Shown: positions 1-64,000 of the stretch, piece after piece
Numbering within the stretch: position 1 is the stretch's first letter
How the letters are laid out: every line of letters begins with the position of its first letter
Virus record (IMG/VR): IMGVR_UViG_3300036766_000678
Location: 1-64,000 of that record
Source of the DNA: a virus
DNA length: 64,000 bases
Direction: 5' to 3' (one strand)
The notes under the pieces: generated by a model
Seen by the model: only the letters and a program-made list of their open reading frames with translations
Told to the model about the DNA's origin: nothing
The model's database searches: none
Translations under genes and position numbers: made by a program

Positions 1-214
1 CTCCTATTTGAAATTTATTTTTGTACCGCACAGGAACAACAATACATTCTCTTGATTTATGCCCAAAATAAAAAGGGCTTGGAGGAACAAATCGAACAGA
101 GAAATAACATCCTTTTACTCGTGTATTATTTCGAAAATTCAAAAGAGTATTTTTTCTTTCATCTTTTAAGAATCTAAATTTACGAACAACTCGTTTAACT
201 TTCTTTTTTCTCAT
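1..214 (-). CDS. Hypothetical basic protein, 3' end outside window
   Basis: An open frame starts at an ATG at 214 and runs off the left edge without a stop, leaving 71 residues. The N-terminus is strongly basic (MRKKKVKRVVRKFRF) and two cysteines follow. The start overlaps the end of the upstream gene by 20 nt in another frame, the tight packing usual here. Not recognised; the basic start alone does not support a function. Confidence 0.55.
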   Translation of the reverse strand, partial: MRKKKVKRVVRKFRFLKDERKNTLLNFRNNTRVKGCYFSVRFVPPSPFYFGHKSRECIVVPVRYKNKFQIG

Positions 215-554
215 TAAGATGATTGTACTGATTAATCAATTCTAATGTATCTAAATTAGAAAGGGCTGCCTCTAACACTCTGTATTCTTGTTTTTGCATA
301 TAGGCATTGTAATCAGCTTTTTTAAATGAATACAAAAGAGCAAAGTGATCTACTTTCTTAAGATCTTGGTCGTACAACTCTACGGCTTCCCCCATATCAT
401 AATTGATAAGAGCATTATAATTTTTAATAAAATCTTCAACTTGCCCACTTACCGGAACAAAAATAGAATCCCCATATTTTTCTTTAGTGCCAAGAACAGA
501 TCTTGTTCTTATATCTCTAATTTGAAAATAATCAATAATGTTCTTAATAACCAT
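195..554 (-). CDS. Hypothetical protein, 119 aa
   Basis: An acidic, soluble protein with no motif that I recognise. The frame also allows a TTG start at 578. I prefer the ATG at 554, which overlaps the end of the upstream gene by 11 nt, but neither start has a clear Shine-Dalgarno sequence, so the first residues are uncertain. The C-terminal half is rich in Tyr, Asp and Leu and is probably helical. Confidence 0.6.
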   Translation of the reverse strand: MVIKNIIDYFQIRDIRTRSVLGTKEKYGDSIFVPVSGQVEDFIKNYNALINYDMGEAVELYDQDLKKVDHFALLYSFKKADYNAYMQKQEYRVLEAALSNLDTLELINQYNHLNEKKES

Positions 555-825
555 ATTGCCAAAGGAAAGAAAATCCAAATCCCAATACTCGTAAATGTAC
601 TTCCCAAGAAATATCTTCTATTTTGGAAACTTGAAATATAGTAGGAAAAGAAATTGCAAACATTCGTTCCCATTCTCCAAAAGAGTTTCTTTTAAAAAAT
701 GGCAAAGAGACATTTGGGGCCCTTAGACCAAACATAACCCAAGGAGTTTCTTTTGAAAAGAAATTTGCATTGCCTAATTTTATTAATGTGTGCCCATTTA
801 CTTCTAATTCAAAAAGTCCTAACAT
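544..825 (-). CDS. Hypothetical protein, 93 aa
   Basis: The ATG at 825 has a good ribosome-binding site (AAAGGAGG). The product is rich in Phe, Trp and Gly with no membrane segment of full length. Its end overlaps the next gene in another frame. Family unknown. Confidence 0.65.
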   Translation of the reverse strand: MLGLFELEVNGHTLIKLGNANFFSKETPWVMFGLRAPNVSLPFFKRNSFGEWERMFAISFPTIFQVSKIEDISWEVHLRVLGFGFSFLWQYGY

Positions 826-837
826 GTGGGGCCTCCT

Positions 838-1395
838 TTATAATTCTACTAGCTTTCGTAATATTTCTATTGTTAACCAAGTGTCATCTTTAGCAGTATG
901 CAAAGTATGTATAAATATCTCAAAATAATTTGCAATCTTTTCCAAAGAACCTTCTAAATCTCTTGAAACTTTTCCAGTTAATTTAAGAAATTGGGTAACA
1001 CACCCAGTATCTAAGTATCTATATGAAACATACTTGTTAATATTCTTAAGTAAATGTTCTTTTATAAACAAGATATCATGTTCTATCCCATGACCAAGTG
1101 GTGTAAGTTTAGTTTTTCCTTGTGGGGCATGCTTTTCTAAAAATTCATACAATAAAGTAGAAGCTTTCCCTTCGGTAACTGCTTCTTTGTCATGCTGTAC
1201 TAAATCAATTTTATTAATATTCAATGCTTCTGCTGTAACATGATATATACCATCATTAGGTTTAATCTTTAAATCCAATTCCCCATAAATAGTCTTTAAA
1301 TCTTCGTCGAGGACAATAAAATAAGCCGAAAGAATAGATTTGTCATTTGTTGTACCGCCTGCCTCAACGTCTAAAGCTATATAGTGTCTAGTCAT
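838..1395 (-). CDS. DnaQ/RNase T-like 3'-5' exonuclease
   Basis: Predicted DEDD-type 3'-5' exonuclease acting on DNA or short RNA, dependent on two metal ions. Exo I is visible as ALDVEAGG (D9 and E11). Exo II is GHGIEHDILF near residue 100, and Exo III is HTAKDDTWL near residue 167 with the His-x4-Asp spacing of the DEDDh subtype. The length of 185 aa suits a stand-alone proofreading or RNase T/oligoribonuclease-like enzyme. The window polymerase carries its own exonuclease domain, so this enzyme more likely serves repair or RNA turnover (inference). It overlaps the start of the upstream gene's stop by 8 nt. Confidence 0.8.
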   Translation of the reverse strand: MTRHYIALDVEAGGTTNDKSILSAYFIVLDEDLKTIYGELDLKIKPNDGIYHVTAEALNINKIDLVQHDKEAVTEGKASTLLYEFLEKHAPQGKTKLTPLGHGIEHDILFIKEHLLKNINKYVSYRYLDTGCVTQFLKLTGKVSRDLEGSLEKIANYFEIFIHTLHTAKDDTWLTIEILRKLVEL

Positions 1396-1579
1396 TTCTA
1401 CGTTTCCCTGTTTTAAGATTTATTTCGCCCTTTAATGCCATGTAATCAAATATTAGAGCTTCACACAAACAGCACCCGCAAGGGGCTCCATGAGGCTCAC
1501 AAACACTCAAGATAGCGGAGCGTAAGAATGCTATTCTTTCATCTTTTGTTGAAGATATCCATTTTACTTTACTTTTCAT
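1388..1579 (-). CDS. Small Cys-rich hypothetical protein, 63 aa
   Basis: A basic protein with a compact cysteine cluster, CEPHGAPCGCCLC, near residues 27-39 that could hold a metal ion. It overlaps the upstream gene by 4 nt (ATGA) and the exonuclease gene by 8 nt, so it is probably translated in the same operon. Not recognised. Confidence 0.6.
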   Translation of the reverse strand: MKSKVKWISSTKDERIAFLRSAILSVCEPHGAPCGCCLCEALIFDYMALKGEINLKTGKRRND

Positions 1580-1776
1580 ATATCATCTCTTTTATAATGA
1601 ATTTTTGGTTTTGGATTTTTCTCCTCTTCTGTTAAACCACCATAATCTACTTCACCTGTACTATTAATACAACGATCACAGGGAAGAGTAGCGGGATTTC
1701 CAGAAGCATTCCTTCCATAAATTGTTTTGCATCCTTGACATTTAGGGCATTTAACTAGTGGATATTTTTCTCTCAT
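1576..1776 (-). CDS. DnaJ-type zinc-ribbon protein, 66 aa
   Basis: Two pairs of cysteines, CPKCQGCK near the start and CDRC in the middle, resemble a CxxCxGxG zinc ribbon as in DnaJ central domains or small phage zinc ribbons. I chose the ATG at 1776, just after the upstream stop; a longer frame from 1809 would overlap the upstream gene by 32 nt. The acidic then basic C-terminus carries no further motif. Function unknown. Confidence 0.6.
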   Translation of the reverse strand: MREKYPLVKCPKCQGCKTIYGRNASGNPATLPCDRCINSTGEVDYGGLTEEEKNPKPKIHYKRDDI

Positions 1777-1777
1777 A

Positions 1778-1963
1778 TTATTCAGACCACGGTTCTTCTC
1801 GTTTATCAAACATTTCTTCTACTAAATTTTCTTTTTCTCTTAAATTCCATTCAAGATCAAGAAGGGTATCCATAATCTTTATTTTATTATCACAAATAGG
1901 TAATCCTGCCACATGAGTTATAAATTTCTGTACTTCTTCAAGAAGTAATTTGTTAGAATTCAT
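1778..1963 (-). CDS. Hypothetical helical protein, 61 aa
   Basis: A small acidic protein, probably mostly helical, with one cysteine. Its ATG overlaps the TGA of the upstream 44-residue gene (ATGA), which indicates translational coupling. No family recognised. Confidence 0.55.
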   Translation of the reverse strand: MNSNKLLLEEVQKFITHVAGLPICDNKIKIMDTLLDLEWNLREKENLVEEMFDKREEPWSE

Positions 1964-2094
1964 GGTCGGTATTCTTCCTTATCTTGCAGCAATTCTTTAA
2001 GATCTCTAAGAAGTTCATATGTTTTAGGGAAGATATCTTTTCTGATAACTTCTTTCTTTATTTCTTTTTTACGAGTAGACAGTTTTTTAGACAT
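1960..2094 (-). CDS. Hypothetical basic protein, 44 aa
   Basis: A short frame (MSKKLSTRKKEIKKEV...) fills the space between two longer genes exactly: it starts just after the gene ending at 2096 and ends in an ATGA overlap. The N-terminal half is Lys-rich and the rest is a likely amphipathic helix. Function unknown. Confidence 0.5.
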   Translation of the reverse strand: MSKKLSTRKKEIKKEVIRKDIFPKTYELLRDLKELLQDKEEYRP

Positions 2095-2095
2095 A

Positions 2096-2428
2096 TTAAG
2101 CCCCCTCATTATCTCGCAATTTTTGATCGAGCCATTGTATTATTTGGAACTCAAGCAATATGAAACCATCTGTATCAAATTGGGCAATATAATCTCGTTT
2201 AAAATCCTGACAGTATAAAAGAGAAGTATCTTTATCCCCAGTTACATCATAAAGAATAGCCAAACTTAACTGACTCGGGCCTTGCCCGAAATACCCCCAT
2301 TCACAATCGGGGGCATAATCTTTTATCTCTCTAGAAGGGCAAAGATCTAAAATCTGACTGTCTACGTACACTACAGCTTTATATCCTAGGACAGTTCTTA
2401 TACCTTTATACAGTTTTAAACTTTCCAT
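2096..2428 (-). CDS. DUF6166-like phage protein, 110 aa
   Basis: The start YKGIR, then the central CEWGYFGQGPSQLSLAIL block followed by Tyr and a charged FKRDYIAQ segment, match my memory of the DUF6166 family of small phage and bacterial proteins with no known function. I chose the second ATG at 2428 because family members begin a few residues before YKG; the frame extends to an ATG at 2440. It overlaps the end of the next upstream gene. Confidence 0.65.
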   Translation of the reverse strand: MESLKLYKGIRTVLGYKAVVYVDSQILDLCPSREIKDYAPDCEWGYFGQGPSQLSLAILYDVTGDKDTSLLYCQDFKRDYIAQFDTDGFILLEFQIIQWLDQKLRDNEGA

Positions 2429-2636
2429 TTTTAATCTCATAAAGATGCTCTAGATATTTTAAGTTGTCTTGTTTGAACTTCATACACATACATAAAGATT
2501 CCATGCCCCCACCATTAAACTTATAACAAGCATCTTGAATATAATCAGAAATTTCATAAGATCTTTTTATAAAATATTCTGGGATATGGGTTAAAATTGA
2601 ATGGCCACAAATGCAAATTTTCTTAACATTCTTCAT
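2406..2636 (-). CDS. NLEYLE-family small zinc-like protein (76 aa)
   Basis: The head CICGHSILTH at residues 8-17 is a CxCGHx4H motif, followed by a CMCMKF pair near residue 48. The tail is DNLKYLEHLYEIK, the family signature. It starts with an ATGA overlap on the upstream member (2633-2884), so two paralogues sit in tandem. Metal binding is inferred from the Cys/His spacing; the role is unknown. Confidence 0.75.
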   Translation of the reverse strand: MKNVKKICICGHSILTHIPEYFIKRSYEISDYIQDACYKFNGGGMESLCMCMKFKQDNLKYLEHLYEIKNGKFKTV

Positions 2637-2884
2637 TTCTTTCCCTTTCGTTTCCTTTTTTGTTTTTTATCATATAAGCTTTCTAAGTATTTTAAATTAT
2701 CTGCTGGAGCATATTTTCTGCATTTACATTGAATATAAGTGCCATCTTTTTCTATATGAGCATCAATACACTTTCCAGTATCATCATATAAAAAGGAATG
2801 GGCCATCATAATATGAGAACAATTGCGACATTTAGCAATTGCTTTTAAGAAATGTTCTTCTTCAGATTCAATATTATTCGTAAT
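2633..2884 (-). CDS. NLEYLE-family protein with probable ATT start (83 aa)
   Basis: This frame has no ATG, GTG or TTG before its conserved head CRNCSHIMMAH, and an in-frame TAG stands immediately before an ATT at 2882-2884. AAGGA lies five bases upstream of that ATT, so initiation at the rare AUU codon, as in bacterial infC, is the simplest reading. Head, CKC pair and tail DNLKYLESLYDKK are intact, arguing for a live gene. It overlaps the upstream membrane protein gene by 11 nt and the next paralogue by ATGA. Confidence 0.6.
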   Translation of the reverse strand: MTNNIESEEEHFLKAIAKCRNCSHIMMAHSFLYDDTGKCIDAHIEKDGTYIQCKCRKYAPADNLKYLESLYDKKQKRKRKGKK

Positions 2885-3212
2885 CTATTTCCTTTTCATT
2901 TTCTTTAAGTTTTCTTTCAAGTTTTTCTATTTCCATTTTCTTTTTGTATTTTTTCCAAGTTAACTTACCTAATTTCCACCAAGAAATATTATTTAATTCA
3001 TTTCCTATTTCTGATATTAATTCCTGGCGAACTAAAAAAATATCCATTTGAATCCTATAAATTACCTTTAAAAGCCACAAAAGAAAAACTGTACTTATAA
3101 ACAATAAAATAAAAGAAACTATAACAATGAGAGATAGCACACAAATTAATATAAATAAAAGAACTGGAATCCAAAATAAACTACTTCCTACCAATAATAG
3201 GAATTTGACCAT
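2874..3212 (-). CDS. Inner-membrane protein with two transmembrane segments
   Basis: The first 50 residues are almost entirely hydrophobic (Leu, Ile, Val, Phe) and should form two close transmembrane helices, followed by a basic, probably cytoplasmic tail of about 60 residues with coiled-coil character (KLERKLKENEKE). Could be a membrane anchor or a holin-like protein, but nothing decides this. It ends inside the next gene. Confidence 0.6.
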   Translation of the reverse strand: MVKFLLLVGSSLFWIPVLLFILICVLSLIVIVSFILLFISTVFLLWLLKVIYRIQMDIFLVRQELISEIGNELNNISWWKLGKLTWKKYKKKMEIEKLERKLKENEKEIDYE

Positions 3213-3236
3213 CGAAACTATCCTCTTTTAAAAACT

Positions 3237-3491
3237 TTACCGCCCGTAAAACAACATTATTTCGAGTTCATCACCATCTATATCCTTTAAAGAAAAATGA
3301 ACATTCAAATTTTCATCGAGTACAAGAGAAGAATACCCTTTTATTTGATGAGAAAAAATCGCTTGCCCAAGAATGCGCTTCATAGCAGATTTTATATTCT
3401 GCTCTGTAGCAAATGCCGCATTACAAGCAAGCTCCTGAGATAAAAGGAGATCAAACATCTTTTGATACGTTTCAGGGGAAAAACTAGCCAT
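3237..3491 (-). CDS. Hypothetical protein, 84 aa
   Basis: An N-terminal helical part is followed by alternating residues typical of beta strands (SSLVLDENLNVHFSLKD). No known motif, no membrane segment, one cysteine. The 70 bp to the next gene hold only a 17-codon frame that I do not call. Confidence 0.55.
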   Translation of the reverse strand: MASFSPETYQKMFDLLLSQELACNAAFATEQNIKSAMKRILGQAIFSHQIKGYSSLVLDENLNVHFSLKDIDGDELEIMLFYGR

Positions 3492-3561
3492 TTTGTTGAA
3501 ATTCTAATATTTTTTAATATGATTTAAAAATTTTCTTTTTGTCATATTTCTTTTCATCAAA

Positions 3562-3876
3562 TTACAAACAATACAACAGAGAACTACGTTTTTTATAAAC
3601 TTCATCTATTATTCGACGAATCTTATTAAGATTATCTATTACTTCAAGCGCAATAAGATTATTCACGCTACTTTTTAAAAGATTCTTTATAAGTTGGGAT
3701 TTGGAAATATCCTTTTCAAATACATATCTCCACGCATCTACTTCAAAATGAACTCTTAAAACAGCATCTTGTGGTAATACATCTTTTAAAAACATCATAA
3801 GAATTGAACGTTGAGTAAATAATGAAAATAAACCTTCATATTTCTTATTTGAATACGTTAACTGAAGTTTTTTCAT
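3562..3876 (-). CDS. Hypothetical protein, 104 aa
   Basis: A basic, mostly helical soluble protein. Its ATG overlaps the TGA of the small membrane protein upstream (ATGA), so the two are probably translated together. No family recognised. Confidence 0.55.
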   Translation of the reverse strand: MKKLQLTYSNKKYEGLFSLFTQRSILMMFLKDVLPQDAVLRVHFEVDAWRYVFEKDISKSQLIKNLLKSSVNNLIALEVIDNLNKIRRIIDEVYKKRSSLLYCL

Positions 3877-4010
3877 AGAGAAACTCCAAATAAAGCTAGA
3901 AATCCCATAGTTAAAAATGTACCTACAAAAACAATTACAACGGTTGCAACGGGAATTGCTAAAAGAAATAAAATACTATAAAGAAGATCTTTCCTATTTT
4001 CTGCTGTCAC
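3873..4010 (-). CDS. Small membrane protein, 45 aa, GTG start
   Basis: A short frame with about 30 hydrophobic residues (LFLLAIPVATVVIVFVGTF...), enough for one long or two short membrane helices. The GTG start overlaps the TGA of the upstream gene (GTGA) and the end forms ATGA with the next gene; this perfect coupling on both sides supports it as real. Confidence 0.5.
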   Translation of the reverse strand: MTAENRKDLLYSILFLLAIPVATVVIVFVGTFLTMGFLALFGVSL

Positions 4011-4210
4011 TCTGCACCTAATTTCTTTCTAAGAGCTGTTGTGTTATCCGCAGTTATCTTTGAGGTAATTTGTACTTGTTCTACAATTGAAATAATTCTA
4101 CGAAGAAGTTCTCTATAGGTTTTGGCCTCGTTATCTGAGGCATTCACCAATCCAATAGTGGCCCAGCCAATAAATATACCTATAAGTAAACCTACAAGGA
4201 ATTTTTTCAT
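4007..4210 (-). CDS. Small membrane-anchored or exported protein, 67 aa
   Basis: A lysine start followed by LVGLLIGIFIGWATIGLVNA forms a signal-anchor or signal peptide ending near VNA-S; the remaining 45 residues are a likely amphipathic or coiled-coil helix. I chose the ATG at 4210, directly after the upstream stop, over a longer frame that would overlap the neighbour by 77 nt. A periplasm-facing role is inferred. Confidence 0.55.
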   Translation of the reverse strand: MKKFLVGLLIGIFIGWATIGLVNASDNEAKTYRELLRRIISIVEQVQITSKITADNTTALRKKLGAE

Positions 4211-4211
4211 T

Positions 4212-4427
4212 TTAATTATATTGGGTCTTGTTCCAATCAGAGTTAGGATCACTCGGGATATCTTTATATTTTTCCATAACTTTATCAACTATTTCTGAAC
4301 ATGCTTCGCATTTAAGCAAATGCTGTTGTAATAAATAAAAGTTACTTACAGTTAATCCTTCTACCTTTTTGAAAGGATTGACCTTAATTTGCTGAATCAA
4401 TTCGCAAAAAGATATATTTTTAGACAT
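4212..4427 (-). CDS. Hypothetical protein with HxxxCxxC motif
   Basis: The middle contains HLLKCEACSEIV, a His-x3-Cys-x2-Cys arrangement like the zinc-binding anti-sigma (ZAS) fold, but the rest is too short to confirm that fold. It ends beside the exported protein at 4007-4210. An anti-sigma role would be speculation. Confidence 0.5.
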   Translation of the reverse strand: MSKNISFCELIQQIKVNPFKKVEGLTVSNFYLLQQHLLKCEACSEIVDKVMEKYKDIPSDPNSDWNKTQYN

Positions 4428-4651
4428 TAAGCAGTCGTAGTTTGGGTATTTTCTACTACAGTATTAAGAACTTTATTTGCACGGGCCGCTCTAATTCCTT
4501 TTGCAATCGCCAATTTATGGGCAACACTCTTCTTATGACCCTTAAGGGCAACAGAGATTGCTGCTGAATGTTCTGGTGTAAATGTCTTACCCACTTTCGC
4601 GGCACTTATTTTTGCTTTTGTCTCTTCCGAATGATTTTGCCCCTTCTTCAT
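4427..4651 (-). CDS. Orphan NUMOD3-type DNA-binding protein (74 aa)
   Basis: Residues 6-40 hold two short repeats, HSEETKAKISAAKVGKTF and TPEHSAAISVALKGHKKS, that match the NUMOD3 helices of GIY-YIG and HNH homing endonucleases, which wrap along DNA. No nuclease domain is present in the frame or nearby, so this is either a remnant of a homing endonuclease or a stand-alone DNA-binding protein. ATG at 4651 follows GGAGAACG-type ribosome-binding sequence. Confidence 0.65.
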   Translation of the reverse strand: MKKGQNHSEETKAKISAAKVGKTFTPEHSAAISVALKGHKKSVAHKLAIAKGIRAARANKVLNTVVENTQTTTA

Positions 4652-4710
4652 ATTACGTTCTCCTTTATCTTATCTTTTTATACTTCTATCTTAACTATAT
4701 ACCCAAATAC

Positions 4711-4899
4711 TTACTTTGCCAACCCATGTGCTTCTTCACAAGCACGCCATCCAAATCTATACTGAGATTCTAAAGCTAACTGAATATTCTTACTATGCTT
4801 ATAACCTTCCCATCCAGCTTGATAACCTTTGTGAACAAGATAACTACCTAAAATTAAACTATAAATAACTAATACAACAACCATCTTTATCTTTTCCAT
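4711..4899 (-). CDS. Small signal-anchored protein, 62 aa
   Basis: One N-terminal hydrophobic helix (VVVLVIYSLILGSYLV) followed by a soluble segment rich in aromatic residues and one cysteine. It could sit in the inner membrane facing the periplasm. Overlaps the upstream gene by 13 nt. Not recognised. Confidence 0.55.
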   Translation of the reverse strand: MEKIKMVVVLVIYSLILGSYLVHKGYQAGWEGYKHSKNIQLALESQYRFGWRACEEAHGLAK

Positions 4900-5084
4900 T
4901 TAAACTCCTTAAATTTCAACAATCCTTCTAAATATTCTAAATTTGTCATATTGCATCGTTTCAAATGATCATCCAACTCTTTTATAGAACGTGACCAGCA
5001 CATAGAACGACTGGTACTCTCTTTTTTAAAGAACCAAATAGCTTTTTTCTTTTTACTTATTCCCCATCTGGTATCGCTAATCAT
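4887..5084 (-). CDS. NLEYLE-family member with degenerate head (65 aa)
   Basis: The tail TNLEYLEGLLKFKEFK is recognisable, but the head has lost the CxCGHxxxxH pattern: only two cysteines and one histidine (DDHLKRCNM) remain. It may be a decayed member or one whose tail works without the zinc head. It overlaps the lipoprotein gene downstream by 8 nt. Confidence 0.6.
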   Translation of the reverse strand: MISDTRWGISKKKKAIWFFKKESTSRSMCWSRSIKELDDHLKRCNMTNLEYLEGLLKFKEFKWKR

Positions 5085-5358
5085 TTCGCCCTAATAGGCA
5101 ATTTGGGTTTTCCACTACAACGTATTGCTTGCCAAACTCATCAATTAGAAAACTCCCATCATTCTCTTGTCTGACAAAATATCCTTTTGCAACTAATTGA
5201 TTTTGAGAATTGTAGCATTCCATTTGTGGGTTTCCGATAATGTTAACTAGTCTTTTATTTTCATTAATTATCTGGCCATTACGATCTAGAGTTACCCACT
5301 TGAAATAGCTGCAACTAGACAGAAGTAGCGCAGAACCAATAAAAATTAAATATCTCAT
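5077..5358 (-). CDS. Lipoprotein, 93 aa
   Basis: MRYLIFIGSALLLSSCSYF is a typical lipoprotein signal with lipobox LSSC; cleavage before Cys16 would leave a mature chain of about 78 residues. The chain is mostly beta with two further cysteines that could form a disulfide in the periplasm. It could be part of lysis (an outer spanin) or envelope modification, but it has no Pro-rich spanin character. Confidence 0.7.
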   Translation of the reverse strand: MRYLIFIGSALLLSSCSYFKWVTLDRNGQIINENKRLVNIIGNPQMECYNSQNQLVAKGYFVRQENDGSFLIDEFGKQYVVVENPNCLLGRND

Positions 5359-5495
5359 TTCTTTATCTCTTCCTTTTTACCTAAAGATCTACCCATAAGA
5401 AGTTCCCTTATCTCTTCAAATGTGGGTTCTCGTCCGTAATCTTTTATGAAGATTTTAATTGTTGTCTTAATAGCTTTTCCATTAATAAGTGCCAT
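5355..5495 (-). CDS. Hypothetical protein, 46 aa
   Basis: A short frame between the two lipoprotein genes, ending in ATGA with the downstream one. The segment KDYGREPTFEEIRELLMG resembles the short helical repeat seen in sigma region 3 and in DNA-binding helicase-associated modules. Too short for an assignment. Confidence 0.45.
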   Translation of the reverse strand: MALINGKAIKTTIKIFIKDYGREPTFEEIRELLMGRSLGKKEEIKK

Positions 5496-5496
5496 G

Positions 5497-5745
5497 TTAT
5501 TGTTTCCTTTCCAGTTCATTTATCTTTTGACTAGTCAAATCTTTCTTCCTAAAACAATGGGCTTGATCATAATTATGATATTGTTCTGTACATTCCTTCA
5601 TGCTGTTAAAATTACATTCTATAGTCTTTTTTTTATAGTCAATCAAGCAATACTGGCTATCCCCAACTCTGGTAAATTTCTTTACTGAAGAACATCCAGT
5701 TAGTAAAAGAGCAACACTACTAAATTGCAATAAGCGGGAAAACAT
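5497..5745 (-). CDS. Lipoprotein, Cys-rich, 82 aa
   Basis: MFSRLLQFSSVALLLTGCSS is a lipoprotein signal with lipobox LTGC. Four cysteines in the mature part (YC, EC, EC, CF) could form two disulfides. I chose the ATG at 5745 because AAGGG lies 7 nt before it; an ATG two codons earlier has poor spacing. It is the second lipoprotein within 400 bp. Confidence 0.65.
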   Translation of the reverse strand: MFSRLLQFSSVALLLTGCSSVKKFTRVGDSQYCLIDYKKKTIECNFNSMKECTEQYHNYDQAHCFRKKDLTSQKINELERKQ

Positions 5746-5941
5746 AGCCATACCCTTCTTCTAAAGTTTGACGAGATAACGTAGATCCTGCTGGATGATC
5801 TTTCAAAGATACAGTTATATTGTAAATGCCAAAATCAGGTATCCCATCAAATCCAACTCGTTGAATTCCTTCAAATTCAATAATTTGAGGGGGTACTTTA
5901 TCAAATGCACTATAAAGAAATAGTTTTGTACCTTTTCTCAT
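5720..5941 (-). CDS. Hypothetical protein, 73 aa
   Basis: A soluble beta-rich protein (GIQRVGFDGIPDFGIYNITVSLK). The ATG overlaps the stop of the deaminase gene (ATGA). No family recognised. It overlaps the lipoprotein gene by 26 nt in another frame. Confidence 0.55.
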   Translation of the reverse strand: MRKGTKLFLYSAFDKVPPQIIEFEGIQRVGFDGIPDFGIYNITVSLKDHPAGSTLSRQTLEEGYGYVFPLIAI

Positions 5942-6294
5942 ATCTTCTCTGTTTGATGCCCCATGTATCTAGTAAAATGGACTGCTTTTATTCCTGATTC
6001 TGAAATCAATTCCCAACAGTATTGGCATGGGCGAGCTAAGGCCCAGACTCCATCCTTTGTTTCCCTAAATACATACAATTCACAATCTTTTAAATCTTGT
6101 TTAGCTAATAAAATTGCGGCCATTTCTGAATGTAACGAAAAATGTGGATGTGTGGACTTCGGATGGGTTTTTGTATTATTAGTCCCCACACTTACAATTT
6201 TAGAACCACGAACAATAACAGATCCAAGTTTGTGATGTCCATGATTAGATAGTTTAGAAATTTTTTTGGCAAGATCAAAGAATTTAACGTTCAT
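5938..6294 (-). CDS. Cytidine/deoxycytidylate deaminase-family protein
   Basis: Zinc-dependent deaminase of the CDA fold, 118 aa. The zinc and proton-shuttle motif HSE is at residues 55-57 and PCQYC at 89-93, the standard H[A/S]E...PCxxC pair. This length is short for a phage dCMP deaminase (about 150 or more) and close to cytidine deaminase or the CMP/dCMP-like family, so substrate is uncertain; dCMP or cytidine to the uracil product is the likely reaction. It fits the dNTP supply genes at 19500-22000 and the uracil-DNA glycosylase fused to the polymerase. Confidence 0.75.
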   Translation of the reverse strand: MNVKFFDLAKKISKLSNHGHHKLGSVIVRGSKIVSVGTNNTKTHPKSTHPHFSLHSEMAAILLAKQDLKDCELYVFRETKDGVWALARPCQYCWELISESGIKAVHFTRYMGHQTEKI

Positions 6295-6555
6295 TTAATC
6301 ACCATAATCCTTATCACTTTCAGGTTCAAAAGGATCTTCCCCATGACTTTTAAAATATTCACCGCGTTCAATATCTTCCAATTCCATACGTTCATAAGCA
6401 TCATCAGCCCATACTCTAGCGAAATTGGCAGCTTCTTCTGGTATATAAGAAGTTCCATGTACTGACAAAATATGCTCTACCATAGGCAGAACACCTTCTA
6501 CAAGCTCAGAACATTCGGCACATTCAATAGGTACATCTTTATCTGAATACTCCAT
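6295..6555 (-). CDS. Zinc-finger-like acidic protein, 86 aa
   Basis: CAECSELVEGVLPMVEHILSVH gives a C2H2-type spacing (CxxC and Hx5H) near the N-terminus, followed by an acidic C-terminus. The chosen ATG at 6555 follows the upstream stop directly; a frame from 6585 would overlap the neighbour. May bind nucleic acid or protein; unknown. Confidence 0.5.
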   Translation of the reverse strand: MEYSDKDVPIECAECSELVEGVLPMVEHILSVHGTSYIPEEAANFARVWADDAYERMELEDIERGEYFKSHGEDPFEPESDKDYGD

Positions 6556-6556
6556 A

Positions 6557-6727
6557 TTATTTATTTCCTTTATTAAGCTTGGCAAGAATTAAATCGGATG
6601 CTTCTTTGCTCCATGCTTGAGCAATCGTCTTATCCAAAGTACGATCTACAATATTCCAATAATTATAGCGGTTACGATTACAATCCCAACTCTCACCTTT
6701 GATAACATAATATCGTGTTCGCTTCAT
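6557..6727 (-). CDS. Hypothetical protein, 56 aa
   Basis: Starting at the ATG at 6727 the product is MKRTRYYVIKGESWD..., with a beta-rich start and a helical end (AQAWSKEASDLILAKLNK). It follows the small gene 6729-6836 by one base. Small phage proteins with this layout are common but unassigned. Confidence 0.5.
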   Translation of the reverse strand: MKRTRYYVIKGESWDCNRNRYNYWNIVDRTLDKTIAQAWSKEASDLILAKLNKGNK

Positions 6728-6728
6728 A

Positions 6729-6836
6729 TTATTCTTCATCCTCATTGAGAGTATTACATTCCGTGCAATCAACTAGAATGCACTTCTTTTCTTCAATCCA
6801 TCTGTCAATATTTTGATCAATTAGTTTATCAGGCAT
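6729..6836 (-). CDS. Small protein with CxxC, 35 aa
   Basis: A 35-codon frame (MPDKLIDQNIDRWIEEKKC...DCTEC) with three cysteines, exactly filling the gap between neighbours that touch it. It is preceded by GAAGTAATTTAAA, a weak ribosome-binding site. Unknown function. Confidence 0.45.
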   Translation of the reverse strand: MPDKLIDQNIDRWIEEKKCILVDCTECNTLNEDEE

Positions 6837-6837
6837 T

Positions 6838-6969
6838 TTAAATTACTTCCTCAGGTTGGCAATTACAACTCTTTATCCAAATAAATTGCCCCATAATTAT
6901 ATGCTCTTCATAATGAGCTTTTCCATTACAAACTATTTGTTTATATGTACTTTGCGAAAGTATCTTCAT
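6838..6969 (-). CDS. KVCNGKAHYEE-type small protein, leaderless, 43 aa
   Basis: The product is paralogous to the protein at 16568-16744: both start MK(K)ILSQ, then VCNGKAHYEE, then WIKSCNC. The shared start fixes the ATG at 6969. That ATG lies six bases after the -10 box of the promoter at 6976-7004, with no Shine-Dalgarno sequence, so the mRNA should start at or near the A of ATG. Function unknown; the three cysteines may bind metal. Confidence 0.65.
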   Translation of the reverse strand: MKILSQSTYKQIVCNGKAHYEEHIIMGQFIWIKSCNCQPEEVI

Positions 6970-6975
6970 ATATTA

Positions 6976-7004
6976 AGTATAACAGAAGTAGGTAAGATTG
7001 TCAA
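6976..7004 (-). promoter_or_regulatory. Sigma-70 type promoter, extended -10, leaderless
   Basis: On the minus strand TTGACA (6999-7004), 17 bp, TATACT (6976-6981), with TGT before the -10 box. The spacer is nearly identical to that of the promoter at 13142-13170. The -35 hexamer contains the TGA stop of the upstream 34-residue gene. Confidence 0.85.
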
Positions 7005-7105
7005 GCCTTTTTCTTCTTCCCTTTGACCTTTACTTTCCCTTCATCCGTTACTTCGACCTCAACGACGACGATTTTCTCTTCAGAACCTTTCTTTTTAAGT
7101 GCCAA
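7001..7105 (-). CDS. Small charged protein, 34 aa, TTG start
   Basis: An AAGGAGG lies upstream of a TTG at 7105; the frame encodes a Lys/Glu/Val-rich peptide ending KGKKKKA. Its TGA stop sits inside the -35 box of the next promoter. The strong ribosome-binding site supports translation despite the 10-nt spacing and rare start. Confidence 0.45.
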   Translation of the reverse strand: MALKKKGSEEKIVVVEVEVTDEGKVKVKGKKKKA

Positions 7106-7125
7106 TTTAGTATGCCTCCTTATTG

Positions 7126-7143
7126 AATGTTAATAAGTGTTAA
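7126..7143 (-). repeat. Tandem TTAACA box, divergent copy
   Basis: Minus strand TTAACACTTATTAACATT: two TTAACA units 10 bp apart, like the boxes at 14503, 17116 and 63455. Here no -35 hexamer follows at the usual 11 nt; instead a strong ribosome-binding site does. It overlaps the stop of the upstream gene. Confidence 0.5.
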
Positions 7144-7343
7144 TTCCATTTAAAGCTTTCCGAATCATATGGTACAATTATTTCATCACCATCTTTGCCT
7201 GTGGCTATCTGTGGGTAATAATTATCACAAACACACGATCCAAGATCCCCCTGACACCACCACAACCTTAAATCTTCGCTACAAGCATGATCCTTAAATG
7301 GGTGCCCACAAAGCTTGCAAGGTATGCTTAGATCGTCTCCCAA
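7140..7343 (-). CDS. Zinc-like head protein without NLEYLE tail, 67 aa
   Basis: The head CKLCGHPFKDHAC is the same CxxCGHxxxxH module seen in the NLEYLE family, followed by a CVC pair at residue 37. The C-terminus, IIVPYDSESFKWN, lacks the tail, so this looks like a family relative that lost or never had it. Overlaps the upstream gene by 16 nt. Confidence 0.65.
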   Translation of the reverse strand: MGDDLSIPCKLCGHPFKDHACSEDLRLWWCQGDLGSCVCDNYYPQIATGKDGDEIIVPYDSESFKWN

Positions 7344-7585
7344 CTTAGTATGTACTCCCTTATCAATTTGTTAAATGCTTTAGGAAATTTGTTAGCTACC
7401 TCAATCAAAGTGGACTTATCCATCTCAAGAGTTTTCTTTTCACCACAAGCTTGGCAAGTTTCCACTACATCCACCAAATTTTGATCTTCGAGAGTATAGA
7501 AAACGTTTGTAATGACAAAGGCATGTTTATCATTAACTGTAAAAAACTTAAATACCTTCTTTGTTCTATTCGGGCATTTGTTCAT
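7328..7585 (-). CDS. Hypothetical protein with CxxC, 85 aa
   Basis: A beta-rich protein with a central CQACGEKK zinc-knuckle-like pair and another cysteine at residue 4. It overlaps both neighbours by 16-20 nt, so it is part of the same operon. Not recognised. Confidence 0.55.
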   Translation of the reverse strand: MNKCPNRTKKVFKFFTVNDKHAFVITNVFYTLEDQNLVDVVETCQACGEKKTLEMDKSTLIEVANKFPKAFNKLIREYILSWETI

Positions 7586-7793
7586 TAGGTTGCTCTGCCT
7601 TAAGAAGATCTACCAGCATTCTATAATTGGATAGCTGGTCATGTCTTTGAAAGAGTTCCTGGTTCAGCAACCACAAAGCTTCTTCGTGCTTATAATGATC
7701 TGGCTGAGCTTGAAGAAATAGAATAGAATACTCCAGCCTATTGGCTGCATGTTCTCTTTCTTTTACTTCGCACTCAATGAGTTCGAGATTCAT
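7566..7793 (-). CDS. Hypothetical helical protein, 75 aa
   Basis: Almost entirely helical with heptad-like leucines (LEYSILFLQAQ...LLNQELFQRH). No cysteine-rich motif and no membrane segment. The ATG overlaps the upstream NLEYLE gene by 20 nt. Confidence 0.55.
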   Translation of the reverse strand: MNLELIECEVKEREHAANRLEYSILFLQAQPDHYKHEEALWLLNQELFQRHDQLSNYRMLVDLLKAEQPNEQMPE

Positions 7794-7983
7794 AAATTGT
7801 TTCTAGATATTTTAAATTGTCTAATTTGAAAGTGTGCCAAGGACCTGAATAAGATTTCATACCTACATATGAATTTACATATTCTTTATAATTATCCTGA
7901 TATATGATTAAACAACTTTTGCACATTTTAGAAGTATGTTCACTTTTAGGACATCCACAATCTTTGCACTCTTGTCTTCTCAA
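7774..7983 (-). CDS. NLEYLE-family protein, TTG start (69 aa)
   Basis: Head CKDCGCPKSEHTSKMCKSC at residues 6-24 gives five cysteines and one histidine; tail DNLKYLETIYESR. The TTG at 7983 follows TAGGAG at good spacing, and a 12-bp hairpin lies just upstream of that site (8003-8038), which could control initiation. Confidence 0.7.
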   Translation of the reverse strand: MRRQECKDCGCPKSEHTSKMCKSCLIIYQDNYKEYVNSYVGMKSYSGPWHTFKLDNLKYLETIYESRTH

Positions 7984-8002
7984 TTTTTCTCCTATAATAG
8001 TC

Positions 8003-8038
8003 GCTGAATGAAAGGGGAGGGAGGTTCTTTCATTCAGC
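8003..8038 (-). promoter_or_regulatory. Strong hairpin with CCUCC-rich loop before a ribosome-binding site
   Basis: GCTGAATGAAAG and CTTTCATTCAGC form a perfect 12-bp stem. The 12-nt loop on the transcript is AACCTCCCTCCC, complementary to Shine-Dalgarno sequences. No U tract follows, so it is not a standard terminator. TAGGAG of the next gene lies about 13 nt downstream. Confidence 0.7.
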
Positions 8039-8046
8039 TAAATTGG

Positions 8047-8337
8047 TTATTTCTTCTTTCTCTTAAGCTTCTTCTTTACAGAAGCTATTTTCTTTTTAAT
8101 TTTTGACAAAAGCTTTGGATTTAACTCTTCCATCTCAGGCTGTTTAGGTATACAAGCCTCGCAATAACACTCAACTTTATCTGGCAAAGGAGAACCATTT
8201 TCATTAAACAGGTGATCATCATTTGAGCACTTAAAATGATCTCCAAGCACAGTTGGTACAGATTCTTTTCCACATAGTGGACAAGGAATCCTTTTCTCAT
8301 ATCCTTTAAAATCAAGAAGTTCTTTATAAGCGTCCAT
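8047..8337 (-). CDS. Multi-CxxC zinc-ribbon-like protein, 96 aa
   Basis: CPLCGKES (residues 19-26), a C near 37 and CYCEAC (57-62) give at least six cysteines, enough for one or two zinc sites. The C-terminal 25 residues are very basic (KIKKKIASVKKKLKRKKK), suggesting nucleic-acid or membrane contact. Unknown family. Confidence 0.6.
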   Translation of the reverse strand: MDAYKELLDFKGYEKRIPCPLCGKESVPTVLGDHFKCSNDDHLFNENGSPLPDKVECYCEACIPKQPEMEELNPKLLSKIKKKIASVKKKLKRKKK

Positions 8338-8339
8338 TG

Positions 8340-8522
8340 CTATTCCTCTACAACCTCTTCATACTCTGCTGCTTCTTTAGCAGCATCTCTTGCTGCCTTA
8401 CGAGCCTTGCGTAATTTACGACCAGCTTCTTTATTTGTAAGAAAAATCTTCGTGCGCGACCCCTTACGAGATTTTCTACTTTTAGTATCTGCTTTCTTTG
8501 GATATGCAATATATTTTGGCAT
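8340..8522 (-). CDS. Highly basic protein, 60 aa
   Basis: Lys/Arg/Ala-rich with an acidic tip (EYEEVVEE), like small histone-like or ribosome-associated proteins. The composition suggests nucleic-acid binding; there is no defined domain. The spacing of 2 nt to both neighbours places it in the same operon. Confidence 0.55.
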   Translation of the reverse strand: MPKYIAYPKKADTKSRKSRKGSRTKIFLTNKEAGRKLRKARKAARDAAKEAAEYEEVVEE

Positions 8523-8523
8523 T

Positions 8524-8820
8524 TTAATTTCTCCCTTTTCTTATTTTCTTTGGCACACTTCTAATAAAATCTGGCAAATGCTCTGACGGCTTTAAACATG
8601 CACAATCTTCGCTAAAGAAAACAGGCCATTTTCCTGCCCCAACAGAATTACGGACTTTATTCATATATCCACAAGTGCATATAAGTGCATCATTGCCCCA
8701 GATACTTTTTAACTGATTAACACAAGGGCAAGTACAATACATATTTTGACAATCACGAAACATGTGTGAATTCAAAGGAAGTTTCTTGCAGTTATTACAA
8801 GTAATATTAGGTGTTACCAT
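8524..8820 (-). CDS. Cys-rich protein, 98 aa
   Basis: At least nine cysteines in pairs: CNNCKK, CQNMYCTCPC, CTCGY and CACLK. This should hold two or more zinc ions. It lacks the GH-head and the NLEYLE tail. Its ATG overlaps the stop of the upstream gene (ATGGTAA). Confidence 0.6.
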   Translation of the reverse strand: MVTPNITCNNCKKLPLNSHMFRDCQNMYCTCPCVNQLKSIWGNDALICTCGYMNKVRNSVGAGKWPVFFSEDCACLKPSEHLPDFIRSVPKKIRKGRN

Positions 8821-8981
8821 TTGACTTCCTTTAAAGGAAGAATGTAAAGTTCATAAGGTCTTAGTTTGTTTTTACCTTTTACCACTTTGATTCCTTTAGC
8901 TAATCCCACACCAACAACATTCTCACCAAATTTCTTGGCTTTTTGTTTTGTCTTAAATATGTCATGCAAAATCCATGTCAT
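8814..8981 (-). CDS. Hypothetical protein, 55 aa
   Basis: Starts at the ATG at 8981 directly after the upstream stop and contains a helical start (IFKTKQKAKKFGENVV) then a strand-rich end. The first part resembles the short 'modify/transport of residues' segment of many small phage proteins but no family is clear. Confidence 0.5.
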   Translation of the reverse strand: MTWILHDIFKTKQKAKKFGENVVGVGLAKGIKVVKGKNKLRPYELYILPLKEVKW

Positions 8982-8982
8982 A

Positions 8983-9162
8983 TTATCTTACCGAATGTTC
9001 CTTAATATGAGAAATAATCTTTCTTGAATATTTTTCCACATCTGGAACTTTTCCTTTAAAAGCCTCATTAACAGATTCTTTGACCAATTTCATAAGGATA
9101 AGAGATATATCAGCTTCAATAATATCTCTATCCAACTTCTTCAACTTCAAGTCGTCATCCAT
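8983..9162 (-). CDS. Hypothetical helical protein, 59 aa
   Basis: Charged, all-helical by composition (MDDDLKLKKLDRDIIEADISL...). It fits exactly between neighbours and overlaps the upstream zinc-finger gene's end region by a few bases only. Unknown. Confidence 0.5.
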   Translation of the reverse strand: MDDDLKLKKLDRDIIEADISLILMKLVKESVNEAFKGKVPDVEKYSRKIISHIKEHSVR

Positions 9163-9163
9163 T

Positions 9164-9340
9164 TTATTCTTCCCAAAGTTTTTCAGGTTTCATATCTATA
9201 GCCATTCCAAAATATTGCCAATGCTTTTTGGGATCTTTTAAATTATGTTGTACTTCTAAATGTACACCATAAGCTGGCATAGAAACAAAAGCAAACTCTT
9301 TAGGACATAAAGGACATTTAAATGTTTTATATTTTCTCAT
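9164..9340 (-). CDS. C2H2 zinc-finger protein, 58 aa
   Basis: CPLCPKEFAFVSMPAYGVH then LEVQH forms a classical Cys2His2 finger pattern (CxxC, 14 residues, Hx4H). The rest contains two aromatic patches. Such single fingers often bind DNA or protein; the target is unknown. It starts just after the MoxR-like gene ends. Confidence 0.6.
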   Translation of the reverse strand: MRKYKTFKCPLCPKEFAFVSMPAYGVHLEVQHNLKDPKKHWQYFGMAIDMKPEKLWEE

Positions 9341-9342
9341 TG

Positions 9343-10389
9343 TTATTTCTTCCCTTCTTTAGATTCCTTCATAGAACGTCCTACAGCCTCAGTAATCCGA
9401 TCATCCTTGCCTAGTTCACTTACAATCTCAGGAGGAAGGTTATGAGCAAACATGGCTTGCATATCAGCCGAAAGGTCAAGCAAGAAGTCTTTCACATTCT
9501 CCAGTTGTTTCTTACCAAGCTTCTTTGTCTGTTCAATAAGGCTGATAAGCTCTTTGATTGTTACATACATAGCATCCTGCTGAGTTTTTTGCTTAAGGAC
9601 ACGTTCACGTACAGATTCATAATCCTTAAGTACTGCTTCCCCATTGACAGGACGTTCATAGTGCTCATCTAGATACTTTCGGAAGGCAGCAGCGGCTTCT
9701 TTGCCCACAATACCTGCAATGATTTCAAATTCTAAGTCTTTGGGGATAACATTATGCCTTTTTAGTAAAGTAAGTGTGTCCCCCCATCCAGCAGGAGTAC
9801 GAATAACTGGGAAATCAAAAGTCTCTGGAACAAATAACATATCCTTATGTGTTCCAATAAAACCAACAATGTCAGAAGGAATATTTCCCTCTTTAAGAGC
9901 CCAGTCAATCCAACTGTCTGTATGTGGCTCGACCATAATAACGGAGCATCGTCGAACGAGAGCACGATCAAGAGTTTCGACCTGATACTCACCATTGTCT
10001 GGATTCATAGCCAAAACAATAGTCCACCCTGCTGGTAAAGTATGGGTATGAAGCTTACGATCCCAAATTAATTGAAAAATACATTGACGGATATCATTAG
10101 GAGCCCTATTCAATTCTTCAAGACAAAGAATTCCCTTAGTTCCCTCTTTAGGCCACCATTCTGGAATTGCCCATCGTGTTACATTCCCGTCACGATAAGG
10201 ATTGCCAATTACATCCCCTGGTTCCTGTGTAGCTAAACGCAAATCAATAAATCCCACATCCAATTCTTTTGTAAGTTGCTTTTCTATCGCAGATTTTCCA
10301 ATTCCAGTAGGACCAATGATAGCTACCGTAACTGGAACTTGTTTTTCCACGATTCCCCGAATGTATCTTTTGGCATCTTGGATGTGCAT
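9343..10389 (-). CDS. MoxR-type AAA+ ATPase
   Basis: A 348-residue AAA+ ATPase. Walker A GPTGIGKS is at residues 26-33, Walker B is ILCLEELNRAP near 92-102, and an Asn sensor is in LAMNPDN. The DRALVRRCS segment supplies the arginine finger region. MoxR ATPases act as chaperones with von Willebrand A partner proteins, and the next upstream gene is exactly such a partner, so the two should work together, perhaps to remodel a metal-containing or replication complex (inference). It has its own promoter at 10426-10454. Confidence 0.85.
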   Translation of the reverse strand: MHIQDAKRYIRGIVEKQVPVTVAIIGPTGIGKSAIEKQLTKELDVGFIDLRLATQEPGDVIGNPYRDGNVTRWAIPEWWPKEGTKGILCLEELNRAPNDIRQCIFQLIWDRKLHTHTLPAGWTIVLAMNPDNGEYQVETLDRALVRRCSVIMVEPHTDSWIDWALKEGNIPSDIVGFIGTHKDMLFVPETFDFPVIRTPAGWGDTLTLLKRHNVIPKDLEFEIIAGIVGKEAAAAFRKYLDEHYERPVNGEAVLKDYESVRERVLKQKTQQDAMYVTIKELISLIEQTKKLGKKQLENVKDFLLDLSADMQAMFAHNLPPEIVSELGKDDRITEAVGRSMKESKEGKK

Positions 10390-10425
10390 TTTACTTTCTC
10401 CCTTTCATTTTATTCCTACAATTTA

Positions 10426-10454
10426 AATATAGCATAAGTTTATCTACTTGTCAA
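10426..10454 (-). promoter_or_regulatory. Sigma-70 type promoter, TTGACA-17-TATATT
   Basis: -35 TTGACA at 10449-10454 and -10 TATATT at 10426-10431, with TG two bases before the -10. It lies inside the last codons of the VWA gene and allows the MoxR gene to be made separately from the upstream operon. Confidence 0.7.
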
Positions 10455-11717
10455 GAGTTTTTTCTTGTCTGGGTTCTTAACCAAAGATATTACCCAACCA
10501 AAAGGAAGCTTCATATTATGATCTGTAGTAGAAACCCAAATAACTGGATATGGGGGTTTCTTACAACTTTCAGCATCTCCATAAAGATCCGTAAAATATA
10601 AAAGCAAATCACAAGGTAATTTTTTATTTTTAATATGTTCAAATACGGGTTTAAAACTTGTTCCTCCTCTACCTTTAAATTTAGTGTCGAGCTTACCATA
10701 CTTATTAAGCTTATATTCCTTTTGCACTTCTGCGTCACATTCTAAAATCGTTATCGTCCCCTTATAGCACGATTGTATCGAACGCATTTCTGCAATAAAA
10801 GCTTGAAAATCTTCTTCCCCAATACTACCACTAGTATCTACTGCAATTATAATTTGAATCATTCTCTCGGATACTCTTCCTTTTTGTTCTTCTCCAAATC
10901 GTCTATTAGGTCTCTTCCAACTTCGTTTACTGCCACTCTTAATTGAAGCAGCAATAAATTTCTTAAGAAGCACTTTCCAACTTATCGTCGGGGGTTTTAA
11001 CCATTCGTTAATAGCTTCTTCCATTCCAGCGGGAAGATGACCTTGTTGCTTATTAGTTTGATCTACAGCCTCTTTAATAGCTTGCCTGATCACTTCTTTG
11101 GCCAATTCTGGAATATCCCCACCATCAGATTCTGAATTAGGCTTGTTATCGCAAATGGCTTTCACTTTAAATTTGCCGATCCTTTTACCATTGGGATCTT
11201 TGATTATCACTTCAAAGTTGCCTTCCCCATCAGACTTAATTTCCATCTTGTTAGAATGTTTATTGATTTCTTTGTAATAGTTCTCAGAGGTGTCATCAGG
11301 TTTTAGATTTAACTTAATACCCTTGGCTGCAAATTCTTTGGTAATGCTATCAACTGTGCAAGCACCTTTCGGAAGGTGTTGAATATCTTTATTGGCGTTC
11401 ATGTCACAACTAATGTTAGCTAGTATGGGATTTTCCTTATATTCATCCTTCATTCTAGTGCAATGCCCTAACACCAAATGATGCATTTCATGGGTTAATA
11501 CTGCCCCTGCTTCATCGAGAGTAAGAGTCTCTAAAAATTTGGGATTATAATAAAATTCTATTCTTCCATTCTTAATAGCTACAGCTTCAGTAGGGATTTG
11601 TTTAGCAAGGTTTCCAGTACACTCTATTTTACGCATTTGTGATAACAAAGAGGCGTAAAAAACATTAGTTTGAAGCAAACGAATACAAAGTTTCTCCATT
11701 GTTGATAATACACTCAT
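10440..11717 (-). CDS. VWA protein with N-terminal metallopeptidase-like domain (DUF2201 type)
   Basis: The 425-residue product has an N-terminal zinc peptidase-like domain with HEMHH at residues 76-80 and a further His at LVLGH (85), then a middle basic linker, then a von Willebrand A domain whose MIDAS motif DTSGS is at 294-298. This order (putative metallopeptidase then VWA) matches DUF2201/COG3864 proteins, which are coded beside MoxR ATPases. Partner of the ATPase at 9343-10389 is therefore likely. Whether the HExxH part cleaves protein is not known. Confidence 0.8.
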   Translation of the reverse strand: MSVLSTMEKLCIRLLQTNVFYASLLSQMRKIECTGNLAKQIPTEAVAIKNGRIEFYYNPKFLETLTLDEAGAVLTHEMHHLVLGHCTRMKDEYKENPILANISCDMNANKDIQHLPKGACTVDSITKEFAAKGIKLNLKPDDTSENYYKEINKHSNKMEIKSDGEGNFEVIIKDPNGKRIGKFKVKAICDNKPNSESDGGDIPELAKEVIRQAIKEAVDQTNKQQGHLPAGMEEAINEWLKPPTISWKVLLKKFIAASIKSGSKRSWKRPNRRFGEEQKGRVSERMIQIIIAVDTSGSIGEEDFQAFIAEMRSIQSCYKGTITILECDAEVQKEYKLNKYGKLDTKFKGRGGTSFKPVFEHIKNKKLPCDLLLYFTDLYGDAESCKKPPYPVIWVSTTDHNMKLPFGWVISLVKNPDKKKLLTSR

Positions 11718-11719
11718 AT

Positions 11720-11812
11720 CTATTCCTCGCCCCCAATAATAAACTCTTCGGCCTCTTCTTTAGATTCCTGCCAATCAAAATAATGTTCTTGTAAAATAAG
11801 ACTATTAGGCAT
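11720..11812 (-). CDS. Small acidic protein, 30 aa
   Basis: A short frame (MPNSLILQEHYFDWQE...) that overlaps the upstream stop by 8 nt and ends 3 nt before the VWA gene. The composition is acidic. Support is only from position and compact coupling. Confidence 0.4.
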   Translation of the reverse strand: MPNSLILQEHYFDWQESKEEAEEFIIGGEE

Positions 11813-12023
11813 CTTCATATGCTTTTTCACTGAGTGCATCTACCATAGCCTGAGTCAAGCAGGTTCCATTATGCTCTTTGCAAGAACATTCGTATTCAAA
11901 CTTCTTACCATTTATTGAAACAAATTTTTTACCTTCTGGACAACATCGTTCATGAATGAGAATACCATTTAAAGTATCCCATTCACAAGAAGGGCAACCC
12001 ACATTATTATTAATTTTTGGCAT
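11805..12023 (-). CDS. CxSCxWDT-type Cys-rich protein, 72 aa
   Basis: CPSCEWDTLNGILIHERCC closely resembles CDSCDWDTIEGKKGKIIIHEKCC in the gene at 16750-17070, so the two are paralogues. CSC and another Cys follow. The ATG at 12023 has GGTGGAGG at ideal spacing; a frame from 12038 is less likely. Probably zinc-binding; role unknown. Confidence 0.6.
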   Translation of the reverse strand: MPKINNNVGCPSCEWDTLNGILIHERCCPEGKKFVSINGKKFEYECSCKEHNGTCLTQAMVDALSEKAYEDA

Positions 12024-12024
12024 A

Positions 12025-12174
12025 TTAGCCTCCACCATGTTCTTCAGCTTCTAGAAATTCTTTGCCACAACTTTGGCACTTAAACACACTGTGTCCATGC
12101 TCACAACGATCAAATTGAACATTGTGAGTAGCGCAGCAGCCACCTACCATTAAGTCTAGCTCATCCATATACAT
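12025..12174 (-). CDS. Zinc-ribbon-like protein, 49 aa
   Basis: CCATH, CEHGH and CQSCGKEF give a likely zinc site in a 49-residue chain. The ATG at 12174 has GGAGAGGAT upstream. It ends in the ribosome-binding site of the next gene, so the pair is coupled. Confidence 0.5.
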   Translation of the reverse strand: MYMDELDLMVGGCCATHNVQFDRCEHGHSVFKCQSCGKEFLEAEEHGGG

Positions 12175-12190
12175 TATCCTCTCCGTTCAT

Positions 12191-12313
12191 TTATAATTTT
12201 TCTAAACAATCATCACAACGTTGCTGCATATGTTCTTCTTTACAAATTCTTCCCCAACAAGTATACTTACCTTTGCAATTGTAACAAGAATGTGCATGGG
12301 ACTTCTTTTTCAT
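12191..12313 (-). CDS. Cys/His-rich mini-protein, 40 aa
   Basis: MKKKSHAHSCYNCKGKYTCWGR then CDDC: six cysteines and several histidines in 40 residues. It starts one base inside the stop of the SprT gene. Probably a small zinc protein, perhaps linked to the SprT-like gene upstream. Confidence 0.5.
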   Translation of the reverse strand: MKKKSHAHSCYNCKGKYTCWGRICKEEHMQQRCDDCLEKL

Positions 12314-12771
12314 TATACCCTCTCCAAAACAAGTTGGCCCTGAGATTTTTCTTTACCACAAGTCTTACACCACATTCTATTTAAATTATATAAATACATT
12401 TTAGATACTCTATAAAGATTCCAAGTATACAAACAACTACGGCACATAACAACTGCTTTCGGGGTAGCTTTAATAACTATAGTTCCGCACCTTTCACCGC
12501 TATGTCCAAGCTCAATAGCTTTAGTTCTCCATACTTCATCGTGCCCATGCTGTCCACCAACTAAAGCGTGGGCAATTTCATGAATGACTGTTAAACGAAC
12601 TTTCTCTTCATCATTAACCTCTGTAGCATGTCGGCCAAGAGAGATAGTCTTAATCCTATGTTGGCAATATCCAAGACGAGTCAAAGAGCGATCAAACTTA
12701 AAATGCCAATCATGAAGTCCATGAAAGTTCATGGCATCTCTGGCCATCATTGCTGCTTTGTTGAGATCCAT
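12313..12771 (-). CDS. SprT-like metalloprotease
   Basis: A SprT/Spartan-family zinc protease of 152 aa. The active site is HEIAH at residues 64-68 with the third zinc ligand probably in HGHDEVW (75-81). The C-terminal part carries two CxxC pairs (CRSC and CKTC), the zinc ribbon usual in SprT proteins. Spartan-type proteases cleave DNA-protein crosslinks, which would suit a phage with intense replication; the assignment to crosslink repair is by family, not shown here. Confidence 0.85.
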   Translation of the reverse strand: MDLNKAAMMARDAMNFHGLHDWHFKFDRSLTRLGYCQHRIKTISLGRHATEVNDEEKVRLTVIHEIAHALVGGQHGHDEVWRTKAIELGHSGERCGTIVIKATPKAVVMCRSCLYTWNLYRVSKMYLYNLNRMWCKTCGKEKSQGQLVLERV

Positions 12772-12774
12772 TAT

Positions 12775-12960
12775 TTATCCTCGTTGTATCATTTGCCACA
12801 ATCGTTTATCAACACATATTTTATGAATAAATTGTTGGTCATAATCTTCTTTCCAAAAACAAAGAATAACCCAATTTTTTTGCATTAGCGAACTTGACTT
12901 GTAATCAGAAAATTGTCTAAGAACAAATTTTAATTTCTCTTTTGTATCTGCTATGTTCAT
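12775..12960 (-). CDS. Hypothetical protein, 61 aa
   Basis: Product from the ATG at 12960: MNIADTKEKLKFVLRQ... with a helical start and aromatic middle (NWVILCFWKEDYD). It starts two bases after the stop of the upstream gene. A frame extending to 13005 would overlap that gene. Unknown. Confidence 0.5.
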   Translation of the reverse strand: MNIADTKEKLKFVLRQFSDYKSSSLMQKNWVILCFWKEDYDQQFIHKICVDKRLWQMIQRG

Positions 12961-12962
12961 AT

Positions 12963-13121
12963 TTAATTTATACTTACCGTAATATAAATGCCACAATAAA
13001 TACACTCTGAATTTGAATTATCTCTATCTCCATATAATTCAAAAACATGATTCATTACCCCACAAGCTATTCTTTCATAATTTACTGGTGCTAATCTGGT
13101 ATAGTCACTTGGTATATTCAT
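12963..13121 (-). CDS. Small protein with CxxC, 52 aa
   Basis: The promoter at 13142-13170 should start the mRNA near 13136, giving a 15-nt leader that holds GGAGG before the ATG at 13121; a nearer ATG at 13136 would instead be leaderless. The product (MNIPSDYTRLAPVNYERIACG...) has a CIYC pair near the end. Unknown. Confidence 0.5.
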   Translation of the reverse strand: MNIPSDYTRLAPVNYERIACGVMNHVFELYGDRDNSNSECIYCGIYITVSIN

Positions 13122-13141
13122 ATTAATTTCCTCCATAATTA

Positions 13142-13170
13142 AGTATAGCAGAAGTAGGTAAGAATTACAA
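13142..13170 (-). promoter_or_regulatory. Sigma-70 type promoter, TTGTAA-17-TATACT
   Basis: -10 TATACT at 13142-13147 with TGC before it, -35 TTGTAA at 13165-13170. Fifteen bases of the spacer match the promoter at 6976-7004, so the two are likely copies. Confidence 0.75.
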
Positions 13171-13173
13171 GGG

Positions 13174-14457
13174 CTATTTTACCTCTTCTTTTGTATCATA
13201 CTCTGCCCGTAGAGCAGGAGAAAACAACTTACAGCGTGTTAGGACTGTTTGCTTAGTACCCTTGTATTCCTGGTGCTCCTTAATAGAAACGTCCCCAGTA
13301 TAAACCGTATTCTCGAAGAATTCCCTGGTGTCGGCATCTAGCATATTACCAGTGAACCACACTAAAACATTATCATTTGCATCTACAAAACGATACAAAT
13401 ACCGCAACCCAAATGTACCTTCACCTAGGTTGGTTATTTTGGCCAAGGTTAGCGTTAAACTCTTCATTCTCTTTCCAACCTCTCCTACATACTCTGAAGG
13501 CTTTTTGGCTTCCTTTTTGGCTTCCTTTTCGGCCTTAGCCGCTGTCTCACGGTAATGTAGGGAAGCTATGGAAGCTGCAAAACCAAGAGTTGAATAGCTG
13601 ACAAATTCCCGTTCCAGAATCACTTGCAAATTGTGCTCATATTCATTCAATTGGGACTTACCATTTAAATAGGTTTCCAGCCAAGCAAGAATTTCTTCAG
13701 CCTTCTTTTCATGCTCTTTAGTAATGTAGATACCAATTTCTTTAGCTGCATCCTTAACTGCCATCAAATTAAAGGCAACATCTGAAGTGGCATTTCCTGG
13801 ATCATTTAATTCCTGAGCCTTCTTTCGACTGACAAAACCAAGCTTCTCAATCACAGCTACAACGTTAGCCAAATACTCCTTCAAATTCCAGTATTGCTTA
13901 CCTGAAGAATTATGCCCAAGAAAATCTTCATCTTCTGCTGCATTCCCCAACTCATCCAAAGAAGATAACAGTGTTGCACGAGAAATAACATCTGCAACAT
14001 CTTGTCCAACAAAATCCCGAAGACAATTGCGACCAATCTGCTTATAATCAGTTCCATTGAAAAGGATGAAAGTGGCATTACGAAGGCGATCAATATTGCA
14101 ATGATTACAATGAGCAAGTGCTGTTCTATAGGTTTCAGGAATTATTTGGTTAGGTAGAAGCTTAATAATATTCCCACCTTCTTCATGTTCAATACTACCA
14201 ACAAAAGACCATCCAGCAATTACAGGAGCTTGCCCAGTAATTTCCACTTTGAAAAATTTCTTATAGGTTGTAATACCAACAAAATTAGGAATGATGGAAG
14301 GATCTACTGATTGCTTATATTCAACCATCTCTTCACCAATAGTCTTTAACTCAATGAGAGATTGGCCTAATTTAGAAGCACGACGATTGAGCTTTTCAAT
14401 CTTCGTTTCAAGCCATCCCATGTTTGCTTCAGGAATCTTGTAGGTCTTGTTTTCCAT
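13174..14457 (-). CDS. Large hypothetical protein with CxxC site, 427 aa, leaderless
   Basis: An abundant-looking soluble protein. Near residue 134 it has HCNHCNIDRLRNATF followed by YKQIGRNCLRDF, which gives a probable zinc site (CxxC plus a third Cys). A Lys/Ala-rich helix near residue 315 precedes a beta-rich C-terminus. The ATG at 14457 is five bases after the -10 box of the promoter at 14463-14491, with no Shine-Dalgarno sequence. I have a memory of similar uncharacterised proteins in large phages and plasmids but no function. Confidence 0.7.
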   Translation of the reverse strand: MENKTYKIPEANMGWLETKIEKLNRRASKLGQSLIELKTIGEEMVEYKQSVDPSIIPNFVGITTYKKFFKVEITGQAPVIAGWSFVGSIEHEEGGNIIKLLPNQIIPETYRTALAHCNHCNIDRLRNATFILFNGTDYKQIGRNCLRDFVGQDVADVISRATLLSSLDELGNAAEDEDFLGHNSSGKQYWNLKEYLANVVAVIEKLGFVSRKKAQELNDPGNATSDVAFNLMAVKDAAKEIGIYITKEHEKKAEEILAWLETYLNGKSQLNEYEHNLQVILEREFVSYSTLGFAASIASLHYRETAAKAEKEAKKEAKKPSEYVGEVGKRMKSLTLTLAKITNLGEGTFGLRYLYRFVDANDNVLVWFTGNMLDADTREFFENTVYTGDVSIKEHQEYKGTKQTVLTRCKLFSPALRAEYDTKEEVK

Positions 14458-14462
14458 ACTCT

Positions 14463-14491
14463 AGTATAACAGGAGAAGATAACAATGTCAA
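14463..14491 (-). promoter_or_regulatory. Sigma-70 type promoter, TTGACA-17-TATACT, leaderless
   Basis: -35 TTGACA at 14486-14491, -10 TATACT at 14463-14468 with TGT before it. The ATG of the 427-residue gene is 5 nt downstream of the -10. A tandem TTAACATC box lies 11 nt upstream of the -35. Confidence 0.88.
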
Positions 14492-14502
14492 GGGCTAATT
14501 TA

Positions 14503-14520
14503 GATGTTAAGAGATGTTAA
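14503..14520 (-). repeat. Tandem TTAACATC box
   Basis: Minus strand TTAACATCTCTTAACATC, two 8-bp units with a 10-bp period, 11 nt upstream of a -35 hexamer. Same layout at 17116-17133 and 63455-63472. One helical turn between units suggests a protein bound on one face, or a curved UP-like element. Confidence 0.75.
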
Positions 14521-15276
14521 TTATTTACTCTCTTTCAGACGAGCCTTTGCTGCACGATAATTTTTTAATGAATTTTGAAGGGTTTCTTCAAGGGTACTGT
14601 GGAACATAGAGAAATTAGCTTCGCCATAGACAATTTTTGCTGTGTTATAGACCGCTACTAGGATAACTGAAAGAAACGTCTCGAATTCGCCCAAGTAATT
14701 ATGTTCATTTTCTTTCGAAAGGGAATCACTCAATTTAGTCACAGTTTCAATAATGGCTCTTTGTTCTTTTCGGTTGGCAAGGAGGAGGGCTTCTAAGGAG
14801 GGATCAATAAAATTGGTTTGTCTAAGTTCGAGAAGCTTACTACGAGCTTGACACGAGTTAAATAAGGCAGTTAAAGCGTTTCTTTTCTCAGCTAAGCTAA
14901 TATCTGGATTGGTAATAGAATCAATAACACTTAAAATTTCAACAGGCGGGGTTGCACTCTCTTTTTGAAGAGTAAGTTCTTTATTCATTCGTTCCCTATG
15001 TCTTGTTTTGTAATAAACATAAATATGCTTACCCGAAGTGAGAAGTTTAGGAAATTCTTTTCCATAGGTATTTTTCATATACTCTTTTGTGGAAAGATCA
15101 CTATGTTCCATCATCCATCGTTCCATATCCCTTTTAACAGGTTCAGGCAGAGTATCCAAAAGGGACTTTTGAATTCTATTTTTAGGTCTAGGAATTTTAA
15201 CAGGTTTTGGTACGGGAACCTGAGTGGGTTCTGGAATTGGTTGTGGATCTGGAATTTGCGGGGTATCTTCAGACAT
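14521..15276 (-). CDS. Hypothetical protein with Pro-rich N-terminus, 251 aa
   Basis: Residues 5-33 are Pro-rich with PxP repeats, then comes a basic helical region with KEYMKNTYGKEFPKLL, which could be a helix-turn-helix as in small terminase or DNA-binding proteins, then a long helical C-terminus. No catalytic motif. The gene stop abuts the tandem TTAACATC box. Terminase small subunit is a weak alternative. Confidence 0.55.
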   Translation of the reverse strand: MSEDTPQIPDPQPIPEPTQVPVPKPVKIPRPKNRIQKSLLDTLPEPVKRDMERWMMEHSDLSTKEYMKNTYGKEFPKLLTSGKHIYVYYKTRHRERMNKELTLQKESATPPVEILSVIDSITNPDISLAEKRNALTALFNSCQARSKLLELRQTNFIDPSLEALLLANRKEQRAIIETVTKLSDSLSKENEHNYLGEFETFLSVILVAVYNTAKIVYGEANFSMFHSTLEETLQNSLKNYRAAKARLKESK

Positions 15277-15478
15277 TATCTTTTACCTTCTTATTATAAA
15301 GTTGTTCCAGATATTCTAAATTATCCATTGGAGCCCAATTAATACAATTACATACAGGATATTCAAATAATTTTAATATGCATTTTCTATTTTCATTATG
15401 CGAATGACCACAATTCCTACATTCAGAAATAATCACAGTTCTAAGAGTACTGAAATCCGTAAATTCGTAATTACTCAT
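15269..15478 (-). CDS. NLEYLE-family protein, 69 aa
   Basis: Head CRNCGHSHNENRKC, a CNC pair, then PMDNLEYLEQLYNKKVK. In this member the second zinc-ligand His is replaced by an Asn-rich segment followed by Cys. I chose the ATG at 15478, inside the upstream stop overlap, over a frame from 15517. Confidence 0.7.
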   Translation of the reverse strand: MSNYEFTDFSTLRTVIISECRNCGHSHNENRKCILKLFEYPVCNCINWAPMDNLEYLEQLYNKKVKDNV

Positions 15479-15587
15479 ACCAGATCTCTTCTTGGCATTT
15501 ATCACAAACAAACTCATTATCTAAAATATTAAAATACATATCTCTATTATGTTTAATACAATAACCTGTTTGTTGAAATTTATCCAT
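15471..15587 (-). CDS. Small zinc-ribbon-like protein, 38 aa
   Basis: A 38-residue frame, MDKFQQTGYCIKHNRDMYF..., ends with CDKCQEEIW; C, H and CxxC could form a minimal zinc ribbon. It overlaps both NLEYLE-family neighbours by 8 nt, the tight coupling seen across this cluster. Confidence 0.5.
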   Translation of the reverse strand: MDKFQQTGYCIKHNRDMYFNILDNEFVCDKCQEEIWYE

Positions 15588-15762
15588 AAATCTTTTCCTC
15601 ATACTTTTGTTCTAAATATCTTAAATTATCAGAAATATATTTGTCACATGAACAATATTCTAAAGGAATCTTATTTTTTAATGGGTACCAACAAAGACCC
15701 ACTACTCCTCCATGTCTTCTTAATTGATGAGAACACCTACAAGGCCAATTTGGATCGTTCAT
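15580..15762 (-). CDS. NLEYLE-family protein, 60 aa
   Basis: Head CRCSHQLRRH with a CSC pair, then SDNLRYLEQKYEEK. The start overlaps the next upstream member by 26 nt in another frame. One of three members in a 700-bp run. Confidence 0.75.
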   Translation of the reverse strand: MNDPNWPCRCSHQLRRHGGVVGLCWYPLKNKIPLEYCSCDKYISDNLRYLEQKYEEKIYG

Positions 15763-15946
15763 ACATCATCTCTAAATATTCTAAATTAGCCATCGGAACA
15801 AAACTTACTCCACTATAAAACTTCGTAAAAGAATTATCTATTGGGCATCCATAAAAACAATCGGGTACACGAGATAAACTTGCTCCATTATGCCACGAAA
15901 ATGGCTTAAAACAATTTTTACATAGAAGATCTTTATGAGTTTTCAT
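15737..15946 (-). CDS. NLEYLE-family protein, 69 aa
   Basis: Head CKNCFKPFSWH (Gly of the CGH motif replaced by Phe) and two Cys around DCFYGC, then MANLEYLEMMYERSK. It shares FxxH...SGVSFVPM-like features with the member at 29557-29739 (YYVPMDNLDYLE), so these two form a subgroup. Confidence 0.72.
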   Translation of the reverse strand: MKTHKDLLCKNCFKPFSWHNGASLSRVPDCFYGCPIDNSFTKFYSGVSFVPMANLEYLEMMYERSKLAL

Positions 15947-16079
15947 ACGTATCTAAGGTTAACTCTTGGGCTGTTTTTAAATCCAAACATTTAAGATATT
16001 CAATACCATTTTCTATTTCTGTCCAATAGACAGCTTGAGAATTAGGAATAGGATACCACATGCTAATTCCCATTAACAT
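15933..16079 (-). CDS. Hypothetical protein, 48 aa
   Basis: Product MLMGISMWYPIPNSQAVYW..., with a C-terminal ENGIEYLKCLDL stretch that resembles but does not match the NLEYLE tail. Three possible ATGs lie at 16079, 16073 and 16061; the first is given. It overlaps both neighbours. Confidence 0.45.
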   Translation of the reverse strand: MLMGISMWYPIPNSQAVYWTEIENGIEYLKCLDLKTAQELTLDTYENS

Positions 16080-16230
16080 TCCTACCCAAAAGCAATGCAG
16101 TTAAAACTTCATCATCCATAATAAGATCTTTTCGTTGTTCTTTCGATAATGACAATTTTAGAAATTCATCCAACAATCGAATATTATTAGGCAAAGAAAA
16201 TAAATGCCTTTTAGCTTCTTGAGTATTCAT
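16063..16230 (-). CDS. Hypothetical helical protein, 55 aa
   Basis: MNTQEAKRHLFSLPNNIRLLDEFLKL... is all helical by composition, without cysteines. It starts with a 4-nt overlap on the upstream gene. Unknown. Confidence 0.5.
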   Translation of the reverse strand: MNTQEAKRHLFSLPNNIRLLDEFLKLSLSKEQRKDLIMDDEVLTALLLGRNVNGN

Positions 16231-16409
16231 CTAATTGTCAATGACTTAGGGTTTTTCTTTAAAATAGGCATAGAGAATAGAAAAATAACCGAAGTGGGCC
16301 ATTGCTTTTCATACCAATTCACATATGCTTGAGCACTTTGCTTAGTAGAAAATATGTTAAGAACTCCAAACTTATCAGAACAAACATAAACAGTTTTAGT
16401 AGTAGCCAT
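16227..16409 (-). CDS. Hypothetical protein, 60 aa
   Basis: The ATG at 16409 has GAGGTTTAAA just upstream. The product starts MATTKTVYVCSDKFGVLNIF and ends in a basic segment after a hydrophobic FLFSMPIL stretch. Resembles small phage proteins that respond to 'YVnsdk..vvgvF' type strands, but no family name is certain. Confidence 0.5.
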   Translation of the reverse strand: MATTKTVYVCSDKFGVLNIFSTKQSAQAYVNWYEKQWPTSVIFLFSMPILKKNPKSLTIR

Positions 16410-16410
16410 T

Positions 16411-16575
16411 TTAAACCTCGCACCCATTACCACCATTTAAATAGTGAACCCTCTTTGCAGCTCTATCAGATGAGGCATAATCTGATTCAGGTTGCCATTT
16501 TCCATTGGGATCATAAAAACCCACAGTCCATAAATTAGGCTCTGATTTAATATAAACCCACACAATATTAGTCAT
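16411..16575 (-). CDS. Conserved phage protein of WTVGFYDPxGKW type, 54 aa
   Basis: The product contains PNLWTVGFYDPNGKWQPESD and ends RVHYLNGGNG. Short proteins with this VGFYDP...W...SD...AA.RVHYLNGG pattern occur widely in phages and bacteria as hypothetical proteins, as I recall. The ATG at 16575 (MTNIVWVY) is favoured over a longer frame from 16623 that would run deep into the neighbour. Confidence 0.65.
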   Translation of the reverse strand: MTNIVWVYIKSEPNLWTVGFYDPNGKWQPESDYASSDRAAKRVHYLNGGNGCEV

Positions 16576-16744
16576 TTGGGCATCTCTCCGTGTAACATTT
16601 CTCTGTATGATCCTTTTCCGCATGGTGTTTACAATTACACGATTTTATCCAGGTCAATTGTCCTGTTCTAATATCCTCTTCATAATGAGCTTTTCCATTA
16701 CAAACTTTTTCTTTAAATTTATCTTGGGAAAGAATCTTTTTCAT
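16568..16744 (-). CDS. KVCNGKAHYEE-type small protein, 58 aa
   Basis: Paralogue of 6838-6969: both have MKxILSQ, KVCNGKAHYEE and WIKSCNC. This copy continues with a Cys/His-rich end (CKHHAEKDHTEKC...C), which the shorter copy lacks. It lies next to the 16750 gene, itself a paralogue of 11805-12023, so a two-gene segment seems to have been duplicated. Confidence 0.6.
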   Translation of the reverse strand: MKKILSQDKFKEKVCNGKAHYEEDIRTGQLTWIKSCNCKHHAEKDHTEKCYTERCPND

Positions 16745-16749
16745 ATTAT

Positions 16750-17070
16750 TTATCTTCCTTTTAAAGCTTTATGCATTGCTTCAGCTATTGAACAGCATTT
16801 CTCATGAATTATAATTTTACCCTTCTTTCCTTCAATGGTATCCCAATCACAAGAATCGCACCCAATACTGCTTTCATACATAGTTTTATTTAATAGTTGA
16901 GTATCCAATTCAATTCTTTTAATTTTGCATTCTCTTTTCCCCCCGAAAAAGACGGGTTTGCCACGAGTTTCCCCATATTGAGTTGATAAATCCTCAAAAA
17001 CAGGGCACACAGCCCACTTGCGAGCATAGCCCGAATCCGCTGTAGTACAATATCGAAGTATTTTATTCAT
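16750..17070 (-). CDS. CxSCxWDT-type Cys-rich protein, leaderless, 106 aa
   Basis: C-terminal half CDSCDWDTIEG...HEKCC is paralogous to the protein at 11805-12023; the N-terminal half is basic with two cysteines. The ATG at 17070 is five bases after the -10 of the promoter at 17076-17104 and lacks a Shine-Dalgarno sequence. Zinc binding is likely from the Cys pairs; the role is unknown. Confidence 0.65.
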   Translation of the reverse strand: MNKILRYCTTADSGYARKWAVCPVFEDLSTQYGETRGKPVFFGGKRECKIKRIELDTQLLNKTMYESSIGCDSCDWDTIEGKKGKIIIHEKCCSIAEAMHKALKGR

Positions 17071-17075
17071 ACCTT

Positions 17076-17104
17076 AGTATATCATGAGAAGATAACAATT
17101 ACAA
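17076..17104 (-). promoter_or_regulatory. Sigma-70 type promoter, TTGTAA-17-TATACT, leaderless
   Basis: -10 TATACT at 17076-17081 preceded by TGA, -35 TTGTAA at 17099-17104. The spacer shares GAGAAGATAACAA with the promoter at 14463. ATG follows the -10 by 5 nt, and a tandem TTAACATC-like box lies 11 nt upstream. Confidence 0.8.
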
Positions 17105-17115
17105 GGGTTATTTTT

Positions 17116-17133
17116 AATGTTAAGAGATGTCAA
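17116..17133 (-). repeat. Tandem TTAACATC-like box
   Basis: Minus strand TTGACATCTCTTAACATT, same 10-bp period and same 11-nt distance to the -35 as the copies at 14503 and 63455. It overlaps the stop codon region of the sigma-like gene 17120-17701. Confidence 0.65.
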
Positions 17134-17701
17134 TCCCCAATCCCTTTATCGTTTGTTTCAAAATCCTATAAATAGTTTTGATATCCCTTGAAATGATACT
17201 AGCTGATACTTGATAACTATCAGCAAACCCACTGAATGTAAATCCCTTTTCTTGTTTCATCAAAGTAGATAAGAGTTCCAATTGCCTTTGACTTAATAAG
17301 TTATCAACTATCTCTAGTATATCATTAATTTGCACACTTGACAAGCCCTGTATTTTTTGAACCAACTCTAGGAGCCTCTTTGCGGCCTTCCTTTCGATCA
17401 AATCAGGCCACATAATGTCATTTGGCTTGTTTGGATACCTTTTAGTATACTCCTGCCTCAAATCAGCAAGAAATTGCGTTTTAACGGCATCCCCAAGTGG
17501 GTTGCCAGTAGTGGAATTATAGGTAAGTAGAACAAGGCTAATTGAATGGTTAGCTACTTGTTCAATCTCTTTTTCTGACAAGTTAAGATTCTTAATTTTA
17601 AGTGCTGTGGTTATGCAATAACCTAACAATTCATTTTTGAATGTTTCAAGTTGCTTTTGAGTAAGATTCCCAAGGATATAAACTGAGTTACGTTTAGTCA
17701 T
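17120..17701 (-). CDS. Sigma-like / HTH transcription protein, 193 aa
   Basis: The C-terminal 60 residues (LSQRQLELLSTLMKQEKGFTFSGFADSYQVSASIISRDIKTIYRILK) show a helix-turn-helix in the manner of sigma-70 region 4 or LuxR-type domains. The N-terminal 130 residues are helical without clear region 2 motifs. It overlaps the next upstream gene, another region 4-like protein, by 8 nt, and both lie beside the NusG-like gene. A role in redirecting host RNA polymerase is inferred from this clustering. Confidence 0.55.
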   Translation of the reverse strand: MTKRNSVYILGNLTQKQLETFKNELLGYCITTALKIKNLNLSEKEIEQVANHSISLVLLTYNSTTGNPLGDAVKTQFLADLRQEYTKRYPNKPNDIMWPDLIERKAAKRLLELVQKIQGLSSVQINDILEIVDNLLSQRQLELLSTLMKQEKGFTFSGFADSYQVSASIISRDIKTIYRILKQTIKGLGIDIS

Positions 17702-18128
17702 TCTTTACTCGGCGACCACGCGAAAATTCTTTAAGGGACACTTTAATCCGTAATCTTTTTTGGATCTTCTTAACACAAGCCCGTAATGTTCCAGTTACAT
17801 TCGTTGGATGACAATTAAGTTGCTGAGCAACCTCTTTATCAGGTAATTGGTACACGTAAGCTAAGGTGAAAATCTGGAATTGCAAATCAGTTAAGACTTG
17901 GGAAGCTGTCTTAAATATTTTTCTCAATAATCGCTCTTGTCGTTTGATTTGGCGTTTCCTCAAAACTGGGTCATTTCGTTGTTCTAGCAATTGATGATAT
18001 TTATGGGCAACCTTATCTAGTTCCTCATTAGGCATAGAGATCTCAACGAAATCAATATTTTTAGGGCTCTCAATTTCAGCGTTAGCTCGTTCAATTTCTC
18101 GTTTAACTTTTGTGGCTTTTTTCTTCAT
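17694..18128 (-). CDS. Sigma region 4-like protein, 144 aa
   Basis: Residues 75-130 (LTDLQFQIFTLAYVYQLPDKEVAQQLNC then HPTNVTGTLRACVKKIQ) fit sigma region 4.1-4.2, with the helix-turn-helix and basic recognition helix. The N-terminal half is charged and helical; region 2 is not visible, so it may be a small phage sigma factor, a sigma appropriator or an antitermination factor. A basic tail (RGRRVKND) overlaps the next gene. Confidence 0.65.
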   Translation of the reverse strand: MKKKATKVKREIERANAEIESPKNIDFVEISMPNEELDKVAHKYHQLLEQRNDPVLRKRQIKRQERLLRKIFKTASQVLTDLQFQIFTLAYVYQLPDKEVAQQLNCHPTNVTGTLRACVKKIQKRLRIKVSLKEFSRGRRVKND

Positions 18129-18303
18129 ATAATTGTTCTAAGTATTTTAGGTTATCTAAAATAAACACATGCCAATTTTCTTCATTTCCACCATGAATAT
18201 CAAAACATCCTCTACAATAAGATTTTAAATGTCTTCCTTCAACCGTTCTATGACGGTCAGACTCATGACCACATCTACAAATATTATTCTTTAGGTGTTT
18301 CAC
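18103..18303 (-). CDS. NLEYLE-family protein, 66 aa
   Basis: Head CRCGHESDRH with CRGC at residues 30-33 and ILDNLKYLEQLYEEK. It sits between the NusG-like and sigma-like genes, so this member is co-transcribed with transcription factors. Overlaps both neighbours by 20-26 nt. Confidence 0.75.
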   Translation of the reverse strand: MKHLKNNICRCGHESDRHRTVEGRHLKSYCRGCFDIHGGNEENWHVFILDNLKYLEQLYEEKSHKS

Positions 18304-18841
18304 TTACATTCTCCGTTAACTTTGACAAATGGGCAGAATTAATTCGAACAAGAGTGCCACGTCCAAATACCAAAGTCTCAATACTCACTTCATGCCCATG
18401 CACTCCAGTTACAATACCACGAAAGCCCATAAAAGGCCCGACACAGATTTCTACTAAGTTGCCTACTTCTACTACAGTGATCTCTTCTGGCATTGGTTCA
18501 ACATCGGACTCTTCAAGACTCTTAATATGTTCAATATCTGCATCTGAAATTTTGGAGGGAAGTACTTCTCCTGGAAGTTTTAGGAATCTGCCAATCTTTG
18601 CCTCCATTAATGCTTGTTCAAGCTTACTATCAACTATTTTGTCACTGTTCAAGAACGCATAGGACGGAAACAAAGATTTATCATTGTTCTGAACCTTACC
18701 GTAACGTGTTATTGAAACTTTGATAGTTGGGCTCCATAGAAGACCATTGTACTCCATACGATCTAAAAGGGATTGGATTTGGAGTATACCCCTCGACCCA
18801 ATGCCCTGCATTGAAATGCAGTACCACTCTTTATCTGCCAT
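18284..18841 (-). CDS. NusG/RfaH-like transcription factor
   Basis: The N-terminal half (KEWYCISMQGIGSRG... to YAFLNSDK) fits the NGN domain that binds the RNA polymerase clamp. The C-terminal part (GNLVEICVGPFMGFRGIVTG... to VRINSAHLSKL) is a KOW domain. Length 185 aa is normal for NusG. Such factors alter pausing and termination or couple transcription to translation. It lies beside two sigma-like genes and the primase gene; a phage-encoded elongation factor for its own operons is the natural reading. Confidence 0.75.
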   Translation of the reverse strand: MADKEWYCISMQGIGSRGILQIQSLLDRMEYNGLLWSPTIKVSITRYGKVQNNDKSLFPSYAFLNSDKIVDSKLEQALMEAKIGRFLKLPGEVLPSKISDADIEHIKSLEESDVEPMPEEITVVEVGNLVEICVGPFMGFRGIVTGVHGHEVSIETLVFGRGTLVRINSAHLSKLTENVSETPKE

Positions 18842-19508
18842 AATTTAATTCCTTCTCAGGCAAAGCTTTAAATTCTTCTAATGTTCCACCAAGTTTAGTG
18901 AAATAATCATCTGGGTCACTGCCTTGTGAAAGATCTTTATAAAAAAACTCTATGTCGCTGTCATAAAATTTCTGCTTTGTTGCTAATCGCATCTTTTCTA
19001 TAAATCTTTCCCCCGCTTTATCTTTATCACTTACAAATACTACTTTTTTAACAAAGCGATTTAGTAGAGCTATTTGAGTAAGGGACAGATTACTTCCAAG
19101 CATTGCTACAATATTCTTAACTCCATTCTGCCATGGAACTAATAAACTAAAATTTCCTTCCACAACATAAACAGATTGTTCCCTTAGCATATCTCTCCAT
19201 GTTACATTTATCCCATACAAATTTTTAGCCTTCTCAAAAACTGTGTTTATGTATTTTGGGGTATTTGGTTTAGAGTCCAAAGATCTTGCAGAAACAGCCA
19301 CACATGTTCCATAGGTATCTATTATGGGAAAGATTGTGCTATTTCTCATAGTGGCTGGCAAAGTGGGCAATGTACCTGTAAACTCCGCACCAATATAAGT
19401 CTCACCTTCCGCCGTATGATAACCCAAATTAAATGTACGAATAGTCTGCTCTGTCAACTTACGATTTTCGACTAAGTATTTAAAACCAGGAAGAATCATT
19501 GATAGCAT
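18831..19508 (-). CDS. DnaG-type primase TOPRIM catalytic domain
   Basis: At 225 aa this is only the catalytic core of a bacterial-type primase. The N-terminal segment resembles the DnaG N-terminal catalytic subdomain (RTFNLGYH, FPIIDTYG, SARSLDSKPNTPKYINT). TOPRIM motifs are VYVVEGNFSLL (Glu) and VFVSDKDKAG (DxD), with SDPDDYF later. The zinc-binding part of DnaG is missing and may be supplied by the separate protein at 44675-45166. DnaB is at 48527-49900. No C-terminal helicase-binding domain is visible. Confidence 0.78.
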   Translation of the reverse strand: MLSMILPGFKYLVENRKLTEQTIRTFNLGYHTAEGETYIGAEFTGTLPTLPATMRNSTIFPIIDTYGTCVAVSARSLDSKPNTPKYINTVFEKAKNLYGINVTWRDMLREQSVYVVEGNFSLLVPWQNGVKNIVAMLGSNLSLTQIALLNRFVKKVVFVSDKDKAGERFIEKMRLATKQKFYDSDIEFFYKDLSQGSDPDDYFTKLGGTLEEFKALPEKELNYGR

Positions 19509-20486
19509 TTAAATTAACCTTATAAATTCAACTTTATCTTGAAAGGACTTTATATCATTTGCACCAGCATATGTAATACCACTTCGTAAAGATCCAGAAT
19601 AATATTCCAAAAGAGTTTTAACTTCTTCTCCAACTTCTAACATTCGAACACCACCTTCAGCACATGTACCAGCTTTAAGCCCACCTTTCCATTGTTCCTG
19701 AACCCACTCACTTGCCATTCCAGCATATAATTTCTTTCCATCAATTATTGGGGAAGCACTTTCAGGGCATTGGGCAAAAATCATACCTGCCATAGCAGAG
19801 TTTGCCCCCGCTGCTATAACTTTTGTAAAATCAGATCCATTCTTTATACCACCACAACTTATAATAGGAATTCCCAATTGTCTTGAACGTTCTTTGAACT
19901 TAATAATGGCTGAAAATTGCTTCTCTGTGCAACCAGCCGTATCTTTTGTTTCACACGCAAAACCCTGAGCAATACCCACTTTTAATGCGTCACAAAAATC
20001 AGCTACTTCTTCAAGCATATCAATATTAGTGGTGTTCCCTAATACTACCTTAATATGAGAAAATTTTTGTTTGAGTGCTCTACCAATTTCAATCACTGTA
20101 TCTGCATACCCATGAGCAATGTCTACAAATAAAATGTTGGCCCCGTATTGAACTAACTTACAAGCAATTTCAAACTCATCGTTACCTACACCAATAGAAG
20201 TTGCTACTTCAGCGCAATGCTGAGAAATAGCAATTACATCTTGCATTCTCTCATTTACGTCTTTAGCCCTATGCAAAACTCCAAAAGCACCTAAATTATG
20301 AAGTTCCACATAAAATTCAGGATTTATTACGGTACTCATATTCGCGGCAATAAGAGGAATTGGCCTAATTAATCCTTTAATAATTTCCGAAGATACATCA
20401 ACGTCAAGTCTGGATTTGCATATATTCTTTTTTTGTTTTATAGCAATAGATTCAAAACCTAAAGATTCTTCTAAAACTAAATTCAT
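19509..20486 (-). CDS. GMP reductase/IMP dehydrogenase-family enzyme
   Basis: A TIM-barrel oxidoreductase of 325 aa without CBS domains, which favours GMP reductase (GMP to IMP) over IMP dehydrogenase. The catalytic loop KVGIAQGFACETKDTAGC aligns with the family KVGIGPGSxCTTR; the nucleophilic Cys is that in FAC. Phosphate-binding glycines are in SCGGIKNGSD and GANSAMAG, with EGGVRM near the end. It joins MazG, deaminase and deoxyribosyltransferase-like genes as nucleotide pool modifiers. The Glu after the Cys and the changed GPGS loop could alter substrate use. Confidence 0.75.
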   Translation of the reverse strand: MNLVLEESLGFESIAIKQKKNICKSRLDVDVSSEIIKGLIRPIPLIAANMSTVINPEFYVELHNLGAFGVLHRAKDVNERMQDVIAISQHCAEVATSIGVGNDEFEIACKLVQYGANILFVDIAHGYADTVIEIGRALKQKFSHIKVVLGNTTNIDMLEEVADFCDALKVGIAQGFACETKDTAGCTEKQFSAIIKFKERSRQLGIPIISCGGIKNGSDFTKVIAAGANSAMAGMIFAQCPESASPIIDGKKLYAGMASEWVQEQWKGGLKAGTCAEGGVRMLEVGEEVKTLLEYYSGSLRSGITYAGANDIKSFQDKVEFIRLI

Positions 20487-20496
20487 TTATTTATCC

Positions 20497-20832
20497 TCAT
20501 TTCTTCGTGTCATCATCGTGGGCTTTCTGCATATGAAACCCCATTTTTAGCCAAACGATATACATATATGTAGAAATTTTAAGAAGGTCTTTTTCTCTGT
20601 GGAAATTTTGAAAGCGGCACAAATATTTCACGCAGGTCTTAAGCACCCATTTTAATTCATCCTCTCCAGGCTTTTCCCATAGTTTTGAAATAAGATCTGT
20701 TGCTTCCATATCGTTGAAGCCCTCAAGTTTATATTTATCTCCACCATGGATGAATTGTTGCCCAACCAAATCTGAAAATTTCTTATAGAATTTAGTTTTG
20801 GTTTTTACAGTAGTATTATATATTTTTCTCAT
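20497..20832 (-). CDS. Conserved phage protein, possible dNTP diphosphohydrolase-type domain
   Basis: The segments HGGDKYKLEG, EATDLI, KYLCRFQNF and REKDLLKISTYMYIVWLKMGFH resemble a small phage family sometimes annotated as dATP/dGTP diphosphohydrolase N-terminal domain. The conserved KY, REKDLLKI and WLK positions look like an all-helical enzyme. Its place beside MazG and GMP reductase-like genes supports a nucleotide role, but the assignment is weak. Confidence 0.5.
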   Translation of the reverse strand: MRKIYNTTVKTKTKFYKKFSDLVGQQFIHGGDKYKLEGFNDMEATDLISKLWEKPGEDELKWVLKTCVKYLCRFQNFHREKDLLKISTYMYIVWLKMGFHMQKAHDDDTKK

Positions 20833-20835
20833 ATT

Positions 20836-20931
20836 TTACCTTTCACGTCTAGATCCTTTCGGTCCCCAACAACACATTTGATTGTCACAATGGGTCTTGT
20901 CATCTTTACCATGATTATTATCATGTTTCAT
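20836..20931 (-). CDS. His/Cys-rich mini-protein, 31 aa
   Basis: MKHDNNHGKDDKTHC... ends CCWGPKGSRRER. It overlaps the upstream stop by ATGA and ends 4 nt before the next gene. His, Asp and Cys may bind metal. Support is mainly positional. Confidence 0.45.
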   Translation of the reverse strand: MKHDNNHGKDDKTHCDNQMCCWGPKGSRRER

Positions 20932-21149
20932 GATTCAATATCCTCACTAGATTTTGGATTAGCAGTGTTCTTAGAACTAAATTTAAATTTCAAACAACCA
21001 CAAGCTTTATGTGGAATTTCAGGATTTACCCAACCCCTATATCCTTCTTTTCCTACAGGTACAGTAGCGGAACATTTCTTAAGTTTAAAGTGATAACTAG
21101 ATTCATGGTTACAAAAACAAATTGAATACATCCCGTAAATCTTTTTCAT
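20928..21149 (-). CDS. Zinc-like head protein without NLEYLE tail, 73 aa
   Basis: CFCNHESSYHFKLKKC and CGC match the head spacing of the NLEYLE family, but the C-terminus (SSKNTANPKSSEDIES) has no tail. Like 7140-7343, it may be a tailless relative. Starts with ATGA coupling to the upstream gene. Confidence 0.6.
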   Translation of the reverse strand: MKKIYGMYSICFCNHESSYHFKLKKCSATVPVGKEGYRGWVNPEIPHKACGCLKFKFSSKNTANPKSSEDIES

Positions 21150-21682
21150 TTAAACAAACCTATAAATTGACGTTTCAATAATTTCAACCATTTTAAGACA
21201 ATCCCTTGTTCTATTCTCCAGCAAATACGTCTAAATCTTGTTCCATATTTTCGAATAATGGCTTCCGCAGCTTCTTTCTCAGTTTCATATACATCGTCTA
21301 CCTCAATTCGTCCAACTGAGATACCTAAAGTTGGATGAATTCGTATTATCGGTAAAAATAAGGCATAACGTGCAAAGCCAATCTCAAATTTAACTCCCTC
21401 AGATTCAGTCCATCCAGCCAAATCTATCAAAATATGGGATTTTCGTATAAGATCTTTATCTTCCTTCCAATAATATCTAAGTGCCTCATCTGATATTTGT
21501 TTTAAAATTTTCTTGGAGGGGATTATATTTTCCTTAGAAACAGGAGAATTTAGTTTAATTCCATAGGAACCAAATAATTTGCTTGCTCTTTCATTTCTAT
21601 CAAATATCTCTTTACGAGAAAGTCCTGTCATGGGTTGGCACAAATAGGCACTTACATCAATTTTAAATAGCCAACTAAACAT
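21146..21682 (-). CDS. Nucleoside 2-deoxyribosyltransferase-like protein
   Basis: The start VSAYLCQPMTGLSRKEIF, then WKEDKDLIRKSHILIDLAG and SEGVKFEIGFARY, match the nucleoside deoxyribosyltransferase fold: substrate loop, Asp region and the Glu of the E-G-x-x-x-E-I-G motif. These enzymes exchange bases on deoxyribosides or hydrolyse deoxynucleotides. The C-terminal 40 residues are basic and hydrophobic, unusual for the family. ATG overlaps the MazG gene stop. Confidence 0.68.
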   Translation of the reverse strand: MFSWLFKIDVSAYLCQPMTGLSRKEIFDRNERASKLFGSYGIKLNSPVSKENIIPSKKILKQISDEALRYYWKEDKDLIRKSHILIDLAGWTESEGVKFEIGFARYALFLPIIRIHPTLGISVGRIEVDDVYETEKEAAEAIIRKYGTRFRRICWRIEQGIVLKWLKLLKRQFIGLFK

Positions 21683-22008
21683 TATCTAAAATCTCCAGAA
21701 CCTTGGATCTTATTTCTAGCTTGTCTTGACTCTAATTTCTTCTTGTTCATATCAAGTATAATACTCATAGGCACACCAAGTTCATCTGCAAGACGATTCA
21801 AGACCCACTGACAATCTCCAATTTCTAACAATAATTTCTCTAATCGTTCAGGAGAAAGAATACCTTTATTATCTCGAATTGCTTTGGAAATAACTCCACA
21901 TGCTTCACCCGCTTCCTCCCCTAGAGAAAGACCAAGATAGTTTAAGGCATCTCCTTTTGGATAAATAGCTGTGGATCTTGTGAATTCCTGAAAATCGTCA
22001 ATTGTCAT
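21682..22008 (-). CDS. MazG-like nucleotide pyrophosphohydrolase
   Basis: A 108-residue MazG-fold protein. Metal-binding acidic motif GEEAGEACG at residues 30-38 and the second pair EIGDCQWVL near residue 63 fit the EExxE...ExxD pattern; a KKKLESRQ end is also typical. It would hydrolyse dNTPs or (p)ppGpp-related nucleotides to monophosphates. It has its own promoter at 22029-22056 and GAGAGGTGA upstream of the ATG. Confidence 0.78.
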   Translation of the reverse strand: MTIDDFQEFTRSTAIYPKGDALNYLGLSLGEEAGEACGVISKAIRDNKGILSPERLEKLLLEIGDCQWVLNRLADELGVPMSIILDMNKKKLESRQARNKIQGSGDFR

Positions 22009-22028
22009 ATCTTCACCTCTCTATATAT

Positions 22029-22056
22029 ATTATATACTATTTTGTTGTATTTTCAA
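22029..22056 (-). promoter_or_regulatory. Sigma-70 type promoter, TTGAAA-16-TATAAT
   Basis: -35 TTGAAA at 22051-22056, -10 TATAAT at 22029-22034. It lies at the end of the polymerase gene and serves the MazG gene, with a leader of about 15 nt containing GAGAGG. The 16-bp spacer and lack of the shared spacer sequence set it apart from the other promoters. Confidence 0.55.
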
Positions 22057-24589
22057 CCACATTTTGCACATTGTTGTTTACTTTAATTTCCTCAAGATCT
22101 GCCCAATTTGGTCCTACCTTAAATTCTGCCTTAAGAGGAACTTGTATTCCTAGAATTCTTCTTTCCATCTCTTCTTTCATAATCTTTAAAGATTGATCTA
22201 GCTCTGCTTTAGGAATTTCCATATACACAGCATCATGTACGAGGTTACGAAGTTTACCATGCAATCCTAATTCTTTAAACTTCATAATAATTCGATTGGC
22301 TGCATTAGTTGTATAATCAGATGCAGCTCCTTGGATAGGAGAAGAAATTGCTGCTTGTTCATCCATATATGCTATCTTATTATCCTGATTATTTATACCC
22401 GCGAGATGCCGAACACGGCCAAAAATACTTCTCACAAACCCATTTCGTTTTCCCTGTTTAACAATATTATATCTCCATTGTTTGGCTACGGGATAACGAT
22501 TAAAAAATGTATCTTGAACATGTTTTGCATATTCTACAGTAACATTATGATCTTTAGCAAGCTTATCTGCTCCCATTGAAAACATCGTTCCGAAGACGAT
22601 TGATTTAGCTGCTTGTCGTTGTTCTTTAGTAACCTGATCCATTGGAATTTTATCGGCTAGAGAAGCAATAAATTTATGAATATCCAATCCATCATTTAAA
22701 TCTTTAACTAATTGCGGATCATTTGAATAAATACCCCAAAAACGGAATTCTGCTTGCGCGGAGTCGGCTTCAACCAACACATTTCCATCTTCAACAGTAA
22801 ACATTCCTTTTATTCGTTTATCTCCTTTGGGAATGTTCTGTAAATTTGGATTTCTACTACTCAGACGGCCAGATTCTGTTCCTTCTTGTAAAAACTTTGT
22901 ATGGAGCTTATCATTGTCATCAAGTTCTTCTTCAATACCTAAAATATAAGTTCTAAGAAGCTTTGCTATTCCTCGATATTCTACAATCTTCATTGGTACA
23001 GGATGTTTATCTTTCAAAAGTGTCATAGCCTCTTCATCGGTACAAGGAGCACCCTTTTTAGTTTGTTTAACAATAGGCAATTTCAAATCTTCAAATAATA
23101 ATTTGGCTAATTGTTTAGGAGAGTCTAAATCCACATCTCCAATCAAAGCTTTTAATTCAGCTTCTTTAGCAGCCATTTCCTGTTGTAGTTCTTCTTTAGC
23201 TTTATTCAATGCAATTCGATCTATCTTATACCCCTCGAATTCAGTGATGGTTAAAGTATGATTAAGGGGCATAACCAAACGTTCAAATAAATTAATCATT
23301 CCTTCTTTTTCAATTAAAGGAAGAAATATTTGCTTAAGTTGAAAGGTAACATCTGCGTCGATTGCACTGTATTTGTATAAAATAGATTCTGGTACTCTAG
23401 CATAATTTCTATTTTTATCTGCTGACATTCCATTGGCATCAAACCATTCTTCCAACTCTTTATCATACTCACCCATCTTTGTATATTGAAGAGCCATATC
23501 TTTAAGTCCATGTTGACCCTTAGCGGTCTCATGAAGGAGGTAATGCATAAGCAAAGTATCATGGGCTAAAGGTTTAAGATTCCAACCCTTTTGAAGAAAG
23601 AACTTGTCATCGAATTTCCCGTTCTGTGCTATACGGGGAATATCCGAAGTCATAATCGCTAACAGATTCATCATGATATATTGCTGTTTTTCTTTCCACC
23701 AAGGCTCGTAGGAATCTTCAGTATATTTTGTAACGACTTCAATTTGTTTAACTTCCGTTATACCTTTTCGTCTTACTTTCTTATCTTTAATTTCAATTTT
23801 CTCTCTCTCAATTCCAATCCACTTAGTAAGTGGTAGCACTACAGCGGTTCCAGCTTGCCATGAAAAACTTATGCAAAGAATGTTATCTTTCTGCCAATTA
23901 AATCCAGAAGTTTCAATATCATAAGCAAATTCTTTTACCTGCATTATTCGTTCGTAGAAAGCATCGAATTTTTCAATTGTGTCAATTACAATATAATTAC
24001 CTTCTTGTTGTGGTGTCATTTCTTTAAATTGACTGCTTTCCCATATTCGTTTAAAATCCTGCACAACAACTTCTTCAAGTGAGGGTGTCCTTAAAACAGC
24101 ACTTGGATGAAATGTCGGAATACATTTAACATTATAATCCTTTAACCAAATTTCCTTTCCTCTGTAGTCACTTATTGTCGCTTTTTTATCGTTAAGTAAA
24201 ATTCTCAAAGCAACATTACCAACTGGAACAATGATGTTAGGTTTTACCATCTCAATTTCAATTTTTAAATACGGCAAACAGGTATTCATTTCATCCCAAC
24301 TTGGTGGTCTAAACCCATCTACTGTCTTGAGGCGAGGAAAACACCTACAAGTATTACTTAAAAATACTTGAGATCTATGCAACCCAGCCCTAGACATTAA
24401 ACTATCAAGCTTCTTTCCAGCCTTTCCGACAAATGGAGTTCCAGATAAAGATTCATTTTCTCCAGGAGCTTCGCCTATTACCATTATAGAACAAGGAACT
24501 GACCCAATACCATTTACCACCTTGTCTTTCTCACAACGCAGTTCAGATAAAGGACATTTATTACAAACTCCATTATTTAAATTAATCAT
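22037..24589 (-). CDS. Uracil-DNA glycosylase (family 4)-DNA polymerase I fusion
   Basis: An 850-residue fusion. Residues 1-190 form a family 4-type UDG: cysteines C9, C12, C83 and C104 for a 4Fe-4S cluster, GEAPG at 39-43 and HPSAVLR at 161-167. Residues 200-420 form the 3'-5' exonuclease with DIE at 224-226, NGKFDDKFF and YSAIDADVT, all catalytic acids present. The polymerase domain has motif A DSAQAEFR, motif B RQAAKSIVFGTMFSMG and motif C LVHDAVYMEI. Motif C reads HDA where most family A enzymes have HDE. SPO1-type phage polymerases also carry a UDG-like domain. The fusion implies replication that checks template uracil, or that handles a modified genome. Confidence 0.9.
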   Translation of the reverse strand: MINLNNGVCNKCPLSELRCEKDKVVNGIGSVPCSIMVIGEAPGENESLSGTPFVGKAGKKLDSLMSRAGLHRSQVFLSNTCRCFPRLKTVDGFRPPSWDEMNTCLPYLKIEIEMVKPNIIVPVGNVALRILLNDKKATISDYRGKEIWLKDYNVKCIPTFHPSAVLRTPSLEEVVVQDFKRIWESSQFKEMTPQQEGNYIVIDTIEKFDAFYERIMQVKEFAYDIETSGFNWQKDNILCISFSWQAGTAVVLPLTKWIGIEREKIEIKDKKVRRKGITEVKQIEVVTKYTEDSYEPWWKEKQQYIMMNLLAIMTSDIPRIAQNGKFDDKFFLQKGWNLKPLAHDTLLMHYLLHETAKGQHGLKDMALQYTKMGEYDKELEEWFDANGMSADKNRNYARVPESILYKYSAIDADVTFQLKQIFLPLIEKEGMINLFERLVMPLNHTLTITEFEGYKIDRIALNKAKEELQQEMAAKEAELKALIGDVDLDSPKQLAKLLFEDLKLPIVKQTKKGAPCTDEEAMTLLKDKHPVPMKIVEYRGIAKLLRTYILGIEEELDDNDKLHTKFLQEGTESGRLSSRNPNLQNIPKGDKRIKGMFTVEDGNVLVEADSAQAEFRFWGIYSNDPQLVKDLNDGLDIHKFIASLADKIPMDQVTKEQRQAAKSIVFGTMFSMGADKLAKDHNVTVEYAKHVQDTFFNRYPVAKQWRYNIVKQGKRNGFVRSIFGRVRHLAGINNQDNKIAYMDEQAAISSPIQGAASDYTTNAANRIIMKFKELGLHGKLRNLVHDAVYMEIPKAELDQSLKIMKEEMERRILGIQVPLKAEFKVGPNWADLEEIKVNNNVQNVVENTTK

Positions 24590-25382
24590 TTAATTTTTTA
24601 GAGCGTTTTGCTGCCCCTTTAGCACTCTTTTTCTTATGGTCTTGAATTGTTAATGGCTGAAGATTAGTGAAATGAACTGCTTTTTTAAATTGGCTTCTTT
24701 TAGTTAAATCAAATTCCCAGAGTTCTTTTATATGATCTAATTGCCAATAACTACCATAGTTATTCCAAGTCATTTTTCCATAAAACTTTTCCTGAATATA
24801 TGCTATAAAAAATTCCATGGAACAACCTAAATCTTTAATCGCAGAACCAGATTTATAAATATCTCTAATTGAACAATAAAGCCTAGTTCTTAAAATGCAT
24901 TTTAATTTAAATGCAAGATCTAATTTTATTTTTCTACGTACATAGTCTCTAGCATCCCTCGTAATTTTCTTTTTATTCTTTTGTTTCCATGCTTTATGTA
25001 CTTTTAAAATTTTATTTTTATGAATAAAATAATATCGTCTTTTCTTTAATTTAATTTTTCTTTTATTCAACTTATCATATCTCTTACGGTATATTTTCAT
25101 TTTCTTTTTATTTTTTCTAATATATTGTTTCACGTATAACTCACGACACTTTATGCACATGCGAGTTATTTTTCCTACTTTTAAAGTGTCATGACCATTT
25201 TTGCAAAATTGTTTTAATACTCTGCCTTTAGATTTAATATTAAATTCCTTTAAAATTCTTCTAACAGAATGAGTACAAATATAAAAACGCTTTGCTAATT
25301 CTCGCAAAGACTTATTAACTTTGGTTCCTGCTTTTGATTTGATCCACTTCCTAAATATTTTAATTTCAGTCTTTCGTATCAT
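24582..25382 (-). CDS. HNH-type homing endonuclease with GHD zinc module
   Basis: The N-terminus has a likely helix-turn-helix (KSLRELAKRFYICTHSVRRIL), then FCKNGHDTLKVG...CIKC, a zinc module, a very basic middle, and a C-terminal HNH region: WQLDHIKELWEFDLT, then HFTNLQPLTIQDHKKKS. It is paralogous to 50890-51720 (shared GSAxxDLGCS, FFIxYI, TW.N.G..W.LDH). I chose the ATG at 25382, with CAAGGAGATAACA upstream. It lies next to the polymerase gene, a usual insertion target, and is AT-richer than its neighbours. Confidence 0.75.
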   Translation of the reverse strand: MIRKTEIKIFRKWIKSKAGTKVNKSLRELAKRFYICTHSVRRILKEFNIKSKGRVLKQFCKNGHDTLKVGKITRMCIKCRELYVKQYIRKNKKKMKIYRKRYDKLNKRKIKLKKRRYYFIHKNKILKVHKAWKQKNKKKITRDARDYVRRKIKLDLAFKLKCILRTRLYCSIRDIYKSGSAIKDLGCSMEFFIAYIQEKFYGKMTWNNYGSYWQLDHIKELWEFDLTKRSQFKKAVHFTNLQPLTIQDHKKKSAKGAAKRSKKLND

Positions 25383-25448
25383 ATTGTTATCTCCTTGTAA
25401 AATATAAAAACATAATGTGTCTCTATGTAACACAATTTAGTTATATTT

Positions 25449-25625
25449 TTACAAGGAGTCCTTTGGAAAATTCTTTCTAATAAAGTCCCATCTCTTCTTA
25501 AAATATTCCTGTTGGCATAGTTTACAATTACCAGCTTTAGTTCTACCGACTATACTAATATCATGCCCTTTAGAACAAAACTCACTTACTCCCTTTTTAT
25601 TTTTACTACCTTTAAGTCTAGACAT
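25449..25625 (-). CDS. Orphan GHD zinc module, 58 aa
   Basis: FCSKGHDISIVGRTKAGNCKLCQQEY is the CxxGHDxxxVGR...CxxC module found once or several times at the start of HNH genes here (24582, 42937, 50890, 63546). No nuclease domain follows, so it is a stand-alone copy or the stub of a decayed endonuclease. Ends at 25449 with a proper stop. Confidence 0.6.
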   Translation of the reverse strand: MSRLKGSKNKKGVSEFCSKGHDISIVGRTKAGNCKLCQQEYFKKRWDFIRKNFPKDSL

Positions 25626-25803
25626 TGTTATCTATCCTTTTGTCATATTCATTCTCTAAGTATTTCAAGTTATCGGGATTATAATTACTACATTCACAAG
25701 CCCAAACTGCACATGATTCACCTTCATGTTCCCATAAGTTAGGAACATGGTTGATTCTAGAATGGCCGCATTTACAGGGTACTTTAAGCTTGCTTTTTGT
25801 CAT
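25618..25803 (-). CDS. NLEYLE-family protein, 61 aa
   Basis: Head CKCGHSRINHVPN, CECSNY pair, then NPDNLKYLENEYDKRI. First of three consecutive members (25618, 25784, 26004) with 20-23 nt overlaps, clear evidence of tandem expansion. Confidence 0.78.
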   Translation of the reverse strand: MTKSKLKVPCKCGHSRINHVPNLWEHEGESCAVWACECSNYNPDNLKYLENEYDKRIDNNV

Positions 25804-26026
25804 ATAGGTATTCTAAATATTCAAGATTATCTTCTGGTATAAATTCTTTACAATCACACCCATGATCTGTTAAGGGGTCGCATTGTCCATTATTTGGCAA
25901 TAGTCTAACAGAAGCTCCAGTATTAAAATGATACATATAGAAATGACCACAAATACGACAACAATCTAGATCATCAGATGTAACTAAGTTTATACCAAAA
26001 ATCTTACCTATTTGTCCGTTTATCAT
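25784..26026 (-). CDS. NLEYLE-family protein, 80 aa
   Basis: Head CCRICGHFYMYHF, a later CDPLTDHGCDC cluster and PEDNLEYLEYLYDKK. It has about 28 residues before the head, longer than most. I chose the ATG at 26026 (MINGQ); another ATG lies at 26038. Overlaps both neighbouring members. Confidence 0.75.
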   Translation of the reverse strand: MINGQIGKIFGINLVTSDDLDCCRICGHFYMYHFNTGASVRLLPNNGQCDPLTDHGCDCKEFIPEDNLEYLEYLYDKKQA

Positions 26027-26183
26027 ATAAATATTCAATAATAGAAAGAGGATCTAAATTAAAATTCCAACACATTTCATTTACTGTAATAATTCTTTTC
26101 TCAGCTTTGTCTTTACAATCTAAACAACCTAAGCTACAATGTCTTTTACCCCAATGACTACACCTACAATATAAGTCAATCAT
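26004..26183 (-). CDS. Divergent NLEYLE-family protein, 59 aa
   Basis: Head CRCSHWGKRHCSLGCLDC is clear; the tail reads NLDPLSIIEYLYDKR, so only the second half of the signature (EYLYDKR) is intact. It shares EYLYDK with the members at 25784 and 28644. ATGA coupling with the upstream gene. Confidence 0.65.
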   Translation of the reverse strand: MIDLYCRCSHWGKRHCSLGCLDCKDKAEKRIITVNEMCWNFNLDPLSIIEYLYDKRTNR

Positions 26184-26560
26184 TTCTTCTTCTTCTTCTT
26201 TGGAGGATATACGGGCTCATTATTTGCGTCATGAAAACTAAAATTAAAAGCTTTAAGTATCTTATTGACCTTCTTATCCTTATACCCCACTGTTGCAAAA
26301 TAATAAGCTACCATGGAATAAAAAGCTTGATATTGATCCAACGGAACTTCAATAGCAGTATTATCTATTGTAACTATCTTTGTTTTCTTTTGCTGTGGAA
26401 TAGCTTCTGTAGGTTTAGCAGGTTCAACCATTTTCTTTCTATTAGCCATAATCGCTTCAAGAGGAGTAGTAAAATCTCCAATGTCACTAACCTCTTTAGT
26501 AATAGAAGCTAATATTTCAGGAGGAATGTGGCTGATTGCCTTTTTTTCAAAATCACTCAC
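26180..26560 (-). CDS. Hypothetical protein with poly-Lys tail, 126 aa
   Basis: Helical N-terminus, a Lys/Pro-rich linker and a compact C-terminal segment with aromatic residues (YQAFYSMVAYYFATVGYKD), ending in KKKKKK. The lysine tail could bind nucleic acid. Starts with ATGA overlap with an NLEYLE-family gene. No family known. Confidence 0.55.
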   Translation of the reverse strand: MSDFEKKAISHIPPEILASITKEVSDIGDFTTPLEAIMANRKKMVEPAKPTEAIPQQKKTKIVTIDNTAIEVPLDQYQAFYSMVAYYFATVGYKDKKVNKILKAFNFSFHDANNEPVYPPKKKKKK

Positions 26561-26772
26561 TTATTACTCCTTTCATAAAATTGTTCTAAATATTCTAAAT
26601 TATTGTATTTAAATTTATCGCAATGAATATTATAACTAGGAGGAAACCCATATCTTTTTCCTTGACATTCCCAACATCTTCCTTCCCATAATCCTGAAAC
26701 AGGATCTGAATAAACATGACTAGCTTTCATATGATTACAAATAAGACAAAGTGTACCTAAAGAAATCTTCAT
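26557..26772 (-). CDS. NLEYLE-family protein, 71 aa
   Basis: Head CLICNHMKASH (Gly of CGH replaced by Asn), then CWEC and a single Cys, and YNNLEYLEQFYERSNK. Overlaps both neighbours by 4 nt. Confidence 0.75.
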   Translation of the reverse strand: MKISLGTLCLICNHMKASHVYSDPVSGLWEGRCWECQGKRYGFPPSYNIHCDKFKYNNLEYLEQFYERSNK

Positions 26773-27230
26773 TTCTTATTAACGTCTATGCAATCCAATA
26801 TATCTGGGCAGACTTCAATAAGCTTCTCAAGTGTACTTATTGTCTTAGCAACAAGCTTACTAACAGGATCAGCCAAAAGTATTGCACAATCCGAGCAATC
26901 TATAGTTTCTTCATAATCTTTTGCATTTGGATCGACAAGGGCTCTCACTATCGGAAAGGATTCCATAGGTTGAAGAAGCTCAATTCGTCTATAGAGATAA
27001 AAGCCATCTACTGAATTTTTCTGATAGGGCAATTCTGGATAAAGGACGGGGTAGGGACATTCGACCGTGTACAAAAATTCCGAACCTACCGCAGCTATAG
27101 GATCGGCTATGCCAATCCCATTGTAATCTACTGGAGTAAACAAATCTCTCCTATCTCCTTCAGTATACACTTTAGGAGTTTTCATTTTCTTCAATAAAAG
27201 ACGAGCAAGATCATCTGAAAGGCGGAACAT
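26769..27230 (-). CDS. Hypothetical protein, 153 aa
   Basis: A soluble protein with a beta-rich middle rich in Pro and Tyr (YTVECPYPVLYPELPY) and a helical end with several cysteines (DCSDCAILL, VCPDILDC). No match recognised. One-base overlap with the membrane protein gene upstream. Confidence 0.55.
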   Translation of the reverse strand: MFRLSDDLARLLLKKMKTPKVYTEGDRRDLFTPVDYNGIGIADPIAAVGSEFLYTVECPYPVLYPELPYQKNSVDGFYLYRRIELLQPMESFPIVRALVDPNAKDYEETIDCSDCAILLADPVSKLVAKTISTLEKLIEVCPDILDCIDVNKK

Positions 27231-27481
27231 TATTTATCCTTATACCAAAAATACATAAATACAAAGGCAACGGTACAAAGTAATCCCCACGAATACCCCA
27301 AAAGTAAAGTGAGTTGATGAAGGTACAAACCATAGCCAATTCCACAACAATATGCAACAACCTGAATAAGCCAAGACCAAATAGATATATCTCCTACACT
27401 CTTACGCTTATAGCTTCTAATAAGTTGAGGAAAATAAGTCAATCCAAATAGTACACATGCAAGAATTCCAAAAATCATCAA
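27230..27481 (-). CDS. PQ-loop/SemiSWEET-like membrane protein, 83 aa
   Basis: Three transmembrane helices in 83 residues with LTYFPQLIRSYKRKSVGDIS in the first loop: the Pro-Gln pair and the following S-x-G-D/S-x-S are the PQ-loop hallmark. This matches SemiSWEET half-transporters, which pair up to move sugars such as sucrose. Occurrence on a phage is unusual and suggests altered carbon uptake or export in the infected cell (inference). The start overlaps the HNH gene by 4 nt. Confidence 0.7.
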   Translation of the reverse strand: MMIFGILACVLFGLTYFPQLIRSYKRKSVGDISIWSWLIQVVAYCCGIGYGLYLHQLTLLLGYSWGLLCTVAFVFMYFWYKDK

Positions 27482-28038
27482 TCTTCCTTATCTATTTTGT
27501 TTATAATAATCTGTTTAAGTTTCATTGCCCTATCCTTCGTAGCCTGTGCTTTCTTTTTGGTTAGAAATTTACTTACCTGCTTCTTAAGTTCTTTCTCTTC
27601 ATCTAAAGTCCAAGCACTCTTTAATCTTTCTTCAATTTGATCAAGAACTAATTTATCTTTTAAAGTTTGTCTTTTTGACCGTTCTTCTTGAGTTTTCTTG
27701 TTATGGCAATCGTCACAAATTCTCTGCAAGTTTGTTTTAGGGCAGAATAAACGCCTTTTAAATTCGTTCCAGTCCTGCACCTTTCCAGATACATTTTCTA
27801 CGTCGATAACAGGCACTACATGATCTACTGAAACCAACTTGGCTGGAGTCCATTGTAGACACACCTGACATGAGTACTCTACAGCATCTACTTTATGTCT
27901 AGATCCATCCTTGGTATAACGAGGAACGGTCCTACGGCCTTCAGCTAATACTTCTCTTACTATTGGACTTCTGGAGAATATTCTTCGCCAAGCAGAACGT
28001 AAAGCTGAGTCCTCATTCCAAGTTGGTTTTTTAGACAT
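27478..28038 (-). CDS. HNH endonuclease, 186 aa
   Basis: CQVCLQWTPAKLVSVDHVVPV, then NLQRICDDCHNKKT, gives the H-N-H core with a zinc-binding CxxC on each side. The start has an Arg-rich segment (SAWRRIFSRSPIVREVL) and the end is a basic helix. It could be a packaging-related or free-standing HNH nuclease. Located between the PQ-loop gene and the SbcC C-half gene, with ATGA-type overlaps on both sides. Confidence 0.75.
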   Translation of the reverse strand: MSKKPTWNEDSALRSAWRRIFSRSPIVREVLAEGRRTVPRYTKDGSRHKVDAVEYSCQVCLQWTPAKLVSVDHVVPVIDVENVSGKVQDWNEFKRRLFCPKTNLQRICDDCHNKKTQEERSKRQTLKDKLVLDQIEERLKSAWTLDEEKELKKQVSKFLTKKKAQATKDRAMKLKQIIINKIDKED

Positions 28039-28669
28039 TGATCTTCTCTTCTACTTTTGAAGTACTACCAATCTTAGTAACCTCAAAAACCTTTGACGAA
28101 TTTCTCGTGATTGTTTCACTATGTGACACGAGTATTAGTTGTAAGTTCAATTTCTTACATAATAGCTTTATAAACTCTGCGACTTTCTCTTGATCTTTCA
28201 CTGATACATGCTTAAAAACCTCATCGGCCACGATTATTCTGCTCAGGGAAGGAGCCCACTTAACAAGCAAACTTACACGAAGGGCAAAAGATATAATGTC
28301 ACAAATTCCTCCACCAAGGGAGTCGATTACATCAAACTCAGCTTGTAACTGTTTATCATACACAACCATCTTCAAGTCTGCGGCGTTACGTTCCGTGGAC
28401 AAATTCATTCTAAACTCAAGGTTCTTATCTTTAACTACTTGAAGTGCTTCCGTTACAATTCCACTAATCTTGTCTAAGACATTTATCCTTGTAATATCCG
28501 ATAGGCTTTGCAAAAAGAGACTTGTCTTAGTTGAAAGATCTTCCTTTCGTTCCAGCTCATTGATCTGACCTTGGCATACATTTAATCGGCTGCAGAAGGC
28601 TTGTAGCATTCCTTGTTTTTGATCAAATGAACTTTTAAGACTATTAAATTGTTGAGTGAGATTTGTCAT
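28031..28669 (-). CDS. SbcC/Rad50 C-terminal half
   Basis: About 100 residues of coiled coil are followed by the ABC signature (DSLGGGICDIISFALRVSLL), Walker B (RIIVADEVF) and the switch His (LILVSHSE). There is no Walker A. This is the C-terminal lobe of a Rad50/SbcC ATPase; the N-terminal lobe is at 32852-33970, with SbcD at 29759-30661 between. The two halves would meet to form the ATPase head. Alternatively this lobe pairs with another protein. Confidence 0.78.
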   Translation of the reverse strand: MTNLTQQFNSLKSSFDQKQGMLQAFCSRLNVCQGQINELERKEDLSTKTSLFLQSLSDITRINVLDKISGIVTEALQVVKDKNLEFRMNLSTERNAADLKMVVYDKQLQAEFDVIDSLGGGICDIISFALRVSLLVKWAPSLSRIIVADEVFKHVSVKDQEKVAEFIKLLCKKLNLQLILVSHSETITRNSSKVFEVTKIGSTSKVEEKINV

Positions 28670-28862
28670 ATAAATATTCTAGTAATTCAAGATTACCACG
28701 AGGTTCATAATTAGAACATCCTTCTTTAAGAGGCTGTAATAAAAATCTAGTACAAAATACACATGTAGGATCTACAATATCTTCACTATACCATCTGTGA
28801 GTACAATCACAATTTTTGCACAAATATTTTCTATATACTGCACTAGCATACATTGTTGTCAT
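28644..28862 (-). CDS. NLEYLE-family protein, 72 aa
   Basis: Head CKNCDCTHRW, CVFC pair, a later Cys, and PRGNLELLEYLYDKSHS. The tail Tyr at NLEYLE is Leu here. It overlaps the SbcC C-half gene by 26 nt. A longer N-terminus (MTTMYASAVYRKYL) precedes the head. Confidence 0.7.
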   Translation of the reverse strand: MTTMYASAVYRKYLCKNCDCTHRWYSEDIVDPTCVFCTRFLLQPLKEGCSNYEPRGNLELLEYLYDKSHSTI

Positions 28863-28866
28863 AATC

Positions 28867-29121
28867 TTAAATTTTAGAAATCTCTTCTAGTATGCCATTT
28901 ATCTTAGTCTCTAGCTCAGTCATTTCTAATTGCAAAGTAGCTTCTTCATTTGCCAACGTTTCTTCGATCTTATCCGATTGTAACCCCAATTGATTACATT
29001 CTTCTAATAGCTTTGTCTTTTCATGTTCTAACATACTAAGTTTAGTTGAATTTTCTACTTTTAATCGGCCCAATTGTTCACCTTTACTCTTTAAATCTAA
29101 TAATTGTTGTTCTAAGTTCAT
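28867..29121 (-). CDS. Coiled-coil protein, 84 aa, possible Rad50 coil fragment
   Basis: Heptad-repeat coiled coil from end to end (LEQQLLDLKSKGEQLGRL..., LQLEMTELETKINGILEE). It has no other domain. It lies between the SbcC halves, upstream of the C-half, and could be a third fragment of the split coil; this is inference. Overlaps the next gene by 4 nt. Confidence 0.55.
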   Translation of the reverse strand: MNLEQQLLDLKSKGEQLGRLKVENSTKLSMLEHEKTKLLEECNQLGLQSDKIEETLANEEATLQLEMTELETKINGILEEISKI

Positions 29122-29309
29122 ATTTTTCTCCTATAATAACAATATTCTAAGTATTCTAAATTAGGTAACTGTCTGTAAAAGTAACAACCATAAATTTTAC
29201 AAATAGAACAAACTGAATCGCTTGTTGGCCAACATTCTCCAGAAGGTTCTTGTTTACCAGAACAGCGATCTGTATGTTTATCTTTTGAATGCTTACATTT
29301 ACAAATCAT
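29118..29309 (-). CDS. NLEYLE-family protein, 63 aa
   Basis: Head CKCKHSKDKHTDRC, CSIC, one further Cys, and LPNLEYLEYCYYRRK. Overlaps the next upstream member by 4 nt (ATGA), the first of a three-gene tandem (29118, 29306, 29557). Confidence 0.75.
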   Translation of the reverse strand: MICKCKHSKDKHTDRCSGKQEPSGECWPTSDSVCSICKIYGCYFYRQLPNLEYLEYCYYRRKI

Positions 29310-29560
29310 TTCTTTTTAGCCTCATATAACTCTTCCAAGTATCTCAAATTATCCATCTTGCATGACTCACAATCACATTCACTGCATCTCCACTCATCTT
29401 GGGAACCATCAGTTAAAAACTTTGTCCAAAATTTTTCTCTATCTTGTAAACTATTTTCTTTATATCCTTCTAATTGTTTATCTAACCTATCCCAAGACTT
29501 TTTATTCATCTTAGTATGCTGTCTACTAGAATGGCCACAAATACAAATAAATTCTTTCAT
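29306..29560 (-). CDS. NLEYLE-family protein, 84 aa
   Basis: Head CICGHSSRQHTKMN, then a long helical insert, a CSECDCESC cluster directly before the tail, and MDNLRYLEELYEAKKK. The Cys-rich cluster next to the tail is unique to this copy. ATGA overlap on both sides. Confidence 0.75.
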   Translation of the reverse strand: MKEFICICGHSSRQHTKMNKKSWDRLDKQLEGYKENSLQDREKFWTKFLTDGSQDEWRCSECDCESCKMDNLRYLEELYEAKKK

Positions 29561-29739
29561 TTCAAATTCTTCTCATATTTCATTTCCAAGTAATCGAGAT
29601 TATCCATAGGAACATAGTAGGGAGTACTTTTAAAAAAATGATACCATTTTTCATTTCGACAATACGGTGGTAGAAATAACAAAGATAAATTATTATGTTT
29701 GTCAAATGGCTGCTTACACCATTTGCAAAAAGCATTCAA
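29557..29739 (-). CDS. NLEYLE-family protein, 60 aa
   Basis: Head CKWCKQPFDKH, one later Cys, and YYVPMDNLDYLEMKYEK. Closest to the member at 15737-15946 (shared FxxH...PMxNLxYLEMxYE). Follows the SbcD gene by 19 nt. Confidence 0.72.
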   Translation of the reverse strand: MNAFCKWCKQPFDKHNNLSLLFLPPYCRNEKWYHFFKSTPYYVPMDNLDYLEMKYEKNLK

Positions 29740-29758
29740 TTTTTAGCTTCCCCATATG

Positions 29759-30661
29759 TCATTTCAACACTTCCTTCGCTTTTTCTATATGAGTAAGTGC
29801 CTCTTTAATTATATCAGGTGAAACAGCTTGTTTCAATCCCGCTTGCTTAACAACTTCTACTAGATCAAATTCGGTAAATTGTGTATTCTCTAATGAATTA
29901 ACAAAGTTATTTAGTTCCATTTCTCTTTCCCTCTCTTCAGTAACTGCTTCTAAATTCCATTGTGCTAACGAAGCTGATTTAAGAAGAACAGGAGTAACGG
30001 ATAACGGATTAGTTTCTATAATTAAAACTTGGGGAATTCTACGTCTACTGTCTATACTCCATCTTGCAATGGAACCTGGGTTATGAAATTTTCCGTAATC
30101 GAAAGGACTATGCCAATGCCCAAGAAGAAATAAATCGGCATCTGTTTCGACATCTTTTGGGTGCAAATATTGAAAAGGTAAACTTTCAATGGCTATGAGG
30201 TATTGATGAGCTACAGCAACCTTGAAATAATCTCTATACTGCTCTTCAAACATATATGATTTAGGTATTTCCAACGAAGTGTGGTAGCCTTTTATAACAA
30301 GTTTATTTTTCTCATCTACAAGAGTATCAAGCTTATTTACAAGACCAGCTTCTATAAGATTGCCTAAACCACTATTATCTACAGTTTCATGATTGTATCC
30401 AAGAAGCCCATGATTGCCCAAGAGCGTATAGATAGGAGCTAGGGAATTTTTTAAATGTTTCATTAGATCTGTAATAAGTTGATGAGATACTTTTTGTTTA
30501 TCTAGAAAGTCACCACCATGAATTAAAATATCCACTTTGTTATCTTTGCCGATCTGAAGGATTTCTTCTAGTTCGACAAATTGGGTCCTGTACCAATCGT
30601 CGATCCGCCATTTCGGTGGGCTAGAACGCATGTGAGTATCTGTCAGATAAAGAATTTTCAT
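29759..30661 (-). CDS. SbcD/Mre11-like nuclease
   Basis: A calcineurin-fold phosphoesterase of 300 aa with all five metal motifs: DTH at residues 8-10, GGDFLD, GNHG, a later VAHQ and GHWHSP near residue 177. The C-terminal part is helical, as in SbcD partners of SbcC. It is flanked by both SbcC halves, so a SbcCD-type end-processing nuclease is very likely. Role: trimming hairpins or breaks during replication and recombination. Confidence 0.85.
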   Translation of the reverse strand: MKILYLTDTHMRSSPPKWRIDDWYRTQFVELEEILQIGKDNKVDILIHGGDFLDKQKVSHQLITDLMKHLKNSLAPIYTLLGNHGLLGYNHETVDNSGLGNLIEAGLVNKLDTLVDEKNKLVIKGYHTSLEIPKSYMFEEQYRDYFKVAVAHQYLIAIESLPFQYLHPKDVETDADLFLLGHWHSPFDYGKFHNPGSIARWSIDSRRRIPQVLIIETNPLSVTPVLLKSASLAQWNLEAVTEEREREMELNNFVNSLENTQFTEFDLVEVVKQAGLKQAVSPDIIKEALTHIEKAKEVLK

Positions 30662-31956
30662 TTATCAATCCATCCCATTTGACGAAAAGACCAATAGGCG
30701 CACAAAAAATCAACCCCAAAGAAAGCTTGTGACGGTGTAGTATTCCCAATATAATCATCTACAGAATAGGGTCGTCTTTGGTATCTAAATTCCTGAGCCC
30801 CACTCCACCAAAGCGGCAACGGCTGTGTAGAAACTATATCACCTTTTAGAAAAGGCAGTGGTGTATATTTCTTTAATTCGATCCCCAAATTCTCTAATTC
30901 ATCAGTTTTAGTAGAATTAACCTTTTGAACATTATTCAAATCTTCCACATAAAATTCATTCAACAATGTAACGCAAGGTTGTAAATCTTTTTTAATATCA
31001 AAATGCTTTCCACATAAATAAGCTACCCAAGCATTGCCCTTATTTTTGTTTAATTTCCAAATACGTTTCAGACCCTTTATATATTCAGTATTATAAACAT
31101 CTAGATCAGCTAAAATAGAAAGATGAATAGCCGCTCTATGATCGTCATTCAAATTATTAAAAGTTAAAAAGAAAACTTTTGGATATTTGTATAACCCCGC
31201 ACTACCATAAATCTCTTTAATATTCCAATATTCTTCCAAGTATTTATTATCTTCTGTAATAGTAGAGGCGGTTAATAAAATTGCCATGCAAAGAGTTAAT
31301 TGTAATGGATCAGTTTTCCATCCATTAATAAGCTGCCCATAAGTTGTGGGATTACCATCTGCCCCAATCAAACAATAATTATGATTTAAAAGTTCATCAG
31401 CCAATCCTCGAATTAAAACTTCTGCCTTTTGTTTGATATCGGCATCTCCATATTTCCAAGCATAATAAATCCCCAACAAATGCCCAGTAGCCCCGTCATT
31501 AGAAACATCGTCTATAAAAGTATTTTTAGGATCTAACGGATCTTGCACCCCACGAATCAAACGTCTAATGGATTCTCCATGGGCTGTTTGATGAAGATCC
31601 AGTCCTATCATTCCCCGTCTAATTTTTTCCAAATCATTAAAATCTTTAGTAACAGAATATTTAATGGCCCACATTGCAATAGTAATTCCTGTCCAGATCG
31701 CTTCATCTCCCACATCATCAAAATTAATTCCCCAACTTATTGTAGAGTCATATACAAGTCCATCGTGATAAAATTGCTGGAGATTATTTTCGAATTTGAC
31801 TGCTTTATCCTCTAATGATTCTGAATATTTAAGAATCATAGGACGAGCAAACTTATCAAATGGATTCCAAATACTATTAATAGTATCAGCCAAACATATC
31901 AAAATAACTTTTACAACATTTGTTAAAAAAATAATTGGGTGGTTAAAAATTATCAT
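30658..31956 (-). CDS. Large hypothetical protein, alpha-barrel-like, 432 aa
   Basis: An N-terminal hydrophobic segment (IIFLTNVVKVILICLADTI) precedes a large helical body rich in Trp, Tyr and Asp: GDEAIWTGITIAMW, GLDLHQTAHGES, DDVSNDGATGHLLGIYYAW. The pattern of paired helices and conserved Trp/Asp resembles six-hairpin (alpha/alpha)6 glycosidase-like folds, but I cannot name the family. It sits inside the SbcCD operon between sbcD-like and SLOG genes, an odd place for a surface enzyme. Overlaps both neighbours by 4 nt. Confidence 0.6.
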   Translation of the reverse strand: MIIFNHPIIFLTNVVKVILICLADTINSIWNPFDKFARPMILKYSESLEDKAVKFENNLQQFYHDGLVYDSTISWGINFDDVGDEAIWTGITIAMWAIKYSVTKDFNDLEKIRRGMIGLDLHQTAHGESIRRLIRGVQDPLDPKNTFIDDVSNDGATGHLLGIYYAWKYGDADIKQKAEVLIRGLADELLNHNYCLIGADGNPTTYGQLINGWKTDPLQLTLCMAILLTASTITEDNKYLEEYWNIKEIYGSAGLYKYPKVFFLTFNNLNDDHRAAIHLSILADLDVYNTEYIKGLKRIWKLNKNKGNAWVAYLCGKHFDIKKDLQPCVTLLNEFYVEDLNNVQKVNSTKTDELENLGIELKKYTPLPFLKGDIVSTQPLPLWWSGAQEFRYQRRPYSVDDYIGNTTPSQAFFGVDFLCAYWSFRQMGWIDK

Positions 31957-32312
31957 TTCTTTTCCTCTTTCTTAACCAAATGGATGTATATTTTCAAATT
32001 TTTGGCAGTAGCTTTTTCAATCATACTAGCCGACCCTCTTGATTTTCCATCCCAACAAATTATAAGAGCATCTGCATTATCAGCCATAATACCGTTTCGT
32101 ATTGGTCCCGCTGCTTTGCTATAAATTTTCCAATCTGGAAGAAACACTTTAATAGGTATTCCATTCTTATTGGCCCAGTCTATTCCTAATTGATCTACTC
32201 CCGAAGCTCCACCTGAAATAACCAAATTAACTTGAAAACCACTATCTTTAATAGCTTTCTCAAGCTCTAATGGATCTGTAATTGTTCTACTTCCAGCTAT
32301 TATTACACGCAT
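31953..32312 (-). CDS. SLOG-family (YspA/DUF2493-like) protein
   Basis: MRVIIAGSRTITDPLELEKAI and VISGGASGVDQLGIDWANKNGIP are typical of the SLOG superfamily (DUF2493/YspA-type), which binds nucleotide-like ligands through GSR and GGxxGxD motifs. The late IICWDGKSRGSASMIEKA fits too. The ATG at 32312 (MRVI) is preferred; another lies at 32324. Function in phages unknown; SLOG proteins may process NAD- or nucleotide-derived signals. Confidence 0.75.
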   Translation of the reverse strand: MRVIIAGSRTITDPLELEKAIKDSGFQVNLVISGGASGVDQLGIDWANKNGIPIKVFLPDWKIYSKAAGPIRNGIMADNADALIICWDGKSRGSASMIEKATAKNLKIYIHLVKKEEKK

Positions 32313-32493
32313 ATTTCCACTCAAGATATTCTAAGTTATCTTCTGAAACATACCCAAGACAACGGCATTCATCCCATGAATTTGTTACTTGGACTAAACA
32401 TCCACGTTCTTCATAACTATCTATAAGAGCCCAATTTTTTAAATGGGCAAACTTATGATGACCGCATGTTCTACATCTTCCCTGCTTATCCAT
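32287..32493 (-). CDS. NLEYLE-family protein, 68 aa
   Basis: Head CRTCGHHKFAHLKN, a later Cys and CRC pair, and SEDNLEYLEWKYACNN. Tail WKY matches the member at 60702-60941. It overlaps the SLOG gene. Confidence 0.75.
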   Translation of the reverse strand: MDKQGRCRTCGHHKFAHLKNWALIDSYEERGCLVQVTNSWDECRCLGYVSEDNLEYLEWKYACNNSWK

Positions 32494-32505
32494 TATTGAA
32501 AAGGC

Positions 32506-32658
32506 TCATTTATCTAACTCCATCATTTGTGCGTATAATTGTATTGCCATTTCTCTCGGGTATCTTTTTGCGGCAAGTTCTTGAGAGACATTTCCAGCGG
32601 ATTGCCATAGAGCATCTAAAATTGCATTAATGGCATAGGATTCTTTTATATCATTCAT
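32506..32658 (-). CDS. Hypothetical helical protein, 50 aa
   Basis: MNDIKESYAINAILDALWQ... reads as two helices. It overlaps its upstream neighbour by 4 nt. The 12 bp to the next gene hold nothing. Unknown. Confidence 0.5.
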   Translation of the reverse strand: MNDIKESYAINAILDALWQSAGNVSQELAAKRYPREMAIQLYAQMMELDK

Positions 32659-32852
32659 ACATTCATCTTTTCCAGCACTTCAACTACCATATATTCTTTT
32701 CTTGCTAATTCTAAATGCTTATAACAATAAATTCCATAACCGTTACCTTCTGCATCAGTTAACTCCCGAACAGCCAAATTATCACAAAGATAGCCTGAAG
32801 GCAACCTATAGAAACATAAACCATTTTTCTTTGTGTGCCATTTAGTACACAT
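32655..32852 (-). CDS. Hypothetical protein with Cys, 65 aa
   Basis: Several cysteines (CTKWH, LCFYR, LCDNLA, IYCYKH) and histidines may bind zinc; the end is a charged helix. It starts at the last base of the SbcC N-half gene, a 1-nt overlap, so the two are co-translated. Confidence 0.55.
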   Translation of the reverse strand: MCTKWHTKKNGLCFYRLPSGYLCDNLAVRELTDAEGNGYGIYCYKHLELARKEYMVVEVLEKMNV

Positions 32853-33970
32853 TAAATATTTACCCCTATTGTACTTCGATTACAAATTGGACACACTCCT
32901 GCTACTTTAAGCATATCAGAATATTGCTTTGAAGTCTCTTGATATTTTTGCTCTACTTGTCCCAACTCATCAGTCTTACTTACAAGTTCATTTTGATTTT
33001 TAGCAATTCTACTAGCTAGATCTAGTAAAATCTTGTTATGTCCAACTTTCTGGACCATAACAGGTATAACGTCCAAAGAAATGGACGTTAAGAGTTCTTG
33101 GAGCTTAGTTTGCTTATCAAATGTTAGATTAAACTCTGAAATTCTACTGCATAATTTGCGAAAGGTATCAATTTTTGATACTTTTTGCAAAAGAGACTCA
33201 ATATTACCTACCTCAACTTTGGTTAAAACAGCTTCTTTAGCCGTTTCTTGCTGCCACGATGCCTTCCAACCATTAACTCGCTCAAATAGGCTTCTGATTG
33301 CGTTTAATCGGCCTTCCTGAACACTAAGAGAAGCCAATCTAGCCTCTATTTCCTGTACCAACAAGGCAAACTGCTCAATTTGAGCAAGTTTATCTACCTG
33401 ACCTTGTAATTCCACTAGCTCTTTCTCTTTAATTACCTTTTCAGTTGAATAACTACGCCCCTCACGATTTATTTCTCGAATTGCAGAATCTAAAATGTGG
33501 GCACCTGAAAGCTTACCAAAGACTTTCGCCTTGTAACTATTTGATTGGCTTAAGAGAAAGAGATTTTCAAGCTGAGACGACAGATTCAGATTAATGGAAT
33601 CTTTAGAATCTATTTGTACTTCATGTATTCTTAAAGCTTTTTGAACAGCCTCTGGAACCCCTACCCCGAAATTCTCGAATGTCTGGGGTTGGGCACCAGG
33701 AAGAGTAAGAATATATTTATTAACCTTATCCCCTTTCTGACGCTCAACAATAATTCCTGTATCTGTTTCGATTATAATACGGGCAAACTTACAACCACTT
33801 CTCACCCAAGACTTATCAAAATTTCCAAATAATACACAAGACAAAGCTCTGCTAACAGACGATTTTCCTACATTAGAAACACCTACAATAGTTGACAGAT
33901 GGGGAGAAAATTCAAATACTGAATTTTCGTGGGATTGGAAGTTCTCCAACTTTAAAGTCTTTATATACAT
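32852..33970 (-). CDS. SbcC/Rad50 N-terminal half, ends at zinc hook
   Basis: MYIKTLKLENFQSHEN and Walker A VGVSNVGKSS are the N-terminal ATPase lobe; a Q-loop follows, then about 230 residues of coiled coil. The last residues, VCPICNRS, are the CxxC zinc hook at which Rad50 dimers join, and the protein stops only nine residues after it. The returning coil and signature/Walker B are separate at 28031-28669. Therefore a split Rad50, unlike the single-chain SbcC of bacteria and T4 gp46. Confidence 0.82.
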   Translation of the reverse strand: MYIKTLKLENFQSHENSVFEFSPHLSTIVGVSNVGKSSVSRALSCVLFGNFDKSWVRSGCKFARIIIETDTGIIVERQKGDKVNKYILTLPGAQPQTFENFGVGVPEAVQKALRIHEVQIDSKDSINLNLSSQLENLFLLSQSNSYKAKVFGKLSGAHILDSAIREINREGRSYSTEKVIKEKELVELQGQVDKLAQIEQFALLVQEIEARLASLSVQEGRLNAIRSLFERVNGWKASWQQETAKEAVLTKVEVGNIESLLQKVSKIDTFRKLCSRISEFNLTFDKQTKLQELLTSISLDVIPVMVQKVGHNKILLDLASRIAKNQNELVSKTDELGQVEQKYQETSKQYSDMLKVAGVCPICNRSTIGVNI

Positions 33971-33978
33971 TCAAACTA

Positions 33979-34407
33979 TTAGGCATTTACAGGCGAGATG
34001 ACTTTACTGAAAAATTCATCCTTGTGTTCATGATTCAAGCCTATTTTATTAAGCAGAAATTTAAAATCTGTCAAGTCTGGACGAAGCAACTTATATTCAG
34101 ATTTATCCTTCGCATTTAGATCTATGCGCGACAATTCCCGAAAAAGAAGAAGAGCCCTGTCAACAAGCTTATTCAAAACCCAAGCTTGCTTATGAATTTG
34201 AATAATTATCTTTTTACCAGTCAGAGTTCTATATAGGCCATTGGTTACATTCGTTTTCACTTCCCATGAATTCTTATCTCTATCAAGAAAAATCAAACAT
34301 AAATCTTTTCTTCCGATGTGGATAAATCTGTCGGGAAATTTATTAAAGAGTGTGTCTACCATTGTTGTTACATCACTTGTTACATCTGAGTACTTGCCTT
34401 TTGCCAT
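33979..34407 (-). CDS. Putative metallopeptidase-like protein with degenerate active site
   Basis: The layout (GRKDLCLIFLDRD start, long strand with GKKIIIQIHKQAW, helix with LLLFRELSRIDL, then YKLLRPDLTDFKFLLNKIGL) resembles phage putative metallopeptidases in which the helix carries HELLHI and a later HD...DF holds the third ligand. Here the first His is Phe (FRELS), so if related it is inactive. Low certainty. Confidence 0.4.
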   Translation of the reverse strand: MAKGKYSDVTSDVTTMVDTLFNKFPDRFIHIGRKDLCLIFLDRDKNSWEVKTNVTNGLYRTLTGKKIIIQIHKQAWVLNKLVDRALLLFRELSRIDLNAKDKSEYKLLRPDLTDFKFLLNKIGLNHEHKDEFFSKVISPVNA

Positions 34408-34408
34408 T

Positions 34409-34588
34409 TTACTTGCTCCTTTTCTTGTTTAAGAATGTAGTAATCTCTTTTGCAAATGCCCTATCATACACAGTAGCTACAACATTAGGGAATCCTTCAT
34501 CATCAATTTCTTTTAAATCTTCAATGTCATATGTATAATAATCATCGAAGTCTTGATCAGCAATTCGTACAACTTTATATCTATCCAT
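34409..34588 (-). CDS. Hypothetical acidic protein, 59 aa
   Basis: MDRYKVVRIADQDFDDYY... with several Asp/Tyr and a basic tail (FLNKKRSK). It overlaps the RHH-like gene by 8 nt and ends 1 nt before the metallopeptidase-like gene. Unknown. Confidence 0.5.
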   Translation of the reverse strand: MDRYKVVRIADQDFDDYYTYDIEDLKEIDDEGFPNVVATVYDRAFAKEITTFLNKKRSK

Positions 34589-34757
34589 TTTTCTTTACCT
34601 TCTTTGTTGTAATTGTATTTTCTACTCTAACCATATGTTCTCTTATAGCTAGTTCCAATGTTTCTTGTGGTGTCTTTCCAAGACTTGCTGCCAACAACTT
34701 AAGCTCTTTTTCATCTTTGCCTGTAAAAGTTACAACTCTGCCCTTCATTTTAATCAT
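34581..34757 (-). CDS. Small ribbon-helix-helix-like protein, 58 aa
   Basis: VVTFTGKDEKELKLLAASLGKTPQETLELAIREHM fits the strand-helix-helix pattern of small DNA-binding RHH proteins. The C-terminus is basic. It could be a local repressor. RBS GGAGATAAATT lies before the ATG at 34757. Confidence 0.5.
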   Translation of the reverse strand: MIKMKGRVVTFTGKDEKELKLLAASLGKTPQETLELAIREHMVRVENTITTKKVKKNG

Positions 34758-34776
34758 TTTAATTTATCTCCTCTAT

Positions 34777-36192
34777 TTATTTTAATTCCCATTTAGTTTT
34801 ACCACAATCATAAATACGATAAAACCCCTTCTTTTGAGCTTCTAATTCTTCATCCATTCCAGCTTTAACTCTAAAATTAAATTTATGAACTCTTTTAAAA
34901 CTATCTGTATACTCGTAATCTGGAGGTAGTTCTTTAACTTTCCCAAATCCAAGCTTCTGATACATACTGCCATCGAATAAACGATTATCTGAAAAAGTAA
35001 CTATGGAAACAACATCCGGTATATTTTCTTTAGCCCAAGTTAATGCCTTACTATGTGGATTCCAAGCTTTAAAGTTATGATCCCAAAATGCTCTGTTCCA
35101 ATCTAAAATCCCATTGAGCGACTTCTTAAAAGACCATCCACCAATAACTTGATCCCTATAGTATGCTAAAAGATATTTGGTAGCGTATACTTTTCTACCA
35201 GAAAGATAATGAAATTTGTCATGTACTTCTTGAAATTCTTCCTGGGATACTTCTTTTATTTCAAAATTATAAATACGTTTTGAATTCTTGAAAGATCCAC
35301 AAGCATTTAAAATAAGATTTAGAAAGATATCTTTATGATGAATCCACTCATCTGAAAAAATACCTATATATTTAATTCCCAATTCTTTCAATTGATTGTA
35401 CTTTTCAAAATCTTTTTGCATACGACCATTTTTAAATTTAGAACTATGCCACAATATTCCATTATATTCAATGGCAACTTTAGACATAGGATCGTAAATA
35501 TCTAATTCTTTTCTTACTAATATACCTCTAACACTAAATTTTAATTTAGGAAGATAAGTTTTTAGAATATTATACACATTTTTAGATGCCTTTGAAGTAG
35601 GTCTAGGGAAAATCCACCCACAACCACAGGATTGAGATTTATTATCAGCCACATCTGCAAATCTAATATATTTCTCTTTTCCACAATCACATCTAAATAA
35701 ATATTTTAATTCCTCTCTAGGCATAATAAAATCTGGCAGATCCTTATCTAATAATTGTAATTTACCAAATTTCTTAGACAACCAATATTGTTTAGACATT
35801 CTACTACATTCACCACAACTAACTGACAGCCCCTTAACTGCCGTAGAAAAACATATCTTCTTCTCAATTCCACATTTACATTTAAATAAATATTTAGTAT
35901 TTGTAGACGGGGCAATGAGAGGAGGTAAATTTAAATCAATAAGAATCCAATCACTAAAATTTTTATTTAACCAATACTCTTTTGTTTTTGAAGTACATTG
36001 TCTGCACGACTTGGATTTTCCTTCAATAACATCTTTAAATATAATTATTTTCTCAGTACCGCACTCACATTTAAATAAGAACTTCTTATGAGAATGTGGG
36101 GATAACTTATCAGGTAAATTATTATTTACTAAAGATAATTTACCAAATTTCTTAACTAACCAGTATTCTTTAGAATAACTTTCTTTTGTCAT
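34777..36192 (-). CDS. Free-standing homing endonuclease, PD-(D/E)xK/EDxHD type, 471 aa
   Basis: Residues 1-195 hold three zinc-ribbon-like repeats (YWLVKKFGKLSLV..., FLFKCECGTEKI..., CRQC, repeated), likely DNA-binding. Residues 215-290 contain the nuclease core: RKELDIYDPMSKVAIEYNGILWHS, then IGIFSDEW, as in EDxHD/Vsr-like homing enzymes. The C-terminal 170 residues end GFYRIYDCGKTKWEL, a common ending in phage homing endonucleases. It lies 5 nt from the intein-bearing AAA+ ATPase gene and probably targets a neighbouring gene. Confidence 0.75.
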   Translation of the reverse strand: MTKESYSKEYWLVKKFGKLSLVNNNLPDKLSPHSHKKFLFKCECGTEKIIIFKDVIEGKSKSCRQCTSKTKEYWLNKNFSDWILIDLNLPPLIAPSTNTKYLFKCKCGIEKKICFSTAVKGLSVSCGECSRMSKQYWLSKKFGKLQLLDKDLPDFIMPREELKYLFRCDCGKEKYIRFADVADNKSQSCGCGWIFPRPTSKASKNVYNILKTYLPKLKFSVRGILVRKELDIYDPMSKVAIEYNGILWHSSKFKNGRMQKDFEKYNQLKELGIKYIGIFSDEWIHHKDIFLNLILNACGSFKNSKRIYNFEIKEVSQEEFQEVHDKFHYLSGRKVYATKYLLAYYRDQVIGGWSFKKSLNGILDWNRAFWDHNFKAWNPHSKALTWAKENIPDVVSIVTFSDNRLFDGSMYQKLGFGKVKELPPDYEYTDSFKRVHKFNFRVKAGMDEELEAQKKGFYRIYDCGKTKWELK

Positions 36193-36197
36193 AGTTA

Positions 36198-38669
36198 TTA
36201 ATCGTCAAAATCAGGACAAATATCATCTAGTCTATTTCCTAATGGGGAAAAAGTTCCTGTAGGATTGAATCCCGTAATTTTATTAAAATCTTTTCCTTTA
36301 ACTGCTTTTACAGCTTGCTTAAAATGACTTTCTGTAAGAAGAAGCTTGTTATTAGCATCGTAAGCCTTTTCATCTATAGCATAGATAACTGCTAAATTAC
36401 AAAGTTCCCGTACTTGTGCTCCCGTCATTTTTTCAGATTCTTTACCAGCGACTTCATTTAAAAAGGGAAGTGCCTCATCAACTAATCCATTGCTAAATAC
36501 CTTTAGCATTTGTAATCGTTCATTTTTATTTGGCAAAGGAAAATCAACCACTTTATCAAAACGCCCAGGCCGATTTAGAAGAGCTGTCTCTAATACTTCT
36601 TTATTATTAGTAGTAGCGATTGTAATAATATCAGTATTTTCTTGAACTCCATCGAGTTGATTCATCATTTCCCCCAACAAAGCAGGATTATGATTAGTTG
36701 CCCTATCCCCGCCGTAAAGGTCTATATCTTCGAGTAGCATAATAGTAGGTGAAAGATCTTTGCATAATTGAACAATTTGTGCAATCTTTCTAGCCCCACC
36801 TTCCAAATGTTTTGGTGTCACCCAAACAAGAGTCCACTGCACTTGATTACACAATACCTTTGCCAACATCGACTTACCAGTATTATGATGTATTGTAAAA
36901 TCTCCTGTGAGATATAAATGATCTTTAGGCAAAGCAAAACCATAATAAGAATCAATCGAAAGCTTTTCTATACCAAACCCAACACGACGAACATCCTTGT
37001 TCATTATTCGTTTTATACATTTTTTACGTTTTAATAATACAGGAACTTTATACACATCCCCAAAAATACTAATTCTAAAATATTCTCCTTCAAAATACTT
37101 ATGATCTCTAATATAACAACCTTTAGTACATAATTTTTTGGAGGCAGAAAAACCTAAAGATCGACATAAGTAAACAATATTATCTGCTAAGTCTTCAGAT
37201 TTTGTAATGTAATCGAAAGATTTACCTCTACCTCGTCTACTAGCAACTCCACCAGTTTTATCTGCATATCCATCAGTATCAATTAAACCTGCGAGTAATT
37301 CCAATCTATCTTTTTCATTAGAAGTTAAATACTCAAATGGAATATGTTTATTATTTAATACATTTAGATTTTTAAGTTTATCAAGAAATTTATTCTCATT
37401 ATAACCTGTATGGCCATTAGTCAATCTAACAGTTATACTTTTATTATTTCCACCTTTATATGCAATCGAATACCCCAATCCTAATTTTTTTCCATAGTTA
37501 ATCCAAGCATCAAAAATAGGTTGATCCATGGTAGTCAACGCTGTTTCTTTAGATGTACCATCTCCAAGCCAAAGACCTAAAATATATGGTGGAATAGATA
37601 AATCTTTTTTGGAAAAAGTAATGCCTGTTCTTACTAATTTTAACCTATTTCTAACAGAAGGTTTTATTGTTAAAAAATCTTTTACAGTTATATTCATTGG
37701 AAATTGGAAATTCATTTCTTTACCAGAAAATTCTAAATGTAAAATATGATGCCCATTCACTACAAAAGATTCCCCTTTATTGGGAATAATCTTATACATA
37801 GTTTCTTGGCCATTAGCTAATTGCAATACTTCTCTACTTGTACTATCTGGTCCCATCAATAAATCCCCAACCTTAACATCTTCAACATTCTTAGTTGTTC
37901 CATCATACATAAGAATCTTAGTACCTTTTGCATGGCATCCTGGCTGACCACTTAAAATTAATCCACGCTTAACTTGCAAACCATTCTTACGGTAAATTTC
38001 CCTTGACTCAATAAGATTCAAAAGATTTGTTCTAATATCATCTTTAATTTTCTCAGGCAAGATAAGATCTGACCAGTCATATTTTTTGTCAAATTTAATA
38101 AAATTACAATGAGGATCAATTTTCTTACCCCGTAAAAAGTTATGCTCTTCTCCATATTTCTTCATCTCTTCTAAAAAAGCATTAGCGTCTGGAACAGAAT
38201 CTTTTCTACTTGCAAATTTAAATTTGTAGTCATCTCTATAACCTTCAGATAACCCAATAATATACCTTACCTTATCATTCGAAATGAAATAATGACCATA
38301 TCCTAATCTACTAACTTTTTCTGTTTCTGATATTTCAATACTACTAAAAGAGGGAGCATATTCCCCGTCACTCTCAATTCCAATAACTCGATCAATATTT
38401 AAACCTTTGCTTTTTATAAAATCTGGAAGTATATATCTAAAAACAAGAGAATTTGCGAGAGGACATGTAAAATCTGCAAAAACAACATCATCAAGTGAAT
38501 CTGCCTGAAGAAATCTTTTAAAAGAGCCCATTTGATAGTCATTATTCCAACGGGATTCCTTAAGGGCCTCAACGTAATTTTTTGCGGTCATATTTTGAGA
38601 AAGTATGGGCGGTATATTATCAAAAGATGATTGCTCTTGGTGTTTAGGTGGTTTGGGGTGATTTGACAT
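36198..38669 (-). CDS. AAA+ ATPase interrupted by an intein
   Basis: The 823-residue precursor joins after splicing into a 471-residue ATPase. The N-terminal 230 residues are not recognised. The P-loop is GQPG|TGKS, split at the bar. After it come Walker B MLLEDIDLYGG, sensor ATTNN, arginine finger NRPGRFD and a helical lid, an arrangement like FtsH, proteasomal ATPase or BCS1-type AAA+ proteins. BCS1-like is plausible from the layout. It acts as a remodelling ATPase with unknown target; splicing is required for ATP binding. The next gene downstream is a homing endonuclease (34777-36192). Confidence 0.82.
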   Translation of the reverse strand: MSNHPKPPKHQEQSSFDNIPPILSQNMTAKNYVEALKESRWNNDYQMGSFKRFLQADSLDDVVFADFTCPLANSLVFRYILPDFIKSKGLNIDRVIGIESDGEYAPSFSSIEISETEKVSRLGYGHYFISNDKVRYIIGLSEGYRDDYKFKFASRKDSVPDANAFLEEMKKYGEEHNFLRGKKIDPHCNFIKFDKKYDWSDLILPEKIKDDIRTNLLNLIESREIYRKNGLQVKRGLILSGQPGCHAKGTKILMYDGTTKNVEDVKVGDLLMGPDSTSREVLQLANGQETMYKIIPNKGESFVVNGHHILHLEFSGKEMNFQFPMNITVKDFLTIKPSVRNRLKLVRTGITFSKKDLSIPPYILGLWLGDGTSKETALTTMDQPIFDAWINYGKKLGLGYSIAYKGGNNKSITVRLTNGHTGYNENKFLDKLKNLNVLNNKHIPFEYLTSNEKDRLELLAGLIDTDGYADKTGGVASRRGRGKSFDYITKSEDLADNIVYLCRSLGFSASKKLCTKGCYIRDHKYFEGEYFRISIFGDVYKVPVLLKRKKCIKRIMNKDVRRVGFGIEKLSIDSYYGFALPKDHLYLTGDFTIHHNTGKSMLAKVLCNQVQWTLVWVTPKHLEGGARKIAQIVQLCKDLSPTIMLLEDIDLYGGDRATNHNPALLGEMMNQLDGVQENTDIITIATTNNKEVLETALLNRPGRFDKVVDFPLPNKNERLQMLKVFSNGLVDEALPFLNEVAGKESEKMTGAQVRELCNLAVIYAIDEKAYDANNKLLLTESHFKQAVKAVKGKDFNKITGFNPTGTFSPLGNRLDDICPDFDD
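36882..37937 (-). mobile_element. Intein in AAA+ ATPase Walker A motif (352 aa)
   Basis: It begins CHAKGTKILMYDG (Cys 245 of the precursor) after GQPG and ends FTIHHN before TGKS, with the conserved block of Cys at the start and His-Asn at the end; the first C-extein residue is Thr. The middle holds a LAGLIDADG endonuclease with YILGLWLGDG and LLAGLIDTDG. Removal restores the motif GQPGTGKS. Confidence 0.9.
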
Positions 38670-38678
38670 AAATATTCC

Positions 38679-39986
38679 TTAAGCTAACTCGTAATTAAAA
38701 GGTCGAATTATACGTTCATATTTCTTTTCTTTATCTGCTTCGGAGACAAACAACCAACGACTATCTCCTACAACAAATTTAGAATTAGTTTCCCACATAA
38801 CCTGTACAGGATTATTACTCATTATTCCTACACCTTGAGCATAACTATCAGTCCCGATCATGCTACCATTAATTATTATCTGAATGCCTGAGTTTGTTTG
38901 AAAATGGCAAGGCTGGTGAACATGCCCAAAAATAAATAAAGAAAAAGGTTTCCTATGATGAATACGTTCTTCCTCATTAACCCGATGAGCTTGAACTTCA
39001 ATTCGTTCCGTATTAATACTCTTTCCAGGATTGCCTGTGATAAATACTCCATCTGAATGTGTTAAATATACCCTATGTTTTTGAACACGAATTTCTGCAT
39101 AAGGACTTTTTGGGACAACAACTTCAATCTTTGAATCTTTAGAAAAATAACGAGACAAAGAATAAAATATAATATTTTCAAAAGAATCATACTTTTGAGA
39201 AAGAGCACGGCCCTTATCAGCCTTGTGTTGAAATCTGCCGTGGTTGCCAGGAACACATACAATTCGAATCTTTGGAAAAAGATCTTTAATATATTCGAAA
39301 CCCTGAATAAAATAGCTTAATGCCCCATTTACTTGATGAGTAATCAAATCATAATCAGGTCCTTCTTGATTATGTATAATGCCACCAATCAAATCCCCTC
39401 CAAGAAGAAATACAACTTCTTGATGCAAACTTCTCTGTTCCATTTTATAAGTGGCAATCTGATCTATGATAAAACCAAAACGACGAGCAGCAATTTCCCA
39501 ATTAAACTCATTTTTTCCACCCAGCTCTTCTTTATCAACGTGAGTACCAAAATGTACATCGGTTAAAGCAACACAAATAGAACGTGGAGTAGCATCATGC
39601 AATTCTTTTGTGGCAACTCCTTTGATATATTCTTTTGTTGTCTTTTCATCCAGAATCTTAGGCTCTACTTTAACCTTGCTTAATGTTTTAACAAGGGATT
39701 CAGTAAGTTGTTCTGAAAACATCTCCCAAGATCCATATTTTTTTTCTAATTTGGACAAATATAATTTGCGTTGTTTATTAAGTTCTATATCTTTAAGCTG
39801 TTTTTCAAACGGAAAATAAGTATTTAAAACAGTAGAAAAACCCCCCACCTTCCGCAAATCCCATTCAGAAATTTTAGACAATTCTTTAAACTGAGCTTTT
39901 CCCAACTTATATGGTTCTAACCCAAGCTTATCTGAAATTCGTTCAATTTCTTTTACAATATCTTTCACTAATTTGCTATCGGACAT
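38679..39986 (-). CDS. Calcineurin-like phosphoesterase, 435 aa
   Basis: All motifs of a metallophosphoesterase are present: ALTDVHFGTHVD, LLGGDLIGGI, VPGNHGR, LTHSDG and FGHVHQ. The first 140 residues are charged and helical; the KVGGFSTVL part could bind DNA. The layout is like DNA polymerase II small subunit or other phage phosphoesterases. It lies just upstream of the intein ATPase gene. Substrate unknown. Confidence 0.8.
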   Translation of the reverse strand: MSDSKLVKDIVKEIERISDKLGLEPYKLGKAQFKELSKISEWDLRKVGGFSTVLNTYFPFEKQLKDIELNKQRKLYLSKLEKKYGSWEMFSEQLTESLVKTLSKVKVEPKILDEKTTKEYIKGVATKELHDATPRSICVALTDVHFGTHVDKEELGGKNEFNWEIAARRFGFIIDQIATYKMEQRSLHQEVVFLLGGDLIGGIIHNQEGPDYDLITHQVNGALSYFIQGFEYIKDLFPKIRIVCVPGNHGRFQHKADKGRALSQKYDSFENIIFYSLSRYFSKDSKIEVVVPKSPYAEIRVQKHRVYLTHSDGVFITGNPGKSINTERIEVQAHRVNEEERIHHRKPFSLFIFGHVHQPCHFQTNSGIQIIINGSMIGTDSYAQGVGIMSNNPVQVMWETNSKFVVGDSRWLFVSEADKEKKYERIIRPFNYELA

Positions 39987-40025
39987 TTTATAACTCCTTT
40001 ATATCTAAACTTTAAAGACTTCGCA

Positions 40026-40169
40026 TTACGGCAATAAACGCATAATTACTATACAAACACTAGATGCCCCTAGGAAATAAAAAGCCCAAGGAAGTGGCGC
40101 GATATAGGACGCGCCATAAAAGGCACTTGCAGCAGTGGCTAACAATGTTTTAACGATTACGGGGTTCAT
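40026..40169 (-). CDS. Small membrane protein, 47 aa, holin-like
   Basis: Two hydrophobic stretches separated by a short Pro-containing turn (ATAASAFYGASYIAPLPWAFYFLGASSVCIVIM) suggest two membrane helices. RBS AAAAGGAGAATTAAT is excellent. A holin or pinholin fits the size, but no lysin was seen nearby. Confidence 0.5.
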   Translation of the reverse strand: MNPVIVKTLLATAASAFYGASYIAPLPWAFYFLGASSVCIVIMRLLP

Positions 40170-40182
40170 ATTAATTCTCCTT

Positions 40183-40530
40183 TTACCACAATTTGAAATG
40201 TACTGCTACATGTGTATTGTGTGTTTCTGTTGGGTCATTTGCCGCTAATAACTCGTACTTCTCGTATGCTGCTCCTACACTAAAATATACTCTAGGAGTG
40301 AGAGAATAATTAATGTCCAATCCTCCAGACCTATCTCGAAATCCTTTATTTGTATCAAAAGACCCATAAGGAGCTAAACTTAACGGGCCATATAAAGGCT
40401 GTGTAATATTTAAATTTACAGATGTACCATTTCCAAGAGTAGAATTATGATTTCCTCCTACGGTAAGCCAAGCCTCAGAAAAAGCACAAGTAGGTACTAA
40501 CAAGATTATAAAAAGTTTTAATAGTTTCAT
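40183..40530 (-). CDS. Exported beta-barrel-like protein, 115 aa
   Basis: MKLLKLFIILLVPTCAFSEA is a signal peptide (cleavage near AFS-EA). The mature part has alternating hydrophobic residues (LNITQPLYGPLSLAPYG, RVYFSVGAAYEKY) and ends VHFKLW with an aromatic last residue, typical of outer-membrane barrel proteins. Its size allows a small barrel or part of one. Lies next to the site-2 protease. Confidence 0.6.
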   Translation of the reverse strand: MKLLKLFIILLVPTCAFSEAWLTVGGNHNSTLGNGTSVNLNITQPLYGPLSLAPYGSFDTNKGFRDRSGGLDINYSLTPRVYFSVGAAYEKYELLAANDPTETHNTHVAVHFKLW

Positions 40531-40533
40531 ATT

Positions 40534-41280
40534 CTATCCTTTTATTAATTTAGTAATATCTCCAAAAATAATAAATACCATAAGTAATCCTAATAGCACA
40601 AAACCAAGAATATTCCAGATTTCGTATGCTCTATTTGGAAGTTTTTTTCCCCGTATGCCTTCAATAATATATAGTAGGACGTGTCCACCGTCCAATCCGA
40701 AAATTGGTAACAAATTAAACAATCCCAAACTCAAAGACACTATCGACAATAAGAAAAAGAACTGCATAACACTTTCTTTTAATGAGGACACCATAAGTTT
40801 TGTAACCATAATAGGCCCTGCCATATCTGACATATGAGATTGAGCAGTAAATACCCCGCCAAACCATTTTAATGTTTCATGAATAACAAACCATGAAATA
40901 TCACCTGTTCGTTTAACAGCAGCGAAAACTGGCCAGTGATTAAATAGAAGAAGTGCATAAATCATAGCTAGACCTAGTAAAAGATTCATAACTGGCCCTG
41001 CAAGAGCAATTAAAGCTCGTTTATACCATGGCACAGCAAAGAAGCCACCTTTTGTATTATCTGAGGGGTCCTCTTCCGCAAATTGCACGAAGCCGCCTAA
41101 AGGTAACAACCTAAGTTCATAAGAAGTCCCTTTAAATAAGAAGCCCAACAATCTAGGTCCAAACCCAAATGAGAACTTTAATACTTTCACTCCAAATGCC
41201 TTAGCTGTAAGCATATGCGCTAACTCATGAAGTCCAATCACTAACCCAAATCCTAAAATAACAACAAGAATACTAAGCAT
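40534..41280 (-). CDS. Site-2 protease (RseP/M50-like), 248 aa
   Basis: The zinc site HELAH is at residues 18-22 inside the first membrane helix; NLLPIFGLDGGHVLL supplies the third ligand (LDGG) near residue 197. Several further membrane helices fit. No PDZ domain is visible, so it is a minimal S2P. In Gram-negative bacteria RseP cleaves RseA to activate sigma E, and it also cleaves signal-peptide remnants. A phage copy could silence or trigger envelope stress during infection (inference). Confidence 0.82.
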   Translation of the reverse strand: MLSILVVILGFGLVIGLHELAHMLTAKAFGVKVLKFSFGFGPRLLGFLFKGTSYELRLLPLGGFVQFAEEDPSDNTKGGFFAVPWYKRALIALAGPVMNLLLGLAMIYALLLFNHWPVFAAVKRTGDISWFVIHETLKWFGGVFTAQSHMSDMAGPIMVTKLMVSSLKESVMQFFFLLSIVSLSLGLFNLLPIFGLDGGHVLLYIIEGIRGKKLPNRAYEIWNILGFVLLGLLMVFIIFGDITKLIKG

Positions 41281-41289
41281 TTAATCTCC

Positions 41290-41397
41290 TTATGGGTGTG
41301 GTAATCCAGCTAAAATCATTTCACCACATTGGGGGCAGTGAAACATTCCAATAGGTTTACCTTTTAATGGTTCAGGGTCAAAGGAACATTTTTTCAT
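41290..41397 (-). CDS. Small CPxCG protein, 35 aa
   Basis: MKKCSFDPEPLKGKPIGMFHCPQCGEMILAG...: an isolated CPxCG knuckle with one additional Cys near the start. It overlaps the RecA start by 1 nt and ends 9 nt before the protease gene with AAGGAGATTAA as its downstream RBS. Confidence 0.55.
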   Translation of the reverse strand: MKKCSFDPEPLKGKPIGMFHCPQCGEMILAGLPHP

Positions 41398-42398
41398 TAT
41401 TTCTTATGCTCCTGAATAAGTTTTAACAATTCTTTTTGTAATTTCTCATCCCCACGAAGAGTGGTAAGAAATTCTTCCATCCCTTTAACTGTTGTTTCTC
41501 CAAAGGTAAATTTTGGGCCATGGGATTGAACAATTACTCCTGTTTTAAGTCCTAAAGAAACAATATCATCGATCTTATCAATACCCTCAACAAAGTTAAG
41601 GAGAAAATCTGCTGTTCTAAAAGGTGGGGCAACTTTATTCTTAACTACTTTAATACTAACACGATGCCCCAAGATATCTTCTCCATTCTTAATCTCTGAT
41701 CCAAATAATTTCTTTACTTCAAGACGTTGTGAGGAGTAAAATTTTAGACTTTCGCCGCCTGGCGTGGTGAACGAGATTCCTCCAGGGCTAAAACCACCAA
41801 TTTTCTGACGCAACTGGTTGATAAAGATAACAACAGCTTTGCTACGTCCAATAGCTCCTGTTAAACGGCGTAACCCTTGACTCATCATGCGCGCTTGCAC
41901 CCCCATTGTCTGCTGGCCCATCTCGTTTTCTATTTCACTACGGGGAACTAAAGCTGCCACCGAATCAATTACCACCATGTCAATATTACCAGTTTGAACA
42001 AGCTTTTCCACAACACTCATAGCTTCTTCCCCACTCTCAGGATTACGATAAATGACATTATCTGCATCTACCCCAAGTTTGGTTGCCCATTCTGGGTCCC
42101 AAGCATTTTCACTATCGATTAAGGCAACATTCCCACCAAGACGTTGAGCAGAGGCAAGACCAAGAAGACTTAATGTTGACTTACCACCAGAGGGCTGACC
42201 ATACATTTCAATAATGCGACCTCTAGGATAACCACCGCAACCTAAAGCAAAATCAAGACTGGCTGATCCTGAAGGAATGGCATCAAGCTTTTCCACTTCC
42301 AAATTACCAAATCGTGCAATGGTAATGTCAAGCTCTTTAGCCATTTGCTTTAATTGAGCATCTAGTGATTCTTTTGTTTCTTCTTGTTCTTTGGCCAT
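41397..42398 (-). CDS. recA: RecA recombinase
   Basis: 333 aa, close to the usual 330-350. Walker A GQPSGGKST lies at residues 67-75, the catalytic Glu in DSENAWDPEW near 96, Walker B MVVIDSVAAL near 140, and loop L2/helix part FINQLRQKIG with SFTTPGGESLKFYSSQRLEV. It is a bacterial-type RecA rather than a UvsX-type. The role is recombination and replication restart. The neighbour is an SSB-like gene. Confidence 0.92.
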   Translation of the reverse strand: MAKEQEETKESLDAQLKQMAKELDITIARFGNLEVEKLDAIPSGSASLDFALGCGGYPRGRIIEMYGQPSGGKSTLSLLGLASAQRLGGNVALIDSENAWDPEWATKLGVDADNVIYRNPESGEEAMSVVEKLVQTGNIDMVVIDSVAALVPRSEIENEMGQQTMGVQARMMSQGLRRLTGAIGRSKAVVIFINQLRQKIGGFSPGGISFTTPGGESLKFYSSQRLEVKKLFGSEIKNGEDILGHRVSIKVVKNKVAPPFRTADFLLNFVEGIDKIDDIVSLGLKTGVIVQSHGPKFTFGETTVKGMEEFLTTLRGDEKLQKELLKLIQEHKK

Positions 42399-42425
42399 AT
42401 TATCTCCTCTTATCTTTTATTCCTT

Positions 42426-42989
42426 TTAGAAAGGAAATTTGCTTGTTGCCCTTGGAGCGACAGGTGCCACTACTGGTTGCACATTTACTACTGGCGCAAC
42501 TGGTGTAGCAACTGTTACAGGAACCTGTTGAGAAACTACGGAAGTTGCTTGAACGGCTACCTTTGCTGGACCATGAGCTAATGGGGCTTGCGCTAACATA
42601 GTCTGCAATACCTGGGTGTCTACCTCAGTCATTGCTACTAAGCTATCCACATTTTGGTACTCTTCATCATTTTCTCCAACTGTGCTTTTAACAAAAGCTT
42701 TGGTATAAACACCCAAAAGCTGATCTGTGTCTAGATTGACAGCTTGTTCTGGCGAAATGCCAAGAGAATTCAACCAAGAACCAAGTCTGCTCTTTGGTGA
42801 AACAACTTTCGAAGTAGAACCAAACACCCAACGTTTCTGAAATGGATTTTGCTGTATCTCAAACTTCCAATTTAGATAAGCGTTTCCCTTCTTACTAACT
42901 TTTTCAGCAATCTCCAAAATCTTAACGAAATAAATATTATCGGGGATTGGTTCGTATTCGCGTTTCTCTGCTTTTTGTAATTGTACCAT
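42426..42989 (-). CDS. Single-stranded DNA-binding protein (DUF669-like)
   Basis: The N-terminal 115 residues (IPDNIYFVKILEIAEKV, KGNAYLNWKFEIQQNPFQKRWVFGSTS, KSRLGSWLNSLG) match the phage DUF669 family of ssDNA-binding OB-fold proteins. A Pro/Val/Ala-rich linker leads to a C-terminal KFPF tip, similar to the PF tip by which SSB recruits partners. It lies directly upstream of RecA in the same operon and overlaps the endonuclease VII-like gene. Confidence 0.78.
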   Translation of the reverse strand: MVQLQKAEKREYEPIPDNIYFVKILEIAEKVSKKGNAYLNWKFEIQQNPFQKRWVFGSTSKVVSPKSRLGSWLNSLGISPEQAVNLDTDQLLGVYTKAFVKSTVGENDEEYQNVDSLVAMTEVDTQVLQTMLAQAPLAHGPAKVAVQATSVVSQQVPVTVATPVAPVVNVQPVVAPVAPRATSKFPF

Positions 42990-43749
42990 TTTTATTTCTC
43001 CTATTATGTTTATTTAAGTACTTAATTAAATTTTTCAATGTTTCAACATTATCTTTTAAACGACCTAAAGCAACATTACAATTACTACACAACAATCCAC
43101 GAATGCACTTGCCACAAGATTTAGCTTTTGGGCAGCAAGCATGGTCATGGTCTACAGTTAAAAGTTTTCCCAATTCTTCCACAGTTTTAAGACATCCTAA
43201 ACATGCACGATTTTGTGTATTAAGTATTGCATTATATTTTTCATCAGTTAAACCATAGCAATTCTTAAGGTGATGCCTTCGAAAATATTCTACTATTTTC
43301 TTCTTATTTAATTCCACGTATGTCTTCCTTTGTTTTTTAATTTTCTCTTTATTTTTTGGCAGATAAACTTCTTTATAGGCTTTAATTTTATCCGCATTGT
43401 CCTTCGCATACTGCTTTTCATAATCTCTACGGCAAACTTCACACATATGATTAATTCTTCCAACAACGGCCATATCATGCCCATTCTTGCAAAAATCCTT
43501 CTTACGAGCATCTTTATTTGGGTCAATTCTCCTTCTTTCACGCCTACACTGGGTACATTCCCAATTACTTCTATCTCTACCTACTATAAAGGTATCATGC
43601 CCATTAACACAGAATTGTTTATGTTCAATTTTATCTATATTATTAATCTTATAGACTCTCACACATTCCTTACACGCTCCTGATTTATACCTACCAACAA
43701 GAGCTATTTCATGCCCATTTTTACAAAAAGGTTTCTTAGGCTTTGCCAT
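42937..43749 (-). CDS. Endonuclease VII-like HNH nuclease with four GHD modules
   Basis: The C-terminal 100 residues (YGLTDEKYNAILNTQN..., CLGC, LLTVDHDHAC, GLLCSNCNVALGRLKDN) match the recombination endonuclease VII (T4 gp49) family. The N-terminal 110 residues hold four repeats of CxxGHDxxxVGR...CxxC, which other genes in the window carry once. The Pro/His nuclease core is usual for both Holliday-junction resolvases and homing enzymes of the same fold; the GHD modules favour the latter. The stop overlaps the SSB start by 53 nt. Confidence 0.75.
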   Translation of the reverse strand: MAKPKKPFCKNGHEIALVGRYKSGACKECVRVYKINNIDKIEHKQFCVNGHDTFIVGRDRSNWECTQCRRERRRIDPNKDARKKDFCKNGHDMAVVGRINHMCEVCRRDYEKQYAKDNADKIKAYKEVYLPKNKEKIKKQRKTYVELNKKKIVEYFRRHHLKNCYGLTDEKYNAILNTQNRACLGCLKTVEELGKLLTVDHDHACCPKAKSCGKCIRGLLCSNCNVALGRLKDNVETLKNLIKYLNKHNRRNKNGTITKSRETRIRTNPR

Positions 43750-43750
43750 A

Positions 43751-44257
43751 TCACAGATTAATATTCTTAATCATTCCTCGATTATTTCCGCTGATATTTT
43801 GATCGAGCTGCAAGACGGTGATCTGACGGCTCAAGTTGTTATTTGCTGACTCCAGGTTTGAATAAACATTTTGTAATATTTTCATAAACCAACTTGCACG
43901 AATGCTTGCTATTTCGGCATGATGAAGCTTGAGTACAAGATCAGTCATGAGCATCTTAGCATGAGTATTTCGCATTTCTGCACTCTTCTGTGCTGCAACT
44001 GTAGCGTTTGTTGCAAGAAGCATTTCTAGATTCCTATCATATTCCCCTTGCACTCTTTCATGATCAATCTCATGGGCAGCTACATTCCGCATAGCTTCCA
44101 TTACTAAGGAACTGACTCTATCTTTCTGCAACTGACACTCAGCCAGTTTCACCAAGATTGAAGATAGACCGAGTACGGAAGGATCTGGGTCTAGGAAAAA
44201 CTTAATCTTACTAACTTCTTCCAACTTCTCTGCCATCTGTTCTTCTGTAAGTGCCAT
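43751..44257 (-). CDS. Hypothetical coiled-coil protein, 168 aa
   Basis: The ATG at 44257 has TACAGGAGAATAAT upstream; a frame from 44296 overlaps the neighbour. The sequence is almost all helical with heptads and several Met and Gln, so a coiled-coil oligomer is likely. No catalytic motif. Confidence 0.6.
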   Translation of the reverse strand: MALTEEQMAEKLEEVSKIKFFLDPDPSVLGLSSILVKLAECQLQKDRVSSLVMEAMRNVAAHEIDHERVQGEYDRNLEMLLATNATVAAQKSAEMRNTHAKMLMTDLVLKLHHAEIASIRASWFMKILQNVYSNLESANNNLSRQITVLQLDQNISGNNRGMIKNINL

Positions 44258-44258
44258 A

Positions 44259-44483
44259 TTATTCTCCTGTAGGTTCTTGTGGGAAAGTAGTCTCAATATC
44301 TTGTTCTGTTAAATATTTGCATTGGGCAAAAAGCTTACTGGATGCTTCCAACAATTCTGCTCCAGATGACACCTCAACGTCCGTAGTGAGAGTAGAATCA
44401 AAAGTGTAGCTTTGAAAATTGACAGTTACCTTTCGTCCATAGGTTTTTGTAATAACAAATTTCTGTTTAACGCCTTCAACCAT
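44259..44483 (-). CDS. Hypothetical protein, 74 aa
   Basis: Beta-rich start (KFVITKTYGRKVTVNFQSYTFD) then a helix. Resembles small phage proteins that are strand-rich at the N-terminus. Ends 2 nt before the ATG of the coiled-coil gene. Confidence 0.55.
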   Translation of the reverse strand: MVEGVKQKFVITKTYGRKVTVNFQSYTFDSTLTTDVEVSSGAELLEASSKLFAQCKYLTEQDIETTFPQEPTGE

Positions 44484-44492
44484 ATATTCTCC

Positions 44493-44678
44493 TTAACCTA
44501 AATCCTCGCCGCAATCTTTACAATGCATATCTGGTTCCCATCCCATATTATACCACACAATTCCATTTGGATGCTCTTTTATTCTGCATAATAAATTTGC
44601 AAATGATTCACTTTTAAATAAATAAGCATACCAACAAGGTTGCAACCACTTAGGAAGATAATTATAAATCCAACTCAT
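44493..44678 (-). CDS. Hypothetical protein with CKDCGEDL end, 61 aa
   Basis: From the ATG at 44678: MSWIYNYLPKW... with IKEHPNGIVWYN and a C-terminal HCKDCGEDLG knuckle. Proteins with C...H...W...HC..CGE at the end are common in phages, function unknown. The promoter at 44715-44743 can drive it, with a weak SD (AAGGGAATTGGAAAA). GTG at 44708 is an alternative start. Confidence 0.55.
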   Translation of the reverse strand: MSWIYNYLPKWLQPCWYAYLFKSESFANLLCRIKEHPNGIVWYNMGWEPDMHCKDCGEDLG

Positions 44679-45166
44679 TTTTCCAATTCCCTTGATCTTT
44701 CTATCCACTCTTTCATTATAACAGATGAAACAGAAGATTGCAATACCTTATCTAATTCACAAAGAAACCTCATAACCTTATCTACTAATTCTGGCCTTCT
44801 ATATATAATATCTCTGCACGTCTTCGACACGCTCATGTTCAGTTCATCTGAGTAATCTACTTCTTCTTTTACGGCCAAGCCGTCGAGCGTTTGAGTAATA
44901 ATTTCTAATACTTCGGTATCTCCTTCCAATTTCTCTTTCGCAGCTTTATAACTTATTCCTTCTAATTTTGCTATAAAAGAAGCAGCGTCTCCTCCCATAC
45001 TCATTCCAAAATCAAACCAGGAATTTGTTAAACTGTAGACAGTAAATGAGGGTGTGTGATTGATACTTATCTTAAATGGACTTGAGCCTCGATAGATACC
45101 CTCGCCTATAGGTACTAATTTTACTCCAGCTTCTTCAACTAATTCTTTAATGTTCTTTTGGGACAT
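44675..45166 (-). CDS. Primase CHC2-like domain without zinc ligands, 163 aa
   Basis: EGIYRGSSPFKISIN, HTPSFTVYSL and GGDAASFIAKLEGISYKAAKEKL follow the DnaG zinc-domain template (Y.GLCPFHxEKTPSF.V..., GGDAISFVM..EGLSF.EA..L). The Cys-His-Cys-Cys ligands are replaced (S, K, W/F, M), so no zinc can bind. The catalytic core is coded separately at 18831-19508. Either this is the split partner of that core or a remnant used for another contact. Confidence 0.68.
   Translation of the reverse strand: MSQKNIKELVEEAGVKLVPIGEGIYRGSSPFKISINHTPSFTVYSLTNSWFDFGMSMGGDAASFIAKLEGISYKAAKEKLEGDTEVLEIITQTLDGLAVKEEVDYSDELNMSVSKTCRDIIYRRPELVDKVMRFLCELDKVLQSSVSSVIMKEWIERSRELEK
44715..44743 (-). promoter_or_regulatory. 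Sigma-70 type promoter, TTGCAA-17-TATAAT
   Basis: -35 TTGCAA at 44738-44743, -10 TATAAT at 44715-44720 with TGT before it. It is inside the primase-like gene and faces the small gene 44493-44678 and the following genes including SSB and RecA. Confidence 0.6.
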
Positions 45167-45199
45167 TTATCTATTCCTTTTATTCTTCGTTAAAGAGCA

Positions 45200-45364
45200 T
45201 TATTGATTCTCTCGTAAATTAATAGTTGTAAAAGCCACTTTAGCTTTTAGTACACAATTATAACAAATTCCACAACTATTTGTATAAAGTTGAACTGCTT
45301 TTATGCCCTCTATTTGGTATATGGCACAAAATGTTATCAAATCAACTATATCGTTATGCTCCAT
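45200..45364 (-). CDS. Small protein with CxxC, 54 aa
   Basis: MEHNDIVDLITFCAIYQIEG... contains CGICYNC near the middle, a probable metal or disulfide site, and has GAGAGATAAA upstream of the ATG at 45364. The 33 bp to the next gene are empty. Confidence 0.5.
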   Translation of the reverse strand: MEHNDIVDLITFCAIYQIEGIKAVQLYTNSCGICYNCVLKAKVAFTTINLRENQ

Positions 45365-45377
45365 TTTATCTCTCCTT

Positions 45378-45530
45378 TCATTTAACCAATACCTGTTGTA
45401 GCTTTACAAATAGCTCTACAGCTTCTTTTCTTGTAATATGCAGCCTTGTACGTCCAAGAGCTAATAACAATCTCTTACGTTTACGATCTCTTGGTCTTGC
45501 TTCTTTCTTTAATGGGATTAGTTTAATCAT
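45378..45530 (-). CDS. Small basic protein, 50 aa
   Basis: Arg/Lys-rich (KKEARPRDRKRKR) followed by a helical region (HITRKEAVELFVKLQQVL). Could bind nucleic acid. Overlaps the upstream gene by 4 nt. Confidence 0.5.
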   Translation of the reverse strand: MIKLIPLKKEARPRDRKRKRLLLALGRTRLHITRKEAVELFVKLQQVLVK

Positions 45531-45697
45531 TGTTGAGGTCCTTTCTGCTGTAATAATATTGAAATAGTACGTACTTGTTGTTTAAGTGTACAAGTATCAC
45601 AGGTAACAAAATTACTATAAGGACTCCATTTTGCCAAAGTGTGCCCACAATCTAACATCGCAATACCACCATCAGTGACTTTAACTATTGTACTCAT
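45527..45697 (-). CDS. Small zinc-knuckle-like protein, 56 aa
   Basis: LDCGHTLAKWSPYSNFVTCDTC gives a CxxGH...CxxC pattern of about 20 residues near the middle. ATG at 45697 has AAGGAGAATTCTA upstream; a longer frame to 45745 would be out of context. Similar spacing to small zinc ribbons of phages. Confidence 0.55.
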   Translation of the reverse strand: MSTIVKVTDGGIAMLDCGHTLAKWSPYSNFVTCDTCTLKQQVRTISILLQQKGPQQ

Positions 45698-45905
45698 TAG
45701 AATTCTCCTTCTTAGCCTTTTCCACTGCTGCTTGAGCTTCTTCAATCTGCTTGTCTATAGCCTTTAATTTTTTACCAATATCTAAATATGTTTTACTATG
45801 GGAATATTTTGAAAATTTTCCAGTTCCAGAATAACTTGTATAAGACTTAACAAATTCTTGTTTTTTAATTTTTAACATAAATAATTGTTCCTCTTCTTTA
45901 GTCAT
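45681..45905 (-). CDS. Hypothetical protein, 74 aa
   Basis: Charged, with a long helical region after a Tyr/Ser-rich start (SYTSYSGTGKFSKYSHSKTY). A single Ser/Asn-rich end. It starts directly after the AP2-like gene. Unknown. Confidence 0.5.
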   Translation of the reverse strand: MTKEEEQLFMLKIKKQEFVKSYTSYSGTGKFSKYSHSKTYLDIGKKLKAIDKQIEEAQAAVEKAKKENSNEYNS

Positions 45906-45906
45906 A

Positions 45907-46593
45907 CTAATTGGCAGCCTTTTTATTTTTCATAGCAGAAGTTGCCTCATCAAGTGTGTTGAAAGTTCCTAAGTACCTATGGCAAATAGAAACTTGAAAT
46001 TTACCATTACTCTTTTTAGCAATTCCTACAGGCAATCCACTATTTTGACGTTTTATTTCATATCTATTAGGCAAATTAAGAATTTGTTGCTTTATATTTT
46101 CATCTACAATAGCTTTTCCACTTCGTATTCGTGCAAGAATAACACCTAAAAAGTGTGAAACTGGATCTTTGCTTACCTTACTGGGAGGAATTCCAGTTTT
46201 TTCATAAAAGGAAATAATTTCTAACGCATTTTTATTACTCTCGTGCTGTCTGAATGTTGGAACCTTTTTATATTGATTTGAAAAACTTTCATCATAACAA
46301 TCACCATGGATATTTGAAAATCTCCCCCAATATTGACTTAATCTTTTTTCATTTGAATTTAAACTAACTTGGGACGGTAAATAGCCATGATTTTTTATAA
46401 AAAGAGCAATCTCTTTTTGAATTTTAATAATTTTTTCATGCTGAAATTTAAAATTATATTTCTCACGTAACAAATTTAAAAATTTAGGATCATAACTAGG
46501 GTTCTCACTTCGTATATAATTATAAAATAATGCTGACAGATATTTTTCTTCAGGGTCACTAGAGTGTGATGCAGGAAACCTATACTTCTTCAT
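45907..46593 (-). CDS. AP2-like DNA-binding protein, 228 aa
   Basis: The N-terminal 190 residues contain two segments resembling helicase-associated domains (FIKNHGYLPSQVSLNSNEKRLSQYWGRF, and FYEKTGIPPSKVSKDPVSHFLGVIL). The C-terminal 45 residues (PVGIAKKSNGKFQVSICHRYLGTFNTLDEATSAM) match the AP2-type DNA-binding domain of phage HNH genes. No nuclease core. The N-terminus is paralogous to the next upstream protein. Probably a DNA-binding relative of homing proteins. Confidence 0.6.
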   Translation of the reverse strand: MKKYRFPASHSSDPEEKYLSALFYNYIRSENPSYDPKFLNLLREKYNFKFQHEKIIKIQKEIALFIKNHGYLPSQVSLNSNEKRLSQYWGRFSNIHGDCYDESFSNQYKKVPTFRQHESNKNALEIISFYEKTGIPPSKVSKDPVSHFLGVILARIRSGKAIVDENIKQQILNLPNRYEIKRQNSGLPVGIAKKSNGKFQVSICHRYLGTFNTLDEATSAMKNKKAAN

Positions 46594-46964
46594 ATTCCTA
46601 ATTCACTATATAAAGCATGAACACTTTCTTTTAAGAAAACACCAGATAGTCCAAAACCACATTCATATCTATATATGGAACTAATATCATACTCAATAGG
46701 ATCATTAGAATTCATATGGAGTCTTCGTCGTGTCTCACGTATAAAATTTAAAATCTTATTTGCATTACATTCGAAACGATTAATTCTCTCATTCCACGAT
46801 TCTATTTTCTCACCTTCTGGTTTAGGAAAGAATTTCTCGATAAGTTTTCTAAACTCTGGATCAAAACTTGAACTAGAAGGAGCCATATAAGAATGCATTC
46901 GTTGAGCATGATGTCTTTCTTCCAAATCTATGCTAACTGCACTAGGGCGTTTATACCTCTTCAT
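46590..46964 (-). CDS. Paralogue of the AP2-like protein N-terminus, 124 aa
   Basis: MKRYKRPSAVSIDLEERHHAQRM... aligns with MKKYRFPASHSSDPEEKYLSALF of 45907-46593, and SSFDPEFRKLIEKFF with PSYDPKFLNLLREKY. It has no AP2 segment, so it is a truncated or specialised duplicate. The ATG at 46964 is inside the helicase stop region; an earlier ATG at 46988 exists. Confidence 0.55.
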   Translation of the reverse strand: MKRYKRPSAVSIDLEERHHAQRMHSYMAPSSSSFDPEFRKLIEKFFPKPEGEKIESWNERINRFECNANKILNFIRETRRRLHMNSNDPIEYDISSIYRYECGFGLSGVFLKESVHALYSELGI

Positions 46965-48495
46965 AAGCATGCGCCTCGATCCATTCAATAATTTCTTTCT
47001 TATTTCCTTCTGGATCTTGATAGGAAGTACCCTCTAGAGCCTCTAGGATCTCATTAGGAGAGGCTTTATGGTATGTTTCGATGGGGCGATTACCAAACTG
47101 CTTTACATCGTCAAATACATCAAGCTGCATTGCCTTAAAGTAATCCATAGGATCTATAAACCGCACCACAGGAGAAGTTGGAACCTTCTTTTGTTTCTTA
47201 TGTTTTATCTTCGTAAGATCTGTCTTCGTAAAAATAATGTTTCTATTTCGAATACTACCAAGACCTTTATAATTAGTTAGACCTTCTGAAGTAAGAAGCC
47301 AAAACATAACCTGCATTATGATGTCTGTTTGATGTCTTCGGTCTGGAGTAGTCACCTTCAAAAAAAATTTAGTTTTACCACCTTCTGGACGCATAAGCCT
47401 ACCATACTTTTGTTTCTGGGCTGAAGGATTAAGACCAAGGCTTATATCAACACAATTATCTAGTCCTGGAAAGTCCCAAGCCAATGTAGCTCTATCTACT
47501 ACCACAAGGAAATTGTACTTATTATAATCTAGATCTTTTGGGTTACTAAACACATCCAAATTATTAGAAGTGTCATCATTATCTGAAGTACTAAGCAAAA
47601 CACTGCCTGGATAATGAAAATTAAACTCATCATAAAGATCTTGGGCATGAGTAATTCCATTAGCAAAGATAAGAGTCTTACCAATAGGAAGGAAGGGAAG
47701 TTTCGTCTTACCAAGGAAATTGCCCAAAGAAGGCCAATAACGAGTTTGAGCAAGACGTTGTAAAACTACTTCAACAATGCGCTTTGTCTCTTCTTTAGGA
47801 AGTTTAGCTTCTACACCTTTCAATGTTTCCCAAGTAGTTTCACTATAATCTGCTTTCGTAATGTCTTTATAGGCTTCTGCTACTTCTGTCGTAGGAAGTA
47901 CCGTATAAACTTCGCCCTCCTTACGTCCTTCACGAATCAAATCTATGGCTGAGAAACCAAATATCTTCACACCTTTCTTATCTATAAATTTATCAGGGGT
48001 GGCCGTAAGATAAAGCTGTTTAAGTCCTTTACGTCCAATCTGCTTTGTGATAGATCGAACCATCTTCCCTTCTGTTTGATGGTGTGATTCATCTATTAAA
48101 AGAAACTGATATTTAATTAGAGGTAATTTACGAATAGTGGAAGGAATTCCAAGAACAACTCTTGCATTAGGATTATAGTCTGATTTATTCTCTACCACAC
48201 AGACATCATTTTCTACAAAGGAAAGATTTTTTTCTTCAAGTATAGAAAATAACCTTCTTTTAAATTGATTACGAATGTCTTTACGATTGTGGGCTAAGAT
48301 AAGAACTTTCCAAATAGGATTTAATTGTAATAGTTCTGCTATAATATTGATAGCCATATTCGTTTTGCCACTTCCCACTTCAGAAGCAAGCAAGACAATT
48401 TTATTTTTAGTCTGTAAAAGTTCTGTCACACAAGACGTTTCAAGCGTTACTTGGTAGGGTCTGACTTTATATTTCTTTTTAGTTAAGGTTTTCAT
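46951..48495 (-). CDS. SF2 DNA/RNA helicase, 514 aa, leaderless
   Basis: Motif I ASEVGSGKTNMA, motif II LLIDESHH, motif III LTATPD, and the C-terminal part with TLIFANGITH, VVVDRATLAWDFPG and QKYGRLMRPEGGKTK (motif VI region) define a superfamily 2 helicase. The two genes of this kind (see 59336) suggest UvsW-like repair or replication roles. The ATG at 48495 lies 6 nt after the -10 box of the promoter at 48502-48530. Confidence 0.83.
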   Translation of the reverse strand: MKTLTKKKYKVRPYQVTLETSCVTELLQTKNKIVLLASEVGSGKTNMAINIIAELLQLNPIWKVLILAHNRKDIRNQFKRRLFSILEEKNLSFVENDVCVVENKSDYNPNARVVLGIPSTIRKLPLIKYQFLLIDESHHQTEGKMVRSITKQIGRKGLKQLYLTATPDKFIDKKGVKIFGFSAIDLIREGRKEGEVYTVLPTTEVAEAYKDITKADYSETTWETLKGVEAKLPKEETKRIVEVVLQRLAQTRYWPSLGNFLGKTKLPFLPIGKTLIFANGITHAQDLYDEFNFHYPGSVLLSTSDNDDTSNNLDVFSNPKDLDYNKYNFLVVVDRATLAWDFPGLDNCVDISLGLNPSAQKQKYGRLMRPEGGKTKFFLKVTTPDRRHQTDIIMQVMFWLLTSEGLTNYKGLGSIRNRNIIFTKTDLTKIKHKKQKKVPTSPVVRFIDPMDYFKAMQLDVFDDVKQFGNRPIETYHKASPNEILEALEGTSYQDPEGNKKEIIEWIEAHAYEEV

Positions 48496-48501
48496 GTATT
48501 T

Positions 48502-48530
48502 AGTATAGCAGAAGATTGTTATCTTGTCAA
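48502..48530 (-). promoter_or_regulatory. Sigma-70 type promoter, TTGACA-17-TATACT, leaderless
   Basis: -35 TTGACA at 48525-48530, -10 TATACT at 48502-48507 with TGC before it. The -35 contains the TGA stop of the DnaB gene. ATG of the SF2 helicase is 6 nt downstream of the -10. Confidence 0.85.
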
Positions 48531-49900
48531 GGGATATTATTACCTACTTGACTTGTACCACCAAGTTGCAATTCTTCTATCTTTGAAATCACCCCATCCA
48601 CAGAAAGTGTAGCAAAAGCATCTGCTGAGTAACGACTCAAATTAAGAGCAAATTTTGCAAATCCTTTGTTCCCATTTTTCTTGAAATCTTCGAGGTTTTC
48701 AATAACAAAACTAAAAGCTCCTGATACTTCCTTTAAAGGTTGTGAACTTAAACCCAAATCTTCAGGGGCAATATTTTTAGAATCCTCTTTAGCATCACGC
48801 GTACCTTGCAGATTCGAATGCGCGGTCATAAGCATGGGAAGACGTAAATCAAGAGCAGTGAGAGCAAGTTGTTGACTAATTTCGCTCATCTTTTCCCACA
48901 TTGGCATATTCCTTTTATCATTTGGCTGCATTCTACCGAAATGATCAATAAGAATTGCATCTACAGAACGAGTTTTATTTAGTTCTTTAACTTTATCAGA
49001 AATATAAGCAGCAGAGCTTGAAGTTAAAACCTCGTCATAGTAGATATTCTGCATAATAGGATTTACATGGTTTTTACAATCCTGCAAAAACTGCATCCAT
49101 TTTGTCTCCTCATCCAACGAGAGTTCTTTTGACTGAATACCAAGGAAAGGAATTTTAAGCTCTGTAGCAGCTACTCTCGCATGAAAAGTTTCCCTGCTAT
49201 CTTCATTTGAATGAAAATAAACAAACAAACCACGTTTGGCCAAATTCACGGCTATACATTTTAAAAGAGTACTTTTAAATCCCTTCCAAGGAGCAATAAT
49301 TAAATAAAGACTTCCTTTTGGAATTCCTTTCATAGTTTTATCTATACTGGGTATACCTAATCTAAGTCGTTCATAACGTTCTGGATGAATCTTATTATCA
49401 TCGTATTCCCATAATATCTTGTCGATATCAGCATCAAGAGTTCCAGATCTAACCACTTCTGTTTTAAACTTATTCTCAATAGTTACTAAAGATCGTTTAA
49501 GTTCCTCAATGGATTTGTCTACCTTACGTTCCGAAAGTGTCTCAACACTACGACGAAGTGCATGTTCAACAAGTGCCTGTTTATGATATTGGAAAAGTTG
49601 GTCACATAAGAAATTTATATCTGTATCTAGGGGTTCTAATTGAAGTTCATTGAATAATACTGTAATGGATTGCTGTAAATCTTCAGAAATAGTAGTAGAT
49701 TGTTTTAAGAGTCCTGCAAGCTCTGTGGCAGATAAAAGAGATCCATAATTACTGGTGAAATAATTTGATATAGTATAAAGCTTACCTGCTGTTTTCCATT
49801 GAAAAAAACCTTCATCTATTCCCCTTTGTTGGGAAATAGAAGCAACTTGAAGATCTTTTAGAATATGGGTAAGAAATTTACGTTCTAGTTGTTGATCCAA
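48527..49900 (-). CDS. dnaB: DnaB-type replicative helicase
   Basis: 457 aa, near the usual length. N-terminal helical domain, then RecA-like domain: Walker A region LIIAPWKGFKSTLL, EARP-like loop FHSNEDSRETFH, Walker B AILIDHFGRM and a later TAHSN. The Walker A reads PWKGFKST instead of the usual PSMGKT, so Phe takes a Gly position. Unwinds the fork and binds the primase. TTG start at 49900 with AGAGGT 8 nt upstream. Promoter at 49919-49947. Confidence 0.88.
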   Translation of the reverse strand: MDQQLERKFLTHILKDLQVASISQQRGIDEGFFQWKTAGKLYTISNYFTSNYGSLLSATELAGLLKQSTTISEDLQQSITVLFNELQLEPLDTDINFLCDQLFQYHKQALVEHALRRSVETLSERKVDKSIEELKRSLVTIENKFKTEVVRSGTLDADIDKILWEYDDNKIHPERYERLRLGIPSIDKTMKGIPKGSLYLIIAPWKGFKSTLLKCIAVNLAKRGLFVYFHSNEDSRETFHARVAATELKIPFLGIQSKELSLDEETKWMQFLQDCKNHVNPIMQNIYYDEVLTSSSAAYISDKVKELNKTRSVDAILIDHFGRMQPNDKRNMPMWEKMSEISQQLALTALDLRLPMLMTAHSNLQGTRDAKEDSKNIAPEDLGLSSQPLKEVSGAFSFVIENLEDFKKNGNKGFAKFALNLSRYSADAFATLSVDGVISKIEELQLGGTSQVGNNIP

Positions 49901-49918
49901 ATGGATACCTCTAGGTAT

Positions 49919-49947
49919 ACTATACAGGGAACTACAAGATTTGTCAA
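49919..49947 (-). promoter_or_regulatory. Sigma-70 type promoter, TTGACA-17-TATAGT
   Basis: -35 TTGACA at 49942-49947, -10 TATAGT at 49919-49924. About 12 nt of leader with AGAGG before the DnaB TTG start. The region between DnaB and DNA ligase holds nothing else. Confidence 0.75.
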
Positions 49948-49989
49948 GACTGTCTGCTTATTACGAATACAAAAGATAAAACAAATTAT

Positions 49990-50871
49990 TTACGACAAAT
50001 CATTACTGTCACGAAATCCAATAAAAACAGGGAATCTAGGAGCAATTAGGGCTCCTGCTGCTTGAAACTTATACTTAACAAGTAATTTAGAATACTTCTT
50101 TCTATGATCCCAAATCTCTTGCCGTAAAACATCATCAAAACCAGTGCCAATCTTAAATTCCACCTTTGTCTTAATATCCCTCACCTGCAATGCCCCTAAT
50201 GTTCCTGTCTTAATCATATTCTCTTGGTGAGAAGATCGTTTAGTGCGTCCTAGTTCATCCTTCATGGCTTCATTGGCATTGTGTTCTCTTTCCTCAAAAT
50301 CTAATATTTCTGCTTCGCTATCCGTAAATCGTTTGATTTTTTGAAGGTAGCCTTCTCTTGCTGTACTTCTACCACACTTATAAGGACTTGAAGCTGTTCT
50401 AATCATGATACCCTCGAATCCCTTTTTAACACACTTATTTTCATAAGATAAAAGAGCAGAAAGTGATGTTAACTCTACTGGCAATAATTTAACACAGAAA
50501 TCTGGTAATTCAAGCTTTTCCAATTCATCCATTCGTTCATTATAGGGTTTATCTAACTCACCCGAAACATAATCAAACACGTAGTACCGGAAATCTGGCT
50601 CCCCACTTACACTCATTACAGCGGAAGCAACCTCATTGAATTCCTTCCCCTCAAGGATAAGTTCCCCATCTAATCCATCAGGAAGTTCCATTTGATGTAA
50701 TTGGTCTTGGATATATCTATTTGGAATAAGCTTAAAATTCCTAGATACCGCTTGCCCATCCATTATAAGACACCGGATGCCATCCAATTTTTGTGTGCCC
50801 AATACTGGGAATTTAATAGCATCCATGCTCTCTACACTACAGGCGAGCATTGGCTTAGTTATTTTATTCAT
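49990..50871 (-). CDS. ATP-dependent DNA ligase
   Basis: 293 aa, similar to small T7-like ligases. Nucleotidyl Lys28 is in QKLDGIR (28-33). Later come motif III YYVFDYV, motif IIIa KGFEGIMIR, motif IV and motif V YLQKIKRF, with an OB domain near the C-terminus. Seals 3'-OH/5'-phosphate nicks after replication and repair. The next gene upstream is an HNH endonuclease. Confidence 0.88.
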   Translation of the reverse strand: MNKITKPMLACSVESMDAIKFPVLGTQKLDGIRCLIMDGQAVSRNFKLIPNRYIQDQLHQMELPDGLDGELILEGKEFNEVASAVMSVSGEPDFRYYVFDYVSGELDKPYNERMDELEKLELPDFCVKLLPVELTSLSALLSYENKCVKKGFEGIMIRTASSPYKCGRSTAREGYLQKIKRFTDSEAEILDFEEREHNANEAMKDELGRTKRSSHQENMIKTGTLGALQVRDIKTKVEFKIGTGFDDVLRQEIWDHRKKYSKLLVKYKFQAAGALIAPRFPVFIGFRDSNDLS

Positions 50872-50889
50872 TATTTATCATCCTCAAGC

Positions 50890-51720
50890 CTATCTGTTTT
50901 TCCAAAATTCCTTTACTTCTTTGGCTGTTTTCTTAACATGATCTGGCAAAGATAAAGGTCGCATATTTTTATAATTAACTGCTTTAAGGAATTGTTTCCT
51001 ATCCGTAAGATCAAACTTAAACAATGCTATCTTATGGTCTAAATCCCAGATCTTGCCCCAATTGGCCCAAGTCATGCCTCGTTTAAATTTCTTTTCTATA
51101 TACTTTATAAAGAACTCTATTGAACAGCCGAGATCTCTTACTGCGGAACCAGTCTTTTGCTTATTTTTAATTGCCAACCCAAGTCTAGATCGAAGATAAA
51201 CTCTCAGTTTATATTGCAAATCTGTTTTTCGACGAAAAGCTGAACGTTTACATGCTTGAATTCTTATTTTCTTTTTATTCCAACGTTTTTTAGTTTTTCT
51301 AATCCGTTTGATATTATCCCGTCTCCATTTTTGTTCTCTTATTCTTATTTGATCTCTATGTTTGGCTTGATATGTCCTAGCGATTTTTATATACTCTAAT
51401 CTATGACGATGGTAGGATTTTCTGCCTCTTTTTCGTACAAGTCTCTTGTGTTTGTCTCTGTATCTCTTAGACCATAATCTTGCACATTCTAAGCAACAGC
51501 CATTCCATTTATTTCTACCAACAACAGAGACATCATGCCCTTGTAGACAAAATTGTTTTCTTGGTTTTGAAATATGCCCTTCTTTTATTTTTTGTCTAAA
51601 TTTTTTAGCCCTTATTTTCTTACATTTTTTACATTCCCCATTAGCTTTATCTCGTCCATATATAAATGTATTATGACCATTTATACAAAATCTCTTTTTC
51701 TTTCTAATTCTTCTTTTCAT
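50890..51720 (-). CDS. HNH homing endonuclease with GHD modules, 276 aa
   Basis: Two N-terminal GHD modules (FCINGHNTFIYGR...CKKC, FCLQGHDVSVVGRNKWNGCC), a long Arg/Lys-rich middle (KRNxxRR), and a C-terminal HNH core: IWDLDHKIALFKFDLT and NYKNMRPLSLPDHVKKT. It is a clear paralogue of 24582-25382. It lies between the DNA ligase and the frameshifted gene 51721-51991, both likely contexts for recent insertion. Confidence 0.78.
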   Translation of the reverse strand: MKRRIRKKKRFCINGHNTFIYGRDKANGECKKCKKIRAKKFRQKIKEGHISKPRKQFCLQGHDVSVVGRNKWNGCCLECARLWSKRYRDKHKRLVRKRGRKSYHRHRLEYIKIARTYQAKHRDQIRIREQKWRRDNIKRIRKTKKRWNKKKIRIQACKRSAFRRKTDLQYKLRVYLRSRLGLAIKNKQKTGSAVRDLGCSIEFFIKYIEKKFKRGMTWANWGKIWDLDHKIALFKFDLTDRKQFLKAVNYKNMRPLSLPDHVKKTAKEVKEFWKNR

Positions 51721-51912
51721 TTATTCTTCATCTTCGTCATGAATATGTTCGTGATCTGGAGTATGAAAATCAGCTATCTCTTCATCATCCATTTGGACAA
51801 TAAAAAATTCTCCACTATAAAAAATCTTAGTTTTAATTGAAGTATCCGACCATACTCTATTGCACTCCAAAACGCCAGAAGGTCCTACACGCACATCTTC
51901 TGCAACCATCAT
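51721..51912 (-). CDS. C-terminal ORF of a possibly frameshifted gene, 63 aa
   Basis: From the ATG at 51912: MMVAEDVRVGPSGVLECNRVW... ends in an acidic His/Asp-rich tail. The AAGGCAGGA before it is a weak ribosome-binding site. The same frame is open upstream to 51984, beyond the T8 run, where it overlaps the first ORF (51914-51991) in another frame. Either two coupled genes or one gene with frame correction. Confidence 0.45.
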   Translation of the reverse strand: MMVAEDVRVGPSGVLECNRVWSDTSIKTKIFYSGEFFIVQMDDEEIADFHTPDHEHIHDEDEE

Positions 51913-51913
51913 G

Positions 51914-51991
51914 TCATCCTGCCTTTTCTGAAGCTCCGTATTTAATAAAAAAAATTCTATATAAACGTGTTGGAACAATATCATCAGTCAT
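51914..51991 (-). CDS. N-terminal short ORF, possible frameshift partner, 25 aa
   Basis: MTDDIVPTRLYRIFFIKYG... starts with good RBS AGGAGAACC before the ATG at 51991 and crosses an A-T8 run, then ends at a TGA two bases before the next ATG. A shift at the T8 would join it to the frame of 51721-51912, giving a protein of about 88 residues. Sequencing error in the homopolymer is possible. Confidence 0.45.
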   Translation of the reverse strand: MTDDIVPTRLYRIFFIKYGASEKAG

Positions 51992-52003
51992 TTTAGGTTC
52001 TCC

Positions 52004-52210
52004 TCATTCTATTTCTTCGTCAATTAATCTAATAAAGCTCACATTAGTTAATGGAAATATAGTGATATGCTCACTTCCATCACCATCTTCTCTAAATGTT
52101 ACCCAAGCACATCCATTCCTAAACTTTAAACTAACTAATTCATCTGATAATTCAGAGGAATCATGGCCATTTAAAAATACTTGAATTACCTTAATTGTTT
52201 TCTTATTCAT
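52004..52210 (-). CDS. Hypothetical protein, 68 aa
   Basis: Small strand-rich protein (IKVIQVFLNGHDSSEL..., FRNGCAWVTFREDGDGSEHITIFPL). One Cys. No family recognised. Starts one base after the RNA ligase gene ends. Confidence 0.55.
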   Translation of the reverse strand: MNKKTIKVIQVFLNGHDSSELSDELVSLKFRNGCAWVTFREDGDGSEHITIFPLTNVSFIRLIDEEIE

Positions 52211-52211
52211 A

Positions 52212-54326
52212 TTATTCGCTATCGTATTTCAATAAAAAATTTGGATTTATGGCCTTGAACGAGAGCCTTCCGTATAGCTCTTCTTCATATTCCTCAACTA
52301 ACGGGCGCAACACAATTCCTTCTCTATGAATATCTTTATTCAATAAACTTTTCCCCTTTGAAAATTCTACAAGTTCATCAACGGTTTTAGGTAAAAGAAA
52401 ATCTTCTGAAATAATTGGCACAGTTTCTAATCCTAATAATTTGGCTACCTTTATAAATTCATCATAACATAAATATTGCCTCTTGTCAATATCAAATATA
52501 TTAAAAAGTTTTAGGGTTAGCCCAGATAACTTGTATTTGTTGCCCTGACAACCCATGCCAATCAACTCACCCTGCAATCCAAGATTATACCCATATAACT
52601 TTAATTTGCTTTCAAGATCTAATTCTCTAGCCACTTTCCAATATGCATTTCCATCTGTCTCTTTTAGTTCTAAATTCCTTGAACAAACCCCAAACGTATT
52701 GTTATTCAGATAAACTGTCATAGAAGAGTTATGAACCAAAATACCATTAGCGATATAATTATGAGTAGTAGTTTCTAGATCATATCCAACTTTACCACAA
52801 ACAAACTTTTCATTACTTATATTTTTAATTTTTAAAACTTTAGAAGTAAAAGGTAATAATATTTCAGATCCACCTACAATCGGCTTATATTGTTCTTTTC
52901 TGTATTCCTCTGGAAGTTTATATCGCATACAAGGTACTATATAGGGTGAAATTGCTTTCCAAAAATTATTTAAAGATCCTTTCTTCCATAAAATATTTAT
53001 CTCCCAACCTTTATTATAATAAATAGAACAAGATACACCATACATTTCTTCTAATTTTTTTGCCAATCTTTCAACATCACTATTATTAAAGCCATTAGTA
53101 GAAAATCGTGCTCTATCATGCTGACCAAGATATTGCGAATTGTGTATTAAAGAACCATCATCCATATACCATTTAGCTACTGAGAAATCATCTATCCAGG
53201 AAAGATCTTGCGGTACAATCTTTTTTCCTTTAGGATACCATTTCTTTCGTAATTCATGCAGAGCATGATATGCTTTGGAATGAAAATTCATAACCTCACT
53301 ATTAAACTCGGTTACATGAATTGCTCTATTACCATAACAATTACCAAGTAACCTAATTATTTCCTCAGAATATTCAATATGTTCAGTTTTATGATTTTCA
53401 GTATATCTGCAACTTTCACTTCGTTTATCCATTACAAGACACCCATCCCCCAATAATCCTGATTCTATCGTATGAAAAGCTGTTAGATCAGGAGAAGTAG
53501 CATATGAAATTAAATTATCACCAATTCTTACTTTTTCTGCTAAAATTTCTCCTTGTTCCGTAAATATATTATGGTTTGGGGTAACTTTAAGAGTCCATAC
53601 TTTCTTACCTGCTCGTTTATAATGCGGGGGAGTATATCTTATTTCTAACCATTTTTCTTTTCTACCATTATTAAATCTTTTTATGACTTGTGTAGGAACT
53701 AAATTTCCCTGTTTATCCATACCAATTAAAGTAGGGTAAAGCTTCTTATTTACAATATCACCAATAGTACAATGTTTACCATCCCAAGTAGGTAGATATG
53801 TCTTATAACTAAAACAACCATCTAATTTTTCTGTAACATAAAAAGACTTTCCTCGATGCTTATCAAGTAACTGTGGAAAAGAATTTATTCTTTGTTCATC
53901 ACTTTTAAACATAAATTCAGGAAAAGAGCCTTTAGAAATTCCAGCTAACTGGGCTGGTATTTGAACTTCCCATTTTTGGATTTGGAGACATTCAGTAATG
54001 TTATCTCCTTCCTTAATTAACTCGACCATTTCAAGATGTTCCAGAGTATTTGTAAAAACAGACAGCGGAAGACACAAACCTTGACTAATCTGCTTCTTGA
54101 ATCGACGAGTTTTTACTCTATACCCACTATCCTTAAGAAGCTTAAAAGTTTCTGTTTGTGGGGTTACACTATCGACCTCAAGAAACACTACCAGATCTCC
54201 AACTTTAAATTCTCCCTTACCCACAACACAGTGCCAACCAAGGATTGTGGCTCGTTCAATACGATCCGCACCCTCTATAGGACTTATATCTAAAATGCGC
54301 TGAACTGACGCAAGTTTACGTTCCAT
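52212..54326 (-). CDS. RNA ligase, DRB0094/Rnl5-like, interrupted by an intein
   Basis: A 704-residue precursor; after splicing a 341-residue ligase. The N-terminal 120 residues (MERKLASVQRILDISPIEGADRIE, VGDLVVFLEVDS, YRVKTRRFKKQISQGLCLPL) match the OB domain of the TIGR02306/DRB0094 family. Motif I is EKLDG with Lys167, split after Gly170. After the intein come SMTVYL, NLGLQGELIG and EGIVLRP, covering motifs III-V. This family seals RNA strands on a template. May repair tRNA cleaved by host defence (inference). Confidence 0.87.
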   Translation of the reverse strand: MERKLASVQRILDISPIEGADRIERATILGWHCVVGKGEFKVGDLVVFLEVDSVTPQTETFKLLKDSGYRVKTRRFKKQISQGLCLPLSVFTNTLEHLEMVELIKEGDNITECLQIQKWEVQIPAQLAGISKGSFPEFMFKSDEQRINSFPQLLDKHRGKSFYVTEKLDGCFSYKTYLPTWDGKHCTIGDIVNKKLYPTLIGMDKQGNLVPTQVIKRFNNGRKEKWLEIRYTPPHYKRAGKKVWTLKVTPNHNIFTEQGEILAEKVRIGDNLISYATSPDLTAFHTIESGLLGDGCLVMDKRSESCRYTENHKTEHIEYSEEIIRLLGNCYGNRAIHVTEFNSEVMNFHSKAYHALHELRKKWYPKGKKIVPQDLSWIDDFSVAKWYMDDGSLIHNSQYLGQHDRARFSTNGFNNSDVERLAKKLEEMYGVSCSIYYNKGWEINILWKKGSLNNFWKAISPYIVPCMRYKLPEEYRKEQYKPIVGGSEILLPFTSKVLKIKNISNEKFVCGKVGYDLETTTHNYIANGILVHNSSMTVYLNNNTFGVCSRNLELKETDGNAYWKVARELDLESKLKLYGYNLGLQGELIGMGCQGNKYKLSGLTLKLFNIFDIDKRQYLCYDEFIKVAKLLGLETVPIISEDFLLPKTVDELVEFSKGKSLLNKDIHREGIVLRPLVEEYEEELYGRLSFKAINPNFLLKYDSE
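52728..53816 (-). mobile_element. Intein in RNA ligase motif I (363 aa)
   Basis: Starts CFSYKTYLPTWDGKHCTIGD (Cys171) directly after KLDG and ends YIANGILVHN before SSMTVYL; first C-extein residue Ser. LAGLIDADG signatures are SGLLGDGCLV and WYMDDGSL. Removal joins KLDG to SSMTV, which restores ligase motif I. Terminal His-Asn and the initial Cys are intact. Confidence 0.9.
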
Positions 54327-54329
54327 TAG

Positions 54330-54665
54330 TTAAATTGGCTCCACAACACGAATATTTTGCAATTGTCTTATATCATAAACTTCATCTGCAAATAGTCCAT
54401 GTTTTCCTTGAGGCAAAATACAAATAGAATCATCATACTTAACAAATCCCTCAAAGATTCCTCTTACAACTGTACCATCTTTTAATGAAATCTCTACAAA
54501 GGATTTCTTAGGAAACTTTTGAACTCTAACTCTAATCTGCTCAGCATATATTTGATTGAATTCCCTGGAGAGATCTTTGTATTCATCTGCATGAACCATT
54601 TTAGCAAGAAAATGCATTACAATAAAAAGAAGAATAAAACCAATGAGCATTCTTAAAAATTTCAT
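54330..54665 (-). CDS. Exported protein, 111 aa
   Basis: MKFLRMLIGFILLFIVMHFLAKMVHADEY is a signal or anchor with cleavage near VHA-DE. The rest has an Sm-like strand pattern (FVEISLKDGTVVRGIFEGFVKYDDSICILPQG) that would be expected of an RNA-binding Sm fold, although the signal argues for periplasmic location. Its end is 3 nt before the RNA ligase start. Confidence 0.55.
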   Translation of the reverse strand: MKFLRMLIGFILLFIVMHFLAKMVHADEYKDLSREFNQIYAEQIRVRVQKFPKKSFVEISLKDGTVVRGIFEGFVKYDDSICILPQGKHGLFADEVYDIRQLQNIRVVEPI

Positions 54666-54835
54666 TTTAAATTCTCCTTTTTAACGATCTCTTCAACCTG
54701 TCTATCAAACAGAATGAAGCTACATTTATAGCAAAAATAAAACTTATCTTCTCCATTTTTACACATCCAAGTACCTCTACATTTTGGACAAATTAAGTTA
54801 TATATCTCTGGCATTGTCACTTCGTATTTAGTCAT
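54662..54835 (-). CDS. Small zinc-ribbon protein, 57 aa
   Basis: CPKCRGTWMCKNGEDKFYFCYKC gives two CxxC pairs 16 residues apart, a classic zinc ribbon. ATG at 54835 with GGAGAATATA upstream; overlaps the exported protein gene by ATGA. Similar ribbons bind nucleic acid or protein; target unknown. Confidence 0.6.
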   Translation of the reverse strand: MTKYEVTMPEIYNLICPKCRGTWMCKNGEDKFYFCYKCSFILFDRQVEEIVKKENLK

Positions 54836-54844
54836 TATATTCTC

Positions 54845-55285
54845 CTAATTCTTTAAAGCTTCCATATAAACATCATGAGCTTCTTGCTCCGTATTAAAAT
54901 ACCCCAAAGAATCCTGTTTTCCATTAATCATAATCTGCACTTGCCACTTATTCTTACCTTTATGCCAAGAAGCCCCTACTAGTCTCCCATTACTATGCTG
55001 TTTTCTGTTTTGTTGATTTTGTCTTGTAGTAGCAATTCTTAAATTATCTCGTTGATTGTTTAATCCATTTCCATCTTTATGATCTACTTCAAATCCTTTG
55101 GAAGGTTTACCAACAACAAGATGGTGAAGACGAATTGTTTTATGGCCCTCTTTTCTACTGGTGTGTCTTACAGCATAAAAAATATTATAGCTTTTTTGAG
55201 CATACCATTTTAAATGCCCTAAAACTTCGTAAACATCATCATCTACTAAAGCTATTTTACCTTGTGTTAATGTTATTTGTTTCAA
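54845..55285 (-). CDS. HNH-AP2 homing-type endonuclease, 146 aa
   Basis: TIRLHHLVVGKPSKGFEVDHKDGNGLNNQRDNLRIATTRQNQQNR is the HNH-3 nuclease core with H-H, DHxDGNxLNN and NLR motifs. The C-terminal part (GASWHKGKNKWQVQIMINGKQDSLGYFNTEQEAHDVYMEA) is an AP2 DNA-binding domain. This is a common stand-alone phage endonuclease form. RBS GGAAAGGAGTATATA is strong. Confidence 0.85.
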   Translation of the reverse strand: MKQITLTQGKIALVDDDVYEVLGHLKWYAQKSYNIFYAVRHTSRKEGHKTIRLHHLVVGKPSKGFEVDHKDGNGLNNQRDNLRIATTRQNQQNRKQHSNGRLVGASWHKGKNKWQVQIMINGKQDSLGYFNTEQEAHDVYMEALKN

Positions 55286-55328
55286 TTATATACTCCTTTC
55301 CTTAATTCTTTTTATAACAAGATTTTAT

Positions 55329-55378
55329 CCTTACCCCCGCTCGATGCTGGGTGGTGCAACAGCACCCCAGGGATAAGG
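55329..55378 (-). ncRNA. Structured RNA element of two nested stems
   Basis: Outer stem CCTTATCCC / GGGGTAAGG (9 bp, one G-U) encloses an inner stem CTGGG-GTGC / GCAC-CCCAG, loop TGTT, with a 2-nt bulge and a few unpaired bases. It lies between the collagen-like gene and the HNH-AP2 gene. No U run follows directly, so it may be a processing or regulatory element rather than a terminator. GC-rich in an AT-rich region. Confidence 0.6.
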
Positions 55379-55388
55379 GAAAGTCTAA

Positions 55389-55889
55389 TTACCGAGCCAA
55401 TCTACTAACTAGACGTTCAAGAGACTTAATCTGAGTATCTTGCTTTTCTAGCAGTCGTTCTTCATATGACTTGCCCAGTTTCAATACAATACGTGCTCCG
55501 AACATGAAGTTACGGCTATTATGAAACTCTTCACTTACATCATGAGCATCATGCCGATCAAAGGCATAAGTATTGAACGCCTGAAGCTGAACATACTTTC
55601 CATCATACAATCGAACAGCGGTGTCTACAACCAACTTCGCTGAATTATCAACTTGAGCATCAGTACCATTTTTTCCCGCAACTCCTTGAGGACCTGTTGC
55701 ACCATTTAAACCATCTTGACCTACTCCACCTTGCCCACCTTGGCCACCAACACCCCCAGGCTGACCTGGTTGCCCTGGTTGTCCTAGATTAGAACACCCA
55801 TTTCCTACGCCCTTATCATTACCGCAATTTGCTTTTGCCAGAGTGCCAACACTCATAACTAAAGCAATCATTATTACCAATTTCTTCAT
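55389..55889 (-). CDS. Exported collagen-like protein, 166 aa
   Basis: A signal peptide (MKKLVIMIALVMSVGTLAKA) is followed by about 16 G-x-y triplets (GQPGQPGQPGGVGGQGGQGGVG...) from residue 38 to 78, then a soluble domain with a helical, coiled C-terminal end (KSYEERLLEKQDTQIKSLERL). Phage collagen-like proteins trimerise; here the signal means export. The ATG at 55889 follows the upstream stop by 1 nt. Confidence 0.7.
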   Translation of the reverse strand: MKKLVIMIALVMSVGTLAKANCGNDKGVGNGCSNLGQPGQPGQPGGVGGQGGQGGVGQDGLNGATGPQGVAGKNGTDAQVDNSAKLVVDTAVRLYDGKYVQLQAFNTYAFDRHDAHDVSEEFHNSRNFMFGARIVLKLGKSYEERLLEKQDTQIKSLERLVSRLAR

Positions 55890-55890
55890 T

Positions 55891-56124
55891 TTATTTCCCC
55901 TTTGTGTTGTCATTGCTGGCTGAGACCAGTACATCTACTATTATAATGGCATGTTTGAACTTCTCTTCACCTAGTTTGATTAGAGCATCAAATTCATCTT
56001 TAGAAAGCTTTTTTGGACTATGAACTTTATATGAGGGGACATTATATTCATGTGTCTTAGCCTCATGCCGCTGAAGAGCATATCTATTTTTTGGAAGAAT
56101 TTCACCACAAACACATTGAACCAT
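55891..56124 (-). CDS. C2H2-like zinc-finger protein, 77 aa
   Basis: CVCGEILPKNRYALQRHEAKTH at residues 4-25 fits a short Cys2His2 finger (CxCx12Hx4H). The rest is helical. Start overlaps the upstream 47-residue gene by 1 nt (TAATG). Confidence 0.6.
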   Translation of the reverse strand: MVQCVCGEILPKNRYALQRHEAKTHEYNVPSYKVHSPKKLSKDEFDALIKLGEEKFKHAIIIVDVLVSASNDNTKGK

Positions 56125-56267
56125 TATTTAATCCCCGCTAAAAATCTTCGTGCTACTTCAGGAAGAATAATTCCCTTTAAAACTAAACGATCCATTACTG
56201 CTTCAATAGGATGAACAGTAGATACTGCCAAATCCAACAACTCTTCATAACCTCTTATAATTTCCAT
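56124..56267 (-). CDS. Hypothetical helical protein, 47 aa
   Basis: MEIIRGYEELLDLAVSTVHPIEAVMDRLVLKGIIL... reads as three short helices. RBS CTTAGGAGAGAAA before the ATG at 56267. First gene downstream of the promoter at 56348-56376. Unknown. Confidence 0.55.
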   Translation of the reverse strand: MEIIRGYEELLDLAVSTVHPIEAVMDRLVLKGIILPEVARRFLAGIK

Positions 56268-56347
56268 TTTCTCTCCTAAGTAAGTATACCATACTTATCA
56301 ACCAATTGCACCCCAAAATTTATTAAAGAACTTTTTGCTATTAATTA

Positions 56348-56376
56348 AGAATATCAGATTTTTAACTACTTGTCAA
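56348..56376 (-). promoter_or_regulatory. Sigma-70 type promoter, TTGACA-17-TATTCT
   Basis: -35 TTGACA at 56371-56376 and -10 TATTCT at 56348-56353 just after the ZIP gene stop. The leader to 56267 is about 70 nt and contains a short inverted repeat AAGTAT-GGT-ATACTT. Confidence 0.6.
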
Positions 56377-56379
56377 GGG

Positions 56380-57117
56380 TTATTTTTCAAGTAGTAAAAG
56401 AAGTCCCATTAGTCCTATTCCAAGAACTATAAAAACACATTGATAAATAGAGCTTTTACCATCATTCTTACAGTGTAATTCTGGAACTAAATTGGCCCCC
56501 CCTATATAAATAAAAGACCCTGCTGTAATAGGCAAAACAAACTGAGAAAAGGAAGCCATTTTAGATTGGCAAACAACTGCTAGGATAACCCCCAGAACAG
56601 CAAAAAGGGCACTTACAGCGTTAAATAATACAGCTTTGGCCCATGAATACCCCGCAGACAATAATACAGCGAAATCGCCAATCTCATGTGGAATCTCATG
56701 TAAGATAACAGCCAAGGTAGTAGTTATACCTATACGAATATCCACCATATAGGAAGCTCCAATCAATATTCCGTCAATTAAATTATGCACACTATCTGCT
56801 GCTAAAATAATCCTACCTACAGGTTTTATATGGGCATGTTCACATCCTCCATGTTGTTTCCAACGAAGAAATTTCTCAAACATAAAAGATCCAACAATAC
56901 CAGATAAAATTAAAAGTGAAGATCTACCTGAATGCTCCTTGCAATCGTAAACTTCTGGTACAATATGCAGAAAAGCATCTCCAAATAAAGAGCCTGTAGC
57001 AAAACTGATAAAGAAAAAGAGAAGATCATTGGTTGTAGATTTACGAAAAGGGAGAAGAACCAATCCTAAAAGAGAAAGACTACTGACAACGAGAGCACTT
57101 AAAAGTGGATATAGCAT
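56380..57117 (-). CDS. ZIP-family metal transporter
   Basis: 245 residues with about eight hydrophobic helices. The key TM4 motif is ADSVHNLIDGILIGA and TM5 is LAVILHEIPHEIGDFAVLLSAG: the HNxxD and HEIPHE metal-binding motifs of ZIP transporters, both complete. A His/Gly loop with GGCEHAH may bind metal. It imports zinc or iron; a phage copy would change metal supply, which matches the many zinc-like proteins here. Co-transcribed with the barrel-like gene and MFS gene (overlap 1 nt). Confidence 0.88.
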   Translation of the reverse strand: MLYPLLSALVVSSLSLLGLVLLPFRKSTTNDLLFFFISFATGSLFGDAFLHIVPEVYDCKEHSGRSSLLILSGIVGSFMFEKFLRWKQHGGCEHAHIKPVGRIILAADSVHNLIDGILIGASYMVDIRIGITTTLAVILHEIPHEIGDFAVLLSAGYSWAKAVLFNAVSALFAVLGVILAVVCQSKMASFSQFVLPITAGSFIYIGGANLVPELHCKNDGKSSIYQCVFIVLGIGLMGLLLLLEK

Positions 57118-57512
57118 TACTCTTCCTTCTTACCTTTCAAATCCCATTCCTTATACACACTTATGTACCCAACCCACATATGGGAAATTGGCTGATCAGA
57201 AGGTTCCATAACATTTCTATATTCAACTCCAAAAGTAATAGGTGCAATAAATGTTTTATTTCTTATCCCCATGGACATATTTTCAATATTAGCTATGTCT
57301 ATTTGTTGGAACTTAGAAAAAGATAAATAAGGTTCAATCCATGGTGCCCCAACAAAACGTACTCCTTGAGTAATATCCATAGACATATTAAAATTATCTG
57401 CATTAGACACCCTATCAAATCTCCCATCCATACTGCCTTTCATATCAAGAATATCCAATGGGCCAGCAAATAAAGGGGAAGTTAGAAATAATAGCAATAA
57501 TAATTTTTTCAT
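57117..57512 (-). CDS. Exported outer-membrane barrel-like protein, 131 aa
   Basis: Signal peptide MKKLLLLLFLTSPLFAGP (cleavage near LFA-GP), then repeated short strands (MSMDITQGVRFVGAPWIEPYLSFSKF, KTFIAPITFGVEYRN). Similar in kind to 40183-40530. It could act in the outer membrane beside the ZIP and MFS transporters. Not a known porin family. Confidence 0.55.
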   Translation of the reverse strand: MKKLLLLLFLTSPLFAGPLDILDMKGSMDGRFDRVSNADNFNMSMDITQGVRFVGAPWIEPYLSFSKFQQIDIANIENMSMGIRNKTFIAPITFGVEYRNVMEPSDQPISHMWVGYISVYKEWDLKGKKEE

Positions 57513-58681
57513 TTATGGTTCTCCTCATATTTCATTTCCAAAAAAGGAATAAACAATAAACATAACAAGGTAGCTATACCTGAAACAACCACTAATCCAT
57601 TATAACCTAAATATTTAAATAAGGCTCCTCCAGCTAATTTGCTGCAAAAAGTTCCAAAATTTACAACACTACAAAGAAGTGCAAAAGTCGTAGCTTCAGT
57701 TCCATCTGGACAAGCTCTTGCCATGTAATCCAATAAAATTAATTGGATAAATGATCCACTTACACCAAACAATAGAGTGTACCATAAAACTGTGCTTCGT
57801 GTCAAGTACAAATATGCAAACGTACTAATTGCACTCAAGAGAGTTCCCCATATAAGCCATTTTTTGATATTTATACCTTTCGAAAATTTAAAATATAAGA
57901 GGGCCCCCATCAAACTGCATACGGCCCCAATTGTCTCCAGCCATCCAATCCAAATTTTACTGAAATGAAGTCCATTTCTCATTTTATCCATAAGAGGTGT
58001 TCCAATAGAAGGACTAAACCATAAACAGAATAAAAAAAGTGCTGATAGTAAGAACTGCCTTCTAGATAAAGCTTTTAACCAGCTTCCTAGGCCCAAGGAC
58101 GACTTTTTAGATTCGGCCTTGGGTTCAGGATACCTAAATGCAAAATAGCTTATTAGAAGAGGAAAAATAGCTATGATCAAATATGCTGTCTTATAATTAT
58201 AATGTTGGGCAATATATCCACCAGAAATTCCAGTTAAAATTTGAGCTGTGTAAAGGGCTCCCCATTGAATTGACTGGAATCTACCAGTTTCATTTAGTTC
58301 CTTTCCACGTTCAACCATAATTCCATCTATACAAACATCATCAAAAGCTCCTCCTAATGATTCAAGTACAATAAGACTCATAAGTAAAGGCAAGGAGAGA
58401 ATTGGAGAAATACCAATAAAAAATAAAATACCCACACTAATTATACAACTTAGAATTATATAGGATTTTCTTTTGTAAGAAAAAAGAGGAAACGAATCAC
58501 TAATCCAGCCATATACTGGCTTCACCATCCAAGGAAGTGTACTTAATGAACCAAGCCACATTATTGTGGGAACTGAAAGCCCAAGATTCTCACGAAGATA
58601 AAAATATAGGGGTTGTGAAGCCAAATTATTTATACCCTGATTAAAGTAAGTAAGTGCAAATAATATATAAAGAATATTCAT
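57509..58681 (-). CDS. MFS transporter, BT1/folate-biopterin type, 390 aa
   Basis: About 12 membrane helices. The start (QGINNLASQPLYFYLRENLGLSV, MVKPVYGWISDSFPLFSYKRKSY) with the signature-like loop GWISDSFPLFGYRR is the BT1 family, which carries folate or pterin-like substrates in other organisms; DDVCIDGIMVERGKE is another common part. The presence on a phage is unusual. Folate fits thymidylate synthesis, but substrate is unproven. Confidence 0.8.
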   Translation of the reverse strand: MNILYILFALTYFNQGINNLASQPLYFYLRENLGLSVPTIMWLGSLSTLPWMVKPVYGWISDSFPLFSYKRKSYIILSCIISVGILFFIGISPILSLPLLMSLIVLESLGGAFDDVCIDGIMVERGKELNETGRFQSIQWGALYTAQILTGISGGYIAQHYNYKTAYLIIAIFPLLISYFAFRYPEPKAESKKSSLGLGSWLKALSRRQFLLSALFLFCLWFSPSIGTPLMDKMRNGLHFSKIWIGWLETIGAVCSLMGALLYFKFSKGINIKKWLIWGTLLSAISTFAYLYLTRSTVLWYTLLFGVSGSFIQLILLDYMARACPDGTEATTFALLCSVVNFGTFCSKLAGGALFKYLGYNGLVVVSGIATLLCLLFIPFLEMKYEENHK

Positions 58682-59346
58682 TATAATTCTACCACAATAG
58701 GTTTGTAAACTACTTTATAACTTTCATTCAACACAGAAGCATTAACAAATTTGACTCCATCTATAACTTCCTCGCCGTGTGAGGAATGTATATGGCCCAT
58801 ACAATGCAAACGAAGGTCTTTCAATTGGTCTACTCGTTTCCTAAGTTCTTCACATCCCAAATGTTCAGGACCTAAATGCTTATGATAAGGTTCTTCTGTA
58901 TTAACATCTAAGATTCCAAATGGGGGGCCGTGTGTCACTAAAATTTGTGTATTTTCTGGAATTTTTGCCCACCATTTTTTTATCTCTGCACCACGTTGTT
59001 CATTGAAAGCCCACGAATTAAAAAACGGGGTCCTAGGGGACCCGTACCACCTATAACCCATAAACTCTAATGGTTCATCTTGAAGATAAATACAATTGGT
59101 CATGATAGATCTAGCTAATGTAGGATTTTTTTCGAATAAAAAATCATGATTACCACAGACGGTCACAACCTCAGAACATACCCCATCTTTTTTTAATTTC
59201 CCAAACCATTGATTAATTTCCCAAAGAGATTGAAAATCACCCGTATAAGAATAATCCCCCGCATGAATAAGAACATCACACTTTGGAATTTCTATACTTC
59301 GATGCTGGTTATGGCTGTCCGAAATACAAGCTATTTTAATCATCAA
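58681..59346 (-). CDS. Calcineurin-like phosphoesterase, 221 aa
   Basis: Motifs CISDSHNQH, HAGDYSYTGD, VCGNHDFLFE, VTHGPPFG and MGHIHSSHG are all present, so this is an active-looking metallophosphoesterase of the YfcE/MPPED type. Substrate not predictable; it is the third phosphoesterase in the window. Overlaps the SF2 helicase by 11 nt. Confidence 0.82.
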   Translation of the reverse strand: MMIKIACISDSHNQHRSIEIPKCDVLIHAGDYSYTGDFQSLWEINQWFGKLKKDGVCSEVVTVCGNHDFLFEKNPTLARSIMTNCIYLQDEPLEFMGYRWYGSPRTPFFNSWAFNEQRGAEIKKWWAKIPENTQILVTHGPPFGILDVNTEEPYHKHLGPEHLGCEELRKRVDQLKDLRLHCMGHIHSSHGEEVIDGVKFVNASVLNESYKVVYKPIVVEL

Positions 59347-60730
59347 AGTTCATCTCACTTATATCTTTAACCGGAACTAATTTATACTTTGATTCTTTAG
59401 CATATACACTCATCCGACTATTTGCATGAGATTCTAAGTACTTTACATTATTATCAAATACATCAACAATAATTGCTTTATCTTTTCCATCTGAAAGCCG
59501 CAAAGTACGACCAATGGCTTGGTACGCTGCCACAGTGGAAGCTTCAGCCCTAGCGGTAATAAGGACCTCTAATTTTACAATATCTACCCCTTCACCCAGA
59601 ATATTAGAACTTATGATCAATTTTCTTGTGCCTTCCTTGAATTCCTGCAATACTTTTTTTCTTTTCTCTGGTTCTGTACTACCATGAATGAATACTGCTT
59701 CAGGATATACCTTCTCTAAAATTTTTAGAAGGTTTTCTCCATGTTCGATGTAATTGATCAAAATTAAAGTACTCTTATTTGCTTGTACTGCTTTCATTGC
59801 AATATCAACAACTAATTGGTTTCGTTCTACATTATTTGTTACTTCTGTATCGTAAATTTCAGAATAAGGCATTCCTTTTCGTGGTTTACGTTCATGCTTA
59901 AAATCATAAAGAAATATTGTAGGCGGGACAAGCCAACCATCTTGTATAAGTTTGGAAGCATCAATATCCCATTTTTTCTTTCCAGCAAAGCCATCAAGAA
60001 GAATCGACATATTATCTTCTCTCCAATCCGTTCCAGTCCAGAGATACCTATAGTAAGCATTAGGACAAGCCTGAGCAATTTCCCAATATGTCTCGCATGG
60101 GGCGTGATGCCCTTCATCCCCCATCAACACTTCAACTTTAGGTAAAAAATCTTTCAGTTCATGAGAAGATTGAATCATAGAAATTGTTATGGGTTTTATA
60201 TCAACAACCCCTGCTCCAACAGTTCCAATCGGTACTTGGAGAATTCGCTCTAATGTTTCTTTAATCTGCTGCATAATCTCTTGCCTATGAATCAAAATTA
60301 AAGTGGTGAGATTCAACTTACCCACCAAAGCAGCAATACAAACCGTTTTGCCCCCACCTGTTGAAATCCTAATAACTGCTCTTTGCTGTTCAACAGAATC
60401 ATTAACCACTTGTTCTTGATACGGTCTAAGAGTAACATTGTACAAAGGAAGAGCTAGTTGTTCTTTCGGTTTTATTCTCAAATCCACATATTCATATTCT
60501 ATTTTAAATTTCTCCAATACTTCTCTAACCAACCACACCATCCCAGTTGCAAACGCCAGTCCCTTTTTAGTAAAAAAATGCTTTCGACCATCCCAATAAG
60601 GGGTTCTTTGTCTAGCATAATAAGAACCTACTACTTCTGCTGAGAGTTTATTGTACAAAGCAGAAATAATTTTAGGATCAAGATCTCCTACAAGCTTAGA
60701 TTTAACGTTCTGGATTTCTATTTGAATCAT
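59336..60730 (-). CDS. SF2 helicase (UvsW-like), 464 aa
   Basis: Motifs: I RISTGGGKTVCI, Ia HRQEIMQQ, II LMGDEGHHAP, III WTGTDWR, IV LILINYIEHGE, V ISSNILGEGVDI and VI QAIGRTLRL. The 130-residue N-terminal part (YYARQRTPYWDGRKHFF) matches UvsW or RapA-like recognition domains. UvsW remodels recombination intermediates and stalled forks. Works with RecA and SbcCD (inference). Confidence 0.85.
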   Translation of the reverse strand: MIQIEIQNVKSKLVGDLDPKIISALYNKLSAEVVGSYYARQRTPYWDGRKHFFTKKGLAFATGMVWLVREVLEKFKIEYEYVDLRIKPKEQLALPLYNVTLRPYQEQVVNDSVEQQRAVIRISTGGGKTVCIAALVGKLNLTTLILIHRQEIMQQIKETLERILQVPIGTVGAGVVDIKPITISMIQSSHELKDFLPKVEVLMGDEGHHAPCETYWEIAQACPNAYYRYLWTGTDWREDNMSILLDGFAGKKKWDIDASKLIQDGWLVPPTIFLYDFKHERKPRKGMPYSEIYDTEVTNNVERNQLVVDIAMKAVQANKSTLILINYIEHGENLLKILEKVYPEAVFIHGSTEPEKRKKVLQEFKEGTRKLIISSNILGEGVDIVKLEVLITARAEASTVAAYQAIGRTLRLSDGKDKAIIVDVFDNNVKYLESHANSRMSVYAKESKYKLVPVKDISEMNFDD

Positions 60731-60941
60731 ATTTCCACTCTAAATATTCTAAATTATTCATCTGTTGCCAATAACACTCATTATTACACATGTAACAAAC
60801 AGGATATCTTTCTATGTGCTCCTGCCAAACTTCATGGCCAACATCTTCTAAAAATACATACCCACCACGATCAAATCCTTCTTCACCATGATCTTGATAT
60901 TCATGGCCACACTTGCATGGGTAATTACTTTGTTCATTCAT
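60702..60941 (-). CDS. NLEYLE-family protein, 79 aa
   Basis: Head CKCGHEYQDHGEEG, CYMCNNEC cluster directly before the tail, and MNNLEYLEWKYDSNR. I chose the ATG at 60941 because an ATG at 60956 falls inside the tRNA 3' end. Overlaps the helicase gene by 29 nt. Confidence 0.75.
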   Translation of the reverse strand: MNEQSNYPCKCGHEYQDHGEEGFDRGGYVFLEDVGHEVWQEHIERYPVCYMCNNECYWQQMNNLEYLEWKYDSNRNPER

Positions 60942-60948
60942 AGAAATT

Positions 60949-61040
60949 TGGTACACCCGCCTGGACTTGCACCAGGATCACGCCCTTATCTGGGGCTTGC
61001 AGTGTATAAAGCTGCTGTTTTTCTATTAAACTACGGGTGT
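60949..61040 (-). tRNA. tRNA-like gene, anticodon probably UAU (Ile, AUA), class II variable arm
   Basis: Acceptor stem ACACCCG/CGGGTGT (7 bp), discriminator A and coded CCA at 60949-60951. D stem GTTT/AAAC, anticodon stem GCAG/CTGC with loop CTTTATACA, T stem CCTGG/CCAGG with loop TGCAAGT. The variable region is 22 nt with GCCC/GGGC stem, a class II arm that Ile tRNAs do not have. The D loop lacks GG and the T loop has G at position 55. A real but unusual or degenerate tRNA; other identities cannot be excluded. Confidence 0.7.
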
Positions 61041-61041
61041 A

Positions 61042-62019
61042 CTAAATTCCCCTTTTCACAATATCACTATAAACATCATACACAAAATCTTCAGCCCATT
61101 GATAATCTGGCTCAGTCCTAAGTGTAGAAATCTTTTGAGCTTCTTCTAAGTCTTGTAGGCCCTTTTCAATGATAACTTCTACTTCTTTGTAAGGCATCTT
61201 ACCAGTTTTGATATCTAGAAGCAACTTTCTTTCTGGGCAAGGAAAAGTAATAAAACCCGTCAAAAGAAGTTCCTTTGCCTCAAAGTTGACACGTACAGCG
61301 TGACTACACGCCTTGAGATCTACATTTTGATTATTGGAAGCCTCAATAGATCTCTTACCATATGCCTCATAAGTTTTAGTAAGGGAATCTTTAACATTTT
61401 TCACTGTATTAGTTAAAGGAAATTTTCGAGTAATCACTTCAAAATGAGTTACTAATTTATCTTGAGGCCCCAAGATATCTTTATACTTAATATGCTCAAG
61501 GTTTTGATTAACAAAAGAATCCAATTCGGATTTGAATTCAATCAGCCTAGAATAATTATCAAATTTAGAAATAAATTCTAAAGCTTCTTTAACTGCCCTA
61601 ACACGAGATCCTTTAATTCCATATTTAGAACATTGTCTGAGAGCGTAATGGTAGAAGGCTGCAACATTCTTAGACAATAGTTTATCTCTATTCTCATAGA
61701 TCTTCGTAAAGATATTATATCTATCCCCTTTAAATATATGGAATGATTCTGGTGAGAATAAAATATCAAGTGCAACCGTTTGTCCCCCAGTTAATAGTTT
61801 TAGATATTCCTTCAAACTAAAGAATTCCTGATCAATATCATCTTTATTATTGCGTTCGAATTCCTGCTTCGGACGAGATGTACTAATATTGTGTTTCCCT
61901 GTTCCCAAAACAATCTGTCGTGCAGTTGGAAGATAGATACCTTTTATATCTAAATCGCTGTCTGGCGTGTTCGTACCATATAGCCAAGAACCAAATTTAA
62001 TCTCGATGATTTTGTTCAT
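61042..62019 (-). CDS. YcgL-type predicted nucleotidyltransferase
   Basis: FGSWLYGTNTPDSDLDIKGIYLP at residues 9-31 is the GSxxxG...DxD core of polymerase beta superfamily nucleotidyltransferases; the 325-residue length and the FSLKEYLKLLTGGQTVALDILFS segment fit COG3541/YcgL-like proteins, found in several phages. The substrate is unknown; tRNA end repair is one candidate since a tRNA gene follows directly. The stop is 2 nt from the tRNA start. Confidence 0.75.
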   Translation of the reverse strand: MNKIIEIKFGSWLYGTNTPDSDLDIKGIYLPTARQIVLGTGKHNISTSRPKQEFERNNKDDIDQEFFSLKEYLKLLTGGQTVALDILFSPESFHIFKGDRYNIFTKIYENRDKLLSKNVAAFYHYALRQCSKYGIKGSRVRAVKEALEFISKFDNYSRLIEFKSELDSFVNQNLEHIKYKDILGPQDKLVTHFEVITRKFPLTNTVKNVKDSLTKTYEAYGKRSIEASNNQNVDLKACSHAVRVNFEAKELLLTGFITFPCPERKLLLDIKTGKMPYKEVEVIIEKGLQDLEEAQKISTLRTEPDYQWAEDFVYDVYSDIVKRGI

Positions 62020-62022
62020 ATT

Positions 62023-62193
62023 TTAATTATTTTTAAAATCTCGATTTTTTAATCCAGATTCCACAGCAACGCCGAATGACTTATGCACTAAACACATATT
62101 ATTCAACAATTCTCTTTCTGTCTTATTAATATGGGAATATTTTACTAATTGTCTAGCTTGTTCAATTGAACAGCACATCATGCAAATATTCAT
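62023..62193 (-). CDS. Small Cys-containing protein, 56 aa
   Basis: MNICMMCCSIEQARQLVKYSHINK... has a CxxCC start and another Cys later. Start overlaps the stop of the gene upstream by 4 nt. Unknown. Confidence 0.5.
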   Translation of the reverse strand: MNICMMCCSIEQARQLVKYSHINKTERELLNNMCLVHKSFGVAVESGLKNRDFKNN

Positions 62194-62828
62194 GCTACTT
62201 TTTCTTGTTTCTTGTCAAAAATAGCTTCAAGATACTCAAGGTTATTTCCCACCCTACTGATTAAGGCTGTCAATGAATTTATCTTTCTCTGTATAGATTT
62301 GAGATCTTCTATTTTGTCAATTTTTTGAAGCATCCTATTATAATCCTGATACTTACTGTAATCCTCATACCCCAATTTCCAATACCCACCTTTTTCTTTT
62401 GCAAGATCCAAAACTTCTTTATTTTTCCAATTCAAGAACGCAATAACATTCACTTTAATGTAGTTCTTTGCAGCAGCCATTCTTTTAATTCGGGCAAGAT
62501 AGTTCTCGTTATTGTTCAAAAGATCTTTCTCAACCACTTCCAGCTTGCCGACTATCTTATTAAACACTACAAGCTTCTTTGTACCATGATTAATATTCCC
62601 GCAAGGACAGTCACAATGTGGCCCAATCGCATTCGTGCATCTCGCGTCACAAATACTCTTTGTAATATCTTTAACAAGATTTTTCCGTTGCACCCTTCCC
62701 ATATAGCGAAGAGCTTTTTCACCACATAGAGGACAAGGTTGATCCAAAATAAATTGAATCTCTGTTCTTTCAGCTTCAAATGCTAATGGTCTTTCACAAT
62801 ATGAGCAGCGTCCATAGTGCCGTTCCAT
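62190..62828 (-). CDS. Large Cys-rich protein ending in an NLEYLE tail, 212 aa
   Basis: N-terminal zinc ribbon CSYCERPL and CPLCGEKAL, then SICDARCTNAIGPHCDCPCGNINHGT, a Cys/His cluster seen in many phage hypothetical proteins. A long basic helical part follows. The last residues are GNNLEYLEAIFDKKQ, the same tail as the small family. This shows that the tail can be attached to an unrelated, larger zinc protein. ATGA overlap downstream. Confidence 0.7.
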   Translation of the reverse strand: MERHYGRCSYCERPLAFEAERTEIQFILDQPCPLCGEKALRYMGRVQRKNLVKDITKSICDARCTNAIGPHCDCPCGNINHGTKKLVVFNKIVGKLEVVEKDLLNNNENYLARIKRMAAAKNYIKVNVIAFLNWKNKEVLDLAKEKGGYWKLGYEDYSKYQDYNRMLQKIDKIEDLKSIQRKINSLTALISRVGNNLEYLEAIFDKKQEKVA

Positions 62829-62829
62829 A

Positions 62830-63078
62830 TTATTTACCTCTATAAGAATAACTTATAATTTCATCTTCATAAACCATTTCCACATCTTTATCCCAATAAA
62901 GATGAGTAACAAGAAACGAATTATAACCTGGGCTATTTTCTACAGGAATTTTTTTCTTGGCTTCTTTACGAGCAAAATCTCGTGCTTGTTTCTCTGTACG
63001 AAAATGCCCTACCTCTTTATCACAATCGTCATAAATTCTATATGGAACTTTTAAATCTTTTCGAGTGGCAAGTTTCAT
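62830..63078 (-). CDS. Hypothetical protein, 82 aa
   Basis: Basic, with RIYDDCDKEVGHFRTEKQARDFARKEAKKK resembling the short residue-tolerant motif found in phage proteins before a helix. RBS GGGAGGTAATT before the ATG at 63078. It is the first gene after the perfect promoter at 63099-63127. Confidence 0.6.
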   Translation of the reverse strand: MKLATRKDLKVPYRIYDDCDKEVGHFRTEKQARDFARKEAKKKIPVENSPGYNSFLVTHLYWDKDVEMVYEDEIISYSYRGK

Positions 63079-63098
63079 TTTAATTACCTCCCTAATTA

Positions 63099-63127
63099 AT
63101 TATAACAGATTCTTACTTACTTGTCAA
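63099..63127 (-). promoter_or_regulatory. Consensus sigma-70 promoter TTGACA-17-TATAAT
   Basis: -35 TTGACA at 63122-63127, -10 TATAAT at 63099-63104, TGT before the -10. Matches both hexamers fully. A leader of about 14 nt carries GGGAGG. Confidence 0.9.
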
Positions 63128-63136
63128 GGACTTTCT

Positions 63137-63409
63137 TTAGATAAGTGGTTTAATCTTTTTCATCCAACAAGTACTTCCAAATTCATAATAGGAACAAGAA
63201 CAATAATCAGCAGTAAAATCAGATTTCTGTGATTCATCCAAGCAAAAATAGACATTAACATTAGGTTCAGGTTGTCCACATAAATCACATTTGCTGAAGG
63301 CTACTATTCCAAATCTATTGGCATCTTCATCTACAATAAACATATCCAAGGATTTAGCTAATTTTAAATCCTTAAGAACTTTTTCAAGTGATATGTTCTG
63401 TTTCTTCAT
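63137..63409 (-). CDS. Cys-rich protein, leaderless, 90 aa
   Basis: Helical N-terminus followed by CDLCGQPEPN, CSCSYYEFGSTC: a likely zinc or Fe-S site with five or more cysteines. The ATG at 63409 is 5 nt after the -10 of the promoter at 63415-63443, without Shine-Dalgarno. Function unknown. Confidence 0.65.
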   Translation of the reverse strand: MKKQNISLEKVLKDLKLAKSLDMFIVDEDANRFGIVAFSKCDLCGQPEPNVNVYFCLDESQKSDFTADYCSCSYYEFGSTCWMKKIKPLI

Positions 63410-63414
63410 ACTAA

Positions 63415-63443
63415 AGTATAACAGGAGAAGATAAGATTGTCAA
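63415..63443 (-). promoter_or_regulatory. Sigma-70 type promoter, TTGACA-17-TATACT, leaderless
   Basis: -35 TTGACA at 63438-63443, -10 TATACT at 63415-63420 with TGT before it. Its spacer shares ACAGGAGAAGATAA with 14463-14491. ATG follows after 5 nt. Confidence 0.88.
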
Positions 63444-63454
63444 GGGGTATTTTA

Positions 63455-63472
63455 GATGTTAAGAGATGTTAA
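63455..63472 (-). repeat. Tandem TTAACATC box
   Basis: Minus strand TTAACATCTCTTAACATC, identical to the copy at 14503-14520. It is 11 nt upstream of the -35 and directly follows the terminator U tract. Confidence 0.78.
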
Positions 63473-63518
63473 TAAAAAGAAAAGCCGTGATCAACCTTTG
63501 CGAGGTAAACCACGGCTT
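63473..63518 (-). terminator. Intrinsic terminator
   Basis: AAGCCGTG/CACGGCTT stem (8 bp) with an inner ACCT/AGGT stem, followed by TTCTTTTT on the minus strand. It separates the HNH gene from the promoter at 63415-63443, so transcripts of the region 63546-64000 end here. Confidence 0.75.
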
Positions 63519-63545
63519 AATTAATATTGAGATTTTAAAAAGATC

Positions 63546-64000
63546 TTACTTCAATCCTGCTTTCTCTAATAACTTACCATACCACTCAGAAATTTCTACT
63601 AAATTACATTTATTATTTTTACTACTATTTGCTGACCGAGTTAAATATTGAAGATTCCAAATAACATTTAATCCTGACACAAAATCACCAAGCAAAGGTA
63701 TATAATGATCCACAGTTTTACTTTTGGGGCACTTTCTAACAAAAGTTTTTATACCTTTTTGACCAAATTTAGGAGTTCTCAGATTACGTTTTATCTCTCT
63801 TTTAGCATTAGATAATCTATGCACTTCAGGATGCTTTCTTCTATAGATTCTTTTATATGCCCTACATTCTTCTTTATGTGCATCTCTATAATCTTTTTCT
63901 AACTTAGCAAGTCTTTGTTTATTTTTTCGACGATATTCTTTTTGATATATTTTATAACATATCAAACAGGAACCATTGCCTGTTCTTCCACCAATACTAT
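63546..64000 (-). CDS. HNH endonuclease, 5' end outside window
   Basis: The frame is open to the right edge; the first residues seen, SIGGRTGNGSCLICYKIYQKEY, are the end of a GHD zinc module as in the other endonucleases here. The middle is very basic (RRKNKQRLAKLEKD...). The C-terminal core TVDHYIPLLG, FVSGLNVIWNLQYLTRSANSSKNN is an HNH nuclease (D-H...N...N). Homing function is likely. Confidence 0.72.
   Translation of the reverse strand, partial: SIGGRTGNGSCLICYKIYQKEYRRKNKQRLAKLEKDYRDAHKEECRAYKRIYRRKHPEVHRLSNAKREIKRNLRTPKFGQKGIKTFVRKCPKSKTVDHYIPLLGDFVSGLNVIWNLQYLTRSANSSKNNKCNLVEISEWYGKLLEKAGLK

What the first reader, a model, noticed from the sequence alone, without database searches (positions are those of the whole stretch)
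28031..33970. Split SbcC/Rad50: N-half ends at the zinc hook, C-half 4 kb downstream, SbcD between
The protein at 32852-33970 carries Walker A, about 230 residues of coil and stops nine residues after the CPIC hook; 28031-28669 carries coil, ABC signature, Walker B and switch His. A small coiled-coil gene (28867) could be a third part. A break exactly at the hook suggests functional assembly of halves rather than decay. Five NLEYLE-family genes and an unknown 432-residue protein also lie in this region.
Basis: partly seen in the sequence, partly recalled or inferred. Interest (0 to 1): 0.72.

Follow-up and report, generated by a model that had tools for sequence, protein, structure and literature searches.

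The report
Phage DNA-break nuclease built from pieces
This large phage, like at least a hundred and fifty other phage loci, makes its SbcC/Rad50 DNA-break-processing ATPase not as one long protein but as three separate ones (an N-half ending right at the zinc hook, a tiny coiled coil and a C-half) next to the SbcD nuclease, so a machine normally made as one continuous chain is evidently assembled from parts.

Summary
The 372-aa N-half (Walker A, Q-loop, about 200 residues of coil) stops nine residues after a CPIC hook. The 212-aa C-half carries signature, Walker B and switch His. SbcD lies between, and the 180-kb record holds no other Rad50-type N- or C-lobe. The split is not decay: of 197 distinct loci collected here, 151 hold all four genes (N, SbcD, an ~80-aa coiled coil, C). 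172 of 174 complete N-halves with a hook end within 24 residues of it, and no ORF joins N to C. The small coiled coil (28867-29121) is a real family: 33 of 35 held-out members are recovered below E=1e-3. One phage fuses SbcD, N-half, hook and apparently the small coil. In two complete cultured phages the parts lie tens of kb apart, so they must meet in trans. Best reading: an SbcCD/Mre11-Rad50 complex whose SbcC is three polypeptides. Assembly, zinc binding and nuclease activity are inferred. PHROGs holds the three families unlinked; I found no open paper describing the split. New variant of a known kind.

The parts
32852..33970 (-). SbcC N-half (372 aa): Rad50-type N-lobe, broken coil, terminal zinc hook
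   Evidence: phrog_16465 7e-37; family profile to Rad50 4.5e-9
33860..33883 (-). Walker A GVSNVGKS (residues 30-37)
   Evidence: G30, G35, K36 invariant in 39 diverse N-halves
32882..32893 (-). zinc-hook motif CPIC (residues 360-363), nine residues before the stop
   Evidence: C360 and C363 invariant in 39 diverse N-halves; CPxC in most of 146 full sets
29759..30661 (-). SbcD/Mre11-type metallophosphoesterase (300 aa)
   Evidence: Metallophos 6e-13; phrog_100 5e-8; D8, H10, D51, H84, H152, H184 invariant in 7 relatives
28867..29121 (-). small coiled coil (84 aa), probable third part of SbcC; two-helix protein by prediction of a relative
   Evidence: held-out profile E=4.5e-8; secondary structure of a relative
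28031..28669 (-). SbcC C-half (212 aa): short coil then Rad50-type C-lobe
   Evidence: (phrog_15167 5e-25)
28307..28321 (-). ABC signature region SLGGG (residues 117-121)
   Evidence: S117, G119, G120 invariant with L006 and L007; G119, G120 in 5 diverse C-halves
28220..28237 (-). Walker B IIVADE (residues 145-150)
   Evidence: D149, E150 invariant
28121..28123 (-). switch (H-loop) histidine H183
   Evidence: invariant in 5 diverse C-halves

Best explanation
The region encodes a phage SbcCD (Mre11-Rad50) complex whose SbcC ATPase is made as three polypeptides. The N-half supplies Walker A, Q-loop and an outgoing coil that ends in the zinc hook. The C-half supplies a short returning coil, ABC signature, Walker B and switch His. 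Neither half can form an ATP site alone, so N- and C-lobes must pair into one Rad50-like head; two heads dimerise on ATP with SbcD bound near the base of the coils. Two N-half termini would share one zinc ion and join the arms. The small two-helix protein most likely packs on the stalk between hook and C-half coil, replacing part of the return coil. Function would be processing of DNA ends and hairpins in phage replication and recombination. Shown: gene content, motifs, conservation, separate genes, trans arrangement. Inferred: pairing, stalk role of the small coil, zinc binding, nuclease activity.
For: Profiles of both halves best match Rad50 among solved structures, and the N-half does by fold (3av0_B; 1f2u_A, itself a separate N-chain). 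Census: 197 loci, 151 with all four genes, none joining N to C, hook within 24 residues of the stop in 172 of 174. Hook cysteines as invariant as the Walker A lysine. Small-coil profile specific in two-fold cross-validation. L053 fuses SbcD, N-half, hook and a following coiled segment, C-half separate. Distance matrices correlate at r 0.85-0.94. Parts scattered in Magritte and Tunturi_5. No other Rad50-type lobe in the own record. A pseudo-chain of the three parts of a relative folds with confident N, small-coil and C segments and matches Rad50 first.
Against: No experiment. Correlated distances also follow from shared phage descent. N-coil length varies (hook at residue 291-638) while small coil and C-half stay nearly constant, so a length-matched return coil cannot hold for long forms. 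Magritte's N-half has no hook cysteines; no small coil was found in Tunturi_5; in L053 the segment matches the small coil only at E=0.009. Pfam's zinc-hook model matches only 6 of 39 N-halves, weakly.
Confidence: 0.87

Rival explanations
1. The two halves are decay products of a once intact SbcC, broken by inserted genes (homing endonucleases, NLEYLE genes).
For: In the window the parts are 4 kb apart with unrelated genes between; an AP2-domain gene sits between the parts in Bacillus phage vB_BboS-125 and an HNH gene follows the C-half here.
Against: Intact catalytic and hook residues; same split in 151 four-gene loci of very diverse phages; in many loci small coil and C-half genes overlap or nearly touch, as in an operon.
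Confidence: 0.03
2. The N-half works alone as an SMC-like or RecF-like protein and the C-half partners with another ATPase.
For: The N-half also matches SMC and RecF folds; in some phages the genes are not adjacent.
Against: Each half lacks the ATP-site motifs held by the other; both are present in every whole record checked for both; Rad50 is the best match of each.
Confidence: 0.05
3. The halves assemble, but the small coiled coil is not a stalk part; it is a regulator that binds the complex, or only a linked neighbour gene.
For: Its length does not scale with the N-coil; none found in Tunturi_5; predicted as two helices with a break.
Against: Upstream of the C-half in nearly all loci, often overlapping it; varies together with N and C; a similar coiled segment follows the hook in L053.
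Confidence: 0.3
4. The parts are joined after transcription (intron, frameshift or read-through) or after translation (intein).
For: Intein-like inserts exist elsewhere in the window.
Against: SbcD lies between the parts in 103 loci; in Tunturi_5 the halves are on opposite strands about 107 kb apart; N-halves end within a few residues of the hook with no intein sequence.
Confidence: 0.02

Closest known systems
SbcCD / Mre11-Rad50 complex (bacterial SbcC, archaeal and eukaryotic Rad50, phage T4 gp46/gp47; PHROG 77 and 100)
   Same: Rad50-type N-lobe and C-lobe, CPxC zinc hook, coiled coils, SbcD/Mre11 nuclease in the same locus
   Different: SbcC is three polypeptides; the hook is at a chain terminus; short coil; a dedicated small coiled coil; signature reads GGG rather than LSGGE
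PHROG families 16465 (exonuclease, N), 15167 (ATPase, C), 18563 (unknown function, small coil)
   Same: These are the same three families
   Different: PHROGs lists them as unconnected; nothing says they are parts of one SbcC
Bacillus phage vB_BboS-125 gp32, gp34, gp35 plus an unannotated SbcD
   Same: Same four parts: 471-aa N-half ending at CPLC, 78-aa coil, 211-aa C-half, SbcD
   Different: AP2-domain gene between N-half and coil; longer N-coil
Mre11-Rad50 fusion proteins (Mimivirus R555 and relatives, PMC3175470)
   Same: Unusual chain connectivity of the same complex; L053 likewise fuses SbcD to the N-half
   Different: Those are fusions of whole proteins; here SbcC itself is divided
Rad50 heads crystallised as separate N- and C-chains (PDB 1f2t, 1ii8, 3qkr)
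   Same: The two lobes assemble as separate chains (chains listed)
   Different: Laboratory constructs that lack the hook and most of the coil

Membership tests
SbcC/Rad50 | Rad50-type N-lobe with Walker A and Q-loop | tested here: met
SbcC/Rad50 | Rad50-type C-lobe with signature, Walker B, switch His | tested here: met
   signature is GGG rather than LSGGE
SbcC/Rad50 | CxxC zinc-hook motif at the far end of the outgoing coil | tested here: met
   zinc binding itself not testable
SbcC/Rad50 | Single chain: N-lobe, coil, hook, return coil, C-lobe | tested here: not met
   No ORF matches both halves among 270 loci; so it is described as a split variant
SbcC/Rad50 | Lobes pair into one head that dimerises on ATP | not testable with these tools
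   No complex prediction available; pTM 0.41 for the pseudo-chain
SbcD/Mre11 | Metallophosphoesterase metal-site residues | tested here: met
SbcCD complex | SbcC and SbcD genes linked | tested here: met
   151 of 197 loci hold all parts
SMC / RecF / RecN | Best match to that family, no zinc hook | tested here: not met
   Rad50 scores best; hook motif present
Small-coil family (PHROG 18563) | Profile match of the window protein to the family's other members | tested here: met
   E=4.5e-8 to a held-out profile built from loci; no direct PHROG hit for the window copy

The most novel reading that the evidence does not exclude
Phages evolved a modular Mre11-Rad50 machine in which the stalk is not a closed chain: the hook sits on a free end and the return strand is a separate small subunit, so the arm can open or be exchanged without breaking a peptide bond, giving a reversible clamp on DNA ends that single-chain Rad50 cannot make.
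Probability: 0.25. Interest if true: 0.85.

Novelty: new variant of a known kind. Interest (0 to 1): 0.7.

Why it matters
How much of Rad50's action depends on the coil being one continuous chain from head to hook and back is a standing question. A natural family in which the chain is cut at the hook, and part of the return path seems to be a separate small subunit, gives a ready experimental system: parts of 84 to 372 residues that can be left out, shortened or swapped one at a time. It also lets many phage genes now labelled hypothetical, exonuclease or ATPase be named as parts of one complex.

Tried and rejected
Global alignment of all fragments to a three-part pseudo-chain (A5) was unusable because fragments were stretched over the whole length; replaced by full-length pseudo-chains read through stops (A11). 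The five-row C alignment A2 had no stretch conserved enough for a collection scan. Pfam's zinc-hook model gives only weak hits for terminal hooks. Considered and dropped: decay, intron or intein joining, chance neighbours. Literature searches on split SbcC or split Rad50 gave nothing relevant; a classification of ABC ATPases that might mention it is not held. The vB_BboS-125 genome paper does not mention SbcC or a split (PMC6375668).

Full report
Observation. On the minus strand the window encodes a 372-residue protein (33970-32852) that begins like Rad50 and stops nine residues after CPIC, and a 212-residue protein (28669-28031) that holds the C-terminal half of a Rad50-type ATPase. The N-half matches AAA_23 at 8e-10 and PHROG 16465 at 7e-37; the C-half matches PHROG 15167 at 5e-25; the 300-residue protein between them is an SbcD-type phosphoesterase. 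Profiles of the two halves with a few relatives have archaeal Rad50 as best hit among solved structures: N-lobe 4.5e-9, C-lobe 1.4e-9. The own record, 180,416 bases of a virus, holds one Rad50-type N-lobe and one C-lobe and no others. Its completeness is not stated.

Census. A scan of public viral contigs with three N-half sequences found 149 relatives, and with short-type N-halves 355; C-half scans found 149 viral and 29 bacterial-genome places, of which at most 80 per scan are kept. The bacterial-genome places, found with a query made of one clade, are in Bacillota or unnamed bacteria, among them Moorella, Brevibacillus and Paenibacillus. Of 270 loci, reduced to 197 distinct ones, 151 hold N-half (N), SbcD (D), small coil (S) and C-half (C). 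Orders were N-D-S-C in 103, N-S-C-D in 32, D-N-S-C in 15 and one odd. Of 174 complete N-halves with a CxxC in the expected part, 172 end within 24 residues of it, with a median of eight. Three ORFs fell outside this count: two with a changed cysteine spacing near the stop and one short fragment that does show CPVC. No ORF matches both halves. The hook is CPLC, CPVC or CPTC in most, and its two cysteines are invariant in 39 diverse N-halves, as are the Walker A residues and Q133.

Third part. Upstream of the C-half lies an ORF of about 80 residues in nearly all loci, often overlapping it by a few bases. A profile built on half of the loci recovers 33 of the 35 held-out copies below E=1e-3, with no other ORF below that limit; the window copy scores 4.5e-8. 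The seeds were picked by eye from coil-rich neighbours of the C-half, so the test shows that they form one specific family; it does not test the choice of neighbours. In locus L053 one 771-residue ORF runs SbcD, N-lobe, coil, CPLCG hook, then a coiled segment, with the C-half in the next ORF. The match of that segment to the small coil is weak (0.009).

In trans. Among isolated phages the set occurs in Bacillus phage vB_BboS-125 and in Microcystis phage Mvi-JY20, where four overlapping genes, all annotated hypothetical, follow the order N, SbcD, small coil, C. In Microbacterium phage Magritte the N-half is at 93.8 kb, SbcD at 119.7 kb, small coil at 127.2 kb and C-half at 0.3 kb of a 133-kb genome; its N-half has no hook cysteines. 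In Tunturiibacter phage Tunturi_5, a circular 309-kb genome, the N-half (485 residues, ending CGKC plus nine) and SbcD are on the minus strand near 124-128 kb and the C-half on the plus strand at 19 kb; no small coil was found there. Parts that stay together in genomes without being neighbours, and that each lack half of an ATP site, are best explained as one complex.

Structure. The window N-half folds with mean pLDDT 85 into a Rad50-like lobe and broken helices 157-195, 198-249, 254-296 and 313-357, the hook following. Its nearest solved structures include Mre11-Rad50, Smc6 and the separate N-chain of the Rad50 head 1f2u. A pseudo-chain of a relative (L088), made by reading through stops as a modelling device, gives confident N, small-coil (helices 731-766 and 771-803) and C segments but pTM only 0.41; Rad50 is its first match.

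How it likely works. Two heads, each from one N-lobe and one C-lobe, close on ATP; an SbcD dimer sits at the base; N-half termini meet through zinc. The small coil probably lies along the N-coil between the C-half's short helix and the hook. N-coil length varies widely while the other two parts stay nearly constant, so extra N-coil would have to pair with itself. The pairing of lobes follows from the known ABC-ATPase mechanism and from Rad50 heads solved as separate chains; the role of the small coil is inference.

Comparison. The parts meet the motif and fold criteria for SbcC/Rad50 but fail the single-chain one, so this is a split variant. PHROGs holds the three families without linking them. 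No open paper found describes the split; papers outside the open library could. Novelty is stated with that limit.

Noticed in passing
window 25784-29739, 32287-32493 and across the 180-kb record: The NLEYLE family: small Cys-rich proteins ending NLEYLExxY, about 40 copies (E<1e-3) in this one record, all on the minus strand in small clusters. Five related ORFs occur in relative L006. A striking expansion of a zinc-finger-like small-protein family.
   Followed up: partly
window 36198-38669: AAA ATPase gene with an intein-like insertion within its Walker A (SGQPGC...HHNTGKS), by eye.
   Followed up: no
window 52212-54326: RNA-ligase-like gene that also appears to carry an intein-like insertion (GCFSYKTYLPTWDGKHC ... 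HNSSMT), by eye.
   Followed up: no
window 57509-58681: 390-aa protein that looks like a major-facilitator transporter, unusual in a phage (by eye, not tested).
   Followed up: no
window 30658-31956: 432-aa protein with no Pfam hit and only a chance-level PHROG hit, between SbcD and a SLOG-family gene.
   Followed up: no
window 27478-28038: HNH endonuclease gene overlapping the end of the C-half; similar genes sit after the C-half in L006 and L007.
   Followed up: partly
L107 and L047, N-half ends: Hook with altered cysteine spacing (CPFYNVIC, CPIFDIPC), still two cysteines near the stop.
   Followed up: no
L272 4501-5553 (Magritte gp155): N-half without hook cysteines although small coil and C-half remain elsewhere in the genome.
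   Followed up: partly
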